From: an endosymbiont 'TC1' of Trimyema compressum | GTDB taxonomy: Bacteria; Bacillota; TC1 | Reading direction: 5' to 3' | DNA length: 64,000 bases | Assembly: GCF_001584725.1 (NCBI RefSeq) | Contig: NZ_CP014606.1 | Location: 1,455,501 to 1,519,500, forward strand | Shown: piece by piece, positions 1-64,000 of the stretch | Layout: each line of letters begins with the position of its first letter | Numbering within the stretch: the first letter of the stretch is position 1 | Notes under the pieces: model-generated | The model's database searches: none | What the model saw: the letters and a program-made list of their open reading frames with translations, nothing else | What the model was told of the DNA's origin: nothing | Made by a program: the position numbers and the translations under genes

Positions 1-1198
1 AACTTTTAATAATTCGAATAACCTCATCAATATCGCGAATGGCTTTTCTCAAGCCTTCCACAATATGAGCTCTCTCTTCTGCTTTTCTCAAATCAAACTT
101 TGTTCTTCTTGTGTAAACTTCTTTTTGGTGTTCCAAGTAATAGAAAAGCATTTGCTTTAAATTTAGAACTCTTGGCTTACCATCTACCAATGCCAAGTTA
201 ATTACACCAAATGTATCTTGAAGTTGGGTTTGTTTATAGAGTTGGTTTAAGATCACATGGGCATTGGCATCTCTTTTTAATTCAATTACAATACGAATAC
301 CTTCTCTGGCAGACTCGTCCCTTAGTCCTGTAATACCCTCAATTTTTTTATCTCTTACTAAGTCAGCAATTTTTTCAATTAATCTGGCTTTATTTACCTG
401 GTAAGGAATTTCTGTAACAATAATTCTATCTTTGCCACTTTTGTTCTGTTCAATAAAAGATTTACCTCTCATTTTAATAGAACCCCGCCCTGTTTTATAA
501 GCTTGGCCAATACCTTGTATTCCCACAATTAAAGCACCTGTTGGAAAGTCCGGCCCTTTTACATGAGTCATTAATTCGTCAATTGTAATATTCTCGTTAT
601 CAATTAATGCTTCAATCGCATCAATGACTTCTCCTAAATTATGAGGCGGAATATTAGTTGCCATACCAACTGCAATACCTGAAGAACCATTAATCAATAA
701 GGTTGGTATTTTTGAAGGAAAAACTGCAGGTTCTTCTAAAGATTCATCGTAGTTAGGAATAAAATCTACTGTATCTTTATTAATATCTTCCAACAATTCA
801 TTGGAAATTTTTGACATTCTTGCTTCTGTATAACGCATTGCCGCAGCAGAGTCTCCGTCAATACTGCCAAAGTTACCATGTCCATCAACCAATAAATAAC
901 GGGTAGAAAAATCTTGAGCCAAACGAACCATGGCCTCATAAACTGAACTATCACCGTGAGGGTGATACTTACCTAAAACATCACCTACTAGGCGGGCTGA
1001 TTTTTTATAGGGTTTATCTGCTGTCATGCCAATATCATTCATGGCAAACAAAATACGTCTATGTACAGGTTTTAAGCCATCTCTTACATCAGGTAAAGCA
1101 CGGCCTACAATAACACTCATGGCATAATCTATATAGGATTTTCCCATTTCAGTTTCAATCGTTATGGGAACTATTTTTCCGTGAGTAAAGCTTTCCAA
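1..1198 (-). CDS. gyrA: DNA gyrase subunit A, N-terminal part (cut by window edge)
   Basis: Supercoiling type II topoisomerase, breakage-reunion subunit, partner of GyrB. The first 399 codons are visible and the rest lies beyond base 1 (the family is usually 800-850 residues). The active-site tyrosine is Tyr123 in [10 protein letters not shown] (codon 832..830), matching E. coli Tyr122; the quinolone-resistance region [16 protein letters not shown] precedes it. No ATG fits the N-terminus. TTG at 1198, in [12 protein letters not shown], follows an AGGAG at a suitable distance and is chosen. It lies 27 bases downstream of gyrB and is surely cotranscribed with it. No lesion in the visible part. 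Confidence 0.96.
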
Positions 1199-1225
1199 AA
1201 TTGTTCACTCCTATTCTTTCTTATT

Positions 1226-3163
<1,938 letters not shown>

Positions 3164-3185
3164 TTACCATTTTTTCCCATTCTAT

Positions 3186-3191
3186 ATTATA
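3186..3191 (-). promoter_or_regulatory. Probable -10 box of the gyrBA promoter
   Basis: A perfect TATAAT on the minus strand 41 bases before the gyrB start. No good -35 box is seen 16-18 bases upstream, so this is a partial promoter call. Confidence 0.4.
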
Positions 3192-3305
3192 CCATAAAAA
3201 GGGGGAAAAAGACAGTTTTTAGATAGAGTAGATTGATAACATTTCCCTTAAACAGTATGTTTCTGTGCCTATCTTCAAAAAATCTCAATATTCTCTCTAT
3301 ATCTA

Positions 3306-3334
3306 TTGACGCATAGTATCAGCAAATGTATAAT
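3306..3334 (+). promoter_or_regulatory. Sigma-A type promoter of the padR operon
   Basis: TTGACG at 3306-3311, a 17-base spacer and TATAAT at 3329-3334. The predicted transcript starts near 3341, just ahead of the AAAGGAGG ribosome binding site at 3342-3349. Confidence 0.75.
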
Positions 3335-3357
3335 AACAATGCAAAGGAGGTATTTAA

Positions 3358-3678
3358 ATGGAAGTGGGTAGTCAACTTAAAAAAGGTTTTTTAGATATGT
3401 CAGTTTTAGCTATTCTAAAAAGGAATGACTCATATGGTTATAGCCTTATTCAAGAAATGAAAGCATTAATTGAAGTACCAGAATCAACACTTTATCCCAT
3501 ACTAAAAAGACTTGTAAATAAAAAATATTTAAAATCTTACTCAAAAGAACATAATGGTCGACTCCGTAAATATTACCAAATCACAGCCTTGGGAATTGAG
3601 CATCTAGATGCCTCAATTAAAGAATGGCAACAATTAAAAATTATAATTGATACCATGTCAGAAAAGAAAGGAGATTAA
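3358..3678 (+). CDS. PadR-family transcriptional regulator
   Basis: DNA-binding repressor of 106 residues, the usual short PadR length. The winged helix carries the family hallmarks: LKRNDSYGYSLIQEM in the first helices and PESTLYPILKRLV in the recognition helix, followed by a wing with GRLRKYYQIT. It starts at ATG behind a perfect AAAGGAGG. The next gene (3683) encodes a HAAS/DUF1700-type protein. PadR plus HAAS is a common Firmicute pair in which the second protein is a membrane partner controlled by the first. PadR is intact while all three genes downstream are broken. Confidence 0.9.
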   Translation: MEVGSQLKKGFLDMSVLAILKRNDSYGYSLIQEMKALIEVPESTLYPILKRLVNKKYLKSYSKEHNGRLRKYYQITALGIEHLDASIKEWQQLKIIIDTMSEKKGD

Positions 3679-3682
3679 TATT

Positions 3683-4207
3683 ATGACAAAGTATGGTTTT
3701 TTACAAAAACTAGAAAAATTGCGCATTTCCCTAAAGAGGATCAAAATGAAATACTCTTTTTTTCGAAGAATGTATTTCTGATGCTGAAGACACAGGAGAA
3801 ACAGAATCCTCTTTTATAGATAAAATTGGACCAATTAATGAGCTTGTAAAAAAATTAGAAAAGGATTTATATGCAGGAGCCTATTACACCTGCTCATAAC
3901 TGGGCATTAATTAAAGAAAGTTTTAAAAGTCATAACACTTTTACAAAAACCTCAAAGTTCTTTTTTTAGCTTCTGCTCTAATTTCTTTGGTAATAGCGCT
4001 GATTGTAGACTTTTTTATAATAAAAAAATATTTTTATTATGCAGAGATATATACTATTATCCTGAACTAGGATTAAGATCAATCATACCCAAAATTGCTT
4101 TTATGCTAATAGGATTGGGCTTTGTACTTCTTAGTCTCTACATTCTAATTAAAATAATTGTTTTCTTAATTACGTATTTTGGAAACAAGATTAGGAAAGA
4201 ACGCTAA
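3683..4207 (+). pseudogene. HAAS-domain (DUF1700-type) membrane protein, frameshifted
   Basis: When frames are joined, the N-terminus reads MTKYGFLQKLEKL, then AHFPKEDQNEILFFFEEC, then SDAEDTGETESSFIDKIG, then ELVKKLEKDL. This is the helical HAAS domain usual next to PadR. It is followed by two hydrophobic segments (about 3960-4020 and 4090-4180) and a basic end, IRKER. Shifts are needed near 3730, 3765, 3890, 3965 and 4040. Several fall in T or A runs. The start overlaps the padR end by ordinary operon spacing (4 bases). Family assignment rests on the pattern and the neighbour. Confidence 0.7.
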
Positions 4208-4222
4208 AGGGAGGAATCATCA

Positions 4223-5115
4223 ATGATAAAATTTCAAAAGCCAATACTCTCTATTATTATGGTTATAATAATTACAGGTGCAATCCGCTTTAGGAACCAC
4301 CTATGTTATCTTCGGAGGTGAAGCAATAGAGTGTAGTCTCTATACAAGAGAACCTTCAATTGAATTAAGGAATTCTAAATCACCCATGCCGAAGGTAAAT
4401 ATAGAAACGCTAAATGAAAAAGAACAACTTCTCTATAAAATGCTTAATTCCATTGATTATTATGAAACACTTGAAGCAACTACTAAGCACCACTATATCG
4501 ACGAAATGGAAGATAGAACTATATTAACAAAGTTTTCAGTAGACAAATTAAAAAAATCTAGTTTAATGAAAGATTGGAGAAATGGAGTAGACGCATCAAA
4601 AACATTAATTCAAAATGATGAATGTATTACCACCTTTGACTTCGATAACTCCTATATTAAAAGTAATCTTTTCAATAAGGTTGATTCCTTTGAAGTCCCT
4701 GTTGATGATAATTTCATTAAAGTTCTTCATCCTAATGAAAGAAAATATCCTTATACTGAGCGAATAGGTTATCCTTTTTTAGTAAGTTCTGTACAGCCAA
4801 TAATAAATAATTGTGACTTGCTTAATGAACTAATTTTAAAACAAGAAGAATGGGTAATTCAAAATCAAGTAACCTATCTTAATAGAACGTGCTTTTTAAT
4901 CAAAGGAAACCTAACACTTTATACTAATAGTACGATTAGTCAAATTGAGATACTCATAGATAAAGAAACTTGGTTTAATACTAAAAACAGAATTTTATGA
5001 TAATAATCATAAAATTGCTAGTTTAAATATAGTAACTGAATTAAAAATCAATGAGCCAATAGCACCAGAAACCTTTACTTTAGACGTAACTGGTTATACA
5101 AAAATTGAAAAATAA
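4223..5115 (+). pseudogene. Secreted LolA/RseB-like protein, copy 1, frameshifted
   Basis: Starts at ATG after GGAGG with one N-terminal hydrophobic helix (IIMVIIITGAI). A single shift near 4277 joins it to a 240-codon body, and another near 4970 leads to the tail FYDNNHKIASLNIVTELKI, ending in VTGYTKIEK. The body has the beta-sheet pattern of LolA/MucB-type sigma-factor regulatory or lipoprotein carrier domains: VTYLNRTCFLIKG, then ISQIEILIDKETW, then a polar tail. Such proteins often accompany PadR/HAAS or sigma/anti-sigma genes; the exact role is unknown. It is paralogous to the next gene. Confidence 0.6.
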
Positions 5116-5132
5116 TGCAAAGGGGGTAAATT

Positions 5133-6064
5133 ATGAAAAAATATCTAAAGGTTTATTAATATCTAGCACCTTACTGATTTTAATTAGTTTTATTGCATTA
5201 TTAGCTAACTATTTTTTTACAAAACAAGCTACTATATTACTGGCAGTATCTATAATAAGGTGCCAAGTGAAGAAGCTTCGCTTTCTAAAAAGTCTGATAG
5301 TGATTTTGAAAAAGCAGTTTATGAAAACTTAGGTGAAAAAGATAAGATACTTTAAAGATAAGATACTTTATAGAATGCTTAATACTAAAGATAAATTTAC
5401 AACACTTACAGCAAAAACAGAACTTTCTTTCTATACTGAACCTGATAATAAACCTCGCAAAAACTATATTTATAATAAGGATATAATGATAGGCCAAAAT
5501 ATAAAAAAGTCTCTCTATAAGTTATTTTGAGGGCTCGCTTAATTTTATAAGATTAGGTGAAGAAGATGAATATAGCTTCTATGATCCCCAAGATAAACGT
5601 GTTATAAAAGAATCTTATGAAAAGAATACTGACACAGACCTTAACCTGAAGCCTGCTAAATCAGATGATTTTATTCGCTCCTTACAACCAAAGGATCGAA
5701 TAAATATACTTCATAATAGGAAAAATATAGAATATTTCCCCAAAGACAATATCCAGTTTCTTTGTGATGAATATAGTTATTTAGAAAAAATGGTTAGAGA
5801 TAAAGAAAGCTGGATGATTCTCGAGGAAACTACTTATTTGAATCGAACTGTTTATCATATAGTAGCTAGAGCAACTGATGAAAGACCATGGGTAAGTAAA
5901 ATTAGCCTTATTGTAGATAAGGAAACAGGACTGGTTTTAGAAAAACAGAATATAATAAAAATAATGAAGTTTGTTTATCTAATAAAGTAGTAAACTTACA
6001 ACTTAACCAAAATATTGATAGTAATATTTTCCAAATAGATTATGATAAATATAAAATTAATTAA
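5133..6064 (+). pseudogene. Secreted LolA/RseB-like protein, copy 2, frameshifted
   Basis: Tandem paralogue of the preceding gene: TTYLNRTVYHIVAR, then VSKISLIVDKETGLVLE, and the tail QIDYDKYKIN. The AAAAAA after the ATG is one base short of the frame that encodes the membrane anchor ISKGLLISSTLLILISFIALL. Further shifts are needed near 5240, 5350, 5525 and 5950. Same inferred role and same uncertainty as copy 1. It ends 11 bases before a terminator hairpin. Confidence 0.6.
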
Positions 6065-6074
6065 AAAATAGTAG

Positions 6075-6105
6075 AAATGAGTTCTGTAATACACAGAGCT
6101 CATTT
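6075..6105 (+). terminator. Intrinsic terminator of the padR operon
   Basis: AAATGAGTTCTGT and ACAGAGCTCATTT form a stem with one G-T pair and a 5-base loop, followed by TAGTTTT. The next 230 bases up to the feo promoter show no gene. Confidence 0.7.
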
Positions 6106-6340
6106 AGTTTTCCATTGAAAAAACCTTTTCAGTTTATCAGCTGGATTTGAAGACTACTCGCTCTTACTCAACAGTCTGCTTATAAAAAATTTATCCCTTA
6201 GTATTTATTTTGAAATCAGATTTTAGTGATTGTATACCTAGGACACAACTAAAAATTAATTGGATACATTAAGAAAAATCTTAATGTATTTTCAATGTTC
6301 TTCATTTTTAATATATATAACATCAATTAACTTAGAAACC

Positions 6341-6370
6341 TTGACAGTAGGCTGTTTATGGTGCTAAACT
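6341..6370 (+). promoter_or_regulatory. Probable promoter of the feo operon
   Basis: Consensus TTGACA at 6341-6346 and TAAACT at 6365-6370, 18 bases apart. It lies 32 bases before the chosen start of the DtxR-FeoA gene. No clear DtxR-type inverted repeat was recognised over it. Confidence 0.5.
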
Positions 6371-6401
6371 TTTTATAGGACGAATGGAAAAGAGGTATAT
6401 A

Positions 6402-7073
6402 ATGGAAAAACTCAACATTAAAAATCAAGATTTACTTGAGGCCATTTATGAAATGGAAGTGTTAAATGGAAAAGCGCGTTTAACGGACGTAGCTGCCAAA
6501 CTTGAATTCTCCAAATCCAGAGCCAATCAGGAAGTTAAAAAGCTTAAAAGTATGGGTTTAGTTGTAGAGGAAAAATATGGACCTTTACAATTAACCGATT
6601 TAGGAAAATTCGAGGCAGAAAGAGTAGTTTTTACTCACCAGCTAATTAAAACTTTTTTAATTCGCATTCTTAATGTTGAAGAGGATGTTGCAGAGAAGGA
6701 TGCTTGTGCAATTGAACATGTCATCAGCGAAGAAACAATTCAAGCCATTGTTAATCAATTGGAAAAAGTAACCGACTCAATTGGTGAATTTAGCTTAAAA
6801 GAAGCTGAAGGATACTTAATTAGAAAAAAGAGATTAAGCGAGCTAAAAATGAATAAAAAAGCTAAAATTCTTAAGATTCAAGGTGGCCGTGAAATGAAAA
6901 AACGGTTAATGGAAATAGGCGTTATTAAAGGTGAAATTGTTCAACTTGTAAGCATTGCTCCTTTTGGCGATCCATTAGAATTCGCTATTAATGATTTCAA
7001 GCTTTCTTTACGTTTAAAGGAAATAGATAACATTATAGTAGAACTTTTAGAGGAGGAGCTTTATGGAAGATAA
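6402..7073 (+). CDS. DtxR-family metalloregulator fused to a FeoA/SH3-like domain
   Basis: Iron- or manganese-sensing repressor, about 223 residues. The N-terminal winged helix reads LLEAIYEME, then LTDVAAKLEFSKSRANQEVKKL. A metal-binding/dimerisation helix (EKDACAIEHVIS, about 100-115) follows. The C-terminal 70 residues are FeoA-like: REMKKRLMEIGVIKGEIVQL, then PLEFAINDFKLSLRLKE. An upstream in-frame ATG (6384) lies before the AGAGGT ribosome binding site, so ATG 6402 is chosen. It overlaps feoB by 11 bases. No separate feoA exists here, so this C-terminal domain may serve both sensing and FeoB partnering (inference). Confidence 0.88.
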   Translation: MEKLNIKNQDLLEAIYEMEVLNGKARLTDVAAKLEFSKSRANQEVKKLKSMGLVVEEKYGPLQLTDLGKFEAERVVFTHQLIKTFLIRILNVEEDVAEKDACAIEHVISEETIQAIVNQLEKVTDSIGEFSLKEAEGYLIRKKRLSELKMNKKAKILKIQGGREMKKRLMEIGVIKGEIVQLVSIAPFGDPLEFAINDFKLSLRLKEIDNIIVELLEEELYGR

Positions 7074-9060
7074 AAAAATTGCATTAATTGGTAACCCAAA
7101 CAGTGGAAAAACCACTATTTTTAACGGACTAACAGGTTCCTCATCAAAAGTAGGTAACTGGCCAGGTGTTACTGTTGAAAAAAAAGAAGGAAAACTTGTT
7201 GGGCAAAAAGGAGTTAGTATTATAGATTTACCAGGTATCTATAGTTTAAGCGCTTATTCGGATGACGAAAGAGTTGCAAAAAATTTTTTACTGAAAAAAC
7301 CTGATTTAGTAGTTGATGTTATTGATACCTCAAATCTAAAAAGAAATCTCTATTTAGCAATTCAATTATTAGAAATGAATCAACATTTAGTTATGGCTTT
7401 TAATATGATGGATGTAGCTGAAAAAAAATATGATGAAATTAACTTTGAATTATTTAGTCAGCTTCTAGGTGTTCCTGTAGTCCCTATTACAGTCCATAAA
7501 AAAGAGGGTATTGAAGAATTAACACAAATGATTGTAGCTACTACAGAAAAAGAACATGTAGAATTCAGATTACCCTATGGAAATGAATTAGAAGAACATT
7601 TATGTATTTTAGAAAATTTATTTAAAAGAAAAGAAGTTTCCATTCCAGGTCATACTTGTAGGATGCTTGCCATTGCTGCTTTAGAAGGCAATGAAATTAT
7701 CCATAAACTGCTAGAGCCCTATGATGTTTTAGATACTATTAAGAAAGAAATTGACCATCTTCAAGGAATTTACCATGATGATTTAGAATCTATATTCATT
7801 GAACAACGTTATGGTTTTATTGAAGGCTTAATTAAAAGAACAGTTGTCAGAAAAAGACAGATTGAAAAATCTTTAAAATTCTCAGACAAAGTTGATAAAA
7901 TTGTTTTACACCCAGTAGCTGGATTGTTAATATTTTTTGGCGTTATGTTTCTTGTCTTTCAAATTTTATTTACAGCGGGAGACTTTATAAAGGGCTTTCT
8001 GGAAATGGGCTTTGAAAATCTCAGTATCTGGGTTGGCAATACCATTCCCAATTACTTAGCAGTATCCTTTATTAATGATGGTATTATAGGTGGTGTTGGT
8101 ACCATTATTACTTTCCTACCTAACTTAATCCTCATGTTTTTGCTCCTAACTTTCTTAGAAGACGTAGGCTATATGTCAAGAGCTGCATATTTAATGGATC
8201 GTTTTATGCGCTTCTTCGGTTTACAAGGAAAAGCATTTATTCCTTTGATTACAGGATTCGGTTGTTCAGTCCCAGCTATTCTAGCAACTAGAACACTTGA
8301 AAATAAAGCAGACAGAATGACTACTATTATGGTAGCTCCACTTATTTCTTGTAGTGCAAGACTACCTGTTTATTTACTATTTGTTTCTGCCTTATTCCCA
8401 GTAGCTCAACAGGGAATAGTATTATTTTCAATTTATATTCTAGGTATTATATTGGCTGTAATTATGGCTAAAATTTTTAAATCAACAATCTTCAAAGTGG
8501 ACAATACTACTTTTGTTTTAGAATTGCCTCCTTATCGAATTCCAACTGCAAAAGCAACTTGGATTCATTCATGGGAAAGAATTAAAGACTTCCTCTCAAG
8601 AGCAGGTACATTAATCTTGGCAATGGTAATTATTGTATGGGTTCTTTCCGCACTGCCTCTAGGTGTTGAATATGGTTCAGAACAAAGTATTATAGGTCAA
8701 ATTGGTGCCTTTATTGCACCAATTTTCACACCAGTAGGTTTTGGCAACTATGCAGCATCATCTGCACTTATTGCAGGTATTGTAGCTAAAGAAGTAGCAG
8801 TCTCCACTTTAGGCACTATTTATGGCGCAACTGGCGGTGGCTTAGTAGAAGTAATTAGTACTCAATGGAGTGCCATTCAAGCCTATTCATTCATGGTAAT
8901 GAGTGCTATCTATGTTCCTTGCTTAGCTGCACTTGCTACTATAAAAAAGGAAACTGGTAGCTTTAAATGGATGTTTTTTGCAATGGGCTATACATTAATA
9001 CTCGGTTACATTGTTTCTCTAATCATATATCAAGGTGGCCTACTATTAGGTTTAAAATAA
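7063..9060 (+). CDS. feoB: Ferrous iron transport protein B
   Basis: GTP-dependent Fe(II) importer in the cytoplasmic membrane, 665 residues, full length. N-terminal G domain: GNPNSGKT (10-17), DLPG (55-58), NMMD (114-117). The membrane part has two Gate-type repeats (GFGCSVPAILATRTLENKAD and IAGIVAKEVAVSTLG). The start follows AGGAGGAGC and overlaps the regulator gene, so the two are translationally coupled. A small Cys-rich partner gene follows. Confidence 0.96.
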   Translation: MEDKKIALIGNPNSGKTTIFNGLTGSSSKVGNWPGVTVEKKEGKLVGQKGVSIIDLPGIYSLSAYSDDERVAKNFLLKKPDLVVDVIDTSNLKRNLYLAIQLLEMNQHLVMAFNMMDVAEKKYDEINFELFSQLLGVPVVPITVHKKEGIEELTQMIVATTEKEHVEFRLPYGNELEEHLCILENLFKRKEVSIPGHTCRMLAIAALEGNEIIHKLLEPYDVLDTIKKEIDHLQGIYHDDLESIFIEQRYGFIEGLIKRTVVRKRQIEKSLKFSDKVDKIVLHPVAGLLIFFGVMFLVFQILFTAGDFIKGFLEMGFENLSIWVGNTIPNYLAVSFINDGIIGGVGTIITFLPNLILMFLLLTFLEDVGYMSRAAYLMDRFMRFFGLQGKAFIPLITGFGCSVPAILATRTLENKADRMTTIMVAPLISCSARLPVYLLFVSALFPVAQQGIVLFSIYILGIILAVIMAKIFKSTIFKVDNTTFVLELPPYRIPTAKATWIHSWERIKDFLSRAGTLILAMVIIVWVLSALPLGVEYGSEQSIIGQIGAFIAPIFTPVGFGNYAASSALIAGIVAKEVAVSTLGTIYGATGGGLVEVISTQWSAIQAYSFMVMSAIYVPCLAALATIKKETGSFKWMFFAMGYTLILGYIVSLIIYQGGLLLGLK

Positions 9061-9075
9061 TAAAAGGAGATTATC

Positions 9076-9251
9076 ATTGAACTAATCATTATTATCATCA
9101 TTGGCTTAATTGCCCTAGGGGTTGTAATCGGCTCATTTGTTCGCTCCTCTAAAAAGAAAAGGGCTGTTGCTCAAAATATGGGACTAATTGTAGTAATTGT
9201 GAATCAAAAGATACAGATGATAAAAACAAAGGTAAAAATTCAACTGAATAA
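9076..9251 (+). pseudogene. FeoB-associated Cys-rich membrane protein, damaged
   Basis: Small protein with one membrane helix (IIIIIIGLIALGVVIGSF) and a basic stretch (SSKKKRA). After a one-base shift near 9183 it continues TNCSNCESKD and a polar tail, ending at TAA 9249. The single helix with a CxxC tail directly after feoB is the hallmark of FeoB-associated Cys-rich proteins. No ATG, GTG or TTG is in frame at the ribosome binding site; the codon in the right place is ATT (9076). The missing start and the shift suggest decay, or two single-base errors. Confidence 0.6.
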
Positions 9252-9252
9252 T

Positions 9253-9282
9253 AAAAAGAGGATGGATAACCATCCTCTTTTT
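9253..9282. terminator. Bidirectional intrinsic terminator between feoB and the alcohol dehydrogenase gene
   Basis: AAAAAGAGGATGG, loop ATAA, CCATCCTCTTTTT: a perfect 13-base-pair stem with A and T runs on either side. It serves the converging feo operon and the dehydrogenase gene. Confidence 0.9.
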
Positions 9283-9303
9283 ATTTAATTACCTAATTAC
9301 ACT

Positions 9304-10476
9304 TCACTGACAAGCTATTTCATAAATTGCCTTGGCATCTTCCATTGATAATTTTTTAAAACTTCCTATGCTACCGCCACAGTTAACCGCTAAATTGGAT
9401 ATTAGCTTATCAATATCACTTTTCTTAGCACCTAATTGTATAAAATTCGTTGGTAATCCTATTGAGGCAAAAAATTCTTTAGTTGCGTCAATACCTTTCA
9501 AAGCCATAGCTTCTTTATCCTCGGAAACCTCAACACCCCAAACCCGATTAGCATATTGAGCAAAAAGAGAAACATTTTCTTGATAAACATATTTCATCCA
9601 TGCTGGAAATATAACAGCCAGCCCCGCACCATGAGCTACATCATATAAAGCACTTAACTCATGCTCTAAACCATGACTTGCCCAATCTTCAACTCTACCA
9701 ACACCGCAAGTTCCATTATGAGCTACTGTGCCAGCCCACATAATGTTGCTCCTAGCATTGTAGTTTTCCGGTTCTTTAAAAACAATAGGGCCCTGATTAA
9801 TAATTGTTAATAAAATACCTTCACATAAACGGTCGCTAATTTCAACACCTGTTGTTTGCGTAAAATACCTCTCTAAAATATGAGCCATCATATCTGCAAT
9901 CCCACAAGCAGTTTGAAAAGGTGGTAAAGAATAGGTATAAATTGGATTTAAAATAGAAAAAACCGGTCTTAAAGCAGGTGCCCCTGTCCCTAACTTTCTT
10001 TTTGACAATTCTTGAGTAATTACCGTATTACTAGAACCTTCACTACCTGCTGCCGGAATAGTAAGAACAGCCCCTACAGGCAAAGCTTCTTTGATTTCAG
10101 CTTTTCGCTCAAAGAAATCCCAAAAGTCTCCATGATAGAGTACTCCAGCTGCAATAGCTTTGGCTGAATCTATAGCGCTGCCACCACCGACAGCTAGTAT
10201 AAAATCAATTTTTTCCTCTCGACAGAGGGTAATTCCCTCATAAACTAAAGCATTAATGGGATTAGGTTTAGCCCCTCCTAATAAAATATAATCAATTTTT
10301 TCAGCCTTTAAGGAGTCTTCTGCTTTGTTTAATAAACCACTTTTTTTAACAGAGCCACCTCCAAAGTGAACTAACACCTTAGTCCCTTTATATTTTTTCA
10401 CAAGTTTCCCTGTCAATTCCTCAGTATCTTTTCCAAAAGCAAATTCTGTTGGACTGTAAAATATAAAATTATTCAT
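9304..10476 (-). CDS. Iron-containing alcohol dehydrogenase, butanol dehydrogenase type
   Basis: NAD(P)H-dependent group III alcohol dehydrogenase that reduces aldehydes in fermentation, 390 residues, normal length. NAD-binding motif GGGSAIDSAKAIAAG (about 98-112). Metal-ligand region: DMMAHILERYFTQ and SHGLEHELSALYDVAHGAGL, containing the conserved His residues. It resembles the YugJ/YqhD/BdhA branch. Monocistronic, between terminators. Substrate is inferred from family only. Confidence 0.9.
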   Translation of the reverse strand: MNNFIFYSPTEFAFGKDTEELTGKLVKKYKGTKVLVHFGGGSVKKSGLLNKAEDSLKAEKIDYILLGGAKPNPINALVYEGITLCREEKIDFILAVGGGSAIDSAKAIAAGVLYHGDFWDFFERKAEIKEALPVGAVLTIPAAGSEGSSNTVITQELSKRKLGTGAPALRPVFSILNPIYTYSLPPFQTACGIADMMAHILERYFTQTTGVEISDRLCEGILLTIINQGPIVFKEPENYNARSNIMWAGTVAHNGTCGVGRVEDWASHGLEHELSALYDVAHGAGLAVIFPAWMKYVYQENVSLFAQYANRVWGVEVSEDKEAMALKGIDATKEFFASIGLPTNFIQLGAKKSDIDKLISNLAVNCGGSIGSFKKLSMEDAKAIYEIACQ

Positions 10477-10625
10477 TCTTCCCTCCTAATGATACTATCT
10501 TTCTTTTTATTGTAACACCATAAATAATCCTCTACAAACATTTTTAATTACTGCTAATTCAGATAACAATAACTGAGTTTCATGGTACAATAAGACTAGT
10601 ATAAATACAGAAAGGAATAACTCAA

Positions 10626-11648
10626 ATGAAAGGATTTTATAAAGAATTAGCCTCTTTAAATGGCGGTAAAAAGTCAGTTGCATTAACAGGTCTCTCTGGG
10701 CAACTAAAAAACAAAAAAGGTCTCTATGAAAGCAATGTTTGGATTGCTTCAGATTTTGATAGCAATACAATGAATATAATAGAAGAGATACTCCCTGAAA
10801 GAAAAAAAAGCGGCTTAATTACTGTAGGTAATGACTTAATATATCTTGAATTTATTTTTCCAGAATCTGAGATAATAATTTGTGGCGCAGGTCATGTTTC
10901 AATTCCAATCATTAAAATTGGTAAACTCTTAGGTTTTAAAACAATTGTTATTGATGATCGTCTTTCCTTCATAAATGAAGCTAAAAAAGCTGGTGCTGAT
11001 GAAGTCGTCTGTCAGACTTTTAATAGCGCATTAGAAAATATTAAAGGAACTCCAAACAGCTATTTTGTCATTGTAACAAGAGGTCATCGTCATGATCAAC
11101 TTTGTTTAAAAACGATTCTTCAAAAAGAAAATAACTATATTGGCATGATTGGCAGTAAAAGGAGAGTTTCCATTGTTTTCCAAGAACTTATAAATAATGG
11201 CGTCAATCCTCAATCTTTAGAAAAAGTCCATTCTCCAATTGGTTTAAATATAGGTGCCCAAACACCAGAAGAAATAGGTCTTTCTGTTTTAAGTGAAATT
11301 GTTGCTGTAAAAAATCAAAGAGTTTCAGGTGAAGGGTTTACAAAAGAATTATTAAAGGCTATTAATGAAAGTGATGCAAGAAAAAAAGTCTTAGGAACTA
11401 TTGTTTTTAAAAAAGGATCAGCACCTAGAGGTGTTGGCAGTAAAATATTAATTTATGAAGATGGCTCTATTCAAGGAACTATTGGTGGTGGCTGTGTAGA
11501 ATCTGATGTTATTTTAAAGGCTATAGACTATAGTAAAAATAATCAATCAGAATTATTAACATTAGACTTAACTGCAGAAGCTAGTGCTGAAGAAGGTATG
11601 GTTTGTGGTGGTGTTGTTAAAGTCTGGCTGGAAGCAATAAATCAATAA
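10626..11648 (+). CDS. XdhC/CoxI-family molybdenum hydroxylase maturation protein
   Basis: 340 residues. A Rossmann XdhC domain comes first (EIIICGAGHVSIPIIKIGKLL, about 84-103, then VIVTRGHRHDQ and GMIGSKRR). The XdhC/CoxI domain sits at the C-terminus (TIVFKKGSAPRGVGSKILI, IQGTIGGGCVESD, and MVCGGVVKVW with its Cys). The order is the reverse of classical XdhC but is known in some anaerobe proteins of the Se-dependent molybdenum hydroxylase group. No molybdenum enzyme is in this window. A second, broken XdhC gene lies at 58.0-58.5 kb. Confidence 0.82.
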   Translation: MKGFYKELASLNGGKKSVALTGLSGQLKNKKGLYESNVWIASDFDSNTMNIIEEILPERKKSGLITVGNDLIYLEFIFPESEIIICGAGHVSIPIIKIGKLLGFKTIVIDDRLSFINEAKKAGADEVVCQTFNSALENIKGTPNSYFVIVTRGHRHDQLCLKTILQKENNYIGMIGSKRRVSIVFQELINNGVNPQSLEKVHSPIGLNIGAQTPEEIGLSVLSEIVAVKNQRVSGEGFTKELLKAINESDARKKVLGTIVFKKGSAPRGVGSKILIYEDGSIQGTIGGGCVESDVILKAIDYSKNNQSELLTLDLTAEASAEEGMVCGGVVKVWLEAINQ

Positions 11649-11662
11649 ATACATTATATAAT

Positions 11663-11696
11663 AAAAAAGCACTGGATTTTTATCCATTGCTTTTTT
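11663..11696 (+). terminator. Intrinsic terminator of the xdhC-like gene
   Basis: AAAAAAGCACTGGAT, TTTT, ATCCATTGCTTTTTT: stem with one internal mismatch and a T run on both strands. It also faces the minus-strand operon that ends at 11709. Confidence 0.8.
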
Positions 11697-11708
11697 ATAA
11701 CTTCTTTT

Positions 11709-12415
11709 TTACTCTTCAGTTGATTCTTTCTTCTTACTTTTCTTAAATAACATTACCAAAATTCCTATAATAATTATTGCTGAAAAGGCATATAAAAATA
11801 TTTTAGCTGAACGGGTAATCTGTTGCCCAAAATAGGAATAAAGAATCGTTGCTGGAATTTGCCCTAATCCTGTAGCAATAAAAAAGCTAGGGAAGGACAT
11901 GCTGGTTAAACCAGCAGCATAGCTAACAATATCAAAAGAAATAAAAGGAATAAGGCGAGCAATTAAAACAGCATGATTTCCATAACGCTTAAAAAGGCAT
12001 CTTTTTTATCCAATGCTTTTGCACCAACAAATTTCTCTCCTACAAGTCGACCATATACGCGAGTAATATAAGAAACACAAAACTGCGCCTAACATAGCTC
12101 CTGTCCATGATATAACGGCACTCCAAGCCCAATCATAAATCCAAGCATTGGCAAATGTAATGAGAAATGCTGGCAAGGGAGCCAACACAGACTGAAAAAT
12201 CATTAACAAAATAGAGATGATAGGTCCCCATGGACCTGCCGCTAAAATATATTCTTTAATCCCTCCCAAATTCAGTGTTGCAAACAAAGATACTATATAA
12301 TAGTATAGTTCACTTCATTTCTAACAGCTGGCACCAATAAATAAATAGCTGCTAGAATAAGAATACCTATAGTAACAGTAATAATTTTTTTAGTCTGCTT
12401 CGATAATTTTTTCAT
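11709..12415 (-). pseudogene. TVP38/TMEM64 (YdjX-like, DedA-superfamily) membrane protein, frameshifted
   Basis: Joined frames give an N-terminal helix (MKKLSKQTKKIITVTIGILI), then GPWGPIISILLMIFQSVLAP, then the SNARE-associated core motif GNHAVLIARLIPFISFDIVS, then LGQIPATILYSYFG and a basic Glu/Lys tail. This is the usual 220-240 residue layout of the family. Shifts near 12295, 12085, 12005 and 11905. It overlaps the preceding gene by TAATG. Together with the YdjY-domain lipoprotein it recalls the enterobacterial ydjXYZ cluster, whose function is not settled. Confidence 0.75.
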
Positions 12416-12827
12416 TAAACTCTCCTTGCTTTACCTAGTCTATTTTTAATTAATGCCCATAAAGATAGACTGGTTCCAATAACTAAAATAGTTATTGGAA
12501 TTATATTCATGTTCTTAAGTGTTAAATCTAAATAAATTCCATCTCTGAATAAACTACTAGGAATTGTTAAAATTGGACTCAGACTGCCATAAATGACTAA
12601 AATAGTAGCTAGTAAAATTCCTTCTAAAAAAGGAGTAGTAAAGGTTTAATGCCATTGATTTTAATTGATATAAACACGCCTACTAAGGTGAATAAAGGAA
12701 TCAATAAGCCAATATTAAAACGCATAGACAACCAAACCCATTGACTTAAGGCTATGCTAAAAATCATCCCCACTATAATTCCACAAATACCATAATACAA
12801 ACCACTTTGCACTTTATTGCCTATCAT
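12415..12827 (-). pseudogene. Small integral membrane protein of the ydjXY-like operon, frameshifted
   Basis: Four probable membrane helices: SGLYYGICGIIVGMIFSIAL, IGLLIPLFTLVGVFISIKI, then after a shift near 12640 GILLATILVIYGSL and NIIPITILVIGTSLSLWALI, with basic tail KNRLGKARRV. I do not recognise the family. It overlaps both neighbours by TAATG, so it belongs to the same translationally coupled operon. Confidence 0.6.
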
Positions 12828-13500
12828 TATTTTTTAGAAAAAATTATAGCAACATAAGTTCCATCCTCAGGTAAGACAGCTTCATTGCCATTAAAACAAC
12901 TTCTTTTTTCTTCTACTGCCCCATAAGTATAAACAGCATTACTAGTAATACCAACTGGACAACTATCTAAACACATAATACATCCTGTTTTTTATCTTTA
13001 GCAGTTGCTAAATTACCACCGAAACGAATATCTAATTTTTCCCCATTACTGTCTTTAATGGCCTCATCAATAGAAACAGTTTTAACTGTGGAGCCTGTTA
13101 CCCAAGTGATTTTCACATCTAATGAATCACCACTTACATGTTTTGTTGCCTTATTTTCCGGAGTAATATTATTGCCTGGTTGAGCACCAATTGCAATTAA
13201 ACCATTATAAAAATCTATAAAAATCTTCTATATTACCATAGGTTTTAAATATAGATTTAGAGCCATTGCCACCGTCTCCGTTAACTGCTCCATGTCGTGT
13301 ATTTTCTGTTAAGAATTTTCCATTGGCTGTTCCTAAAATAGTAACTGTACCTTTTTCTTTATTAACTGCTACTGGTGTTTCTAAAGATACATTTTCAACA
13401 CTATCTTGTTTTTCTATTGTTGCTGTTTTGCTTTCGCTACTACAACCAAATAATAGAAAAGCGGATAATAATAAAATTGCAATTGTTAAACCTTTTTCAT
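12827..13500 (-). pseudogene. YdjY-domain lipoprotein with a CxxxC motif, frameshifted
   Basis: Lipoprotein signal LLLSAFLLFGCSSES with the lipobox cysteine. The body has YdjY-type features: GTVTILGTANGKFLTENTRH, then GLIAIGAQPGNN, then VKITWVTGSTVKTVSIDEAI, then CLDSCPVGITSNAVYTYGAV near the C-terminus. The run after the ATG is AAAAA where AAAAAA would keep frame. Further shifts near 13220 and 12985. Possibly a redox protein at the outer face of the membrane (inferred from the cysteines). First gene of the ydjXY-like operon. Confidence 0.7.
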
Positions 13501-13658
13501 CTGTTTCTCTCTCCCATATAAATTAATCTTCATTTTCTTTTTCCAAACCTATTATTATATAGTTGTTTTCGGCTTCTTACAATGAAAAATGCCTTTATAT
13601 AGAAAGTTTTCATACAAGCTGTTTTATCATATGATAAAGTTTATTCTTTTCAGATATT

Positions 13659-14072
13659 TTAATACTTTTTATCATAAAAAACAGAAAAAACTATTAATAA
13701 AATACTTTGAATTATAATGGCTCCTACAACTAAAAGTGAAGGAATAAAATAGTATAAATAGATTAAAATAATTCCAATAAGAGCTAAAACAACTAGCATA
13801 ACCATATTTGTTGTCCATGCTGCACTTCCACGAACGGCTATATTTCGTTCATCTTTAAAATCAATTTCTCTTTGTTTTTGGGCTTCAGAACTTAGTGTAA
13901 GTAATGTAATTAGTTTAATGAAAGCATAGGTTCCTAAAGATGCTCCCGAAATAAGAATAGCCGGCATAACCAGAGGCAAAGCACCTGTATTTTTTAGATA
14001 AACGCCAACGAATGTTAAGCCAATACCAATAATCAATAAAATACTATGTATAGGTAATTTTTTGTTTTTCAT
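13659..14072 (-). CDS. Membrane protein, DUF2178/DUF6442-like, paired with an XRE regulator
   Basis: 137 residues, four membrane helices arranged two and two around a cytosolic loop. The loop EAQKQREIDFKDERNIAVRG contains the KDERN signature of this small family, known as the membrane partner of a neighbouring Cro/C1-type regulator. The ATG overlaps the stop of the upstream regulator (TAATG), a coupled toxin-like or sensor pair. Intact. Function unknown. Confidence 0.65.
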   Translation of the reverse strand: MKNKKLPIHSILLIIGIGLTFVGVYLKNTGALPLVMPAILISGASLGTYAFIKLITLLTLSSEAQKQREIDFKDERNIAVRGSAAWTTNMVMLVVLALIGIILIYLYYFIPSLLVVGAIIIQSILLIVFSVFYDKKY

Positions 14073-14274
14073 TATGCTTCTTCCTCCTTATAAATAAATA
14101 TTTCTTCAATAGTCAAATTAAAATATTTAGATATTTTAAACGCTAATAAAATCGAAGGATTATAGCGTCCATTTTCAAGAGAGCTAATGGTTTGCCTAGA
14201 CACTTCTAAAGCCCTTGCTAGTTCCTCTTGAGTTACTTTTTTTCAACTCTAATTGCCTCTAATCTATTATCCAT
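14072..14274 (-). pseudogene. Short XRE-family regulator, one-base frameshift
   Basis: MDNRLEAIRVEKK breaks at TAA. Adding one A to the AAAAAAA run restores VTQEELARALEVSRQTISSL, then ENGRYNPSILLAFKISKYF, then LTIEEIFIYKEEEA, a 67-residue helix-turn-helix protein of the YozG/DUF2178-partner type. ATG 14274 has AGGAGG at a 7-base spacing. The only lesion is in a homopolymer, so an assembly error is a real alternative to inactivation. Confidence 0.75.
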
Positions 14275-14366
14275 ACTCATCCCTCCTGACGTAAAGTTAG
14301 CTTTACATAATAAAAATACCACATAGAAGTTATTCTGTCAAGCTACATTTACATTTCAAAGAAAAT

Positions 14367-14405
14367 AAAAAGGGACTGTAGATATATATCTACAGTCCCT
14401 TTTTT
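14367..14405. terminator. Terminator hairpin after the glucosaminidase gene
   Basis: A perfect self-complementary stem from AAAAAGGGACTGTAG through a central TATATA to CTACAGTCCCTTTTT. It lies 30 bases downstream of the minus-strand gene, with an A/T run on both sides. Confidence 0.85.
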
Positions 14406-14434
14406 AAATCAATTTACATACCTAATTCTCGATT

Positions 14435-15275
14435 TTACAGCCCATTCCAGACAGACATAATTTTATCACTCCAACCTGTGCTTGCTGGACAATAAATTTT
14501 ATTTAAATCTGCTAAGGTTCCACCTCTGAAGTATTTGCCATTGCTGGATAAATAACTTTCTCCGATGAACTGTGCTACATAATCAATACAGGCTTCTTTA
14601 CTTGAAAATGATTTACTACCAAATCCAAATAAGTTGTTATCTTGTGAGGCCATACCACTGTTGCCCCATCCGCTTTCAATAACAGCTAGCGAAAATAGAA
14701 ATCCAGCATTAACGCCATAATTTCTTTCAGCAGCCATAAAGGCTTCTCCTAATCCAGTCATTCCTGTTCCTTGTGCTTTTTGATTTAAAATCTCTGCATT
14801 CAGACCAGAAACACTACTCAAAAGGGTATTGTGATCTTTGTAACTGCTTCTCGCTGCAGCTTGAGCAAGCTTGCAATGTCTTTTTCTTTTTGTGCTTTAG
14901 CTGCAGCTTCTTGGCTTTCCTGTATTACAGTTGCCTCTGTTGTTGTTTTAACAACCTCTGCTTTTTTAGCTTCGGCTACTATTTTTGTAGCTTCCTCTGC
15001 TTTTTGCTTAGCTACAGCTTCTTATTTTATTATTTTTTCGTTCTCTTCTACATATATGCTGTGTTTCTTCTCAATTTCTTTTCTAAAAGATAGTGACAAT
15101 GCACCTTCTCTTAAGGACTCCGCTTCCCCTATAGTAACTGCGTTTCCCTTTGCCTGAAGTAAATGATTATTGCTAATAATACCTAAAATGGCAATAATCA
15201 CTACACTGATTAGTACAACAAAAAAGCTTTAATAACCTTACCTCTTTTGAATAAAAAAAAGGTTTTTTGATTCAC
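14435..15275 (-). pseudogene. Membrane-anchored cell-wall glucosaminidase (GH73), broken
   Basis: GTG start after GGAAGGAG. N-terminal anchor (VVLISVVIIAILGIISNN), then an Ala/Lys/Glu-rich coiled-coil stalk (AVAKQKAEEATKIVAEAKK), then a glucosaminidase domain: GLGEAFMAAERNYGVNAGFL and LAVIESGWGNSGMASQ with the catalytic Glu, then NNLFGFGSKSF. Lesions: a shift near 15230 in the T run, an in-frame TAA after EKIIK near 15020, a shift near 14870. The catalytic domain (14435-14821) stays open but without its secretion signal. Confidence 0.8.
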
Positions 15276-15386
15276 GGATAACCACTCCTTCCTAAAGGTT
15301 CTTTTGTAGCACGGGTAATATTATATCAGTAATTTTCTTTTTTTGACAAATTTTTTCATTTTTTCCTTTCTTTATGGACTTTTTCA

Positions 15387-15416
15387 TTGACAATAGCTCG
15401 CCTTATTTTATATAAT
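15387..15416 (+). promoter_or_regulatory. Promoter of the rpmH-rnpA-yidC operon
   Basis: Perfect TTGACA at 15387-15392 and perfect TATAAT at 15411-15416, 18-base spacer. About 80 bases of leader precede rpmH. No DnaA boxes were noticed around it. Confidence 0.85.
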
Positions 15417-15503
15417 AATTAGTAACTATGAATAAAATTTCATGAGCTGGAAACAGTTCATTTATTTAGATTCAAGCAAAGAAACAAAGGAGGCTGTGAA
15501 AAA

Positions 15504-15638
15504 ATGAAAAGAACTTTTCAACCTAATAATAGAAAACAGAAAAGAACTAGTGGTTTTCTAGTAAGAATGCGTTCTAGCAATGGGAAAAATGTCATCAAAA
15601 GAAGAAGAGCAAAAGGCAAAAAGAAATTATCTGTTTAA
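15504..15638 (+). CDS. rpmH: 50S ribosomal protein L34
   Basis: 44 residues, basic, with the family pattern [18 protein letters not shown], then [28 protein letters not shown] lies 8 bases before the ATG. Head of the conserved rpmH-rnpA-yidC-jag-mnmE-mnmG-rsmG order. Confidence 0.97.
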
Positions 15639-15650
15639 TTTCGATTTTAA

Positions 15651-15968
15651 ATGTTAAAAAGAATATATCGTTTAAAAAAGAAAAAAGAATTTTCTTACGT
15701 CTATCGAAAAGGAAAAAAATATGTTGGTAAATATGTTTCTATATATAGAACACCGAGTCCGAAACTATCTGTAGGTTTTTCTGTTTCTAAGAAAATAGGA
15801 AATGCAGTGACTAGGAATTTATACAAGAGGCGATTACAACATATCACAAGGAAATATTTGCCTTTGTTAGGTAAAGGTAATTATATTATTGTAGCCAATG
15901 CAGGTATTAAAAAAGCCTCATTTCAGCAATTAGATGTAGATATTCTTTTTTTAATTTGCAAATTTTAG
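15651..15968 (+). CDS. rnpA: Ribonuclease P protein component
   Basis: Basic protein cofactor of RNase P, 105 residues. It has the RNR core motif VGFSVSKKIGNAVTRNLYKR and an N-terminal LKKKKEFSYVYRKGKK. It starts 12 bases after rpmH. The last dozen residues (LDVDILFLICKF) are slightly shorter than usual but plausible. Confidence 0.93.
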   Translation: MLKRIYRLKKKKEFSYVYRKGKKYVGKYVSIYRTPSPKLSVGFSVSKKIGNAVTRNLYKRRLQHITRKYLPLLGKGNYIIVANAGIKKASFQQLDVDILFLICKF

Positions 15969-15996
15969 AATCAATCCCATGTTAGGAGGACAATAC

Positions 15997-16698
15997 TTGG
16001 ATATTTCAGGAGCTTTAGTTAGTATTCTTGAGTTTTTTAATTCCATAGTTCACAGCTATGGAGTTTCAATTTTCTTGTTAGTATTAACAGTTAAATTAGT
16101 TTTATTGCCTTTGACTGTTATTAGCCAAAGAGCTATGATGAAAACTCAAAAAATCCAACCAGAACTTAAAGAGATTAATGAGAAATATAAGAATAACCCT
16201 GAGTTAAGAGGTCAGAAAATGATGGAGTTATATGCAGAGCATAACCTCTCCACCTTCTCACCATTTTTGTCTTGTGTGTCATTACTTATTTCTTGGCCAG
16301 TTATTATTGCATTGTTCCAATTATTGCAACATTACTTTAATAACTTCAGTGCACAGGGAACACCAATTCCCTTCCTATGGATGGCAGATATTTCAACAAA
16401 TCACCACATTGTACTAGCCGTAGCAGTATTACTGATTCAGGCCGCATCTATGTATGTAACTTCTCGATTAACCAATACACCACAGCCATCCTATATGAAG
16501 TATTTAACAATTTTCATGGTTGTATTTATCGGTTGGTTAACCTATAGTTACCCAGCATCTCTTGGTATTTACTGGTTCTCATTTAGTTTATTTGGCATGC
16601 TAGAACAATTGCTTGTTAAAAAAGTATTTTTAAGAAAGCATATTGTTGTAGTTGAAGACAATAATAATGATAAGAAGAAAAAAAGAAAAAATAGGTGA
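15997..16698 (+). CDS. yidC: Membrane protein insertase YidC
   Basis: Insertase for inner-membrane proteins. Five hydrophobic segments in the Gram-positive YidC/Oxa1 layout; cytosolic loop QRAMMKTQKIQPELKEINEK; C-terminal basic tail KKKKRKNR. ATG at 15979 would place AGGAGG (15984-15989) inside the gene, whereas TTG 15997 is 7 bases after it, so TTG is taken as the start (233 residues). The yidD gene often found between rnpA and yidC is missing. Confidence 0.93.
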   Translation: MDISGALVSILEFFNSIVHSYGVSIFLLVLTVKLVLLPLTVISQRAMMKTQKIQPELKEINEKYKNNPELRGQKMMELYAEHNLSTFSPFLSCVSLLISWPVIIALFQLLQHYFNNFSAQGTPIPFLWMADISTNHHIVLAVAVLLIQAASMYVTSRLTNTPQPSYMKYLTIFMVVFIGWLTYSYPASLGIYWFSFSLFGMLEQLLVKKVFLRKHIVVVEDNNNDKKKKRKNR

Positions 16699-16703
16699 GT
16701 AAA

Positions 16704-17426
16704 ATGAATTTCAAAGGAAAAACAGTTGAGGAAGCCATTACCGCTGCTTTAGAAAGCCTAAATGTTACAGAAGGCGAATTAGATATTACTATCGTACAAG
16801 AACCTGTAAAAGGTTTGTTAGGATTAATTGGTAACAAAGAAGCCCAAATTGAAGTTACATTAAAAGAAACGCCAATCTCATCACTATTAGAAGATGAGAA
16901 GGTAGTGAAAAAAGAAACTGTTAAAAATGTTGAAAATAATAAGATGCCTTTAACTGAAGAAGATAGACAGAGGAAAATAGAAAAGGGGACTGGCTTCTTA
17001 AAAGAAGTCTTAGACACTTTAGAATATCCTGTTGAATACTTCATTAGAGATGAAGGGGAATTTATTAGAATTGATATTAGAGGGAAAAACGTAGGTAACC
17101 TAATTGGAAAAAGAGGTGAAACACTATACGCTTTCCAATATCTAGTTAATTTAGCTGCAAATCGCAATGATGACAACAGTTTAAAATTCATTATTGATAT
17201 TGAGGATTTTAGAAAAAGAAGAGAAAAAACCCTAGATGCTCTTGCTAATCGCTTAGCGAAAAAAGTAGTTGAAACAAGAAAACCTGTTTCCTTAGAACCT
17301 ATGAATCCCCTTGAAAGAAAAGTAATTCATATGTCCTTACAAGAACACGAATTTGTGGAAACTATCAGTGAAGGCAACGAAGGTCAACGTTACGTGAAAA
17401 TTATTCTAAAAGAAACCCTTAAATAA
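16704..17426 (+). CDS. jag: RNA-binding protein Jag/KhpB
   Basis: 240 residues: an N-terminal Jag_N domain (FKGKTVEEAITAALESLN, then VKGLLGLIGNKEAQIEV), a charged linker, a KH domain with GNLIGKRGETLYAFQYLVN and a C-terminal R3H domain (PLERKVIHMSLQEHEFVET). It binds RNA together with KhpA and affects cell elongation and division in relatives. ATG 16704 is preferred over an in-frame GTG at 16695 because of AGGTGA spacing. The stop codon lies inside a terminator-like hairpin. Confidence 0.93.
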   Translation: MNFKGKTVEEAITAALESLNVTEGELDITIVQEPVKGLLGLIGNKEAQIEVTLKETPISSLLEDEKVVKKETVKNVENNKMPLTEEDRQRKIEKGTGFLKEVLDTLEYPVEYFIRDEGEFIRIDIRGKNVGNLIGKRGETLYAFQYLVNLAANRNDDNSLKFIIDIEDFRKRREKTLDALANRLAKKVVETRKPVSLEPMNPLERKVIHMSLQEHEFVETISEGNEGQRYVKIILKETLK

Positions 17427-17437
17427 CGGGTTTCTTT
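17409..17437 (+). terminator. Hairpin overlapping the jag stop codon
   Basis: AAAGAAACCC and GGGTTTCTTT flank a loop that contains the jag TAA, followed by CTTATTT. Probably a leaky terminator that lowers mnmE-mnmG-rsmG expression relative to rpmH-jag. Confidence 0.6.
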
Positions 17438-17455
17438 CTTATTTGGAGGTAAAAA

Positions 17456-18811
17456 ATGGAAGAAACAACAATTGCAAATATTATTACACCTCTTTATGAA
17501 AGTGGCGTTGGTATTATTCGAGTAAGTGGCAGTCAGGCCTTATCAATCGTTGATGACCTCTTTACCCCTGTCAATCAAAAACGCTATAGTAAAAAGGAAA
17601 CCTTTACCATTCACTTAGGTTATATTAAAGATCAAGAAACAGTTTTAGATGAAGTATTACTCTTACTAATGAAAGGTCCAAATTCCTTCACTGGAGAAGA
17701 TATTGTAGAAATACAGACTCACGGTAACCCCTTTATCTTAGACACCATTCTAAAACTCCTTTTAAAAAAAGGTGCAACTTTAAGTGAAGCAGGAGAGTTT
17801 ACTAAAAGAGCCTTTTTAAATGGGCGTTTAGACTTATCTCAAGGGGAAGCAATCCTTGATGTGATTCAAGCTAAAAATAAAAAGTCATTGCAAATGGCCT
17901 TAAACCAGCTGGAAGGTGGTCTCTCTAGTAAAGTTCATAATATTGAAAAAGACACCCTTTCCATGATTGGATTTTTAGAAGCTTCTATTGATTTCCCTGA
18001 AGATGAAATTGATAGTGTATTCTCAAAAGAAGATTTAAAAAAAACCATCCATCAGATTATTAAGGAAATTAATGGTTTACTAGAAACTTATCATGATGGA
18101 AAAATCTTAAAAGAAGGTATTACTACTGTTTTAGTAGGTGCCCCAAATGTTGGTAAATCAACACTCCTTAATACACTGCTAAAAGAAAACCGGGCTATTG
18201 TAACCCATATTCCTGGCACAACAAGGGATAGTATTGAAGAAAAAACCACAATAGGAGATTTAATTCTTAACTTAGTAGATACGGCTGGTATTAGAGATAC
18301 TGAAGATGCTATTGAAAAAATAGGAGTTGAAAAAACTTATGATTACATTGAAAAAAGCCAGTTGATACTTTTCCTCTTAGATAGTACAAAAACTGTCAGT
18401 AATGAAGAGCAACAATTGTTAGATAAAATAAAGAAAATGAAAAAACATTATCTCATTCTCAACACAAAAATAGATTTAGCTAAAAATACAGACAATTTAA
18501 TTGAAAATAGTCTTCCTATTTCTGCAAAAGATAATTTAGGAATTAAAGATTTAGAAAATGCTATTAAAAAAATATTCTTACACAAAAATGAAGAAAATAT
18601 TTACTTAACCAATTATCGCTATTATGAAGCATTAGAAAAAAGCAAAAAAGCCTATTTACAAGCATTAGAAGCACTAGAAAGTGCTATGCCTTATGATTTA
18701 GTATCAATCGATTTAAAAGAAGCTTTCGAAGCACTAGGCATTATTACAGGCACAGCACTTCAAGAAAATTTACTCAATGAAATATTCTCAAAGTTCTGTA
18801 TTGGGAAATAA
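17456..18811 (+). CDS. mnmE: tRNA uridine-5-carboxymethylaminomethyl GTPase MnmE
   Basis: Partner of MnmG in wobble-uridine modification of tRNA, 451 residues. N-terminal tetrahydrofolate-binding domain; G domain with GAPNVGKS (228-235), DTAG (Asp275) and NTKID; the C-terminal FCIGK carries the catalytic Cys. GGAGG precedes the ATG. No lesions. Confidence 0.96.
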   Translation: MEETTIANIITPLYESGVGIIRVSGSQALSIVDDLFTPVNQKRYSKKETFTIHLGYIKDQETVLDEVLLLLMKGPNSFTGEDIVEIQTHGNPFILDTILKLLLKKGATLSEAGEFTKRAFLNGRLDLSQGEAILDVIQAKNKKSLQMALNQLEGGLSSKVHNIEKDTLSMIGFLEASIDFPEDEIDSVFSKEDLKKTIHQIIKEINGLLETYHDGKILKEGITTVLVGAPNVGKSTLLNTLLKENRAIVTHIPGTTRDSIEEKTTIGDLILNLVDTAGIRDTEDAIEKIGVEKTYDYIEKSQLILFLLDSTKTVSNEEQQLLDKIKKMKKHYLILNTKIDLAKNTDNLIENSLPISAKDNLGIKDLENAIKKIFLHKNEENIYLTNYRYYEALEKSKKAYLQALEALESAMPYDLVSIDLKEAFEALGIITGTALQENLLNEIFSKFCIGK

Positions 18812-18826
18812 ATAAGGAGGGAAACT

Positions 18827-20710
18827 ATGGCAAATAGTAAAAAGTATGACGTAATAGTTGTTGGTGGTGGTCATGCAGGCTGTGAAGCAGCCTATGCAAC
18901 TGCAAAAATGGGACTTAAAACACTATTGGTTACATTAAGTGTTGAAACCATTGCTTTAATGCCCTGCAACCCATCTATTGGTGGTTCTGCTAAAAGCCAC
19001 CTTGTTTTTGAAATAGATGCTCTAGGTGGCTTAATGGGAAAAATTGCTGATAAAACTGCTATTCAAAAAAGAATTCTAAATCAAGGTAAAGGACCTGCTG
19101 TTCATGCTCTTAGAGCTCAGGTTAATCGCTTTAAATATAGTAGAAGAATGATCTCTTTTCTTGAAGGCGTCCATAATCTAGCTATTGTACAAGGTGAAGT
19201 AACTGCTTTACATGTAAACAATCAAACAATTAAAGGGATTGTATTAAATACGGGCTTAACATATAAAGCTAAAAGCGTTATTTTAACAACAGGAACTTAC
19301 CTTCGTTCAAAAGTGATTATCGGGGATTTCGAAAAGAATATTGGCCCTAATGAAATTACAAGTACTTTTGAACTATCAGAAAATTTGCATAATTTAGGTT
19401 TTAATACTATGCGATTTAAAACAGGAACCCCACCAAGACTCGATAAAAGAACGTTAGACTATGCTAAGCTTGAGGTACAGTTAGGAGATGCAGATTATTA
19501 TACTTTCAGTTTTTCTGAAAATATAGTGGAAAATCCACTGCCTAAAATTCCTTGCTACTTAACCCATACCTCAAAAGAAACAAAAAAAATAATAGAAAAA
19601 AACCTTCACCGTTCGCCCCTTCTTTCAGGTATTATTGAAGGGGTAGGACCTAGGTACTGTCCTTCTATTGAAGATAAAACAATCCGTTTCCCAGATAAAA
19701 ATACCCATCACCTTTTTATTGAGCCAGAAGGCGAGGATGTAAATGAAATGTATTTACAAGGTTTTTCAACTAGCTTACCTGCTGATGTTCAAGAAGAAAT
19801 GGTCCATTCTATAACGGGTCTTGAAAAAGCCCATATTATGAAATTAGCCTATGCAATTGAATATGATGTTATTCATGTTGAAGATCTTCATTTAACACTT
19901 GAATCAAAAAAGATTGAGAACCTCTATTTTGCTGGTCAAATCAACGGAACATCAGGTTATGAGGAAGCAGCCGCCCAAGGATTAATAGCTGGCATAAACA
20001 GTGGTTTAAAGCTTCTGAAAAAGGAATCCTTTATTTTAAGACGCAGTGAAAGCTATATTGGTGTATTAATCGATGATTTAGTAACAAAAGGTACCAAAGA
20101 ACCTTATAGAATGTTTACTGCTAGAGCAGAATATCGTTTGCTCTTAAGACAATCCAATAGTGATCGACGATTAACAGAAAAAGCCTATGAACTCGACTTG
20201 ATTAATTATGCTCAATTTATAGCTTTTAAAGAGAAAATAATGCGCATTAATGCTGAAGTAGAACGTCTAAAAGAGCTTTCCATTTCGCTCAAAAATGAAG
20301 CAGTAAAAAATCTCCTTAAAGAAAAAAATAGCACACCATTACAACAAGGCATTAAAGGTGGTGATTTACTTAAAAGACCAGAAATAAAATATATGGATTT
20401 AGAAAGAATATTCCCTCCTGAAGTGGAGTTATCCTATAAGGAAAAGGAAGAAGTTGAGCTCCTTATAAAATATGAAGGATATATTAAAAAACAAATTGAA
20501 CAAGTTGAAAAGTTTAATAAAGGAGAAAAGAAAAAAATCCCTCATGATTTAATAGATTATAATCAAGTAAAAGGGCTACCTAGAGAAGCTATAGATAAGT
20601 TAAATCAAGTTAAGCCAATTTCTGTTGGGCAGGCTAGTAGAATTTCTGGTATTACACCAGCAGACATTCAGGTGCTCTTAATTTACTTAGAACATAAAAG
20701 AAGGAGCTAG
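18827..20710 (+). CDS. mnmG: tRNA uridine-5-carboxymethylaminomethyl modification enzyme MnmG
   Basis: FAD-dependent subunit of the MnmEG complex, 627 residues. FAD-binding GGGHAGCEAA (13-22), MPCNPSIGGSAK, and the conserved GTSGYEEAAAQGLIAGIN near 380. The C-terminal helical MnmE-binding part is complete. It lies 15 bases after mnmE. Confidence 0.97.
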   Translation: MANSKKYDVIVVGGGHAGCEAAYATAKMGLKTLLVTLSVETIALMPCNPSIGGSAKSHLVFEIDALGGLMGKIADKTAIQKRILNQGKGPAVHALRAQVNRFKYSRRMISFLEGVHNLAIVQGEVTALHVNNQTIKGIVLNTGLTYKAKSVILTTGTYLRSKVIIGDFEKNIGPNEITSTFELSENLHNLGFNTMRFKTGTPPRLDKRTLDYAKLEVQLGDADYYTFSFSENIVENPLPKIPCYLTHTSKETKKIIEKNLHRSPLLSGIIEGVGPRYCPSIEDKTIRFPDKNTHHLFIEPEGEDVNEMYLQGFSTSLPADVQEEMVHSITGLEKAHIMKLAYAIEYDVIHVEDLHLTLESKKIENLYFAGQINGTSGYEEAAAQGLIAGINSGLKLLKKESFILRRSESYIGVLIDDLVTKGTKEPYRMFTARAEYRLLLRQSNSDRRLTEKAYELDLINYAQFIAFKEKIMRINAEVERLKELSISLKNEAVKNLLKEKNSTPLQQGIKGGDLLKRPEIKYMDLERIFPPEVELSYKEKEEVELLIKYEGYIKKQIEQVEKFNKGEKKKIPHDLIDYNQVKGLPREAIDKLNQVKPISVGQASRISGITPADIQVLLIYLEHKRRS

Positions 20711-20714
20711 TTAG

Positions 20715-21416
20715 ATGACAATTGATACTTTAAAAGAATATGCTGATTTAAGTGAAAAACAGCTCTATCAGTTTAGCCAATACTATAGTCTTCTAACTTT
20801 TTATAATAAACAGTTTAATCTAACTGCCATTCGAAATCAAGATGAAACCCTTATAAAACATTTTGTAGACTCCATTATCTACAGTGAGATGGCTATGCTA
20901 AAAAAAGGTAACAGGATTCTTGATTTAGGAACTGGAGCTGGGCTTCCTGGAATTCCATTTTCCATTCTTTATCCAGAAAAAAAAATTCTTTTAGTAGATT
21001 CCTTAAATAAAAAAGTAAATTTTTTAAATACAGTTATAGAAAAACTTAATTTAAAAAATACAACAGTTCTTCATGCTAGAGGCGAAGCCTTAGGAAGAGA
21101 TGAAAACTATCGAGAAAGCTTCCAAATTATTTTAGCACGTTCTGTAGCCTATTTACCAACCTTAAGTGAATATCTTCTACCTTTAGTAAAAGTTGGAAGC
21201 TACTGTATTGTAACTAAAGAAGCACCTTATGAAGAGGAAGTTGAAAAAAGCAAAAAAGCTATTAAACTTCTAGGTGGTAAAATTGATATAATAAGAAATT
21301 ATACACTCCCTGTCTACAATAATGAGAGAGCCATTATCTACATAAAAAAAGAACAAAAAACACCAAACATATATCCCCGAAAAGCAGGCACCCCAAAGAA
21401 AAAACCACTATTCTAA
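20715..21416 (+). CDS. rsmG: 16S rRNA (guanine-527-N7) methyltransferase
   Basis: SAM-dependent methyltransferase, 233 residues. SAM-binding motif ILDLGTGAGLPGIPFSIL (about 70-87), then KILLVDSLNKKVNFL. The C-terminus is basic and Pro-rich. It starts 4 bases after mnmG and closes the conserved block. Confidence 0.94.
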   Translation: MTIDTLKEYADLSEKQLYQFSQYYSLLTFYNKQFNLTAIRNQDETLIKHFVDSIIYSEMAMLKKGNRILDLGTGAGLPGIPFSILYPEKKILLVDSLNKKVNFLNTVIEKLNLKNTTVLHARGEALGRDENYRESFQIILARSVAYLPTLSEYLLPLVKVGSYCIVTKEAPYEEEVEKSKKAIKLLGGKIDIIRNYTLPVYNNERAIIYIKKEQKTPNIYPRKAGTPKKKPLF

Positions 21417-21455
21417 CAGTGTTGCCAATAGAACCTTTAATGAAGGAGGCATTTA

Positions 21456-22232
21456 ATGAGTTATTTTTACTTTGAAAACAAGAAAATATATTACAAAGAA
21501 AAAGGTTATAGAAGGCCTTTGCTTTTACTCCATGGAAATGGTGTCTCTTCAACTATGTTCTATAGCCTCGCAAAAAAATATGAAAAAGACTATAACGTTG
21601 TTTTAATTGATTTTCTTGGTCATGGAAAATCAGAAAGACTTCAAGCCTTTCCAACGGATTTATGGTATTATGAAACTCTACAAGTACTTGCTTTTATAAA
21701 TGAAAAAAATTTGATAAAATAAATCTCATTGGAATAAGTGGCGGGGCTTTAGTTGCAATTAATATTGCATTAGAAGCACCCCATTTAATAAATAAGATAG
21801 TAGCCGATAGTTTTGAAGGAGAGAAATCACTTAAACCAATTATTGATTATTTAATTTATGAAAGAAAAAAATCTACACACTCTATAAAAGCGCACTTTTT
21901 TCAATATTTCATGCATGGCTTTGATTGGCAATCAGTAATTGAAAAAGATACCAATGAAATTGTAAAACACCAAAAAGAAATAGGCTATTTTTTTCATAAA
22001 AAATAGAAACTTTAAAGCCAGAGATTCTATTAACAGGTAGCATGGAGGATGAATATTTTACATTATTTTCACCAAACCATCTTAAAAAAAGTATGAAAAC
22101 ATGCTTTTAAGAATTGGTCATGGAAAAATACACTTATTTGAAACAGGAAAACACCCCTCTTTACTCTCACAAGAAGATTCCTTTTATAAATTAAGTAAAA
22201 TTTTTTCAATCACAACATATTTAAACGCTTAG
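21456..22232 (+). pseudogene. Alpha/beta hydrolase, frameshifted
   Basis: Joined frames give an oxyanion-hole region RPLLLLHGNGVSSTMFYS, then VVLIDFLGHGKSER, the nucleophile elbow IGISGGALVA (Ser), then an acid region PEILLTGSMEDEYF and IGHGKIHLFE with the His. This is a complete 255-residue alpha/beta hydrolase plan. Shifts near 21715, 22005 and 22100, mostly in A or T runs. Substrate unknown. It ends before a strong terminator. Confidence 0.8.
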
Positions 22233-22272
22233 ATACAATAGCTCAAGAAATCCATGTTCTTTAATTTTAAAC

Positions 22273-22312
22273 ATAGCTTCTTGATATACAAAAATCAAGA
22301 AGCTATTATTTT
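22273..22312 (+). terminator. Intrinsic terminator after the hydrolase gene
   Basis: ATAGCTTCTTGAT and ATCAAGAAGCTAT (13 base pairs, 8-base loop) followed by TATTTT. Confidence 0.85.
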
Positions 22313-22435
22313 GCAAAACTGTATGCTTCAGTAAACTCACATTGGCACATATTTTTCATCCAGTAATTCAGATCATAATAAAATAAGAAATGCCTTTCAT
22401 ATTTTTAAATTCCATATATATTACTACTTTCTTTC

Positions 22436-22631
22436 TTAATTTCCAAGCAAAGTATTTAAATCACTTTCAAGAGCATTACAAATATTTAAACAAAGCTTTA
22501 AACGTTGGATTACTATAGTTACCCGCCTCAATTAAATTAATTGTCTGCCTTGCACATCCTGCCAATTCTGCTAATTCTTCTTGTGTATAACCTTTTTGTT
22601 CTCTTTTACTTCTAATTAAGTCTTTTTTCAT
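22436..22631 (-). pseudogene. Short XRE-family regulator, one-base frameshift
   Basis: MKKDLIRSKREQKGYTQEEL, then AELAGCARQTINLIEAGNYS, then NPTFK, and after a shift near 22500 LCLNICNALESDLNTLLGN. This is the standard 66-residue YozG/HipB-like helix-turn-helix regulator with a typical LESDLNTLLG end. Only one lesion. No partner gene is recognisable next to it. Confidence 0.72.
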
Positions 22632-23002
22632 TTAATTAACTCCTATTCTAACTTTAGTTAAAGAGCAAAATTCTCATTTTTTATTAAAAACTAAAACAAA
22701 AAAGGAAGCTTTTATTTTCAAAGTTCCCTTTATTCATTAGTATTTTTTACTGCTCTTTTTAGTATATCGGTAAACTCAACAACATAACTTTACCATTCTT
22801 CTAATAACAAATTTTCTCCTATTATCACAGAATACTATTTATTCATTTTATAAAGAATAGAATTTTATTTTTCAGGTTTATTCAGTTGACATTTATTCAC
22901 CTTTAATATTATTTCTTATGATTATAATCTAATTATCTTTTGATGAAAACTTGAACATTTTTTACTGCCTAAAAACGGGCTTTTTTATTTAATTTTCTAT
23001 AT

Positions 23003-23314
23003 CTATATTTTTGAGAATAAAAAATCTTTTTTATCTAAAACTATATCTATTACAATAGCATATGATTCTACTATACTATCATCCTTAACAATAAGAAGAA
23101 CCTAATGCTTTTGCCTCTTTTCTATCCATGACTTGCCACGTTGTGATAAAATATTAAGACTTTCAACATATCCACCATACTCACCTTTTCTGATTAGATG
23201 ACCTTAAGTGTATAAAAATTTTTTAAAGCTCCTACAGCATACAGTTTTACCCCCCCCCTTAAAATTAATATACTTGTATTCTGCAAGCTCATATTTATAT
23301 GGTTTTTGCTTCAT
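23003..23314 (-). pseudogene. Remnant of a phage-type hexapeptide-repeat protein
   Basis: The minus strand reads MKQKPYKYELAEYKYI, then after a shift the pattern KGEYGGYVESLNILSQRGKSWI, then DDSIVESYAIVIDIV. This resembles proteins that start with a basic strand, continue G-x-x-GGYIES-x-x-NLS and go into left-handed beta-helix repeats. Stops follow YT and RQKH. Highly decayed; the family call is tentative. Confidence 0.4.
23252..23260. repeat. Run of nine C
   Basis: Nine consecutive C in an AT-rich neighbourhood, inside the decayed gene at 23003-23314 (G run in its reading direction). A slippage-prone tract. Confidence 0.9.
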
Positions 23315-23585
23315 TGTTATATCATCTCATTTCTTACACAAACTGAATTATAATAGCATAAGACATTTAATGTCTTACATTTAGATTTTATGGTTGCTAA
23401 TAATAGCAATCTTTAATTATAGAAAAGACTAGCTATTATATATAATAAGTTGAAAGTCATTAAAATCTATTTACTTCTTATTGTTATGTAACAAAATATA
23501 AATATTCTTCACTCTTTCAATACCCATGTTGTTAGTCACAAGTAAACTACATAACTTCTAAATCCTATAATTTATAAATTATGAT

Positions 23586-23836
23586 AATCAAAAGCTAATG
23601 AAACTTTTGATTAATACTAGTTTCTACAGATTAGCACAATAAGCCCTAGCACTAACTTATTGTAATCTAGCGTTATCTTATAGGACATGTAAAGATATAA
23701 ACCTTACGTGACGCTACGTCCTGTATTCATTAATATGATAATAAATACGCTCCCTATGCCTAGTAATATCCAGGAAGGATTTTAATCAATATTTAATCTA
23801 GTTGCTTTCACCTAAGTTTAGAACTAGATTGTTTTA
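23586..23836 (+). ncRNA. Hairpin-rich segment, candidate structured RNA (strand uncertain)
   Basis: Hairpin 1: AATCAAAAG 23586-23594 with CTTTTGATT 23604-23612. Hairpin 2: AGATT and ACAATAAG (23628-23632, 23636-23643) pair with CTTATTGTAATCT 23656-23668, leaving a 3-base bulge. Hairpin 3: AGGAC 23682-23686 with GTCCT 23718-23722, enclosing GTAA and TTAC. A last stem AATCTAGTT 23795-23803 with AACTAGATT 23822-23830 is followed by GTTTT, like a weak terminator. No ORF explains this spacing. It matches no RNA class I can name. Confidence 0.35.
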
Positions 23837-24140
23837 AAAGATCAAAGTTTCTAGCTACCTCATTTCAGGGTGGCTTATTTCTTCTTTGCTTCATACTACA
23901 GTCTCCAGACATTATTAAAAAAACAAAAGCTTGTTTTCTTAAATAGTGTATAAGGTACTGCTGCTAATAAAAAATAAATTTAGTATATTTTTTATTATTA
24001 ATGATGAAAAAACTAAGTGTAAAAATAATTTTATTTACTATTAAATGCTACTTGAAATAATTGCTACAGAATGTAGTAGATAAAAATTAAGTGAATATCA
24101 TATTTTTATGATAATTTGGTAATAATATTTGTTTTTTAGG

Positions 24141-24169
24141 TTGATTGTATATTTTTTCTATGCTAATAT
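24141..24169 (+). promoter_or_regulatory. Promoter of the candidate small RNA
   Basis: TTGATT at 24141-24146, 17-base spacer and TAATAT at 24164-24169. The predicted start is near 24176. Confidence 0.55.
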
Positions 24170-24175
24170 GTACTT

Positions 24176-24284
24176 AGAGGTTACGTTTATTAGTAAATAG
24201 GCATAATTATTGCGTATTTACACGTATCTTTTGTTTTAAAAATTGTTACTCTGCTTTGCAAGGGTTGGGGTAACAATTTTTTAT
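24176..24284 (+). ncRNA. Candidate small RNA of about 105 bases
   Basis: Between the promoter and a terminator lies a nested stem. TACGT 24182-24186 pairs with ACGTA 24222-24226. GTAAATA 24193-24199 pairs with TATTTAC 24215-24221. GCA 24201-24203 pairs with TGC 24211-24213. The 3' end is an intrinsic terminator, AAATTGTTAC pairing with GTAACAATTT and then a T run (24238-24284). The loop of the terminator is G-rich (AAGGGTTGGGG). No start codon with a ribosome site is seen. Function unknown. Confidence 0.5.
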
Positions 24285-24570
24285 TTTACTTTTACAAGTT
24301 TAAAGTTTTTTGGGCATTTGTCAACTGTTAATGTTTATTGTACCTAAACGCTTTATTAAAGCTCAATTAAAATAGTCAGATTATTTTCTCACAAGAGAAA
24401 AATATATTTTTTCACTCTAATTTATTTACTTCGAATATACAAAAAACTTTGCTTAAAAAACATTACTTCTCAGTAAACACTTAAATAATAAAAGAAAGAC
24501 CTGGATTCATGCAAACCCTTCTTTATAACTCAAATAGTAAATTGACATGATAACCTTCTAATAATTTAAT

Positions 24571-24634
24571 AAGCAACAAAAAAGAATATTTATTATCTAG
24601 AAGTAAATACTCTTTTTTGTTCAAAGGGTTGCTT
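24571..24634. terminator. Long hairpin downstream of the DUF4064 gene
   Basis: AACAAAAAAGAATATTTA (24575-24592) pairs with TAAATACTCTTTTTTGTT (24604-24621) with one mismatch, flanked by AAGCAAC/GTTGCTT. It lies about 60 bases past the stop of the minus-strand gene and is probably its terminator. Confidence 0.55.
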
Positions 24635-24691
24635 ATATTCTTAAATATTTTTCTAAGTAGCAAAACCCTTTTTAATTCATTTTTTAGTTTT

Positions 24692-25108
24692 TTATTCTCC
24701 CTCTTTTACATACTCTAGTTTTTCATCTTTATTTTTTTTGAGGATTAATAAGAATCCTGCAACAATAACTAAAATATTACTAATACAAAAGCCAAAGCCA
24801 AAAAAGAATCCTAAAACGCCACACATTAAAAATATAATACCGCAAATGAGGGGTGATTTATCCTTTTTAATCATTATTGATGTTATTAAAACAATAACAG
24901 ATAAAACACTACATACAACAATAGAAATATATGTCTGATTAGTTATATCTGCAACATATTTATTTACATCCGTTATACCTGAACTTTTTAGAGCTGATAA
25001 CATCATAGGTGATTCAAATGCACTTAGACTTACAAATGATATAATAATTGCAATAATTGCAATAACAATAGCTACAATTCCAAGTACAAATTCTGTTTTT
25101 CTTTTCAT
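24692..25108 (-). CDS. DUF4064-like small membrane protein
   Basis: 138 residues, four membrane helices and a charged tail (KKNKDEKLEYVKEGE). The start MKRKTEFVLGIVAIVIAII matches the K-R-x-x-EF-x-LG opening of DUF4064 proteins. GGAGG precedes the ATG. It follows the ABC-2 permease gene by 22 bases, so probably one operon. Function not known. Confidence 0.6.
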   Translation of the reverse strand: MKRKTEFVLGIVAIVIAIIAIIISFVSLSAFESPMMLSALKSSGITDVNKYVADITNQTYISIVVCSVLSVIVLITSIMIKKDKSPLICGIIFLMCGVLGFFFGFGFCISNILVIVAGFLLILKKNKDEKLEYVKEGE

Positions 25109-25130
25109 AAAATACCTCCATTAATATTTC

Positions 25131-25732
25131 TTATTTTTTATATTTTTTTACAGTATATGTAATTAATGAAACACAGAGAACAATTGCAAGTATTGGTAAA
25201 ACAATATATGCAAAGGGCTCTACTATGGTCATAATACTTATCCCTAATTGATTATTAATAATTGATGATAGAATTATAGCAGGATAAAAAATACAATAAC
25301 CATTTGTGCATCATTATAGTTTCTAACATGAAAAAAAGTTGTATATAAAGCAATACAAATATATATTAATGATAAATAAACAAGTATTTCTTGCATATTA
25401 AAACCAGTCCCTGAAAAACTTGTATATATAATCATTAGTACATAGGCAATTACAACAAATAGAGTTGCTTCAACATATTTCGAAAGTACAATATATAGTT
25501 TTTTTACAGGCAAAGACTTTAATAACATCCTTGTACTAGCGTTATCTTCCGTATAACACATTTTGCCAATAAATAACATAGCTGCTAACCATGGAAAAAT
25601 AAACCAACCACCAAATCTCATATTATCTTGAGAGTAGAAATAATTAGCAATAAAAAAACCAAAAACAAATCCCAGAGAAATTACAAAGTATTTAAAATTA
25701 AAAAGTATATCTTTCTTAATTAATTGAAACAT
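25131..25732 (-). pseudogene. ABC-2 type transporter permease, frameshifted near the end
   Basis: MFQLIKKDILFNFKYFVISL opens a six-helix permease with the conserved element KMCYTEDNASTRMLLKSLPV, typical of ABC2_membrane_5 proteins. A shift near 25280 separates the last two helices (AIILSSIINNQLGI, then PFAYIVLPILAIVLCVSLIT). ATG 25732 follows GGAGGCGCTAAA. Just upstream, codons ending at 25791 (NLIDGQRVIEN) look like the very end of an ABC ATPase, whose body is gone. Confidence 0.65.
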
Positions 25733-25850
25733 TTTAGCGCCTCCATTTGCAAAAACTAAGATATCATCTAAATTATAAGTATTTCTATTATTAATTCTCA
25801 ATAACACGTTGTCCATCAATTAAATTAAAAATTCCAAAATTTATTTTGCA

Positions 25851-26428
25851 TCACTTATATAGTTTAAATAAAAAAATCATTCATAATAACATCATACGCC
25901 AACTGTTTACAGTAAGCACAGAAGTAATTACAAATGACTAGCATGTTGATTTTATATATTTTTTGCTACAAATAAGGTTAACAAAATCATCATTTAAAAT
26001 AGATTATACAACTGTTTTTTATATTTTTATATTATATACTCATCAAAAACTACATGCAAGTATTTTTGTTAAAAAAATGAAAAAATATATATTTTTTCAT
26101 TTTCATTCTTTCCTTGCATTTGAATAATATTTTCAATTCCATGAATATAAAATTTCTAATAATCCATATGCATACAACTGTTCAATAAAATTATTCACAA
26201 ACTAACACCTCCAAATCTATATTTCACATATAAAAATTTAGCCTGCAATCTTTAAACATAATTAATAAAAATTAATTAAAGTTTTTATAATTAGTAAAAA
26301 AGATCTATTTAATTATTATGAATTGACAGAATCATAAAAAATAGCATACAATTATACTATTATTGAATTAATAAAAAGGAGGATTGTTTGTCAATTCAAA
26401 ATTTAATAAAAATAGGAGGAGCTATACA
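25851..26428. other. AT-rich spacer of about 580 bases, no gene recognised
   Basis: Runs of A and T with several long T tracts. The ATPase partner expected upstream of the permease is absent. AGGAGG at 26414-26419 belongs to the next gene. Confidence 0.5.
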
Positions 26429-27104
26429 ATGAAAAGAAAAAAGTCATTTAATACAATGACATTTTTAATTACATCTTTATTTGTTGCTATAATATTATTG
26501 ATGGCATTCACACCTATTGGTTATCTACAACTAGGATTAATTAAGGCCACTATTATTACAATACCTGTTATTTTAGGGCCCCATTATTTTAGGACCTAAA
26601 ATTGGTGGATTACTTGGCCTTCTTTTTGGTTTTACAAGCTTAATTAGCAATACTTTTATGCCAGTACTATTATCCTTTGCTTTTTCCCCTTTTATCCCTA
26701 TACCAGGTACGGAAAATGGCAGTTTATTGGCATTGGTAGTTTGTTTTCTACCTCGTATTCTAGTAGGCATTGTACCCTACTATGTTTTTACAATCCTACA
26801 AAAGTTAACCAAAGGCAATTCAAAATTCGAAGCGATATCTTTATCTATTGCTGGTATTGCTGGTATTGCTGGTATTGCTGGTATTGCTGGTATTGCTGGT
26901 ATTGCTGGCGCAATGACAAATACCTTATTAGTCATGCACTTAATATTCTTTCTCTTTCAAGATGCTTATGCCTCTATTAAGGAAGTTTCAGTACAAGTTC
27001 TATATGGTGCTGTTCTTTCTATTGTTGGTACAATAGGCATCCCTGAAGCCCTCATTGCTGCTGTTGTTACATTTGCTGCTGGTAAGGCTCTACTTACCTT
27101 ATAA
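26429..27104 (+). pseudogene. ECF transporter S component, probably for pantothenate, frameshifted
   Basis: About 225 residues, six helices: MTFLITSLFVAIILLMAF, then IKATIITIPVILG, then after a shift at 26580 GPKIGGLLGLLFGFTSLISN, then FSPFIPIPGTENGSLLALVV, then AMTNTLLVMHLIFF and GTIGIPEALIAAVVTFA. The E-x-x-x-A/TNT pattern is typical of S components of energy-coupling-factor importers. The lesion is one extra C in CCCC. Its place directly before coaX and coaBC suggests pantothenate as the substrate (PanT-like; inference). It contains the IAG repeat at 26847-26909. Confidence 0.75.
26847..26909 (+). repeat. Seven-copy 9-base tandem repeat encoding (Ile-Ala-Gly)7
   Basis: ATTGCTGGT repeated six times exactly and a seventh time as ATTGCTGGC. 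It lies in a membrane helix of the S component, just before AMTNT. Because the unit is 9 bases, copy changes keep the frame. Confidence 0.95.
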
Positions 27105-27133
27105 AAAAGAGGGCCAATTGAAAAGAGACGAAT

Positions 27134-27878
27134 AATGGTACTTTTAGTTGATATTGGGAATACAACAATATCCCTTGATCTTTTTAAAGAAAAAACTTTA
27201 TAAACCAATTTCATTTGGCACCTATGGTGATTTAGAGCTCTTAAAAAGTGTTTGTTTAATAAAAATAAGGTTATCCATAATTGCTTTATTTCTTCAGTTG
27301 TCCCTAAACAATCTCAAGTATTTTCTCAAATTGTAGAGGAAACATTAAATTTAACACCTATTTTTGTAGATACTACTTTTAAGAGTAATATAAACATTGG
27401 CTTAGAAAACCCAGAAACCCTTGGCAATGATCGATTTGCTAATAATATTGGTGCTCAAAGCCTTTACCCAAATAAGCATTTATTAGTTATTGACTTTGGA
27501 ACTGCTATTACCTATGACTACATAAATGAAAATGGTATTCTGTCTTTTGGGCTTATTACTCTAGGCATTGAATCTACATTAAAAAGCCTTTCTCAAAATA
27601 CGGCTCAGCTACCTCAAATTGAGGCACTTCAAAAGAAGGGATTCTATACAGGGAAAAACACTAAGGAAAGCATTGCTGCAGGACTCTATTATAGTAAAAT
27701 TGGCGAAGTTAATCACATAATTAATTCTTTAAAATAAGAATTAGGTATTGATAATCTTTTAGTAATTGCTACTGGCGATCATGCTTCCTATGTCTCCGAA
27801 GGAACAAAACTAATTAATCAAGTTGAACCTAATTTAATTTTTAAAGGTTTAGAAGTGCTTTATAAAGAGAATATATAA
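27134..27878 (+). pseudogene. coaX: Type III pantothenate kinase, broken
   Basis: First step of CoA synthesis from pantothenate. N-terminal phosphate motif VLLVDIGNTTISLDLF, then shifts near 27200 and 27250, then FISSVVPKQSQVF, GLENPETLGNDRFANNIGAQ, VIDFGTAITYDYI and GLITLGIESTLKSLS, all CoaX hallmarks. An in-frame TAA at 27735 (after IINSLK) precedes the last 47 codons, which still read as CoaX (LLVIATGDHASYVSEGT). Three independent lesions. Confidence 0.88.
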
Positions 27879-27892
27879 AAGGAGAACATCCC

Positions 27893-29052
27893 ATGAAAAC
27901 TATTGTTTTAGGTGTCTGCGGCGGCATTGCTGCTTATAAGGTATTGGAAATAACATCCAGCTTAAAAAAATTAGATTATGATGTTCATGTGATTATGGCT
28001 AAAAATGCAACAGAATTTATCAGACCATTATCCTTTCAATCAATTAGTGGTAATGAAGTAATAACAGATATGTTCATAAAACCAACATCATTTAATATAC
28101 AACATATTTCATTAGCAAAAAAGCAGACTTATTATTAATAGTACCTGCTACTGCTAATATTATTGGAAAAGTTGCTAACGGTATTGCAGGTGATATACTT
28201 TCAACAACTGTTATGGCAACAAAAGCGCCCGTTATTTTTGCACCTGCTATGAATACCAACATGTACAACAATCCAATTTATAAAAAAATGAAGCTTATCT
28301 AAAATCCACAGGCTATTATTTTATTAATCCCTTATTGTGGTGATATTGGAGCAGGAAAGCTGCCTTCTCCAGAAGCTATTGTTGACTACATCCGCAGCTT
28401 AATAAGCCATGTTAAAGATTTAAAAGGTAAAAAAATACTTATTACGGCAGGACCTACACAATCCAAACTTGATCCTGTTCGTTATCTTTCAAATTTTTCT
28501 TCAGGAAAAATGGGTTATGCACTTGCCAGAGAAGCTAGGAGTAGGGGAGCCTTTGTTACCTTAATTAAAGGGCTAACACAGCTTAAAGAAATCCCTTACA
28601 TTAAGACTATGTCTGTAACTACAAACGAGGAAATGAAAAAAGAAATAGATGCAATTTATGAAGAAATGGATATTGTCATTATGGCAGCAGCGGTATTAGA
28701 CTATAAAATTAAGGATTTTTCTAATTCTAAAATTAAAAAAACAATGAGAAATTAAATCTTCAACTCATAAAAGACCAAAATATTCTTAAAACATTAGGTG
28801 AAAAAATCCCACCAACTTTTAGTCGGTTTTGCTGCTGAAACTAATAATCTAATGGACTATGCAATGAAAAAATTAAAACTAAAAAACCTTGATTACATTA
28901 TTGCAAATGACATTACTATAAAAAATAGTGGATTTTCTAGTGACTATAACACAGTCTCTGTTCTATCAGCAGATGGCCGTATTAACCATCTTAACAAACA
29001 AGAAAAAAGCAATCTTGCAACTAAAATATTTGATATTCTTTTAAAAAAGTAA
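27893..29052 (+). pseudogene. coaBC: Phosphopantothenoylcysteine synthase/decarboxylase, broken
   Basis: Bifunctional CoA-pathway enzyme. CoaC half: VLGVCGGIAAYKVLEITSSL, then PATANIIGKVANGIAGDILS, then APAMNTNMYNNPIY. CoaB half: KILITAGPTQSKLDPVRYLS, then NFSSGKMGYALA, VIMAAAVLDYKI, LVGFAAETNNLMDYA, and a final NKQEKSNLATKIFDILLKK. Shifts near 28120, 28290, 28330, 28745 and 28800, including a stop after MKLI. Length (about 387 codons) is normal if repaired. It follows coaX by 14 bases after AAAGGAG. Confidence 0.9.
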
Positions 29053-29078
29053 AAGTATAATATTTATAAATATTAAAT

Positions 29079-29681
29079 TTACATTGCTGCAATTAAGCTA
29101 ATCACTTTTCCAATAACACGGAATCTTTTTCCCACATCATCAATAGTAAAAAATAATTCTTCACCTAAGCCATTTAAATCAAAATACAACTTAGTATCTT
29201 TAATTTTAATGCGCCTTATATTAATTTTTTCACTACCTTCTAAGACAATGGCCAATACATCTCCATTAAAAAATTTTTCTCGACGTCTTATTAATACGTA
29301 TTGATCTAAAAGGATTTGACTGATAGCACTATGATAATATAATCTCCCTTCATCTCCCAATCGATAAAAGAAAAAATTACCTGCGCCAAAAACACTGCAG
29401 GCAAATCGAAAGTAGGTTATAACATTTTCATCTGATAAAAATGGTTTTTCGCCTATGAAGTGGCTCACTAAGGGAATTCTAAATTCTCTAGTTGATAATT
29501 CTTCAACACTTTCTGCTATTTTCTCTTCATTTCTATCAATGCCTAGTAAATATTCACTAGTTACATTAAAGATAGCTACAATTTTCCTAATAGTAGCATA
29601 GTCCATTTCTCTTTGATCGTTAACATATCTAGAAACTGATTGTTTACTTACTCCCAACAAACCACTTAACTGGACATATAC
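29079..29681 (-). pseudogene. Cro/CI-type repressor with S24-like C-terminus, 5' end lost to an IS
   Basis: The remaining part reads QLSGLLGVSKQSVSRYVNDQ, then REMDYATIRKIVAIFNVTSE, then YLLGIDRN: the second half of a helix-turn-helix domain. A C-terminal all-beta domain follows, of the LexA/CI-like sort (SAISQILLDQYVLIRRRE, then GDVLAIVLEGSEK). The first 25 or so codons, including the first helices, are missing. Upstream codons are IS sequence (MFHFFLSTFLVYV). The missing 5' part is not found beyond the other IS end. Confidence 0.75.
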
Positions 29682-29748
29682 TAAAAAAGTAGACAGGAAA
29701 AAGTGAAACATGTTTTAAATAAGTAGACACATAAGAAAGGATAAAATT

Positions 29749-30030
29749 ATGAATAATTACAAGAAATACGATGAAGAATTTAAAAAAAGTATTGTTAATT
29801 TACACCAAAACGGTAAAACTCAATCCCAACTTTCTAAAGAATATGGTGTCTCCATGTCTGCTTTACACAAGTGGATTAAACTTTATTCTCAGGTTAGAAT
29901 TGATGATGATACTATTCTAACCGCTAAGCAGATTAAGGATCTTCAAAAGCGTAATGCTCGACTCTAGGAGGAAAATATCATTTTAAAAAAAGCAATTGCC
30001 ATATTCACGCCTCACTCAGACAAAGATTAA
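29749..30030 (+). pseudogene. IS3-family OrfA, nonsense codon
   Basis: MNNYKKYDEEFKKSIVNLHQ, then NGKTQSQLSKEYGVSMSALH, then KWIKLYSQ: the helix-turn-helix of IS3 OrfA. LQKRNARL is followed by an in-frame TAG (29965) and then EENIILKKAIAIFTPHSDKD, the leucine-zipper end of the family. The stop overlaps the orfB start as TAATG. Confidence 0.85.
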
Positions 30031-30805
30031 TGGCTGTTCATACCCTTCGTTTTCAGCACGCTATCTCTTTTCTTTGTCATGTCCTTAAAGTGAACCGCAG
30101 CTCCTATTACAAATACTTTTCGGAAAAACTTTCTCCTAGAACTATTGAGAATTAAAAACTCCGTCAGCTTATTCTCGGAGATTTGTCATCTTACTAAGAG
30201 ACGTATTGGCCCATCTAAGATTAAGGCTCTTCTTTCCTATGACTATGGCATCAACATCAGTATTGGTAGAGCGAGCCGCCTGATGACTGACATGAATCTT
30301 CCTAAAATGCCTACTATCAAACTTCGGTTTATTCATCCGAGGTCTATTCCCAATTTTGATTGCCCTAACTACCTAAATATGGATTTATTTTCTCGTAAAA
30401 TTATTGCTTGGAAGCTCTCTCTTAAAATTGATACTTCTCTTGTTAAGGATACTTTTATCAAAGCCTTTTATTCTCAAAAACCTTCTACTTCTCTTATTTT
30501 TCATTCTGACAGAGGTTCCTAATATACTTCTTTTATCTTTAGAAAGCTCCTTGATTCTTTTGGTATCATTCAATCTTTTTCTAAGCTTTCTCATCCTTGG
30601 GACAATGCTGTCGTTGAGTCCTTTTTAAATATATGAAAAAAGAAGAAATTCTTCGTAGGTCTTTTTCTTCCTTTGCTCAAATTAAGCTTTCCTGCTTTGA
30701 ACACATTGAGGGCTTCTACAACCCCCTATACGTCCCCACTCTGCTAATAACATTCTTTCTCCTAATTCCAAAGAAGACTATTTTTTCACTTCTATTAAAA
30801 CTTAA
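30030..30805 (+). pseudogene. IS3-family OrfB transposase, deleted and frameshifted
   Basis: HTH_21 part (VLKVNRSSYYKYF, then LTKRRIGPSKIKALLSYDYG), then DCPNYLN joined directly to MDLFSRKIIAWKLS. The segment with the first catalytic Asp of the DDE core (WVTDITYI in relatives) is missing, an internal deletion of about 25 codons. HSDRGS (second Asp) and AVVESFFKYMKKEEI (Glu) remain. Stops and shifts near 30155, 30520, 30632 and 30725. Cannot be active. Confidence 0.85.
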
Positions 30806-30834
30806 TTTCACTTTTTCTATCTACTCTATTGACA

Positions 30835-31908
30835 TTCTTCCAAGCTAATGTATATGTTATGTCAATTTTTTCCCATACCGCATACAAAGTAACATCACTT
30901 GTTCCCATTGTAAATAGTGCTTCATCAGTATACTCTATATTTCCATCTTCTTGTGTTGACCAACCTATAAAAGTATTTTCATCACTTAAAAATTCATTTT
31001 TTGGTAAATTTTGACTTTCTCCTTCTTATGTAATAGTATTCATGGTTCCTATTCCACCATTACTATCAAATTTCATGGTGCTAACACCCTTTACTGTTAC
31101 ATATGAAATAACACTCCCAACCTTATTATTAGAGTCTATAATATCCATAGTTAATTTTTTCTCCAATAATTGAAAAATCAATGGGTTGTGTCTTTTTAGC
31201 TGTATAACCGTCTCTCAAATATGCTACTAAATTAGTATCCTCTGGTATTGGATCACCAATACTAATTGTTTTTCTAATTGGAGAGGCTAACTTAACAATA
31301 TCACAATCATCTATATATCCCTGTGCATGAAGATGGTAGTTACTAAAAGATATATATCTTTTACAATAATTAATTCTTGTTACAGAAGATTTTGCATTAA
31401 AATATCCATAGTGAAATGCCCATGAAAAAGCAGAATACAACTCAGTTAGTATTATTATTATCTACTGCATATTCATTATTCATCGAAATCACAGCATAAC
31501 TAGGCGCCCCTCCTGAATAATGCCAAAAAGACCATGAATAAAGAGCCCCCTCATCTGTTAATAATGTTTGACCTAACATTCCAGAACTATACGTATCACT
31601 ATCCAAACTATCAAAATTTTTTCCACTATGAGGCTTGGGATTAAGAATCCCTTCTCTACAAATTTTAATAGGTTTATGCGTTGATAATGACCACCCAGGA
31701 ACCTGTTCTTCATTTATTAAATTGCTATCTTCTATTGTATGCATAGTAAAATAATCAGATTCATCAAAACTCTTATTTTGAAGCTCTGTTGGATAAGGTA
31801 TAATTTGCGATCCTTGTATTCCATTTTCAATCAATGAACAACAAAACATCATAAAACCAACTAAAAACATTATTAATATTATTCCACAAAAATTTTTTTA
31901 ACATTCAT
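30835..31908 (-). pseudogene. Secreted protein with an InlB B-repeat, 3' truncated and broken
   Basis: ATG 31908 after AAGGAG. An N-terminal hydrophobic signal (MFLVGFMMFCCSL) is followed by about 270 residues I do not recognise (LYSWSFWHYSGGAPSYAVIS, then YCKRYISFSNYHLHAQGYID). Then comes a repeat of the InlB-B/Listeria-Bacteroides type: MKFDSNGGIGTMNTIT, then TFIGWSTQEDGNIEYTDEAL, then VTLYAVWEK. Coding is cut by the IS right after ITYTLAW. Shifts near 31890, 31440 and 31140 and a TAA after TIT. Surface or secreted, role unknown. Confidence 0.7.
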
Positions 31909-32399
31909 TTTTACTCCTTAACTTTCAGCAAACTATACATAGACACATAACAGCATATAAATAATAAAAAACACCTCAAGTGTTTTATAAATTTTCATCA
32001 TCTTTAGCTAAGCATATTGTTATATTATACTTTCGTCATAGCGTCATAATTCATAGTATTATAATATACTTTAACGCAAAATCACATGAAAATTCTTGAT
32101 ATATACTATCAGTAAATAATATTTATTTTGAATATTATAAAACCATCTCATTTTTATGTACATAAAAATTACAACCTCTACAAATTGTAACAAAATCGTC
32201 AATTTAAAAAGCTAATTTTATAATTTCAGATTGTATATCAACATTTATAAAGACAATGATTGTTTTTCAAAATTTACAAAAAGCATATTTTATATGATAT
32301 AGTATAATAAATAAAATTCTAAAAAGTTAAGCTATCATAATAAATAATTTTTTTATTACTATTTTTGACGAAAAATAAAAATATAAGGAGGAATTAATT
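31909..32399. other. AT-rich divergent intergenic region, about 490 bases
   Basis: Separates two diverging surface-protein genes. A small stem AAAACACCTCAAGTGTTTT lies at about 31966-31986. No promoter stands out among the many AT-rich hexamers. Confidence 0.4.
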
Positions 32400-33035
32400 A
32401 TGACAACAAAAAAGAAAAAGTCTATAATTGGTGGAATTGCTTTACTTATAATTATGAGTCTTATTGCCTGCACCCTTGCTGTTCTCTTTTACAACACAAA
32501 TTCTATACAAAACGTATTTCGGTAAGTGAGTCAGTTAGTGCTACTTTAGATGAACCAAACTTTAATCAAAATCCAGATAATAGGATTATAGCACCTGGCA
32601 AAACTATTACAAAAGATCCAACCCTTACAATTCAGACTGGAAGTAGTGATTGTTATGCACGAATATTGGCAAAAGTTCCTAATAGCTTTATTGGAAGCTT
32701 TGATACGGAATCTGATGGACATTTCACAGCAGGTTCAAATTGGTCATATATAGGTCAACATGCTCCAGATGGAGATACAGCTGTTTATGAATATATGTGC
32801 AACGATATAATTTCAAATAATAATAACTCAGATACTACATTAAATCCTGTTTTTTCTAATCTACATATTAAAAGTAATATAGGTATAACAGATTGAAGAA
32901 ACATTGCTGTAAAAGAAATAAATGTTGTTGCTCAAGTTGTTGCAAGAAATGATTACACAAACCCATATGATGCATTTTCAGCAGCAGGACCACTTCAGGT
33001 TATTAAAAAGTATTCATTATTCGTTAAAAATTAAT
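32400..33035 (+). pseudogene. TasA/camelysin-like secreted protein, broken
   Basis: MTTKKKKSIIGGIALLIIMS opens a signal anchor of the SipW-substrate type. After a shift near 32510 it continues RISVSESVSATLDEPNFN, then a beta-rich body (DCYARILAKVPNSFIGSFD, then DGDTAVYEYMCNDI). TGA at 32894 replaces the Trp codon expected in GITDWRNIAVKEINVVA. The C-terminus is ARNDYTNPYDAFSAAG, then LQVIKK. Basic start, single helix and beta-rich body resemble biofilm fibre proteins (TasA/CalY), but similarity is by pattern only. AAGGAGG precedes the ATG. Confidence 0.5.
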
Positions 33036-33041
33036 AATATG

Positions 33042-33076
33042 AACCCCACTTCAATGTAAATTAAGAGTGGAGTTCT
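33042..33076 (+). terminator. Terminator after the TasA-like gene
   Basis: GAACCCCACTT and AAGAGTGGAGTTC form a stem with one bulge, followed by TATTATTTTATTC. Confidence 0.65.
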
Positions 33077-33129
33077 ATTATTTTATTCTAATATGTTTAT
33101 TTTCTATACCCTATAGTAATAGTATGAAT

Positions 33130-33425
33130 TTTCATCATGTTATTATACACCTTTGGAACAATCCTAATAAATGGGATTCCAAATATCCTAAAGCCGTAAG
33201 ACGCCTGATTTATACTGCAACTGCTATAATCGGTAGCTTCGCAAAGTAACTAAAAGCAAAATCGTTTTTCCATCTGATTGATAGTCTTTTAAAAATGCTT
33301 TATTATGCAACAATAGACATTTTTAAAAAATGTGTAGATCATCGTAAGGATTGGGAACAAATTCATTCCTAGCTTGAAATTTATTTCGAGAAACGCTTAA
33401 AAAACAGAATCTTCTAAATAACAGG
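33130..33425 (+). pseudogene. C-terminal remnant of an IS256-family (mutator) transposase
   Basis: Reads NKWDSKYPKAVRRLIYTATA, then IIGSFAKVTKSKIVFPSD, then SLLKMLYYATIDIFKKCVDH, then RKDWEQIHS, then LEIYFEKRLKN. These match the end of IS256 transposases (I-Y-T-T-N-A-I-E, F-R-K-V-T-K, L-Y-L-A, W-x-x-x-L-x-Q-L). The catalytic DDE core is absent and two stops plus a shift interrupt the fragment. Confidence 0.65.
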
Positions 33426-33640
33426 AAACACCTCAACCTGATAATTTTCCAGATTAATGGCATTGCTTTTACCAAGCTAGGGCAGCAGATGTCCTCTGGT
33501 ATTTCTTTAGTGGGTGTAAAACACAACCCACCCATTCCATTGTTAAGTTTAACCTAATACAAGCCCGCTCTACTTCTAATTCTTCCAGTTTACTATCTAA
33601 AATATGGTGTTTATAATATTTACACTTTTTAATATATTCT

Positions 33641-35504
33641 TAATTTTTACTTTTTCTTCCACGTAAAGCTAAACCTAATATAGATGAAGCTAATGTTGCT
33701 AGGACTACTCCAACTAGAATACTATTATCACCTGTTTTAGGTAAGGTACTGTCAGTATTTTCATTTACTTTACTATAAACATAAGTAACTGTCTGTTGCG
33801 TCTCTGTAAAGAACCCATTGGCATTATTAGGAACTTCCTTTAATGTATAGCCTGCTATTATCTTTGCTTCGGTTGTAAATGGCGTGTCCCCACATTACCC
33901 GTTAAAATATCTGCCGGAGCAATTTCAATATTACTTTCATCTACATACTTAACAATAATATTTTGACCTACTTTTTCACTAATAAAAAAATACTACTTGC
34001 TGTATTTTTACTATGCAAAGGCGGATTTGTCGTCTCTCTATAAAAACTAATTGTATACTCTCCTACTGGTAAATTTAATCCAGCAATATCAACTTGAGCT
34101 AAAGAGCCATTTAATGTTGTCACGCCACTTTTTACAATTTGGTTGCTGCTATCGATAATTTTCCAATTGGCTTGTACTGGAATGGTTCTCTCCTGAACAG
34201 GTCCTAGTATAGCACTTGTTGGATTCTCATTCACATTAGTAGCACCATTTAAAATAGGTGTATCAGGATTAATTACATAAATAAAATCCAGTAGTGGCGT
34301 TACTGTTAATAGCGGTAAAGGATTATCAGGATCAGCAATCAAACCATTTTCTGCATAGCCACTTGTCCCAGCATTAATGGCAAATAATTTACCATTTTTT
34401 ACAAAGTTTCCAGCTGAATATGGATTAGCCCAACGATCAATTGCAAAAGAAGTTGCCCCTACTGCACTTGACAAAAAGGTGCCATATCAACCATCCCGTG
34501 AGTTACACCAGTATTAGCACCATAATCCTCTAAAATTTCATAGCCCATCATAATTTTTCCATCCGTACTTTTATATGTAGGAAAACTACTATGAACACTT
34601 GGTGAATAAAATGGCATAAAGGCTTCTACGTTGGTTAAATCTGTATAATCCAATTCATTATAATTAAGATAGTCAAAATGGTTACCATCAAGTCCTGAAT
34701 AATCTCCTGGATAGAGAACTTTATTATCAGATGTCAAAAAGAAGGACGTATAAATAGGAATTATTTGGGTAATTACAACTGTATCCTCTGAAGCATCTGG
34801 ATGAATAATCACAGATTCCCAATTCATTCCACCTGATTGATTATACATATAGCTATGAACATCTCCAACCCATACTTTGCCTGTTGTATTAAGAATGTAA
34901 GTCTGTCGTCCAGAACTAAAAGCACCCATAACTTGCTTGACATTAAAACCTGGTTCAGGCAATGGAATTTCAACGAATGTATCAATATCATATGCACTTA
35001 TTGCATATAACTTTCCATCAGCTGTCAAAACTGAATAATAGAAAATATTTCTAAATATTTCCACTACTGGAGAATTACCAAATTTAATAGGATCTATTTT
35101 TTTAAAGCTAATTGTTGTTGTTCCGCTCACATCAGAATACACTCCAGTTTGATAAACACTGCCATTGTCTCCTAATAATAATGTAGATCCATAACCTGAA
35201 ACAACATCCGTAACCTTTGTTCCTGCATCAAGAAAGGTATTGTCAATTTCTGTCAACTCCACATACTAATCTTCTCGCGCCCTTGGCCTTGGTCAACATC
35301 TCCAAATTCACCATTATATTCTTTTCCTGAAACAAGTATTTGTCCATCTTCTGTTGCCACAATTAAACCATATGCTAATAAAACAACATCCATGTCTTTT
35401 ACAGTAAATCGGTCGATGGCAGTTGCTTTAATTCCATCAGACATAGTGATAAAAATAATCAAACTACTCATTACAATATCCGTAAGTTTACTAATCTTCT
35501 TCAT
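33641..35504 (-). pseudogene. LPXTG cell-wall anchored protein with beta-propeller-like and MucBP domains, frameshifted
   Basis: Signal region KLTDIVMSSLIIFITM. RCC1/Kelch-like repeats of the form GYGSTLLLGDNGSVYQTG and YSVLTADGKLYAISAYD, and YILNTTGKVWVGD. A MucBP-type module follows: IIVKYVDESNIEIAPADILT, then ITIAGYTLKEVP-like continuation and QTVTYVYSKVNE. It ends with the sortase signal LPKTGDNS, a hydrophobic helix and RGRKSKN. Shifts near 35270, 34470, 33990 and 33890. Start set at ATG 35504, 8 bases after GGAAG. Probable host- or surface-contact protein, now broken. Confidence 0.8.
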
Positions 35505-35512
35505 AAACATCT

Positions 35513-35734
35513 CTTCCTTCTTTATTAAATTTTTACCTTGTCATGATATATTTTAAGTGTAAAATCAATACATAAAAAATTATTAATCCACAATTTTCTG
35601 TTAATATTAAAACACTGATATAATTCATTCAATATTATTATGACAAATAAAACTTAAAAAATTTATTTTCATCCATTTGTTTTATGCTGATTTAAATAAA
35701 AATAAATAGGTTTCCAGTGATAAATTATTTATAA
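35513..35734. other. AT-rich spacer, nothing recognised
   Basis: Upstream region of the LPXTG gene. No gene, hairpin or clear promoter is seen. Confidence 0.4.
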
Positions 35735-36090
35735 TGTATCCCCAGAGAAATCATTACTGATTCCTAAATCTTTAAATACTCCTTTAATTGAATTGTCACC
35801 AAATAGATGAATATAGATTTTAGGTAAATATGATGTTGTAATCACAGCTGTTTTCTTTTTATGAGTTAGTTAATTTGTAAGTCTAGATTGACTTCCTTAT
35901 AAGCAAAGTTTTTATGCATAACTTTATCAAAAAACCTTTTAATATAGCAGAAATATTAAACCACCAAGTTGGAAAAATAAAAATAATCTCATCTGTTATT
36001 TTTTAGTATTTTTTGATACTTAAAAACTAAAAGGACACTAAAAGCTCTTTAGAAAATACAACAAGCTCAGATTCTGTCATTACAGAATTA
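35735..36090 (-). pseudogene. Remnant of a flavodoxin-fold NAD(P)H oxidoreductase (YheG/KefF-like)
   Basis: Fragments in changing frames: KDGFNSVMTESELVVFSKE, then DEIIFIFPTWWFNISAILKG, then FFDKVMHKNFAYKE, then KKTAVITTSYLPKIYIHLFG, then NSIKGVFKDLGI. The PTWWF...ILKGFFDKV motif is the FMN site region of modulator-of-drug-activity/NQO-like enzymes. The N-terminal third with the first phosphate loop is missing. Confidence 0.65.
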
Positions 36091-36099
36091 AAACCATCC

Positions 36100-36536
36100 T
36101 TATTTTAGACTCTCAACATTTGGATATGTTTTATTAAGATATATTTCTGAAACTCTAATCAGTTCCTTAATAACTTCTATATTGACATCCTCCAACTTGT
36201 TAATATAAATACAGCCTTTTCCTAGCTTGCATTTGCCTAGTTTTTTTAACTAAAGACGCTCTCTCTTTTTCATCCATCATTAAATAAAGTGTAATATTGG
36301 TTTTTCTAACTGCAAATCCAGTTCGGAAATACTCTCCTTTTTTGACCTGAAGCATATTTATATTGGAATTTACCAAAACCAATCATATTAGTTCCCCATA
36401 TTTTAGCCTCAAATCCTTTAGTTTCCTCATAAATCTTAAGTAGCTTATAGCCATCTTCTCTCTTTTTATGATTTTCAATTGACTCTAATAGCTCCTTAAT
36501 AGGTAATTCTGACTCTTTAGTTTTCAATTCATACAT
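36100..36536 (-). pseudogene. DUF1801-family protein, frameshifted
   Basis: Joined: MYELKTKESELPIKELLESI, then GYKLLKIYEETKGFEAKIWG, then MIGFGKFQYKYASGQKGEYF, then RTGFAVRKTNITLYLM, then ASLVKKLGKCKLGKGCIYIN, then KLEDVNIEVIKELIRVSEIY. A complete 145-residue DUF1801 (YdhG-like) protein if two shifts (near 36355 and 36230) are repaired. The family is related to frataxin-like and iron chaperone folds; the function here is unknown. Confidence 0.75.
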
Positions 36537-36559
36537 TGTCTTCCCCTTTACTTCTATTA

Positions 36560-36895
36560 TTATTGTAGCGTCATTGCTTTTTTAATTAAATTTTGTAATG
36601 CTTCTTTATTAACATCTTCTAAAACAGTAATTTTAACATGCCTAACAGATTTTCCTGAACCAGATAATATTTTAAGAAAATCTAATTCCTGAAGTGCTTT
36701 ACCTTTTGGAAACCCTAAGTGGATGTAGTTTTTAAATCCCTGTAAATAACAAAACAATCCTCTATTTACATAACAAGGCATGGGCTATTTATAGACTTCC
36801 TCAAAATCAACTGAAACCTCTAAAATTAATTGTCTTAAAGCATTAGCTAAAATTTGAATATTGGGTTCTAAGGTAGCAATATAGTTTTTCAACAT
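36560..36895 (-). pseudogene. Second DUF1801/YdhG-type protein, nonsense codon
   Basis: MLKNYIATLEPNIQILANAL, then RQLILEVSVDFEEVYK, then TAG, then PMPCYVNRGLFCYLQGFKNY, then IHLGFPKGKALQELD, then GSGKSVRHVKITVLEDVNKE, then ALQNLIKKAM. The conserved MPCY and GSGKSVRHVK elements place it in the YdhG branch. The single TAG near 36785 is the only lesion. A start further upstream is possible. Confidence 0.68.
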
Positions 36896-37051
36896 TCTTT
36901 ATTGCAATTCTTGTTTTCCAATAGACTACACCTCTTTTATTCGTATACAATTACTATAAATGACAAATTATCCAATGTCAATTCTTTCATAATCTATTTA
37001 AAGATTACCCTATCCATGCTATTATTAGAACAGAACGGAAGGAGGACTATT

Positions 37052-38040
37052 ATGACTAATATTTTTTCACCTATGACTATTGGCAATGTAACACTAAAAA
37101 ACAGAGTAGGGGTACCACCAATGTGTACCAATGATGCTAAAGATGGCTCCGTAACAGAAGAACACATAATCACTTATGGAATGTATGGTAGAAATCAGTT
37201 TGGTATGATTGTTGTTGAAGCAACGGCGGTTGCTGAAAACGGTATTATCTATGAAAATGATTTAAAAATAGATGATGATAGATACATTACTGGCTTAAAA
37301 ATGTTGAGTAAATCGCATTAAGAAAGATGGTACAGCAAGCTGTATTCAAATAAATCATGCAGAAAGAAAAAACATTTCATCAAGATCGCTGTGTTGCTCC
37401 CAGTGCTATTGCTTTTACAGAACGTGAAGGGGTGCCCCGCTATAAAACACCGAGATCCCTTTCTATCAAAGAAATTGGCGATGTTGTTGAAGCCTTTAAA
37501 AATGGAGCTATTAGAGCACAAAAAGCAGGCTTTGATTTAATTGAAATCCATGGTGCTCATGGCTATTTAATCAGTACATTTCTTTCAAAAGCTACAAACA
37601 AAAGAGAAGGTGAGTATAGGGGAGCCCAGAAAACAGATTTCGCTTATTAAAAGAAGTCGTTGTTGCTTGCCAAGAAGCCGTTTCAACGCCTTTAACAGTT
37701 CGCTTGTCTGCTGTAGATTATTCTGATGAGCCAGGGGGGCAAACGGAAGATACCTTATTATTCTGTAAATGGTTAAAAGAATTAGGTATTACATTTATTT
37801 CTGTTTCAACAGGCGGGTGTTATTGCAGATGTTAATTACACACTATCTGAAGGCTGCCAAGTAAAATATGCTACAGAAATTAAAAAAGCAGGTTTAGATA
37901 CTGGTTGTGTCGGTTTACTAACACGCTTTCCTCATATGGCTTCTATTATTGAAAATCAGGAAAGTGATTTTGTATTTGTAGGGAGACATACCATTACAAA
38001 CCCATTGTGGTTTATACCTTATAATGCCGGAAGCAAATAA
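37052..38040 (+). pseudogene. NADH:flavin oxidoreductase, old yellow enzyme family, broken
   Basis: FMN-dependent ene-reductase. IFSPMTIGNVTLKNRVGVPP, then IVVEATAVAENG, then INHAERKA-like stretch and QDRCVAPSAIAFTEREG after a shift near 37320, then AGFDLIEIHGAHGYLISTFL with the active-site HGAHGYL, then SVSTGG and GCVGLLT-type FMN-phosphate region, ending RHTITNPLWF. Shifts near 37320, 37370, 37625 and 37815. GGAGG at 37041-37045 precedes the ATG. Monocistronic. Confidence 0.85.
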
Positions 38041-38114
38041 TCTGGAAATGAACTATATAAACACTGTCATGTTTAATAAAGATAAAACTAAGCGGATTTA
38101 ATTTTTCAAATTTA

Positions 38115-38152
38115 AAAAAGAACTCAATTTTTAATAAATTGAGTTCTTTTTC
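38115..38152. terminator. Bidirectional terminator
   Basis: AAAAAGAACTCAATTT and AAATTGAGTTCTTTTT pair perfectly around TTAATA. It serves the oxidoreductase gene (+) and the DUF3021 gene (-). Confidence 0.88.
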
Positions 38153-38566
38153 TTAATTACCCTTAATCAAGCTATTTAATTCCTTTATTTTTCTATAGCT
38201 ACCACTTTTAGAATAAAAGTAAAAGGCAATAATGTGTAATACAATGGAAAGCATCATCATAGGAACAATCCAGCCAACTACAAGATAAAACATTTCAACT
38301 GAAAATAACCAAACTATTGACAATCCTCCTATAATGCTAACAATAGAAGTTACCAGCACATTCACTAAAGGTTTAAAAGTAAAAAAGTTCCACACTGCAT
38401 TGTGCATAGTACCAAAAATTAAACCGGAAAGAAGGGATATTGCTACAATATTCCAGACAAAATTAAAACTAAAATCTAATTTTGTAAAAATACTAAGCAG
38501 TCCCAGTATCCAGATAAATGTTAATGAAAAAGTTTGAAAAAATGAATGCCTTAAATTTTTGATCAT
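38153..38566 (-). CDS. DUF3021-family membrane protein
   Basis: 137 residues, four membrane helices: TFSLTFIWILGLLSIF, NIVAISLLSGLIFGTMHNA, VNVLVTSIVSIIGGLSIVWL and LVVGWIVPMMMLSIVLHIIA. The pairing with an upstream LytTR regulator gene, overlapping by 4 bases, is the usual setting of DUF3021 proteins, which repress or sense for the LytTR partner (LytTR regulatory system). Intact. Confidence 0.75.
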   Translation of the reverse strand: MIKNLRHSFFQTFSLTFIWILGLLSIFTKLDFSFNFVWNIVAISLLSGLIFGTMHNAVWNFFTFKPLVNVLVTSIVSIIGGLSIVWLFSVEMFYLVVGWIVPMMMLSIVLHIIAFYFYSKSGSYRKIKELNSLIKGN

Positions 38567-39010
38567 AATAAAATCCTCCTAAAATTTTTAATATAATATC
38601 GGCTTACAAAATAGGAACTATTGTTACCTAGGAATAATTCAATCCTTGAGTTATCTTGTATCGAAAATTCCAAGACATGTTCCATGTTAATCATTGTTGT
38701 GTTATTAATTCTAATAATATTTTCTAAATTCAAATTATTCTCCACATATTTTAAACGCATGTTCATTAAATACATAGCTCCATTTTTCATCATAACATTA
38801 CAGCATCTATCTTCAGGTTGAATAGCCACAATATCTTTAATGTAAACTTGAATTTGTTTGTTATTTTGAGCATTAATAACAACAATTGTTTTTCTAGTTC
38901 TAAATAAATTTTCTTTCATTTCTGGCCATCTTAATTCCAATACAGGATTAGTAATAAATGGCTACTGTTTCCATATCTAGATCGTTATCTTTATTAAATT
39001 TGATTTTCAT
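38563..39010 (-). pseudogene. LytTR-family DNA-binding regulator, one-base frameshift near the start
   Basis: From ATG 39010 (after AGGAGGGG) the frame reads MKIKFNKDNDLDMETVA and stops. Removing one base near 38955 joins it to ITNPVLELRWPEMKENLF and a typical LytTR domain: IYIKDIVAIQPEDR-like strand, then LKYVENNLNLENIIRINNTT, then MINMEHVLEFS, ending SRYYIKNFRRIL. A single lesion, so a sequencing error cannot be excluded. It likely autoregulates this pair. Confidence 0.72.
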
Positions 39011-39106
39011 TTGCCCCTCCTTACAATTACATAATAACGTATCTCTTTGGTATTTCATAGCAAAAAAGAAGTTTGATGCAAAAAAGATGCTGTTTCTTGC
39101 AAACTA

Positions 39107-39136
39107 AAAAGAGCTGCTAATTCTAACAGCTCTTTT
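39107..39136 (-). terminator. Terminator of the acc-fab operon
   Basis: AAAAGAGCTG and CAGCTCTTTT around a 10-base loop, with a T run on the minus strand, 19 bases after the fabZ stop. Confidence 0.85.
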
Positions 39137-39154
39137 ACCCTTAACTTCTATCAT

Positions 39155-39583
39155 TTAACCTATTGCAAATGTCATTTCCATATTGGCCGCTAATGTCTCT
39201 CCAACATAAGCTTTCGCAATACCTTTACCTATTGGCCCTCTAATTTTAGTGAGAGTAACTTCTAAACGAAGGGTATCACTTGGCTTCACTTGATGTCTAA
39301 AACGGCATTTTTCAAGGCCAGCTAAAATAGCAACTTTACCTCTAAATTCTTCTTTTGAAAGCATGGCAACAGCACCTGTTTGAGCCAATGCTTCAATAAT
39401 TAGAACCCCTGGCATAATATGTAATCCAGGAAAATGACCTTGAAAAAAAGGTTCATTTGCTGTTACATTTTTAATACCTACAATTCTATTTTCAGCATCA
39501 TCTATTTCAATAATCTTATCAACTAATAAAAATGGATAACGATGAGGAATTATTTTTTCAATTTCATTAGAGTCTAAAATCAT
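39155..39583 (-). CDS. fabZ: 3-hydroxyacyl-ACP dehydratase FabZ
   Basis: Dehydrates 3-hydroxyacyl-ACP in each elongation cycle. Hot-dog fold, 142 residues. Catalytic His50 in FFQGHFPG and Glu64 in [16 protein letters not shown] 39583 ([20 protein letters not shown]) is 7 bases from GGAGG and overlaps the fabF stop as TAATG; an upstream in-frame codon at 39598 falls before the ribosome site. Last gene of the operon. Confidence 0.96.
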
Positions 39584-40821
39584 TATTGCCCCTCCCATTT
39601 TTTAAATACGAGACAGGCATTATGTCCACCAAATCCTAAAGAATTTGATAGCGCATATTTTAAATCAGCCTTTCGCCCTTTATTCGGAACAACATCTAAA
39701 TCACATTCCTCATCAGGCACTTCATAATTAATAGTTGGAGGAATAAAGCCATCCTCTAAGCTTTTAATACACACAATAGCTTCTACTGCGCCAGCTGCTC
39801 CTAAAAGATGGCCAAACATAGATTTCGAAGCACTTACTGGCACCTTAAAGGCATAGTCACCAAATACATTCTTAATGGACAAAGTCTCTGATTTATCATT
39901 AAGTGGTGTACTGGTTCCATGAGCATTAATATAGCTAATGTCTTTTGGTTCAATACCAGCTACTTGAATAGCTTCTTTCATAGCTCTAGCACCTTGTTCA
40001 CCTGTATCTGATGGCGCAGTAATATGAAAAGCGTCACAAGTTGTAGCATAACCTACAACCTCTCCATAAATAGTTGCCCCTCTTTTTAGAGCGTGTTCTA
40101 AATCTTCAAGTACTAGTACGCCTGCACCTTCCCCCATAACAAAACCACACCTTTCCTTATCAAAAGGAATAGAAGCTCTATTAGGATTATTACTTGTTGA
40201 TAAAGCTCTTAGATTGCTAAAACCAGCAATAGATAAACGACCTACAGCCGATTCAGCACCTCCAGCTAAAATTACATCTGCACGTCCTGCCTTAATAGCA
40301 TAAAAGGCTTCACCAATTGAGTTGTTGCTTGAAGCACATGCAGAAACAATATCCATACAAGGTCCTTTAGCATTTAAAGCAATAGCCGTATTTCCACTAG
40401 CCATATTGCCAATCATCATAGGAATAAAAAGCGGCGATACTCTCCTTGGTCCCTTTTCCACTAAATTGGCCACATCTCTTTCACAATCTGAAAGACCACC
40501 TACACCTGAACTAATATAAGTTCCTACTCTTTCCGGATCCACATTTGAATCATTGAGTCCAGAATTATTCCACGCTTCTAATGCTGCAGCAACAGCAAAT
40601 TGACTAAATTCAGACATTCTTTTAGCTTCTTTTTTATCAATATAGTCTGCTGGATTAAAATCTTTAACTTCAGCAGCAATTTTACTTTTAAACTCCTCTG
40701 TATCAAAATGATTAATAGGTCCAATACCATTTGCCCCTTTTTCAACATTTTCCCAAAAAGTCTCAACATTGTTGCCGATTGGGGTAATAGCCCCCATTCC
40801 TGTTACGACTACTCTTTTCAT
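39583..40821 (-). CDS. fabF: 3-oxoacyl-ACP synthase II FabF
   Basis: Elongating condensing enzyme, 412 residues. Active-site Cys162 in [16 protein letters not shown], His in [11 protein letters not shown] and His in [14 protein letters not shown]. The Cys context (ACASSNN rather than the common ACATG) is slightly unusual but within the family. Translationally coupled to fabZ. Confidence 0.96.
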
Positions 40822-40836
40822 AAACCTATTCCCTCC

Positions 40837-41571
40837 TTATATAACCATACCGCCATCAACTGGAATTACCTGTCCCGTAATATAGTTTGCTTTATCACTG
40901 CCTAAAAAGCAAACAATTTCAGCCACTTCATCGGGTCTTCCAAAACGGCCTAAAGGAATTCTATCTTTAGCCGCCTCTTTAATATCTTCGTTTAAAATAT
41001 CTGTCATTTCTGTTTCGATAAAGCCAGGTGCAACTGCATTAACACATATGTTTCTAGTCGCTAACTCTCTGGCAGAGGCCTTTGTTAAACCAATAACGCC
41101 AGCTTTTGAAGCAGCATAATTAACTTGGCCAATATTGCCTGTCATACCCACTACAGAAACCATATTAATTATTTTACCTGTTCTTTTCTTCATCATCACT
41201 TTGCTAGCAAATTTAGTAAAATAGAAAGTGCCTTTTAGATTAATGTCAATGACATCATCCCACTCATCATCTTTCATGCGCATCATTAAGTTATCTTTAG
41301 TAATGCCAGCATTGTTAACCAATACATCAATAGTTCCAAAAGTATCAATTGTTTCTTTAATAATAGCTTCAACACGTTCCTTATCTCGAACATCGCCTTT
41401 AAGAAGCAATACTTTTACGCCTAGCTTTTCCAATGTTTCTTTTACCTTGTTAGCTTCACTATCATTGCTTCTATAATTCAGAGCTAGGTCATAGCCCATT
41501 TCAGCAAATTTAGTAGCAATAGCATATCCGATTCCTCTAGAAGCACCTGTAACTAAAGCAATTTTACCCAC
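40837..41571 (-). CDS. fabG: 3-oxoacyl-ACP reductase FabG
   Basis: NADPH-dependent short-chain dehydrogenase, 244 residues. TGASRGIG (8-15), NNAG, Ser in NMVSVVG, YAASKAG with Tyr and Lys, and C-terminal GQVIPVDGGMVI. AAGGAGG and 15 bases separate it from fabF. Confidence 0.96.
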   Translation of the reverse strand: MGKIALVTGASRGIGYAIATKFAEMGYDLALNYRSNDSEANKVKETLEKLGVKVLLLKGDVRDKERVEAIIKETIDTFGTIDVLVNNAGITKDNLMMRMKDDEWDDVIDINLKGTFYFTKFASKVMMKKRTGKIINMVSVVGMTGNIGQVNYAASKAGVIGLTKASARELATRNICVNAVAPGFIETEMTDILNEDIKEAAKDRIPLGRFGRPDEVAEIVCFLGSDKANYITGQVIPVDGGMVI

Positions 41572-41575
41572 AGCA

Positions 41576-42508
41576 TTACCCTCTTATTTTCTCTAATGTT
41601 TTTTCTAATGTCTTAATATTATTCACATTATGGACTGTATACTCATAAGGCATCTTTTTTAGAAAACCAGCCAATGTTTTACCAGGACCAATTTCAATAA
41701 ATGTATCATAACCATCTTTGAGCATAGCTTCCATAGTATCAACCCAAAGAACAGGCGACATAACCTGTTTAGTTAATAAGGTTTTAATAGACTCTGGATC
41801 AGATTCTCTTCCTCCAATTGCATTAAAATATAAAGGAATAGTAGGTTCTTTTATATCCACCTTCTGAAGCAGTTTTCCTAAACCAATACTGGCTTTTTCT
41901 AATAGTGGTGTGTGAAAAGGAGCTGCAACATTTAAGGGAATAACCCGTGCCCCATCTTCAGCAAGTATTTGACCAGCCTTTAAAACACCTTCTTTTTCAC
42001 CTGATATTACAATTTGTTGAAGAGAATTAAAATTTGCTGGGGCTACATAACTGCCACTATCTCTAACCACTTTACAAACATTTACTAGTTTACTGCGATT
42101 ATAACCAATAACAGCAGCCATACCACCTTTTCCTTCCGGTACGGCATTGAGCATTAATTCTCCTCTTCTTTCAACTAAAGGTAAAGCCTCTTCTAAGGAT
42201 AAAGCACCACTGGCAATTAAGCTTGAATACTCTCCTAAGCTTAGTCCAACTGTACCATGACACATAGAAAACCGCTCTCTAAAAACTGCTAACATCGCCA
42301 TTGTTGTTGTTACAATAGCTGGTTGTGTATTGCTGGTAATATTTAAAACATCTTTTGGTCCATTGAGAACTAAATCTGTCATATCTTTATTTAAAATAGT
42401 ACTGGCTTCATCAAATACCTTCTGAGCAGAGGGAAATTGATGAATAAATTCTTCACCCATACCGACTTTTTGGACCCCTTGTCCAGGAAAAATCAAGGCT
42501 ACTTTCAT
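41576..42508 (-). CDS. fabD: Malonyl-CoA:ACP transacylase FabD
   Basis: Loads malonyl groups onto ACP, 310 residues. Nucleophile Ser90 in GLSLGEYSS (the usual His before Ser is Leu), catalytic His in APFHTPLL, and IEIGPGKTLAGFLKK near the end. It ends 4 bases before fabG. Confidence 0.95.
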   Translation of the reverse strand: MKVALIFPGQGVQKVGMGEEFIHQFPSAQKVFDEASTILNKDMTDLVLNGPKDVLNITSNTQPAIVTTTMAMLAVFRERFSMCHGTVGLSLGEYSSLIASGALSLEEALPLVERRGELMLNAVPEGKGGMAAVIGYNRSKLVNVCKVVRDSGSYVAPANFNSLQQIVISGEKEGVLKAGQILAEDGARVIPLNVAAPFHTPLLEKASIGLGKLLQKVDIKEPTIPLYFNAIGGRESDPESIKTLLTKQVMSPVLWVDTMEAMLKDGYDTFIEIGPGKTLAGFLKKMPYEYTVHNVNNIKTLEKTLEKIRG

Positions 42509-42517
42509 CTTTACCTC

Positions 42518-43459
42518 CTAAAGGGTTTCACTTATTTTCTTAATAATTTCTTTGGCTTCATTATAAAGAGATTCTACAATATCTTTTGCTGGCTCAGTTT
42601 TACGAACCATACCTGCTACTTGTCCAGCCATTAAAGCACCATTAACAACATCACCTTCAACTGCTGCTCTTAAAGAGCCAGCACCTAGTTTTTCAATATC
42701 CTCAAGTGTCATTGTTTCATCTTTTTCTAATTTAACAAAGTTTCTCGCAAATTTATTTTTTAATCCACGAACAGGATGTCCTGTTGAACGACCTGTAATC
42801 ATCGTATCAGTATCCCTAGCTTTGATTACTTTTTCTTTGTAAGCATCACTAACAATACACTCATCAGCAGCCAAAAAGCGAGTCCCTACTTGTACACCAG
42901 CAGCCCCTAACATAGCCACGGCTGCAACGCCTCTGCCATCGCCGATTCCACCAGCGGCAATAACGGGAATATTTAAAGCATCTACAACTTGTGGCATTAA
43001 GGCCATAGTTGTCAATTCCCCAATATGCCCTCCAGCTTCCATACCCTCTGCAACAACCGCATCTGCGCCTAATTTTTCCATGCGAGATCCTAATAGAACG
43101 CTTGGTACAACAGGAATAACTGTAATGTTACGAGCCTTCCACATTGCCATATATTTTTCTGGGCTTCCAGCTCCTGTAATAACAACAGGAACCTTTTCCT
43201 CAACTACAACTTGAGCAACCTCTTCAGCAAAAGGGCTTAAAAGCATTATATTTACGCCAAATGGTTTATTTGTTAACGTTCTAGTTTTCTGTATTTGTTC
43301 TCTTAACCAATCTCCTGGAGCGCCACCAGCTGCAATAATACCTAAACCGCCGGCATTAGAGACAGCTGCTGCTAAATTTGACTCAGCAATCCAAGTCATT
43401 CCTCCTTGAATAATTGGATACTCTATATTTAAAATCTTCGTTAATTTCTTATTGAACAT
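42518..43459 (-). CDS. fabK: Enoyl-ACP reductase II FabK
   Basis: FMN-dependent enoyl reductase of the nitronate-monooxygenase fold, 313 residues. Family marks: IEYPIIQGGMTWIAESNLA, GVNIMLLSP, VVAEGMEAGGHIG, PVIAAGGIGDGRG and QVGTRFLAADEC. Its presence instead of FabI predicts low triclosan sensitivity (known for the family). Part of the fab operon. Confidence 0.95.
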   Translation of the reverse strand: MFNKKLTKILNIEYPIIQGGMTWIAESNLAAAVSNAGGLGIIAAGGAPGDWLREQIQKTRTLTNKPFGVNIMLLSPFAEEVAQVVVEEKVPVVITGAGSPEKYMAMWKARNITVIPVVPSVLLGSRMEKLGADAVVAEGMEAGGHIGELTTMALMPQVVDALNIPVIAAGGIGDGRGVAAVAMLGAAGVQVGTRFLAADECIVSDAYKEKVIKARDTDTMITGRSTGHPVRGLKNKFARNFVKLEKDETMTLEDIEKLGAGSLRAAVEGDVVNGALMAGQVAGMVRKTEPAKDIVESLYNEAKEIIKKISETL

Positions 43460-43479
43460 TTGAACCTCCCTAATTGGAA

Positions 43480-43505
43480 AAACGACCTATTAAAGGTCGT
43501 CTTTC
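43480..43505 (-). terminator. Attenuator-like hairpin between acpP and fabK
   Basis: ACGACCT and AGGTCGT pair around ATTAA, followed on the minus strand by TTTTT. Probably partial termination that keeps ACP transcript above the downstream genes. Confidence 0.7.
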
Positions 43506-43730
43506 TTATTTTTTACTTTCGATGTAGTTAACAATATCGCCAACTGTAACAATCGCTGCTAGTTCAGAAGTATCAACTTCTGTGTCAAACTCTTGTTCTA
43601 AAACATCAATAACTTGCATCATGTCAATGGAATCTGCATTTAAATCTTCTTTTAAATTAGTCTCTAATGTAATTTCATCAATGTCTGCACTAAGTTCTTC
43701 TGCAAGAATTTCTTTAATTCTTTTTTCCAT
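43506..43730 (-). CDS. acpP: Acyl carrier protein
   Basis: 74-residue acidic carrier. Phosphopantetheine site Ser34 in NADSIDMMQVID (DSID in place of the common DSLD). ATG 43730 follows AGGAGAG; upstream in-frame codons overlap fabH and are not used. It needs CoA-derived phosphopantetheine from a holo-ACP synthase, which is not in this window. Confidence 0.95.
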   Translation of the reverse strand: MEKRIKEILAEELSADIDEITLETNLKEDLNADSIDMMQVIDVLEQEFDTEVDTSELAAIVTVGDIVNYIESKK

Positions 43731-43756
43731 GAGTCTTCTCTCCTTTAAAAAAATAT

Positions 43757-44731
43757 TTATAATCTTATCAACAAAGATCCCCATGTTAATCCTGCGCCAA
43801 ATCCTACTAAGAGAATTAAATCACCTGATATCACAAGTTTCTTTTGTCTAACCTCATTTAGGGCAATGGGAATAGTCCCACCAGAAGTATTGCTGTACTG
43901 ATCAATATTCAAATAAAATTTCTCTTTTGGAATATTTTTCTTTTCAGTAGCATATTCAATGAGACGGGAATTGGCTTGATGAGGAATAATCATTTTCACA
44001 TCATCGTAAGTATAGCCCGTTCCTTCCAAGGCTTTATCTAAAGCTTCACCAATAATTCGTGTAGAAAATTTAAATACTTCCCTACCATCCATAATGATTC
44101 CTTTTTTTGTATCTTTTTCTTCAATAAATGGATTCTCAAGAGGCAATGCTTTTAAAAATAGACAGTTTTTTTCATCAGCCTTTGAACCTAGGTAGGTCTG
44201 AATAATACCAGGCTCATTACTTTTTTGAAGGATAGCTGCTCCTGCACCATCACCAAAAAGTACAGCTGTTGAACGGTCAGTAAAATCAAGGGCCTTGGAA
44301 AGAACTTCTCCTCCTAAAACCAAAACTGTTTTAACTTGACCTGTTTTAATAAACTGATTGGCTGCTGTTAAAGCATATACAAAACCTGAACAAGCCGCCG
44401 TAATATCAAAAGCAAAAGCATTTACTGCTCCAATATTCTTTTGTACAATACAGGCAGTTGATGGCATAAAAGCATCTGGAGAAATTGTTGCAAAAACAAT
44501 CATATCTAATTCTTCAGCTTCAATACCAGCATCTTTTAAAGCATATTCTGCCGCTTTAGTTCCTAAGCCAGATGTGTTTTGACCTGTAGAAAAATAACGA
44601 CTTTCAATACCTGTTCTTGTGCGAATCCATTCATCATCTGTTTCCAGTATAGTCTCAAAATATTTATTGGGGACTGGATTATCAGGAACACAGTGTCCTG
44701 TACCAATTATTTTCCCATATATATTATACAT
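43757..44731 (-). CDS. fabH: 3-oxoacyl-ACP synthase III FabH
   Basis: Initiates fatty acid synthesis from acyl-CoA and malonyl-ACP, 324 residues. Cys114 in TAACSGFVYAL, His in MIIPHQANSRLIEYA, Asn in NTSGGTIPIAL. AAGGAG precedes the ATG. It follows accA by 13 bases. Confidence 0.96.
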   Translation of the reverse strand: MYNIYGKIIGTGHCVPDNPVPNKYFETILETDDEWIRTRTGIESRYFSTGQNTSGLGTKAAEYALKDAGIEAEELDMIVFATISPDAFMPSTACIVQKNIGAVNAFAFDITAACSGFVYALTAANQFIKTGQVKTVLVLGGEVLSKALDFTDRSTAVLFGDGAGAAILQKSNEPGIIQTYLGSKADEKNCLFLKALPLENPFIEEKDTKKGIIMDGREVFKFSTRIIGEALDKALEGTGYTYDDVKMIIPHQANSRLIEYATEKKNIPKEKFYLNIDQYSNTSGGTIPIALNEVRQKKLVISGDLILLVGFGAGLTWGSLLIRL

Positions 44732-44744
44732 AGTTTCTCCTTAA

Positions 44745-45695
44745 CTACTCCTTATAATCGCCAAATTTTCTAAAACGTTTATAGCGATTATCAAGTAAAG
44801 CATCTTTTGATAATTTCTGAAGACTAAGCAATTCTTTTTTCAATACGTTCTTAATACCTATAGCAACTACTTCCATATTTTTATGAGCACCACCTGATGG
44901 TTCAGCAATAACACCTTCAATAATATCTAATTCTTTTAAATCAGCTGCTGTAATTTTCATAACACCAGCAGCCTCTTCAGCACGGGTACTATCTTTCCAT
45001 AAAATACTGGCAAATCCCTCAGGAGAGAGAATAGAATAAATACTATTTTCAAGCATATAGATTTTATCGGAGACTGCAATTGCCAAAGCGCCTCCACTGC
45101 CACCTTCACCTGTAAAAATAGTAATAATAGGTACCTTTAAGGCTGACATTTCATAAAGGTTTCTAGCAATAGCCTCGCCTTGACCTCTTTCCTCAGCACT
45201 AATACCACAGAAAGCCCCTGGTGTGTCTACAAATGTAATAATAGGTCTATTGAATTTTTCACTTTGCTTCATTAAGCGCAAGGCTTTTCTATAGCCTTCT
45301 GGTGAAGGCATACCAAAGTTTCTATGAATATTATCTTTGGTGTTAAGACCTTTTTGCTCTCCAATTACTGTTACCGGTAAACCATCTAAGCTAGCAATAC
45401 CACCAACAATAGCTTTATCATCAGCAAATAAACGGTCACCATGAAATTCAATAAATGTATCAAATATTTTATCTATGTATTCTAGAGAGGTTGGTCTTTT
45501 CTGCTCTCTAGCAATTGTTACACGATCCCAAGGTGTTACACCTTCCATAATATTTTCTTCTAAAACTGTAATTTTCTTTCGCATTTCATCAATTTCTGTA
45601 GAAAAATCAACTGCTTCATTAACTTCCATTAATTCTAATTCTTGTACTTTGAGTTTCAAAGATTCTATTTGAGATTCTTTTTCTTTAATAGTCAT
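44745..45695 (-). CDS. accA: Acetyl-CoA carboxylase carboxyltransferase subunit alpha
   Basis: Forms malonyl-CoA with AccD, 316 residues. Conserved [17 protein letters not shown], then [20 protein letters not shown], then [20 protein letters not shown], then [16 protein letters not shown]. It starts 1 base after the accD stop, so coupled. Confidence 0.96.
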
Positions 45696-45696
45696 C

Positions 45697-46593
45697 TTAG
45701 CCCTCCTTGTGTAGGACTAGAATATTACTTAAAGTATCTTTTAAGTCCTTTCTTTCTACAATTTTATCAATAAATCCATGTTCTAATAAAAATTCAGCTG
45801 TCTGAAAATCTTCAGGTAGTTTTTGCTTAATAGTCTGCTCAATTACACGTTTACCAGCAAAGCCAACTAAGGTGTTAGGTTCTGCTAAAATAATGTCTCC
45901 TAGCATAGCAAAACTTGCTGTTACGCCACCAGTTGTTGGATCCGTTAAAACAGTAATATACAGTCCACCATTATCAGAAAAACGTTTCAAAGCACTACTG
46001 GTTTTAGCCATTTGCATTAAAGATAAAATACCTTCTTGCATTCGAGCACCACCAGAAGCTGTAAAGAAAATTAAAGGCAATTTTTCTGCTTCAGCTTTTT
46101 CAATTGCTCTTGTTACTTTTTCACCAACTACACTGCCCATACTACCCATCATAAAAAAGCTATCCATTACGCCCATAATCACTGGTTCACCATTAATTTG
46201 AGCTTTCCCAGTTAAAATAGCTTCTTTATTGCCAGTCTTTTCTTGATAGCTTTTAATTTTATCTTCATAGCCAGGATAATCTAATGGATTTAAAGTTGTT
46301 AAGCCTTCATCTATTGCTTCAAAAGTGCTTTCATCAGCAATTTGAAGTATCCTTTTTCTGGCATACAAACGATAATGGTAACCACAATGTTTACAGTAGT
46401 AGCCATTTTCTTTTAACTCCTTATCATAAAGAGTTCCTGAACATGAAGGGCATTTCATTACTAAGTTATCAGGAATGTAAGGCACATCACGATCCCCGTA
46501 CTTTTCATCTAAGAGCACTTGCTTAGAGCCTTCTTGTATGGGAGTAATGTCTATATAGGTATAATTCTTTTTAAATAAATCTCCTAAAGGCAT
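45697..46593 (-). CDS. accD: Acetyl-CoA carboxylase carboxyltransferase subunit beta
   Basis: 298 residues. N-terminal zinc ribbon with Cys48, Cys51, Cys67 and Cys70 (CPSC and CKHC), which binds zinc and mRNA/DNA in relatives. Carboxyltransferase core: [20 protein letters not shown], then [20 protein letters not shown] and [17 protein letters not shown]. Confidence 0.96.
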
Positions 46594-46594
46594 T

Positions 46595-47935
46595 TTAGTC
46601 CTCCATTACTTCTTTTATGAAACTAGTAGTAAGCTCACCTTTTTTGTATTCTGGGGTACGTAAAATCTTAAATTGATAAGCAATATTAGTATCAATACCT
46701 TGAATAATAAATTCCCCTAATGCTCTCTGCATTTTACAGATCGCTTCTTCTCTATTTTTACCATAAACTATCAGTTTGGCAATCATAGAATCGTAATAAG
46801 GTGGTACATAATAGCCATCATAAATTGCACTGTCAATTCTCACACCATTACCACCAGGTACGTATAATGTTGTAATTTGCCCTGGAGATGAACGGAATCC
46901 TGCATCTGGATTTTCAGCATTAATTCTACATTCAATAGCATGTCCTCTAATAACAATATCTTCTTGTGTCAGTGTAAGTTTTTCGCCAGCAGCAATCCGA
47001 ACTTGTTCTTTAATTAAATCAACACCAGTAACCCATTCAGTAACAGGATGTTCAACTTGAATTCTAGTATTCATTTCAATAAAGTAGCGTTTACCATTTT
47101 TATCAACTAAAAACTCCACTGTACCTGCACTGAAATACCCAACTGCTTTAGCTGCTTTAACAGCATCTTCATAAATAGCTTTTCTAACTTTGTCACTAAT
47201 AAGAGCAGGGGCTTCCTCAATCATTTTCTGATTTCTCCTCTGAATGGAGCAATCTCTTTCTCCTAAGTGAATTACATTACCATATTTATCAGCTAGTAAC
47301 TGTACTTCAATATGACGAGGTTCCTCAATAAATTTTTCTAAATAAATACGATCGTCTTTAAAAGCAACTTCAGCTTCTTGTTTTGCCTGGTCATAAACTT
47401 TTACTAATTCTTCCTCAGAAAAAGCAATGCGCATGCCACGGCCGCCGCCACCACCTGAAGCTTTAATCATAACAGGATAACCTATTTCTTTGCTGAGCTT
47501 AACTGCTTCTTCAACATTTTCTAAAATACCATCAGAACCAGGAGATATAGCAACGCCTGCGTCTCTCATAAGTTCCTTAGCCTTGGCTTTATCACCCATA
47601 TTCTCAATCATTTCAGATGTAGGACCAATAAAGTTAATACTGCATTTTTCACACATCTTAACAAATAATGGGTTTTCTGATAAAAAACCAAATCCAGGAT
47701 GAATAGCCTCAGCACCTGATAGAATAGTAGCACTTAAAATATTAGTAATATTTGAATAACTATCTTTAGAAGCTGGTCCACCAATACAAATAGCCTCATC
47801 CGCTAATTCCTTATGAAGTGCCTCTTCATCTGCTGTTGAATAGACAGCTACAGTTTTAATCCCCATTTCTCTGCAAGCTCTAATTATTCTAACAGCAATT
47901 TCGCCTCTATTAGCAATTAATATTTTTTGAAACAT
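46595..47935 (-). CDS. accC: Acetyl-CoA carboxylase biotin carboxylase subunit
   Basis: ATP-grasp enzyme that carboxylates biotin on AccB, 446 residues. [18 protein letters not shown], the glycine-rich ATP loop [39 protein letters not shown] and [16 protein letters not shown]. Start overlaps the accB stop by one base. Confidence 0.97.
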
Positions 47936-48402
47936 TACTTTACTCTCACTTTAAATAATTTTTGTCCAAATTCAACCATTTCTTCATTGTTAACCATAAT
48001 TTCGACAATTTCTCCACTGAAGTCAGATTCAATTTCATTCATAAGTTTCATAGCCTCAACAATACAAAGTACTTGCCCTTTATCAATGGAGTCCCCTATT
48101 TTTACAAAAGGACCTGCTGTTGGACTTGGTGATTCATAAAAAGTACCAACAATTGGGGATGTAATATAAGCTATATTAGCCTCTTCCTCTACTTCTAAAA
48201 TAGCTGTTTCCTGTACATTAGTAGTCACAACTTGTTGTGGTACTTCATATTGTGTTATTGTTGGAACGGGTGCACTTTGCACCACTTCCGCTTGCTTTTC
48301 AATTATAACTTTTTTGCCCTCTTCTTCAACAGAAACATGGGTTACACTGGATGTTTCTAGACGGTCAATTAACTTCAAAATATCTTTTAAATCCATTTTC
48401 AC
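47935..48402 (-). CDS. accB: Biotin carboxyl carrier protein of acetyl-CoA carboxylase
   Basis: 155 residues. N-terminal helix [16 protein letters not shown], a Pro/Gln/Val-rich linker, then the biotinyl domain with Lys119 in [11 protein letters not shown]. First gene of the eleven-gene acc-fab operon. No fapR, fabT or birA gene is in the window. Confidence 0.95.
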
Positions 48403-48433
48403 TATTTCTCCTTTTCAGTAGATGCTTTTCATT

Positions 48434-48458
48434 CTAATAAAAAACATCTATTTATTAG
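48434..48458. promoter_or_regulatory. Inverted repeat upstream of accB, possible operator
   Basis: CTAATAAA and TTTATTAG, 8-base arms separated by 9 bases, 32 bases ahead of the accB start. It does not match the FapR consensus I know. AT-rich chance palindrome is possible. Confidence 0.3.
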
Positions 48459-48551
48459 TGTTGGCATTTTTACCAATATAATAATAAATAAACAATCTGA
48501 TAAAAAGTTTCATAGTTGACTCTTTAAAAAACATTTAAATAATAACAGTTT

Positions 48552-48610
48552 TGAATAATAATAAATAATAAATAATAATATCTGAATAATAATAAATAAT
48601 AAATAATAAT
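48552..48610. repeat. Tandem 31-base duplication, AT-only
   Basis: A 28-base block starting TGAATAATAATAAATAATAA occurs at 48552-48579 and identically at 48583-48610. It lies about 150 bases upstream of accB and is itself built of ATA/AATA units. Confidence 0.9.
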
Positions 48611-48627
48611 TAGGTTGCAAACTGTTT

Positions 48628-48720
48628 TCATAAAACTGTTTTTCGACTGTTTCTATAAGCCTCTACTACTGTAGATTGTGTAAATATCTTTGCTGTAACG
48701 CCAAAACCAGCTCCTTTCAT
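48628..48720 (-). CDS. Possible 30-residue peptide between lipA and the acc-fab operon
   Basis: ATG to TGA reading MKGAGFGVTAKIFTQSTVVE then AYRNSRKTVL. No ribosome site lies upstream of the ATG; an AAAGGAG lies inside its first codons, which argues against this start. The residue composition looks protein-like. Not recognised. It could be a decayed gene or a leader. Confidence 0.25.
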   Translation of the reverse strand: MKGAGFGVTAKIFTQSTVVEAYRNSRKTVL

Positions 48721-48734
48721 TTATTAATTAGAGT

Positions 48735-48766
48735 AATCTCTACTAAACATATGCTTAGTAGAGATT
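48735..48766 (-). terminator. Stem-loop after lipA
   Basis: AATCTCTACTAA and TTAGTAGAGATT (12 base pairs, 8-base loop) just past the lipA stop. The T run after it is weak. Confidence 0.6.
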
Positions 48767-48779
48767 AACCCTATTTAAC

Positions 48780-49649
48780 TTACTCTTCCCCCATCAATAC
48801 TTTTACTTGTTCAGCATTATATGAGCTTCTTACAAATGGTCCTGAAGCAACATGCTTAAAGCCCATTTCTTTAGCTACTGTTTCATAAGTCTTAAACAAG
48901 TCAGGGTGTATATACTCAATAACTGGGTGGTGTTTGCTTGAAGGCGCTAAATACTGGCCTACAGTCAAAAAATCACAGCCCACTTCTCTTAAATCTGCAA
49001 ATAAACGAACTACTTGTTCTTCTGTCTCTCCCAAGCCTAACATAATACCTGATTTTGTAAAAATCTCAGTATTCATTTTTTTAACATTTGCCAATACATC
49101 AAGGGATTGTTGGTAAATGGCTTTAGGTCTAACATTGGTATATAAATTAGGTACAGTTTCTACATTGTGATTAATAATTTCCGGGGCAGCTACTACCACA
49201 GTTGAAAGAGCACTTACATCGCCTTGAAAATCTGGAATCAATACTTCAACAGTTGTGCCTTTCCCTTTAGTATGTTTTCTAACTTCATTAATACAGTCAG
49301 CAAATTGTTGGCCACCACCATCTGCTAAATCATCTCTAGTTACAGAAGTAATAACAACATGGCGAAGTTTTAATTCAGCAGTTGCCTTTGCTAAGTTTTC
49401 TGGTTCACTAGGGTCAACAGGCGTTGGGTCCCCTTTTGTGACATCACAGAAACGACAGTTTCTGCTGCAGACACTACCTAAAATCATAAAAGTTGCAGTG
49501 CTCTTATTAAAACACTCCATTTTATTTGGACAGTTGGCTTCCTGACAAACAGTATGTAGTGATAACCCATCTAATAAACGTTGCACTTTATTAATATTTT
49601 CAGGTGATTGATACTTAATCTTTAACCAATCTGGTTTTCTTTGTTCCAT
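48780..49649 (-). CDS. lipA: Lipoyl synthase
   Basis: Radical-SAM enzyme inserting sulfur into octanoylated carrier domains, 289 residues. Auxiliary cluster Cys35, Cys40, Cys46 ([12 protein letters not shown]); radical-SAM cluster Cys61, Cys65, Cys68 (CSRNCRFC). The C-terminal [13 protein letters not shown] carries the conserved RSSY serine. It overlaps lipB by 28 bases, with GAGGTAGAA before its ATG. No lipoylated enzyme is encoded in the window. Confidence 0.96.
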
Positions 49650-50329
49650 TTTTCTACCTCATTCATTAAGCTTTCTTCTTTTTCTTTTTTTAAATTAACA
49701 CCAAAGACTTTATTAATTGTCTGAACCATTTTTTTCTTAACTTGATCCATGTCTTCAATATGTCCAATTTCCCTTTCAAGAGAAGTAACCTCTCTGTCAG
49801 AAATGCCACAAGGAGTAATCGCCTGAAAATCATCAAGATTAGTATTGACATTAAAGCCAAACCCATGCATGCTTACACCTCTTTTAATAGCACAGCCAAG
49901 TGCTGTTATTTTTCGCTCTCCTACCCATACGCCAGGGTATTCTTTTTCTCTATGGGCTTTAATATTATAATAATCCCCTAAAAACTGAATAAATATATCT
50001 TCTAGTTTTTCAAAGAATTCTCTAACGCCTGATCCATAATTATGAATATTAAAAATAAAATAGCCTACCAGTTGGCCCAATCCATGATAGGTAGCATCGC
50101 CACCTCTGTTAATATGGACCACATCAAAACCTTGTTCCTCTAGAAATGCTTTAGGGAAAAGGATGTTCTCTTGGTTGCCAGAATTGCCTACTGTAATTAC
50201 TTTTTTGTGTTCTAATAAAAGTAAAGTATCTTCAATTTTATCCTGCTGACGCAGAGCCAATAATTGTTTTTGTAGTTCAAAGATTGTATTATAAGATCGT
50301 TCCGATCCTAAGTCTACTACTTTAGGCAT
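49622..50329 (-). CDS. lipB: Octanoyltransferase
   Basis: Transfers octanoate from ACP to lipoyl domains, 235 residues. [20 protein letters not shown], catalytic Lys140 in RKITALG and Cys174 in ITPCGIS. A charged C-terminal tail ([18 protein letters not shown]) overlaps the lipA start. It draws on the ACP pool of the neighbouring fab operon. Confidence 0.94.
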
Positions 50330-50390
50330 TTTGCTTTCACTCCCTATCCTATCTATTATATCAAAATTTCCTTTATTTTTAAAGAATCAT

Positions 50391-51418
50391 TTACCACACT
50401 AAATAACGATTAATATCAAACTCATTATGCTTAATTGCTTTAAGTAAATCATTAACACTGTTTTTAACAGAATCAGTAATTCTACTGCTAAATTCAGGAC
50501 TATAGGATACTATTATAGCATCTTCATTTGCCCCTATTGTTTGCACAGTACCATTAAATATTTTATCATTAGCATTTTTAATTGTTTTAAAAATATAGTC
50601 TTCAGCTTTAAATTCTACGGAGGCGATTAGGACATCTTTATGCTTTTCAAAATCCATGCTATCATTGCCTATTAAGACTATTTTATGCTGTTTTGCCAAT
50701 GCTAATACATCTCCTAAAAAGCTTCTGAGCCAAATGGACATATTACATAAGCACCTATATTCACCATAAATTCCATTATTTCGTTTAAAGACTCATCTCT
50801 CCCATTGACATAATTATAGAGTCGAGTATCTGAATTAATTTTTTACTGCCAGCAGAAAAGGCAACTTCGGATTTTTCCAATGTTTTATTGCTTTCTCCAG
50901 CAATAAAACCAATAGTCTTATTATTGCTTAAAAGAGTAGCCACAGCACCTTGTATAAAGTTTACTTCATCATTATTATAGACAATAGCGCCTAAATTTCG
51001 CCATTTTCCACAGCCTCATTGATTACTACAAAGTAGGTGTTTTTATAATTACTAGCAACAGACTTAACTATGCCACCCATATCTTTAACAAAAACAATAG
51101 TAGCCGTTTCATCTCCCATTCTTTTTTAAAAAGAACTCTGGATCTGTCGTATTATCTTCATAAACCAACACTGGCGCCTAATTCTTTATTGGCTTTCTTT
51201 ATGCCACTATAAATGTCCATGTTATCTTTATCTTCAATAGCACCTGCTGTCAAAAAAGCGACTTTAAGGCTGCTGTTATTTCCAGTCGTAATGTTTTTTT
51301 CAAAAGGAATTGATCCTTCTTCTTTATTTGACCAATTTAATGCTAATGCCGCCACAACTAAAACAATTATCGTAACAAGTCCAACAATCAGTCCTAATTT
51401 TAACTGTCTATTTTTCAT
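50391..51418 (-). pseudogene. BMP/PnrA-type substrate-binding protein, frameshifted
   Basis: N-terminal membrane anchor (LGLIVGLVTIIVLVVAALAL), then LKVAFLTAGAIEDKDNMDIY, then NLGAIVYNNDEVNFIQGAVA, then TIGFIAGESN, and a C-terminal half ending EFDINRYLVW. The first-domain and GA...GFIAG patterns fit basic-membrane-protein family binding proteins for nucleosides. Shifts near 51165, 51125, 51000, 50840 and 50735. No permease genes sit nearby. Confidence 0.7.
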
Positions 51419-51470
51419 TAGAATCCCCCCTAATTCCTTATCTGTCTATTATAGCAAAAAAACTGCAATT

Positions 51471-51510
51471 AAAAAACCCTTTCTCCCTGTAAGGAAGAAA
51501 GGGGTTTCTA
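51471..51510 (-). terminator. Terminator of fhs
   Basis: AAACCCTTTCT and AGAAAGGGGTTT pair with one bulge; the minus strand continues into TTTTTTAATT. Confidence 0.82.
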
Positions 51511-51524
51511 TTATCTAATATTGT

Positions 51525-53204
51525 TTAGAATAATCCTGTGATTACACCATTTTCATCAATATCAATTTTACATGCAGCTGGAACTTTTGGTAAACCAGGC
51601 ATTGTCATAACAGCACCTGCAATACATACTAAGAATCCTGCTCCAGCAGAAAGTCTTACTTCACGAATAGTAATTCTGAAGTTTTCTGGACGACCTAATT
51701 TTGTTTGGTCATCTGAGAGTGAATATTGTGTTTTAGCAACACACACTGGAATGTCAGCATAGCCTAATTCAGTGTAAGTTTTAATCATTCTTTCAGCATC
51801 AGCTGTGTAATCAACACCATCAGCACCATAGATTTCTCTAGCTACAATGTCTAGTTTTTCTTTAATAGGTAACTTCTCATCATATAGAACTTTAAAGTTA
51901 GAAGTAGTAGTATCTAGCATGTCAACAACTGCTTCAGCTAGCTCAATACCACCTTCTCCACCTTTAGCCCATACTTCAGATAAAGCTACTTTTACACCAG
52001 CATCAGAACATAACTTTTTAAGTAAGTTTAACTCATCATCTGAATCTGTAGGGAACGCATTTACAGCAACCATAACTGGTACACCGAATTTTTTAACGTT
52101 CTCAATATGTTTAGCTAAGTTTGCATATCCAGCTTTAAGTGCTTCTAAGTCTTCTCTTTCTAGATCGGCTTTTGCAACCCCGCCATGCATTTTAAGAGCA
52201 CGAACAGTTGCTACAATTACTGCTCCATCAGGTTTTAAATCAGCAAAACGGCATTTTAAGTTAAAGAATTTTTCAGCACCTAAGTCAGCACCAAATCCAG
52301 CTTCTGTAATTACATAGTCAGCAATTCCCAAAGCTGTTTTAGTAGCATTCACGCTATTACAACCATGCGCAATGTTAGCAAATGGTCCACCATGTACAAA
52401 TGCAGGTGTATTTTCTAGAGTTTGAACTAAGTTAGGTTTAATAGCATCTTTCATAAGAACTGTCATAGCACCTTGAGCGCCAATATCAGCAGCTGTAACA
52501 GGTTCTCTGTCATAGTTATAACCAATTACGATTTCTGAAAAACGTTTTTTCATATCCATTAAGTCATCTGTTAAGCATAGGATAGCCATGATTTCAGAAG
52601 CAACTGTAATATCAAATCCAGTTTCTCTTGGAACACCATTGGCTCTTCCACCTAAACCAATAATTGTATTTCTTAATGCTCTGTCATTTAAGTCAATAAC
52701 ACGACGGAACACAACGGTTCTAGGGTCAATATTTAGAAGATTGCCTTGTTGTAGGCTATTATCAATCATTGCTGATAACAAGTTGTGAGCATATGTAATA
52801 GCGTGTAGGTCACCTGTAAAGTGTAGGTTAATATCATCCATAGGAACGATTTGTGCATAACCGCCACCTGCAGCACCACCTTTAACGCCAAAGCTTGGTC
52901 CTAAAGAAGGTTCTCTTAAGCATGCCATAACATTTTTGTTAATTTTAGCTAATCCATCTGCTAAGCCAACTGATGTAGTCGTTTTACCTTCTCCAGCTGG
53001 TGTAGGGCTGACTGCTGTTACTAGGACTAATTTGCCCTTTTTCCCACTGTTTTGTAGACGATTTACAGCTTCCATAGAGATTTTAGCTTTGTACTTACCA
53101 AATAACTCTAAATCATCTTCACTTAAACCAATGCTTTTTGCAACGTCTACAATTGGTTCCATTACTGCTTCTTGAGCAATTTCAATGTCACTTTTGTAAC
53201 CCAT
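51525..53204 (-). CDS. fhs: Formate-tetrahydrofolate ligase
   Basis: ATP-dependent formyl-THF synthesis, one-carbon metabolism, 559 residues. P-loop [10 protein letters not shown] (68-77), then [20 protein letters not shown], then [18 protein letters not shown], and the C-terminal [18 protein letters not shown] 53204 is 9 bases after AGGAG; GTG 53210 is too close. Frequent in acetogens and amino-acid fermenting anaerobes. Confidence 0.97.
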
Positions 53205-53265
53205 TTTCACACTCTCCTTTTGTTCAAATTGATTTTATCTATAGGCAATTAAGCCAAACAAACAA

Positions 53266-53682
53266 CTATTCAATGATTTCTTCTGGCGTTAAATATAAGG
53301 CAATTTCCCGCGCTGCATTTTCCAGAGAATCTGATGTGTGAATTAAATTTTTAGTCATATCCTGAGCTAAGTCACCTCTAACAGTTCCTAAATCAGCTTT
53401 TGCTGGATCTGTTGCGCCACTCATTTTACGCATACCAGCTACTACATTTTCACCACCAATCACCATATGTACTACAGGTCCTGAAGTTAGATATTCTACC
53501 AAGTTAGGGAAATATGGCTTATCTTGATGTCCATCATAATGCTTCTCTAACTGTTCTAAAGTCATATTCTGTACTTTTAATGCAAGAATACTATAGCCTT
53601 TAGATTCTATTCTAGATAGAACATTACCTAACAACCCTCTCTGTAAACCATCTGACTTTAGCATAACAAACGTTTTTTCCAT
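53266..53682 (-). CDS. ndk: Nucleoside diphosphate kinase
   Basis: Balances nucleoside triphosphates, 138 residues. Catalytic His115 in NLIHTSDSLENAAREIALY; GATDPAKADLGTVRGD. Two family positions differ: LKSDGLQRG instead of KPD...RG, and HTSDS instead of HGSDS. The His is kept, so activity is likely. It starts 1 base after the ftsH stop. Confidence 0.92.
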   Translation of the reverse strand: MEKTFVMLKSDGLQRGLLGNVLSRIESKGYSILALKVQNMTLEQLEKHYDGHQDKPYFPNLVEYLTSGPVVHMVIGGENVVAGMRKMSGATDPAKADLGTVRGDLAQDMTKNLIHTSDSLENAAREIALYLTPEEIIE

Positions 53683-53683
53683 T

Positions 53684-55555
53684 TTACTCTCCTTTATCTA
53701 CTGTGTTAAGAGCTTCAACTTGTGCTACGTTCTCATCCTTTAATAAGGCTTCAAAATCAGTTCTAGACAAGACTTCTTTTTCCATTAAAGCACCTGCAAC
53801 TAAATCTAATTTGTCTTCATGATCTGATAGTATTTTCTGTGTGTCTTTATAGCATTCATCCATATAGCGTCTTGCAACATCATCAATAAGAGCTGCTACT
53901 TTCTCACTGTAGTTTCTATCCTTATTAAAATCTCTACCTAGGAAAACATCTCCGCCAGCTTTTTGCCCAAATGTTAAGGTACCAAGTTCTGAGGTCATTC
54001 CATATTCAGTAATCATACTTCTAATAATCGTGGTGGCTCTCTCTAAATCATTAGAGGCCCCTGTACTAATATCCCCTAATTTCAATGCTTCTGCAATACG
54101 GCCTCCTAAGAGAATCCGCACTGAGTTCAGCATATCTTTCTTAGTTATAAAGTTTTTATCTTCATCAGGAAGAGATAATGTATATCCACCTGCATAGCCT
54201 CTAGGCACAATAGACACTTTATGAACTGGATCAGCGCCTTCAATATAGTAGGTAGTTAATGAATGGCCAGCTTCATGATAAGCAACTAAGCGATTTTCTT
54301 TCTCATTTCTCACCTTGCTTTTCTTCTCTGGTCCGGCAATTTCCCTTTCAACAGCGTGTTCAATAGAATCCATAGAAATTTTACTTTCATTTTTTCTAGC
54401 TGCAAGAAGAGCCGCCTCATTCATTACATTGGCTAAGTCTGCCCCTGTAAAGCCTGGTGTTCTTTTAGCAATAATTGATAAAGAAACATCATCAGCTAAA
54501 GGTTTCCCCTTACTATGAACTTTTAAAATTTCTTCTCTGCCTTTAACATCAGGTGGTGTTACTACAATCTGTCTATCAAAACGACCAGGACGAAGTAGTG
54601 CTGGGTCTAAAACATCAGGTCTGTTAGTTGCTGCAATAACAATAACCGCCTCATTATTATCAAAACCATCCATTTCAACCAATAATTGGTTTAATGTTTG
54701 CTCTCTCTCATCATTACCACCGCCAAGGCCAGCACCTCTTTGACGACCAACAGCGTCAATTTCATCAATAAATAAAATACAGGGCGCAGTCTTTTTGGCC
54801 TTATCAAATAAGTCTCTAACACGAGAAGCGCCAACGCCAACATAAAGTTCAACAAACTCAGAACCACTGATGGAATAGAAAGGAGTCCCTGCTTCACCAG
54901 CAACAGCTTTTGCAATTAATGTTTTACCTGTTCCTGGAGGACCTGCTAACATAACACCCTTAGGGATTTTTGCACCAAAACGTGTAAATTCCCCTGGTGT
55001 CTTTAAAAAATCAATAATCTCTTGTAATTCTTCTTTAACTTCATCAATACCAGCAACATCCTTAAATGTTACTTTGCTCATAGGGTCTTCTTCAGCTAGT
55101 TTAGCTCTGCTTTTGCCAAACTGCATTGCACCACTGCCCCCACCAGCTCTATTAAACATAAAGAACATGAGGATAACAATACCTAAAATAAACATAATAT
55201 TCATTAAAATAGAAAAAACAGGTACATCGTTTTTATTAACTGTCTCAAGTTTAATATTATTCTCTAAACTAATCTGTGTCAATGTAGTATCTAGTAGAGT
55301 AGAATTATCATCAAAAAAGAAGGGAGCACCTTCAGGGTCTGCTTTTGACTGCCAATCTACGCGTACTTTTGTAGAATCGCTAACCGTTACACTTGCTTTT
55401 TCAATGTTGCCAGCTTTTGCCATCTGCTGAAATTCCAACAAACTGCTTTGCGCAGGTTGTTTCGCGGAAGGTTGAAAAGCAACTATGTATATAGCGCCTA
55501 CTATAAGAAGAATAACGATTCCTAAAGTAAGCTTCTTTAATAATTCTTTATTCAA
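53684..55555 (-). CDS. ftsH: ATP-dependent zinc metalloprotease FtsH
   Basis: Membrane-bound AAA+ protease, 623 residues. Helix 1 at about 8-28 ([19 protein letters not shown]), helix 2 at about 112-134. Walker A GPPGTGKT (205-212), Walker [39 protein letters not shown]. Zinc site HEAGH (427-431). It follows tilS directly; the hpt gene usual between them is absent. Confidence 0.97.
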
Positions 55556-55643
55556 TGATTCTCTCCTTTTGTTATCTAATTTTACTTCTTTTTAAAAAAG
55601 CAATATTTCCCTAATTCTACCATAGAAACAGGTCTGTGACAAA

Positions 55644-57047
55644 TTAATCTTTATAGGAAACAAAGAGGATTTTACTCTCTTTGCTACTTAATTTTACTCG
55701 GTTATCAATACCGATTCTAGCCACAAAAATAATGCCTTTTTTTCTATCAATTAAAAAGGGAATTTCACTTCTTTTTTTTCTTTGTATTTTTTTATTAATT
55801 AAACATTTTTTAATTTTCACTTGAGCATCTTGTCCCAGCGGAATAAAGCTGTCTCCTTGTCGTCTATTTCTAATTATAAGGGGCCATGAAATAGTCTCTG
55901 AATTTAGATAGCCTTCCGCAGGAGATGCTGCCAAATAGTCTACATCGTCTTTATTAATATAAGATAATGTAAGAATGCCACAATCACCAGGTAGTTGATA
56001 TACACCTATACCTGTGGCTTCTATTTCATAATCCTCTACTACAATCTTATTTTCTTTACTGAATAAAAAACCATCTCTTACTTTTCTTAAAGTTGCATTA
56101 TTGGGCAGACTCAATACAGGCTTCTCTTCTCTGGTAATAATATATTGGTCAATAGCTTCAATATAACGATATTCCAACCCTTTATTTAACCAATTTTGAT
56201 AGACTTTTAAATACAAACGCTTTCTCAAAGCTTCATCTTCTAAAAAAACTGTTTCTTTTAAAAGCACTGTCTCTTCAGTAAACAAAAGATACTTAGCTAT
56301 AGCTTCTTTAGTTTTTTTCTCTAAATAGTCATTTTCTACTGTTGCAATCTGACTTAAACGGAAAAGGCTGTCCTCAATTTTATTGTTATAATTTTTTAAG
56401 ACTGGAATCAGCTCTTGACGAATACGATTTCTTAAAAAATCCATATCATCATTGCTTTTATCTTCCCTATAAACAATGCCATGCTCTATACTATAGTCCT
56501 TAATTTCATCCTTAGTTATATTCAAAAGGGGTCTAATTAATAGCCCTCTTTTATAGGCCATACCTTTTAAACCTTTTAAACCACTACCTCTAATTAAATG
56601 AATTAACACGGTTTCACTTTGATCTTGAAAATGATGGGCTGTGGCAATTAAATCATAGCCTTCTTGTTTCATAATATTCTTAAAGAAATTATAACGGCAA
56701 ATTCTGGCACATTCCTCAATAGATTGTTTTTTTTCACAAGCAATAGCTTCAATTAGCATATTATCAGTATAGAAAGGAATTTTTAACTGTTGAGCCACTT
56801 CTTTAACTAATTTTTGATCCAAATCGCTTTCCATGCCTCTTAAACCATGATTCAAATGAGAAATGCCAATTTCAATTCCCAGTTTATCTTTATAAGATTT
56901 AAATAAATGAAGAAGCACCATAGAATCCAAACCACCAGAAACACCTATGAGTACTCTCTGTTGCTCTTTAATAGCACATAGTTGGATACAATTCTGATAA
57001 AAGTTGTCTTTTAACAATGGAAACGCCCTCTTCACATTTTCTTTCAC
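55644..57047 (-). CDS. tilS: tRNA(Ile)-lysidine synthase
   Basis: Modifies C34 of tRNA-Ile(CAU), 467 residues. PP-loop VSGGLDSMVLLHLF with Ser37 to Ser42, ISHLNHGLRG, ATAHHFQDQSETVLIHLIRG and SNDDMDFLRNRIRQELIPVL. Full length with the C-terminal domain. tilS-ftsH order is conserved in Firmicutes. Confidence 0.95.
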   Translation of the reverse strand: MKENVKRAFPLLKDNFYQNCIQLCAIKEQQRVLIGVSGGLDSMVLLHLFKSYKDKLGIEIGISHLNHGLRGMESDLDQKLVKEVAQQLKIPFYTDNMLIEAIACEKKQSIEECARICRYNFFKNIMKQEGYDLIATAHHFQDQSETVLIHLIRGSGLKGLKGMAYKRGLLIRPLLNITKDEIKDYSIEHGIVYREDKSNDDMDFLRNRIRQELIPVLKNYNNKIEDSLFRLSQIATVENDYLEKKTKEAIAKYLLFTEETVLLKETVFLEDEALRKRLYLKVYQNWLNKGLEYRYIEAIDQYIITREEKPVLSLPNNATLRKVRDGFLFSKENKIVVEDYEIEATGIGVYQLPGDCGILTLSYINKDDVDYLAASPAEGYLNSETISWPLIIRNRRQGDSFIPLGQDAQVKIKKCLINKKIQRKKRSEIPFLIDRKKGIIFVARIGIDNRVKLSSKESKILFVSYKD

Positions 57048-57562
57048 TTAATCCTTTAAATTATATCATATTATCTTCAATAAACAAAGGTAATTGTATT
57101 AAAAAGAAACCACTTATATTACCATTCTTACAAGGAAAATATGGATTTTATTCTTCACTTTATAAAGATAAGGCAGCCAAATTGGCTGCCTTATCTTTAT
57201 AAAGAAGTTTGATTAGGTAAATGCAATTTAAATTAGGAGCTTTTATGAAAATTATAATATTTTCATTGTACAAGTTTCCTAACGGACAATAAAGTTTCTT
57301 TGCAATAATTGCAAATTAATATTCACTTCAACTTATCTGACTTTATTATATACCCTAAAACATTAAATGTAAACAGAATTCTGATGTAAGATAATTAGAT
57401 TATCCTCAAAAAATCCCTTCCCTATAAGAAAATATCCTAAAAGTCATATTGTTTCCGATAGCTATTGGCAAACTTTTTCTTCAACTGATTTTCGATTATT
57501 ATTTTCTAATTCACAAATTTCGGAAGTATTGTTTGCAATTTGATGAAAATTTATCAAGTCTT
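57048..57562. other. Intergenic region of about 515 bases
   Basis: Holds a 47-base perfect palindrome (57158-57204) and a near-palindrome TTTGCAATAATTGCAAA at 57299-57315. No gene is seen on either strand. Confidence 0.5.
57158..57204. terminator. 47-base perfect palindrome, probable terminator
   Basis: Twenty-three complementary bases on each side of a single central A at 57181; the core is GATAAGGCAGCCAA and its complement. It lies past the 3' end of the minus-strand NTPase gene by 360 bases. There is no T run, so a protein-binding site is also possible. Confidence 0.5.
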
Positions 57563-58038
57563 TCATATAATTCCCAATTGGTGACTTTTTCTTGCCCAAA
57601 AGCAAACATCTTCTTTAAACTTTAAAACCCCAAGGCAAGGTTTTTCTCCTTCAAGTAATTTAAGTGTTTCTCTTTTAAAAACACTTAAAAATAATTCAAC
57701 ACCACCTATTTCGTCTAAGAAAATAATTTTCTTATTACTGGTCTGGGCCTTTTGAAGAATAGCTAGTCCCTTTTCTTCAAAAACTGCTAATTTCATCTTA
57801 AACCCACCATCAGTTTTATCAATAAATATATCCTTATCATTTTTTTCATAATGATTGACTAAAATAGGATTTGAAATTTCTTCAATATCCCGTAAGGCAA
57901 ATGCAACGCACCTGCAATCTTTTAAAAGCCTTTGAACACAAAAGCCTCCAAAGCAATCAATATAAGGTTTAATCATTTTAAATAGCAGTGTTGATTTTCC
58001 CATTTGTTTTGATCCTTGAAGAAAAAATGCCTCAACAT
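57563..58038 (-). pseudogene. THEP1-type nucleoside triphosphatase, frameshift in the P-loop region
   Basis: ATG 58038 reads MLRHF, then a T-run shift near 58020 gives FLQGSKQMGKSTLLFKMIKP, a Walker A motif. IIFLDEIGGVELF is the Walker B, followed by the cancer-related NTPase/THEP1-like end (KPCLGVLKFKEDVCFWARKS). It overlaps the XdhC gene upstream by 7 bases. Such NTPases accompany molybdenum-hydroxylase accessory genes in some anaerobes. One lesion only. Confidence 0.65.
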
Positions 58039-58549
58039 ATTAAATCATCCCATTTCTTTTTTATCATCTCAGCAGCAATACTAATGGCAATTTCCCCCGG
58101 GGTTTTGCCACCTATTGCTAATCCAATAGGTGTAAAAATACGTTTTATATCACCATAACTAAAGCCCTCTTTCTGCATAAGCCTATCCACATTCTCAACA
58201 CAAACTGTTACTGAAAAATCTATTCTACTAAGAAAAGGAACTAAATTTTAACAAATATGCCCACCGCCAAAAATAAAGGCTCTATCACAGTTAATAGGTT
58301 CACTAAAAAAGTTCTACCCTCATGGTTAATTAACAAAGACCTTCTTTGAACTCTTAAAAAAATGATAAGTCATCTTTCGAATCTCTATCAATAAAAAACA
58401 ACTTCCATTGACCCTCATCTAAAATCTCTGTTACTAACCATCCATATCTTCTGCTTATACTCTCAATAATTTCCAAAAAAGGGATTCATAGTCTTTACAA
58501 TTTCCATATTTAGCAGTTTATTGTAGATACAATGATAAATCTTTTCCAT
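58032..58549 (-). pseudogene. XdhC-family protein, frameshifted
   Basis: MEKIYHCIYNKLLNMEIVKT, then ISRRYGWLVTEILDEGQW, then RAFIFGGGHIC and VPFLSRIDFSVTVCVENVDR, then IFTPIGLAIGGKTPGEIAIS, then IAAEMIKKKWDDLIC. The C-terminal Rossmann half of XdhC is clear. Shifts and stops near 58490, 58360, 58310 and 58250. GGAGG precedes ATG 58549. It is shorter than usual, with most of the N-terminal CoxI domain missing. Confidence 0.72.
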
Positions 58550-58715
58550 CGTTAAACCTCCTTTAGTGCTATTTAAGCAATACTAAACAATTATTATCAA
58601 TTAAAAATATTTTTGTAATTTTTATTATTGTAAAAAGCAAAAATTGTCATCTTTTACTCTGTTATATAATACAGTTCAGATTATATAGTCAAAAAATATT
58701 TTTGTCAATTAAAAA

Positions 58716-58741
58716 GAATCACCTATTTTCATAGGTGATTC
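58716..58741 (-). terminator. Intrinsic terminator
   Basis: GAATCACCTAT and ATAGGTGATTC around TTTC; the minus strand continues into TTTTTAATT. It would end transcripts coming from the NucS-like gene. Confidence 0.8.
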
Positions 58742-58809
58742 AAAATCTCTACTTTCCTATAAAGACTCACTTAAAAGTAATTGAACTATAAATATACTGC
58801 CAACAACTT

Positions 58810-59010
58810 CTTTTCTCTTGAGAATACAAAACACTGACAAGCACTTTTAATGGATATTTTCTCAAGGGGGTTTTTATATAGTCAAAGATTACATTGGATT
58901 TTGCTTGAGAAAGACCAGAAACCTTTTTAAGATATCTAGTTCCTCCTTTAGCTTTTTGTGTTCTTTTTCAAGGCGTTTTATTTCTTATTGTAAGGTTTTC
59001 TCTATTCAAT
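58810..59010 (-). pseudogene. Possible IS3-type OrfA remnant
   Basis: The minus strand reads EIKRLEKEHKKLKEELDILK then RFLVFLKQNP, like the leucine-zipper end of IS3 OrfA proteins. It is preceded by a stop and followed by broken frames. Coiled-coil similarity alone is weak evidence. Confidence 0.3.
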
Positions 59011-59027
59011 ATCATTAACAGAACCAG

Positions 59028-60930
59028 CTACGAGTAGCCAGCCACTGGAATTACGCAGATATAGTTGCCCTTTCCCCATGAGATATCTTCTCCAAAGGCT
59101 CTAAAACAATCTGCGCACATACATGCCCATGAGACATGATTCAATAATTTACCATCAATCATGTATTTCTCATCTTCGAACGAGCATTTACATATATCAC
59201 ATTCATCAGGTGCACCATCAAAATATAGATTATTCTTTTTTGCAAAATCCATGTCGACCAGTTCGTCCAGCGGCAATGTAGATGAGCTTCCGTCTATAAA
59301 GTTTCCGTGATCTCTCAGCTCAATTTTTGTGTTGATTTGGCGCACTAACTTTTCATTACTCTTTAGATACTCAGTAAAAAGGGTAACTATATCAGTTGGT
59401 TCTCAAACTCTCCACTTATCATCACTTAGCTTAAAAAGACAAGGCTTTCATTTGTCTTATCACAGCGGAAAGAACGGTATTGAACTCCCAAATCTTCAAT
59501 TATGTCGCTATCGCGAGAGTCTTTTCCACCACATGTAGTAGAAAGTAGAAGGGCATTTAAATTGCCATCATAGTATTTATCAAGTATTTGAGGGAAAGTG
59601 TTAGCGCTTCGCCATTTTTTCAAGTGCCCCAAAATATATTCTATCGCCATCAGAATTGTGAATAATGATATGATAAGAGGGCAAGTATATAATTCCATTT
59701 TCTTTTGTTGTTGCAAAGTAGACTGTGAACACCCCGGTACAGGGATTGAAAATTGATACCTTAATTTCTGAGTTTAGAAACTCATCTTGAATATCTTCAA
59801 TAATTCCAATTATATGAGTCTTCCATACAGGGTTTTCAGACAAACAAGAAGCTATTTCATTTTTGAGGATTTTAACATGTGCCACATTATTGACAAAAAT
59901 TGTTTTTTGAACTTTTGCCCAGTAGAACCATCTTCACCCAGTAATTCAGAAATAATAACTTTATCTTTCAATAAGGTATTCCTTGCAAACGAACAATGCC
60001 GAAGTATGTTAAGAATTTTGCAGTTTCGTGAATCAACAATTTTTCCAAATTTAGCAGCATATCCTATTTCATGATAATCACTTTTGGGGCAAGGTTCCAT
60101 CGCACTTACGCTTTCATGGAGATAGCATAGCGCTTCCTTATCCTCCATATCAGAAAGAATCTCCTGAAATTCTGCCATTACATCCTGGTTCTGATTAAGT
60201 ATTCGCAAATATTTTTCTTTTTGTAAGCGTTGTGCCCCAGTATACGCAATATATTCATGTACAGGTATTTCTGGAAATGATAATACTTCGGACTCATCAA
60301 TTCCAGTCATTTGAGCAACAGATTTGCGCATCATAGCTTTTCGTTCTTCAGTACTCAATTCATTTTGAAAATGAAGTCTGACTAAAACATAATCATGAAT
60401 ATCTTTTTCTTGATACGCTTTTTGAATTGAGCGAACCCCGTCCTCCAGCGCAGTTATATCGCTATACCAGTACAGATCATGCCATGGAGAAATAAAACGC
60501 CCTTGTGCAGTATGCAACAGCTTAACAGGCATGCAAAGAAATCCGAACCATCATCTGATACAATTATTTTATACCCTTGCAATGGAATTGTTGTATCTTC
60601 AGAAAACCGAGAAAAAGGTACTAACAATTCACCCCATTCTGTGGATGCAATAATAACATGAATCTCCGCATCCTTTACTCCAAAATGTTGTTTTATACTC
60701 TCAACGTACTTGTTGACCTCATGCAATGCCTCACGAGAAGCAGAATTGCTCCGCTTTATTTCTATTATAACATGTTCGCCAAATTCGTTCTTCGCATAGA
60801 GATCAACAAATCCCCTTGTGCCAAATTTATTAGGTATATACTGTTCTTTTTGAGAAGAGTCAAGCCCGGCTTGAGCTTGTTTATATTTAATGAAATAAGA
60901 TCGCGCAAATCTGATTCTTTCAAATTGCAT
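59028..60930 (-). pseudogene. Large protein with NucS-like nuclease domain and C-terminal Cys cluster, broken
   Basis: Joined frames give about 630 residues. The N-terminal 110 residues look like a PD-(D/E)XK nuclease of the NucS/DUF91 type: RGFVDLYAKN (Asp43), then VIIEIKRSNSASREALHEVN (Glu57, Lys59), then IHVIIASTEWGELLVPFSRF. The middle is unrecognised (LVRLHFQNELSTEERKAMMR, then YIAYTGAQRLQKEKYLRIL). The C-terminus has CDICKCSF and CMCADCF, a likely zinc site. Shifts near 60540, 59880 and 59610 and a TGA for a likely Trp near 59395. GGAGGG abuts the ATG. Possibly a defence gene carried on an island. Confidence 0.7.
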
Positions 60931-61034
60931 CCCTCCAAAAAATTCAATTACAAATATTATATCATATACAAATATTTTCTTGTAGATGTATTTTTCTTAT
61001 GAATGTTAAATATAATGAAGAATCCTATGTTAAA

Positions 61035-61440
61035 AATATGGACATAGGAGCCCAGAGAAGTTCTATTAGATGTTGATACAATTGATTTATTGTCGAAAGT
61101 GCAATAATAGCATGATTGGTTTTAATGATGATTTTTTTATTCTTGAAAATACTAATACCCTTTCAACAACGATGGCAAGTAAAATTTACGCTAATCATAT
61201 TGATAAATCTGATATGAAATATGAAAAACTAAGATTCATGATTTCAGACATAGTCATATTTCATTTTAAATAAACATAGGTATTGATGTATTTCAGATTA
61301 CTAAGCGCGTAGGATACTCAAATGCTGAAGTGATATTCAAAATTTACGGTCATCTATGCCCTGACAAAGAAAGGTATAACTTTTTCATTCTGATTTCAGC
61401 TTCAATTAATTTTTTTAATTTATATTCATACTTTTAGGAA
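61035..61440 (+). pseudogene. C-terminal remnant of a tyrosine recombinase (integrase)
   Basis: Fragments EVLLDVDTIDLLSK, then YEKLRFHDFRHSHISF after a shift near 61237, then IGIDVFQITKRVGYSNAEVI, then FKIYGHLCPDKERYN. HDFRHSH is the R-H-x-x-R/H box and Y of IYGHL the catalytic tyrosine. The N-terminal two thirds are gone. It points at the 3' end of the adjacent tRNA-Met, the usual position of an integrase beside its attachment site. Confidence 0.72.
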
Positions 61441-61469
61441 ATATTTTAAGATATAATTGAAACACAAAA

Positions 61470-61502
61470 AAATTCCCATTTAATAAAATTAAATAGGAAT
61501 TT
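61470..61502 (-). terminator. Terminator of the tRNA-Met transcript
   Basis: AAATTCCCATTTAAT and ATTAAATAGGAATTT pair around AAA with one mismatch; on the minus strand it follows the tRNA by 11 bases and runs into TTTTTTG. Confidence 0.8.
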
Positions 61503-61513
61503 AACTTTTGTTT

Positions 61514-61590
61514 TGGTAGCGATGGCAGGACTCGAACCTGCGACACTACGGGTATGAGCCGTATACTCTAACCGCCTGAGCTACATCGCC
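61514..61590 (-). tRNA. tRNA-Met (anticodon CAT), elongator type
   Basis: 77 bases on the minus strand, from GGCGATGTAGCTCAG to CATCGCTACCA with encoded CCA. Acceptor stem 7 pairs with a G-U first pair; anticodon loop CTCATAC; T loop GGTTCGAGTCC. It resembles Bacillus elongator tRNA-Met. A tRNA at this place after the S1-domain gene is conserved in Firmicutes. Confidence 0.95.
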
Positions 61591-61647
61591 AAATATCATT
61601 CTCATACCCTACTATATTACAAAAGAAGTGCGTACATGTCAAGATGT

Positions 61648-62064
61648 TTAACGCTTCTTTTTCTTTTTTCTTGTTAAATCTTTATTTCTTTTAACGTCCA
61701 GTTGAATTTCCTCACTATTTTTCATAAAACGAGCAAGCTTATCTTCAAATGTTTCTTCTTTACTCTCTGGCATTTTTCGTCTTGGAGGTGCTGTTGGTCG
61801 CTCCCTTTGCTCTCCTGCTTGGGCTTGTTTTATAGATAATGCAATCTTACCATTATTTTCAATCTTAAGGACCTTCACCTTAACCGTATCACCTACCTTA
61901 AAAATATCATTAATATCCTTAACATAGCTTTGTGCAACCTCTGAAATATGCACAAGTCCAGTAGTGTTGCCACCCATCTTTACAAAAGCACCAAAGTTAG
62001 TGATTCCTGTAATAACGCCATCTAGAATTTCACCTTCTGTTGGCTGAATCTTATTTTGTTCCAT
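61648..62064 (-). CDS. S1 RNA-binding domain protein (YabR-like)
   Basis: 138 residues. One S1 domain: GEILDGVITGITNFGAFVKM, then GLVHISEVAQSYVKDIND, then GDTVKVKVLKIENNGKIALS. A Pro-rich linker (RPTAPPRRKMPE) and a strongly basic end (RKKKKKR) follow. The place between divIC and tRNA-Met matches yabR of Bacillus. Binds RNA or ribosomes by family. Confidence 0.9.
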   Translation of the reverse strand: MEQNKIQPTEGEILDGVITGITNFGAFVKMGGNTTGLVHISEVAQSYVKDINDIFKVGDTVKVKVLKIENNGKIALSIKQAQAGEQRERPTAPPRRKMPESKEETFEDKLARFMKNSEEIQLDVKRNKDLTRKKKKKR

Positions 62065-62092
62065 TTTTCCTCCATTTAACTAGTTATTATAT

Positions 62093-62425
62093 TTATTGTT
62101 CCTTTAATACAAGGACTTTTTCACCTGGTTTTAACAATCCTAAAGCTTTCTTAGTTTCGTGTTCAAGAACTTCCGGACTATCAATTTGACTCTTCTTCGT
62201 CAATAATTCTTGTTTTTCTCTATAGAGCGCTTCTATTTGATCCCCAATTGCTTTATTAGCATTATAAATTTGCACACTCTCATAAACTCCCTTTCCAATA
62301 TTAAAAAATAAAAAAATAAGAACAGCACTAATAGCAACAATTGCAATGGTTTGATTACGCTGCCTTTTGTCCATTTGTCGCTTCGGTTTTTGAAGGAGTT
62401 CTCTTTTTCCTCTCTTGATTTTCAT
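62093..62425 (-). CDS. divIC: Septum formation initiator DivIC/FtsB
   Basis: 110 residues: a basic cytosolic N-terminus (KRGKRELLQKPKRQMDKRQR), one membrane helix (IAIVAISAVLIFLFFNIGKG), then an extracellular coiled coil (IGDQIEALYREKQELLTKKS) and a GLLKPGEKVLVL end typical of divisome FtsB/DivIC. It precedes the S1 gene by 28 bases. Confidence 0.88.
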   Translation of the reverse strand: MKIKRGKRELLQKPKRQMDKRQRNQTIAIVAISAVLIFLFFNIGKGVYESVQIYNANKAIGDQIEALYREKQELLTKKSQIDSPEVLEHETKKALGLLKPGEKVLVLKEQ

Positions 62426-62493
62426 AATTCCCCCTAGTAAGTCTCACATACCTTCATTATATACAAATACCCATTGCTCGTCAAAACAAATCT

Positions 62494-63333
62494 CTATATT
62501 CCATAGAACTTTTCAGCATTACCACCTAGTATATTAACCATTTCCTCATTTGTTAGCCCTGTTTTTGCGAAATAGGATTCATAGCGCTTAATAGACACCA
62601 ATGGACAATCACTACCAAAAACTACTTTATCCAAAATGCCAATAGTTTTTAAAACCTGAAAAACAGCTGGCTCATATAAGAAAACAGCAACAGCTGTATC
62701 ATAATAGAGATTTTTCAAATCCTTTTTCATTTCTTTCGTCAGCTCATAAAAAGGAAGCCCTCCACCTAAGTGAGCCGTTACAATTTTATTATCAGGAAAA
62801 TACATAGCTATAGTAGCTATTTCTACAGGATTTACATTTACTTTCCCTGGATAGTAATGACCTACTGGTTCATTACTATGAATATTCACAACTAAATTTT
62901 TAGATTTACAAAAATCCATTAATGGCTCTAAGTCCTTTTTATTATAAGGATCAATATGTTGTCCTGATAAGAAAAGCTCACCGACACCTGCTAAACCTGC
63001 TTCATAAGACCTCCTGGCCTCCAAAATGGCACCTGGGGCTTTAGGCGAGATAGCCATATGACCAATGAGGCGACGGGGGTACTTTTTAACCATTTCAATA
63101 GTATAGTCATTAACGTACTTACATAAACCTAAATCGTTAAAAGAAAAACCAAAACAAATACCCTTATCAAAATCTCCTTCATCTAAATTATAGATTAAAT
63201 CTTCAGCAGTGGCATAACGATTGTTCTTAGTACCTGCTAGGAGAGCCCAATAAGGTTCTTTATCAAATATTTTCTTGTAGTCCCTGATTAAACCAGGTGG
63301 TGTTAAGTGCATATGGCAATCAATCTTTTTCAT
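62494..63333 (-). CDS. Amidohydrolase-family metal-dependent hydrolase
   Basis: 279 residues, TIM-barrel of the amidohydrolase-2 type. Metal ligands HxH in IDCHMHLTPPG, His in VVNIHSNEPVGHY, His in KIVTAHLGGGLPFY and Asp in VVFGSDCPLVS. Substrate unknown. It sits where the spore genes yabP and yabQ lie in spore formers, between rqcP and divIC, and starts 2 bases after the rqcP end. Confidence 0.82.
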   Translation of the reverse strand: MKKIDCHMHLTPPGLIRDYKKIFDKEPYWALLAGTKNNRYATAEDLIYNLDEGDFDKGICFGFSFNDLGLCKYVNDYTIEMVKKYPRRLIGHMAISPKAPGAILEARRSYEAGLAGVGELFLSGQHIDPYNKKDLEPLMDFCKSKNLVVNIHSNEPVGHYYPGKVNVNPVEIATIAMYFPDNKIVTAHLGGGLPFYELTKEMKKDLKNLYYDTAVAVFLYEPAVFQVLKTIGILDKVVFGSDCPLVSIKRYESYFAKTGLTNEEMVNILGGNAEKFYGI

Positions 63334-63335
63334 AA

Positions 63336-63600
63336 CTATTCTTCATCCATTTTATTCACACTGACTAAGTCATAAAGAATGCCAACATCCTCTTTTTTTT
63401 ACAACTTCTTTAATATCAGTCACTTTAACTATGGTTTTTCTGCAACCATAAATAATGGCAATTTGATCATCAATTTTCACTTCATAGCTTGCCTTAATTG
63501 ATTTATTATTGACTAAAACTTTGCCATGATCACAAAGCTCTTTGCCTACACTTCTTCTTTTTACTAAACGAGTTATTTTTAAATATTTATCAATTCTCAT
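63336..63600 (-). CDS. rqcP: S4-domain RNA-binding protein RqcP, C-terminal frameshift in an A run
   Basis: MRIDKYLKITRLVKRRSVGK, then ELCDHGKVLVNNKSIKASYE: a small S4 protein that works in ribosome-associated quality control. The run of eight A (63393-63400) is one longer than needed: with seven the frame continues KEDVGILYDLVSVNKMDEE to TAG at 63336. As written the protein ends KKRGCWHSL (stop at 63370). ATG 63600 starts the S4 domain; codons further upstream lie in a hairpin. A homopolymer error is likely. Confidence 0.8.
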
Positions 63601-63614
63601 AATTCTTCTTTTGA

Positions 63615-63642
63615 AATAAGACCGGGATACCCCGGTCTTATT
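63615..63642 (-). terminator. Hairpin between hup and rqcP
   Basis: AATAAGACCGGG and CCCGGTCTTATT, a 12-base-pair GC-rich stem with a 4-base loop and no strong T run. Probably partial termination after the highly expressed hup. Confidence 0.7.
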
Positions 63643-63680
63643 CATTTTCCTTTTTTAATTCTAAGCTTCTTTAAGGTGTT

Positions 63681-63956
63681 TTACTTCTTTACAGCATCTT
63701 TTAATACTTTACCAGCTTTAAATGCTGGAACTTTTGAAGCTGGAATTTGCATAGGTTCTTTTGTTTTTGGGTTGTGCCCTGTACGAGCAGCTCTTTCTCT
63801 AACTTCGAAAGTACCAAATCCAACGAGTTGAACCTTTTCTCCCTTTTTAAGGCTGTCTTTAATCCCTTGGAATACTGCTGATACAGCTTTTTCAGCATCT
63901 TTTTTAGATAAGCCAGTACTGTCTGCAACTACACCTACTAAATCTCCTTTATTCAT
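63681..63956 (-). CDS. hup: DNA-binding protein HU
   Basis: Nucleoid protein, 91 residues. [20 protein letters not shown], then [20 protein letters not shown] with the Pro that intercalates DNA ([17 protein letters not shown]). AGGAGGG 9 bases before the ATG. First gene of the hup-rqcP-divIC block. Confidence 0.96.
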
Positions 63957-64000
63957 CTGAGTCCCTCCTTATTTTAACTATGTTCAATGTATTTGTCTTT

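Follow-up and report, generated by a model that had tools for sequence, protein, structure and literature searches.

A putative pair of sibling small RNA genes in the endosymbiont TC1 of Trimyema compressum

Locus and features of the element

The window, meaning the whole stretch of DNA analysed, comprises 64,000 nucleotides of contig NZ_CP014606.1 from the endosymbiont 'TC1' of Trimyema compressum, and it is AT-rich, with a G+C of 0.324. The source genome has 1.62 Mb in two contigs and is 96.88% complete. Upstream of the element studied here (24141-24285), there are mnmE-, mnmG- and rsmG-like genes (17456-21416), followed by broken frames. The mnmG gene was named by profile match and mnmE by an annotated match (45% or less to plasmid proteins), while the rsmG-like gene is one that we take to be such from its sequence. 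Several genes seemingly broken by frame shifts are located in the 21444-29052 part of the window, at 21444-22003, 27252-27737 and 27893-29052, presumably hydrolase-like, coaX-like and coaBC-like, respectively; these breaks are either real decay or indel errors of the assembly.

The element occurs twice in the genome, and the copy in the window is called copy 1. Its features, with the evidence for each, are the following:

24062-24140, plus strand: upstream block kept between the copies (copy alignment), with one difference, at 24092
24096-24113, no strand assigned: perfect 7-4-7 inverted repeat TATCATA-TTTT-TATGATA, a possible but weak operator (sequence)
24141-24146, plus strand: -35-like hexamer TTGATT (sequence), identical in copy 2
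24161-24169, plus strand: extended -10, TGC + TAATAT (sequence), identical in copy 2
24175-24233, plus strand: 5' hairpin with stems UAGAGG/CUUUUG, UACGU/ACGUA, GUAAAUA/UAUUUAC and GCA/UGC (predicted folds)
24234-24237, plus strand: U-rich linker, within the unpaired stretch 24232-24237 (predicted fold); 2 of 4 positions differ in copy 2
24238-24287, plus strand: predicted intrinsic terminator, with stem 24238-24281 and loop GCA at 24258-24260, containing the G-rich segment 24260-24270
24288-24375, no strand assigned: downstream flank common to copy 2 but diverging (alignment), with similarity stopping at its end

Promoter and upstream block

A TTGATT-17-TAATAT promoter had been proposed in the sequence-only reading and is indeed present at 24141-24169. 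The spacer between TTGATT and TAATAT (24164-24169) is 17 nt, and the -10 is extended by TG at 24161-24162, one base 5' of it. The site matches 8 of the 12 consensus bases, below the 9-of-12 limit of the promoter scanner, and is therefore absent from the scanner's list. Sites with 9 or more matches numbered 48 in this AT-rich region versus 49.3 expected from shuffles. Since such sites are equally common in shuffled sequence and only 8/12 bases agree, the promoter match is weak and alone would not be convincing. From its position, transcription would start near 24176-24177.

Within the upstream block, the inverted repeat at 24096-24113 is not significant, as 133 of 1000 shuffled versions of the segment had an arm as long, and it may be a chance product. 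Beyond 24062 on the 5' side, indels and substitutions erode the similarity between the copies.

Predicted fold of the RNA

The segment 24172-24285 was predicted to fold with -33.6 kcal/mol and a z-score of -6.1, and none of 200 dinucleotide shuffles folded as well. Both parts are stable by themselves: z was -4.8 for the 5' hairpin and -5.4 for the terminator folded alone, with 0 of 300 shuffles as good in each case. Windows of 114 nt, 3196 in total, were also scanned for their deviation from a linear G+C trend, without shuffles; only five scored lower than the element, each located at 57.1 kb or 48.7 kb. Near-perfect palindromes at 57158-57204 (47 bp), 48724-48778 (55 bp) and 14367-14404 (38 bp) are among the strongest folds of the whole stretch, and they are probably bidirectional terminators.

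The nested stem previously read from the letters (TACGT/ACGTA, GTAAATA/TATTTAC, GCA/TGC) was recovered in the predicted fold, together with an outer UAGAGG/CUUUUG stem that had not been listed. The hairpin contains an asymmetric bulge at 24187-24192 and an apical loop at 24204-24210. The intrinsic terminator was likewise reproduced, with a stem of 20 pairs and a T run (24277-24287) broken by one A.

The role assigned earlier to the terminator did not hold. It had been described as having an exposed G-rich loop that could act as an antisense or anti-Shine-Dalgarno mimic, but most of AAGGGTTGGGG belongs to the 3' strand of the stem, and the predicted loop is GCA (24258-24260). According to the pair probabilities, only the Ts at 24265-24266 and the flanking As at 24260-24261 are often unpaired in the G-rich segment, so its Gs are mostly paired. 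Moreover, copy 2 has GACGGCGAGGG in the place of AAGGGTTGGGG, and few parts of the RNA are less conserved. Being mostly paired and not conserved between copies, the G-rich loop was rejected as an active site, and under the predicted fold a function through this segment seems unlikely.

Coding potential and downstream genes

The sequence-only reading had also stated that the element has no coding frame. A frame of 31 codons does exist at 24178-24270, with no ATG, GTG or TTG at its head, and it is shifted and different in copy 2. On this evidence, the earlier view stands in substance, and non-coding appears to be the better reading of 24141-24285.

Attenuators usually consist of a structured 5' element with an intrinsic terminator behind it, so a cis-acting, riboswitch-like leader or attenuator controlling a gene further downstream was considered. 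The surroundings do not fit this layout, since the next ORFs of at least 130 aa behind copy 1 (24692-25108 and 25274-25819) are on the minus strand, and the DNA 3' of copy 2 holds mostly minus-strand pieces plus an unplaced plus-strand ORF of 80 aa. Furthermore, no competing antiterminator was found in the predicted folds of either copy, and Rfam gave no match at the gathering score and none convincing below it. A leader or attenuator is thus very improbable. With no conserved ORF in either copy and no obvious gene behind it on the same strand, a stand-alone small RNA is the likelier of the two. On the minus strand near copy 2, there are broken frames at L017:8385-9337, which we take from their sequence to be TnpB-like.

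Second copy in the same genome

BLAST against the source genome located copy 2 at G000:C1:1445486-1445796 (L017:7487-7797), on the same strand and 34 kb away, with E 6e-85. Positions 24062-24375 align with L017:7487-7797 with 92.4% identity over 315 columns, and exactly two copies were found in the genome by both BLAST and covariance model R1. Copy 2 has the same predicted fold, with a z-score of -7.85 and 0 of 200 shuffles as good.

Differences between the copies are unevenly distributed: 3 of 174 columns differ in 24062-24235 and 22 of 140 downstream (Fisher p 4e-6, for a boundary chosen after looking at the alignment). One of the three is a T inserted in the apical loop, and apart from it the 5' hairpin of copy 2 is identical. 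The longest identical run has 116 columns and takes in the promoter and the hairpin's first half; when the differences were placed at random, such a run arose in 13 of 100000 trials, or in 383 of 100000 with neighbouring changes merged. All 38 stem pairs are standard in both copies. None is broken, 35 are invariant and 3, in the terminator, have a one-sided change, while compensatory changes, on both sides of a pair, amount to 0 of 38, a count that comes from two sequences of one genome, in which few if any would be expected. The promoter and the 5' hairpin look constrained, because they are nearly unchanged between the copies while similarity falls off in both flanks. Alternatively, the uneven divergence could stem from gene conversion affecting the 5' half.

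Another explanation is raised by the surroundings of both copies, a part of the chromosome rich in insertions and poor in genes. The duplicated segment would then be a relic that no longer has a function, left over either from a mobile element that has decayed or from the control region of a gene since lost. Both copies are in decayed DNA. An IS3-type element is found at 29671-30842, and its other copy (L017:5800-7064), identical in DNA except for 92 bp missing from the window copy at 30378, is 423 bp upstream of copy 2. In addition, a diverged piece at about 22793-22893, upstream of copy 1, resembles the right end of the IS3-type element (73% over 102 columns), and the duplicated segment was not found in the relatives searched. 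Against this origin, no significant terminal inverted repeats were detected where the duplicated segment ends (223 and 226 of 500 shuffles gave equally good ones), only two copies exist, and the promoter and hairpin are preserved between diverging flanks, with the pairing of the terminator kept. A relic is therefore unlikely, while deserving some weight. A MITE or similar mobile element was rejected on the same lack of significant terminal inverted repeats and the presence of two copies only. A small RNA gene, as first proposed from the sequence, is the best explanation, and the preserved promoter and 5' hairpin of copy 2 add to its support.

Homologue and family searches

With Rfam 15 at the gathering score, only a tRNA elsewhere in the window was found and nothing at 24141-24285, where the best sub-threshold matches look like chance. 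A DNA search of the source genome and 60 others gave no convincing homologue outside the source genome. At E <= 10, some match was obtained in 56 of the 61 genomes; outside the source genome, the top hit was a 58-bp match in G035 to the linker and terminator of the query (E 0.001), and all others had E 0.003 or worse, which appears to be the level that chance gives in AT-rich DNA.

Covariance model R1 gave one extra match in the 10 genomes of the order (G006, E 0.57), with little kept beyond the terminator. Across the phylum, 3 of 398 genomes had matches at E <= 0.001, namely the source genome, G396 (3.6e-5) and G102 (1.7e-4). The last two were not counted as homologues, since the alignments comprised the terminator alone in one case and the terminator plus an unrelated stem in the other. 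Phages and plasmids contained no match to the element, and no exact 24-mer was found in genome contigs nor an exact 21-mer in viral contigs, collections from which records near the source genome were perhaps left out.

A search for MnmE in genome contigs returned three distant loci, which were of no use. Between five members of the family and the frames of the window in 20701-30000, RsmG alone was common, and covariance model R1 found nothing in these five. The nearest genomes compared belong to another genus of the family, with RsmG about 51% identical; because of this low identity, no homologue would be expected by sequence in them. These relatives thus seem too distant for such a small RNA to be detected by sequence, and absence there does not imply a recent origin.

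Possible targets and partner proteins

Antisense BLAST matches of the RNA in its own genome all had E 0.15 or worse, which is chance level. Six antisense places were read and none was convincing; one of them, early in an ORF (L029), is a 15-nt match with E near 1, as expected from chance. A same-sense match of 19 bp (95%, E 0.15) to the 5' end of the RNA was observed at G000:C1:1410096-1410114 (L018:5097-5115), inside a membrane-protein-like coding frame, and is probably due to chance.

A search for Hfq in the source genome gave no match, the same search being positive in 5 of 14 controls, including E. coli and B. subtilis. Since no Hfq match was found, Hfq-independent action was assumed.

Alternatively, the RNA could bind a protein, sequestering a regulator or polymerase, instead of pairing with other RNAs. 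Its single-stranded parts are short and AU-rich, hence poor for pairing, and it is the whole hairpin, beyond the loops alone, that is the same in both copies. It is not 6S RNA, as the genome has a separate one at another place (RF00013, 53.2 bits, over the Rfam cut-off and the only match in the genome), and no repeated binding motif is visible by eye in the RNA. A protein-binding role was judged decidedly unlikely.

Proposed function and comparison with known RNAs

Around 24141-24285, an orphan promoter (weak, 8/12) and an intrinsic terminator bracket a short, non-coding, structured segment. We consider it reasonably probable that this is a gene for a stand-alone small RNA and the sibling of copy 2, in a lineage-specific pair that would probably act in trans. 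Transcription from a sigma-70-type promoter with an extended -10 would begin near 24176 and yield an RNA of about 105 nt. Its 5' part would form a hairpin with an apical loop and an asymmetric, AU-rich bulge, and a U-rich linker would connect this hairpin to the terminator at the end. Acting in trans and without Hfq, the RNA would use the conserved bulge, the apical loop or the linker to pair with at least one mRNA. Transcription, the start site and the trans action of the sibling sRNAs are what we infer from this arrangement. A more specific version seems quite doubtful: the sibling sRNAs would be a species- or genus-specific pair, working in a genome that gave no Hfq match and answering to one signal through a shared upstream operator, with the 5' hairpin and its AU-rich bulge as the active part and terminators free to drift.

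Small structured RNAs in intergenic DNA include 6S RNA (RF00013), which the element resembles in that respect; it differs in having about 105 nt, with a bulged hairpin and a terminator, and no 6S covariance match at 24141-24285. The tracrRNA of type II CRISPR systems has about 100 nt and ends in an intrinsic terminator, features that the element shares, whereas no Cas9 match was found in the 96.88% complete source genome. The closest known kind would be the sibling sRNAs. According to the review PMC4211561, PrrF1/PrrF2, OmrA/OmrB and the streptococcal csRNAs are sibling, that is duplicated, bacterial sRNAs, with two highly similar stand-alone genes per genome and the identity concentrated in part of the molecule, as is the case here. 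Unlike them, the element has no detected Rfam similarity and is known from one genome here and from sequence alone; the likeness is one of kind, with no claim to membership of a named family.

If expressed, the element would be a duplicated small RNA gene without a match in any collection searched, and the two copies would be well suited to studying how sibling RNAs retain one active domain while their remaining parts drift. As a regulatory RNA it is plausible but of an ordinary kind, and it opens no new mechanism.

Repeat tract in a nearby reading frame

The ORF at 26658-27104 is membrane-protein-like. It had no NCBIfam match, and we take it to be part of an ECF-type transporter. Seven exact copies of the 9-bp unit TATTGCTGG are located inside it, at 26846-26908, and encode a repeated Ile-Ala-Gly run; this tract is possibly length-variable.

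Follow-up and report, generated by a model that had tools for sequence, protein, structure and literature searches.

Among described nucleases, EndoMS/NucS (PF01939; structures 5gke and 2vld) shares with the family considered here a PD-(D/E)XK domain, matched at a sequence E-value of ~1e-5 and with the D, E and K residues kept. The architecture of the two proteins differs, however: the nuclease of EndoMS is C-terminal whilst that of the family is N-terminal, so that the domain order is inverted, the N-terminal DNA-binding/dimerisation domain of EndoMS is absent, and in intact family members the nuclease is followed by ~400 residues which are unmatched. The full-length NCBIfam NucS models also score far below their cut-offs (36.1 against 216 bits and 21.1 against 252 bits), and on these three grounds identity with EndoMS/NucS was rejected. 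The first-pass annotation had labelled the protein as NucS-type; as two of the features that define EndoMS/NucS are lacking, the label is valid for the nuclease domain but not for the protein as a whole.

Shedu (SduA, PF14082) is likewise a stand-alone PD-(D/E)XK defence nuclease, with a core fold that matches at Z 7.4, although in SduA the aligned domain lies at the C-terminus (8ps5, residues 224-393). Identity with Shedu was rejected by Pfam, in which PF14082 (SduA_C) was hit by one of five members with an E-value of 0.019 and by none convincingly. Mrr and other type IV enzymes resemble the family in combining a restriction-type PD-(D/E)XK nuclease with a presumed recognition part and in having no methylase of their own; in the members scanned with Pfam neither PF04471 (Mrr_cat), PF14338 nor a modified-DNA reader domain was found at E<=1. 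PDC-S11, a single-gene phage-defence candidate in PADLOC, matches the N-terminal ~75 residues of 11 of 12 members (best E-value 2e-8), but the match ends within the nuclease domain, at profile positions ~24-99 of ~360, whereas the family proteins are 520-640 residues long with an unmatched remainder. No PADLOC model spans the full length of the family protein, and no description of the family was found in the literature on NucS/DUF91 and phage defence, in a search which lay outside preprints and most subscription journals. The family appears to consist of stand-alone, restriction-like PD-(D/E)XK defence nucleases, of which the searched libraries and papers seem to give no account.

A decayed nuclease gene in the endosymbiont genome

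The gene lies in the window, by which we mean the whole stretch of 64,000 nucleotides analysed from the genome of an endosymbiont, 'TC1', of Trimyema compressum. The gene and its surroundings comprise the following features:

59028-60947, minus strand: pseudogene of a full-length (~640 aa) nuclease-family protein (three-frame translation, colinear tblastn, single copy)
60550-60947, minus strand: N-terminal NucS_C-type PD-(D/E)XK nuclease domain (PF01939, invariant columns, homologue fold)
59440-60545, minus strand: middle and C-terminal part that matches no family (Pfam/NCBIfam/PADLOC, motifs, predicted structures)
59403-59405, minus strand: in-frame TGA inside the C-terminal piece
59028-59345, minus strand: C-terminal piece with a zinc-ribbon-like tail, CDIC..CMCADC (alignment, BLASTP, Cys positions)
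61270-61380, plus strand: C-terminal remnant of a site-specific (tyrosine) integrase (tblastn of a 37-aa piece)
61514-61590, minus strand: tRNA-Met (anticodon CAT), a possible former attachment site (ARAGORN)

A protein of ~640 residues is spread over three reading frames of the minus strand, from ~60947 to 59028. In tblastn the intact Methylobacter protein matches the window in five colinear pieces, from 60873 down to 59286, with E-values down to 1e-63, and the alignment of the fragments with intact homologues is colinear over nearly the whole length, far beyond what chance would give. The bounds first assigned to the gene, 59028-60930, need to be moved, as its first ~30 residues lie upstream of 60930 in another frame, starting at ~60947. 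The damage had also been underestimated, at three shifts and a TGA: by translation and tblastn the frame changes at least five times (near 60.85, 60.54, 59.9, 59.62 and 59.44 kb), in addition to the one TGA. The change near 60.85 kb splits the nuclease domain. The pseudogene is present as a single copy and is the sole NucS_C match in its own 1.62 Mb genome. The window copy is dead. Sequencing error was considered as a source of the frameshifts and is unlikely, because five shifts and a stop are clustered within 1.9 kb, whereas the reading frames of the nearby ftsH and tilS are open.

The gene was correctly described at the outset as having a lower AT content than its flanks (36.7% GC, against 27.9 and 24.6%); as an argument for a foreign origin this does not hold, since ftsH, an ordinary gene here, has a comparable 37.7% GC, and composition is thus silent on origin.

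Both the integrase-like remnant and the tRNA-Met lie 5' of the gene, a placement as expected for a decayed element. The adjoining tRNA, noted in the first-pass annotation, was confirmed by ARAGORN. Of the integrase remnant reported beside the gene, what stands is a piece of ~35 residues whose annotated matches are all integrases (best E=0.01, 43% identity, tblastn), though no Pfam model was matched by it. A repeat search found no second copy of the tRNA-Met end, as an attachment-site duplication, within the window. On the other side an XdhC-like neighbour (58032-58560, minus strand) has likewise become a pseudogene, in which a piece of 52 residues matches XdhC_C at 9.6e-12; NTPase_1, at 57563-58003, has an open frame. 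From tilS to the tRNA-Met the DNA is decaying.

The nuclease domain and the region that follows it

The PD-(D/E)XK domain proposed from the letters of the sequence was upheld. PF01939 (NucS_C) is matched at 26.8 bits by the nuclease piece alone and at 34.9 bits once the fragments are joined, the curated cut-off being 24, and the residues first given as D43, E57 and K59 are kept as D49, E63 and K65 of the joined frame. Together with E35 and G43 (joined-frame numbering) these are invariant across the alignment, D49, E63 and K65 having been checked in 13 aligned members. A profile search of the joined fragments and of the family, as the first-pass annotation had proposed, found NucS_C but not the Mrr models. 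The predicted structure of the nuclease domain of an intact homologue superimposes on EndoMS (5gke_A) with Z 14.4 and an rmsd of 2.0 Å over 110 residues; PaqCI (type IIS, Z 10) and MspJI (type IV, Z 7.2) are among the lower fold matches. The AlphaFold models used had a mean pLDDT of 79.9 for the Methylobacter protein and 64.1 for the Rhizobium protein.

The long region beyond the nuclease had been described as unrecognised, and so it is: over ~500 residues no Pfam, NCBIfam or PADLOC family scores above its cut-off. The family alignment shows scattered conserved motifs there (N..W, P, G.L and LGL.Y), and in the predicted structures of homologues the region is alpha/beta. In the Rhizobium model, ferredoxin-like folds are weakly matched by residues ~149-268, with Z ~6.5-8 over 75-95 residues, a range in which similarity may mean merely a common arrangement. 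No internal duplication of the C-terminal region was detected by hhalign.

The CxxC...CxCxxC end on which attention was first drawn is present in the window, and the Rhizobium homologue has a similar tail, with the shared pattern CDxC...CxxC (BLASTP E=1e-5, in a single comparison). It is not a hallmark of the family: within the aligned set the cluster is common only to the Rhizobium branch, and it is thus best described, from sequence, as an optional accessory tail of putative zinc-ribbon type. The zinc-ribbon idea has a sequence basis only, as the last ~115 residues of the Rhizobium model are of low confidence.

Distribution, mobility and neighbourhoods of the intact homologues

Intact, full-length homologues of ~520-640 aa are encoded by a mobilizable plasmid of Acetobacter (35% identity over 86%) and by plasmids of Rhizobium (23% identity over 96%), with others in Pseudoalteromonas, Komagataeibacter, Acetobacter, Methylobacter, Duganella and a gammaproteobacterial MAG and, amongst the actinobacteria, in Nonomuraea, Streptantibioticus, Lentzea, Glycomyces and several Streptomyces. 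Amongst these the Komagataeibacter/Acetobacter protein has 553 aa, that of Duganella 511 aa and one of Streptomyces 539 aa. A planctomycete copy is truncated. A tree of the family groups the window sequence with proteobacterial ones (support 100/99). The genome contigs had to be searched with a three-sequence alignment, the joined window query having given no match. Within the sample of the endosymbiont's own phylum, weak N-terminal NucS-domain matches aside, a full-length match was found in one of 398 genomes, namely its own, and in none of five sampled members of its family; three other class samples gave 3/346, 1/369 and 1/260 genomes, each count including the centre genome, and a Streptomyces sample gave 3/199. 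Selection on the intact members is purifying, dN/dS amongst the Streptomyces and Lentzea copies being 0.10-0.19. Two copies showed peculiarities of their own. That of Telmatospirillum (9974-14296 of contig L016) is interrupted by a transposase ORF (11203-12837), assigned by eye as IS21-like, and resumes at ~13904-14296, whilst one Streptomyces genome (G1294) carries two strongly diverged copies, on contigs L069 and L070, one of them beside pPIWI-RE.

DNA homology of 79-97% between the Streptomyces and Lentzea copies is mostly limited to the ~1.65 kb gene and ~25-80 bp upstream of it; the flanks differ, other than in two pairs of contigs (L017/L023 and L021/L027) which share them. Several copies are carried by mobilizable or conjugative plasmids, which commonly also encode integrases, transposases and toxin-antitoxin systems. 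The gene has thus been shown to be horizontally mobile and able to travel alone, with a sparse distribution which crosses phyla. A phage origin is not supported, as phage records held no family match and viral contigs gave a single one, on one 4.1 kb IMG/VR contig.

Defence genes were found within a few kb of the family gene in 6 of about 17 contexts examined. In Duganella the genes directly upstream encode HsdR-M-S, a PtuA-like ATPase and an HNH protein; the latter two, a Septu-like pair (6989-9927 of contig L015), separate the family gene from the type I R-M operon. HsdR-S-M and a weakly HEPN-like protein lie near the gene in one Streptomyces (L017) and its relative (L023), in Glycomyces Mrr is 22 bp upstream in the company of an N6_N4 methylase, and a pPIWI-RE module with PprDinG lies near one of the copies of Streptomyces G1294. 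A CBASS-type cyclase (E=1e-87) is found near the gene on an R. leguminosarum plasmid, and a GmrSD_N/AlbA, HEC-05-like gene in Streptomyces G1235. In addition to these six, a NACHT protein adjoins the Streptantibioticus copy. In about 11 of the 17 contexts no defence gene was recognised among the neighbours scanned, as in Methylobacter, Pirellulaceae, two actinobacterial contigs (L066 and L067), Pseudoalteromonas, and the Rhizobium and Acetobacter plasmids. Some proteins near the Rhizobium copies match nothing in Pfam or PADLOC: a conserved 665-aa plasmid protein (7600-9597 of contig L022, the same gene being present in L006) and, near the R. phaseoli copy, proteins of 1438 and 674 aa (2855-7171 and 621-2645 of contig L065, both minus strand), which are possibly an unrecognised system.

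The partner genes are rare in the genomes concerned (HsdS is present once in Duganella and once in Streptomyces G401, pPIWI-RE once in G1294, and of two Mrr genes in Glycomyces one abuts the family gene). The chance of each such adjacency, calculated as 2 x distance x copy number / genome length, is therefore ~0.1% or less, a figure to be read with caution as the genes to be counted were picked after the neighbours had been seen and without matched control regions; the adjacency is strong but not formal evidence of a link with defence. The suggestion that intact homologues could form a mobile family of defence islands was borne out, since these were found to be under selection, patchy in distribution, horizontally moved and, in six contexts, adjacent to defence genes; they were neither of known housekeeping function nor always remote from mobile genes. 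As in the class of single-gene anti-phage nucleases, the homologues, though not the window copy, have intact catalytic residues and are under purifying selection, and they are found repeatedly within defence islands or on mobile elements, namely in the six contexts and on plasmids, again without a matched control.

What the family might do

The gene in the window probably once protected against phages or plasmids as a defence system of one gene, since its intact relatives, spread among distant bacteria and on plasmids, are repeatedly found beside known anti-phage systems, and descent of the pseudogene from a stand-alone defence nuclease is the explanation which we favour, with reasonable though not high confidence. 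For the family we infer an anti-phage function and DNA as the target. The C-terminal region would sense a cue of the invader, be it a foreign or replicating DNA structure, DNA ends, a modification or a molecule made during infection, and would then license the N-terminal nuclease to cut DNA, which may destroy the invader or abort the infection, in the way of other nuclease defences that consist of a single gene. As no partner gene is constant, one gene should suffice. The endosymbiont received the gene horizontally, probably along with an element that had inserted at the tRNA-Met, and the gene has since decayed. A more elaborate proposal is put forward tentatively, with rather less than even confidence: that these are new single-gene anti-phage nucleases of at least three phyla (Pseudomonadota, Actinomycetota and the endosymbiont's own, with the truncated planctomycete copy in addition), in which a NucS-type domain is controlled by a new, partly ferredoxin-like C-terminal sensor, with an optional zinc-ribbon-like tail, and responds to a trigger unlike those of Shedu, Mrr and EndoMS.

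A defence reading has to contend with the contexts that lack a recognised defence gene and with the fact that nucleases of plasmid maintenance or repair can also be mobile. The latter lead to a rather improbable alternative, in which the protein serves mobile elements and plasmids as a nuclease for repair or genome maintenance, cleaving mismatches or branches in the manner of EndoMS and having no role in defence. EndoMS/NucS is indeed the nearest relative of the nuclease domain in fold and in sequence and several copies are on plasmids, but the EndoMS N-terminal domain is missing, the domain order is inverted, the gene is very sparse even within Streptomyces (the 3 of 199 genomes above) and it is found repeatedly beside chromosomal defence systems. 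A modification-dependent, type IV-like restriction endonuclease, whose C-terminal region reads modified bases for the N-terminal domain to cut, is a specific version of the favoured explanation and in itself unlikely: it would agree with a restriction-like nuclease that stands alone and has no methylase as its constant partner, with the positions beside Mrr in Glycomyces and the GmrSD/HEC-05-like gene in Streptomyces, and with the presence of PaqCI and MspJI among the lower fold matches, yet Pfam detects no SRA, YTH, EVE or similar reader of modified bases and the trigger is not readable from the neighbourhoods.

The close, co-directional neighbours in Duganella and Glycomyces could instead suggest an accessory subunit which depends on the adjoining system, for example as an extra nuclease for type I R-M or pPIWI-RE. 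This is very improbable, given that the adjoining system varies from context to context, that in many none is recognised, and that the gene alone is what most Streptomyces and Lentzea copies have in common. This same restriction of the shared unit to the gene, at unrelated Streptomyces sites, might be expected of a selfish gene whose nuclease promotes its own spread in a homing-like manner; such a gene is highly improbable here, since the sites are varied rather than one allelic site, none was seen inside a conserved gene or an intron, and the gene recurs in defence islands.

The favoured reading remains that of a stand-alone defence nuclease, of which the window copy is a fossil of horizontal transfer; the interest lies in the family. 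Its intact homologues are compact, one-gene units of ~1.65 kb in cultured bacteria and on small plasmids, and are thus directly testable. If the family does protect against phage, it would add a widespread but rare single-gene nuclease to bacterial immunity, one in which a catalytic domain of the mismatch-repair type has been put to use in defence.
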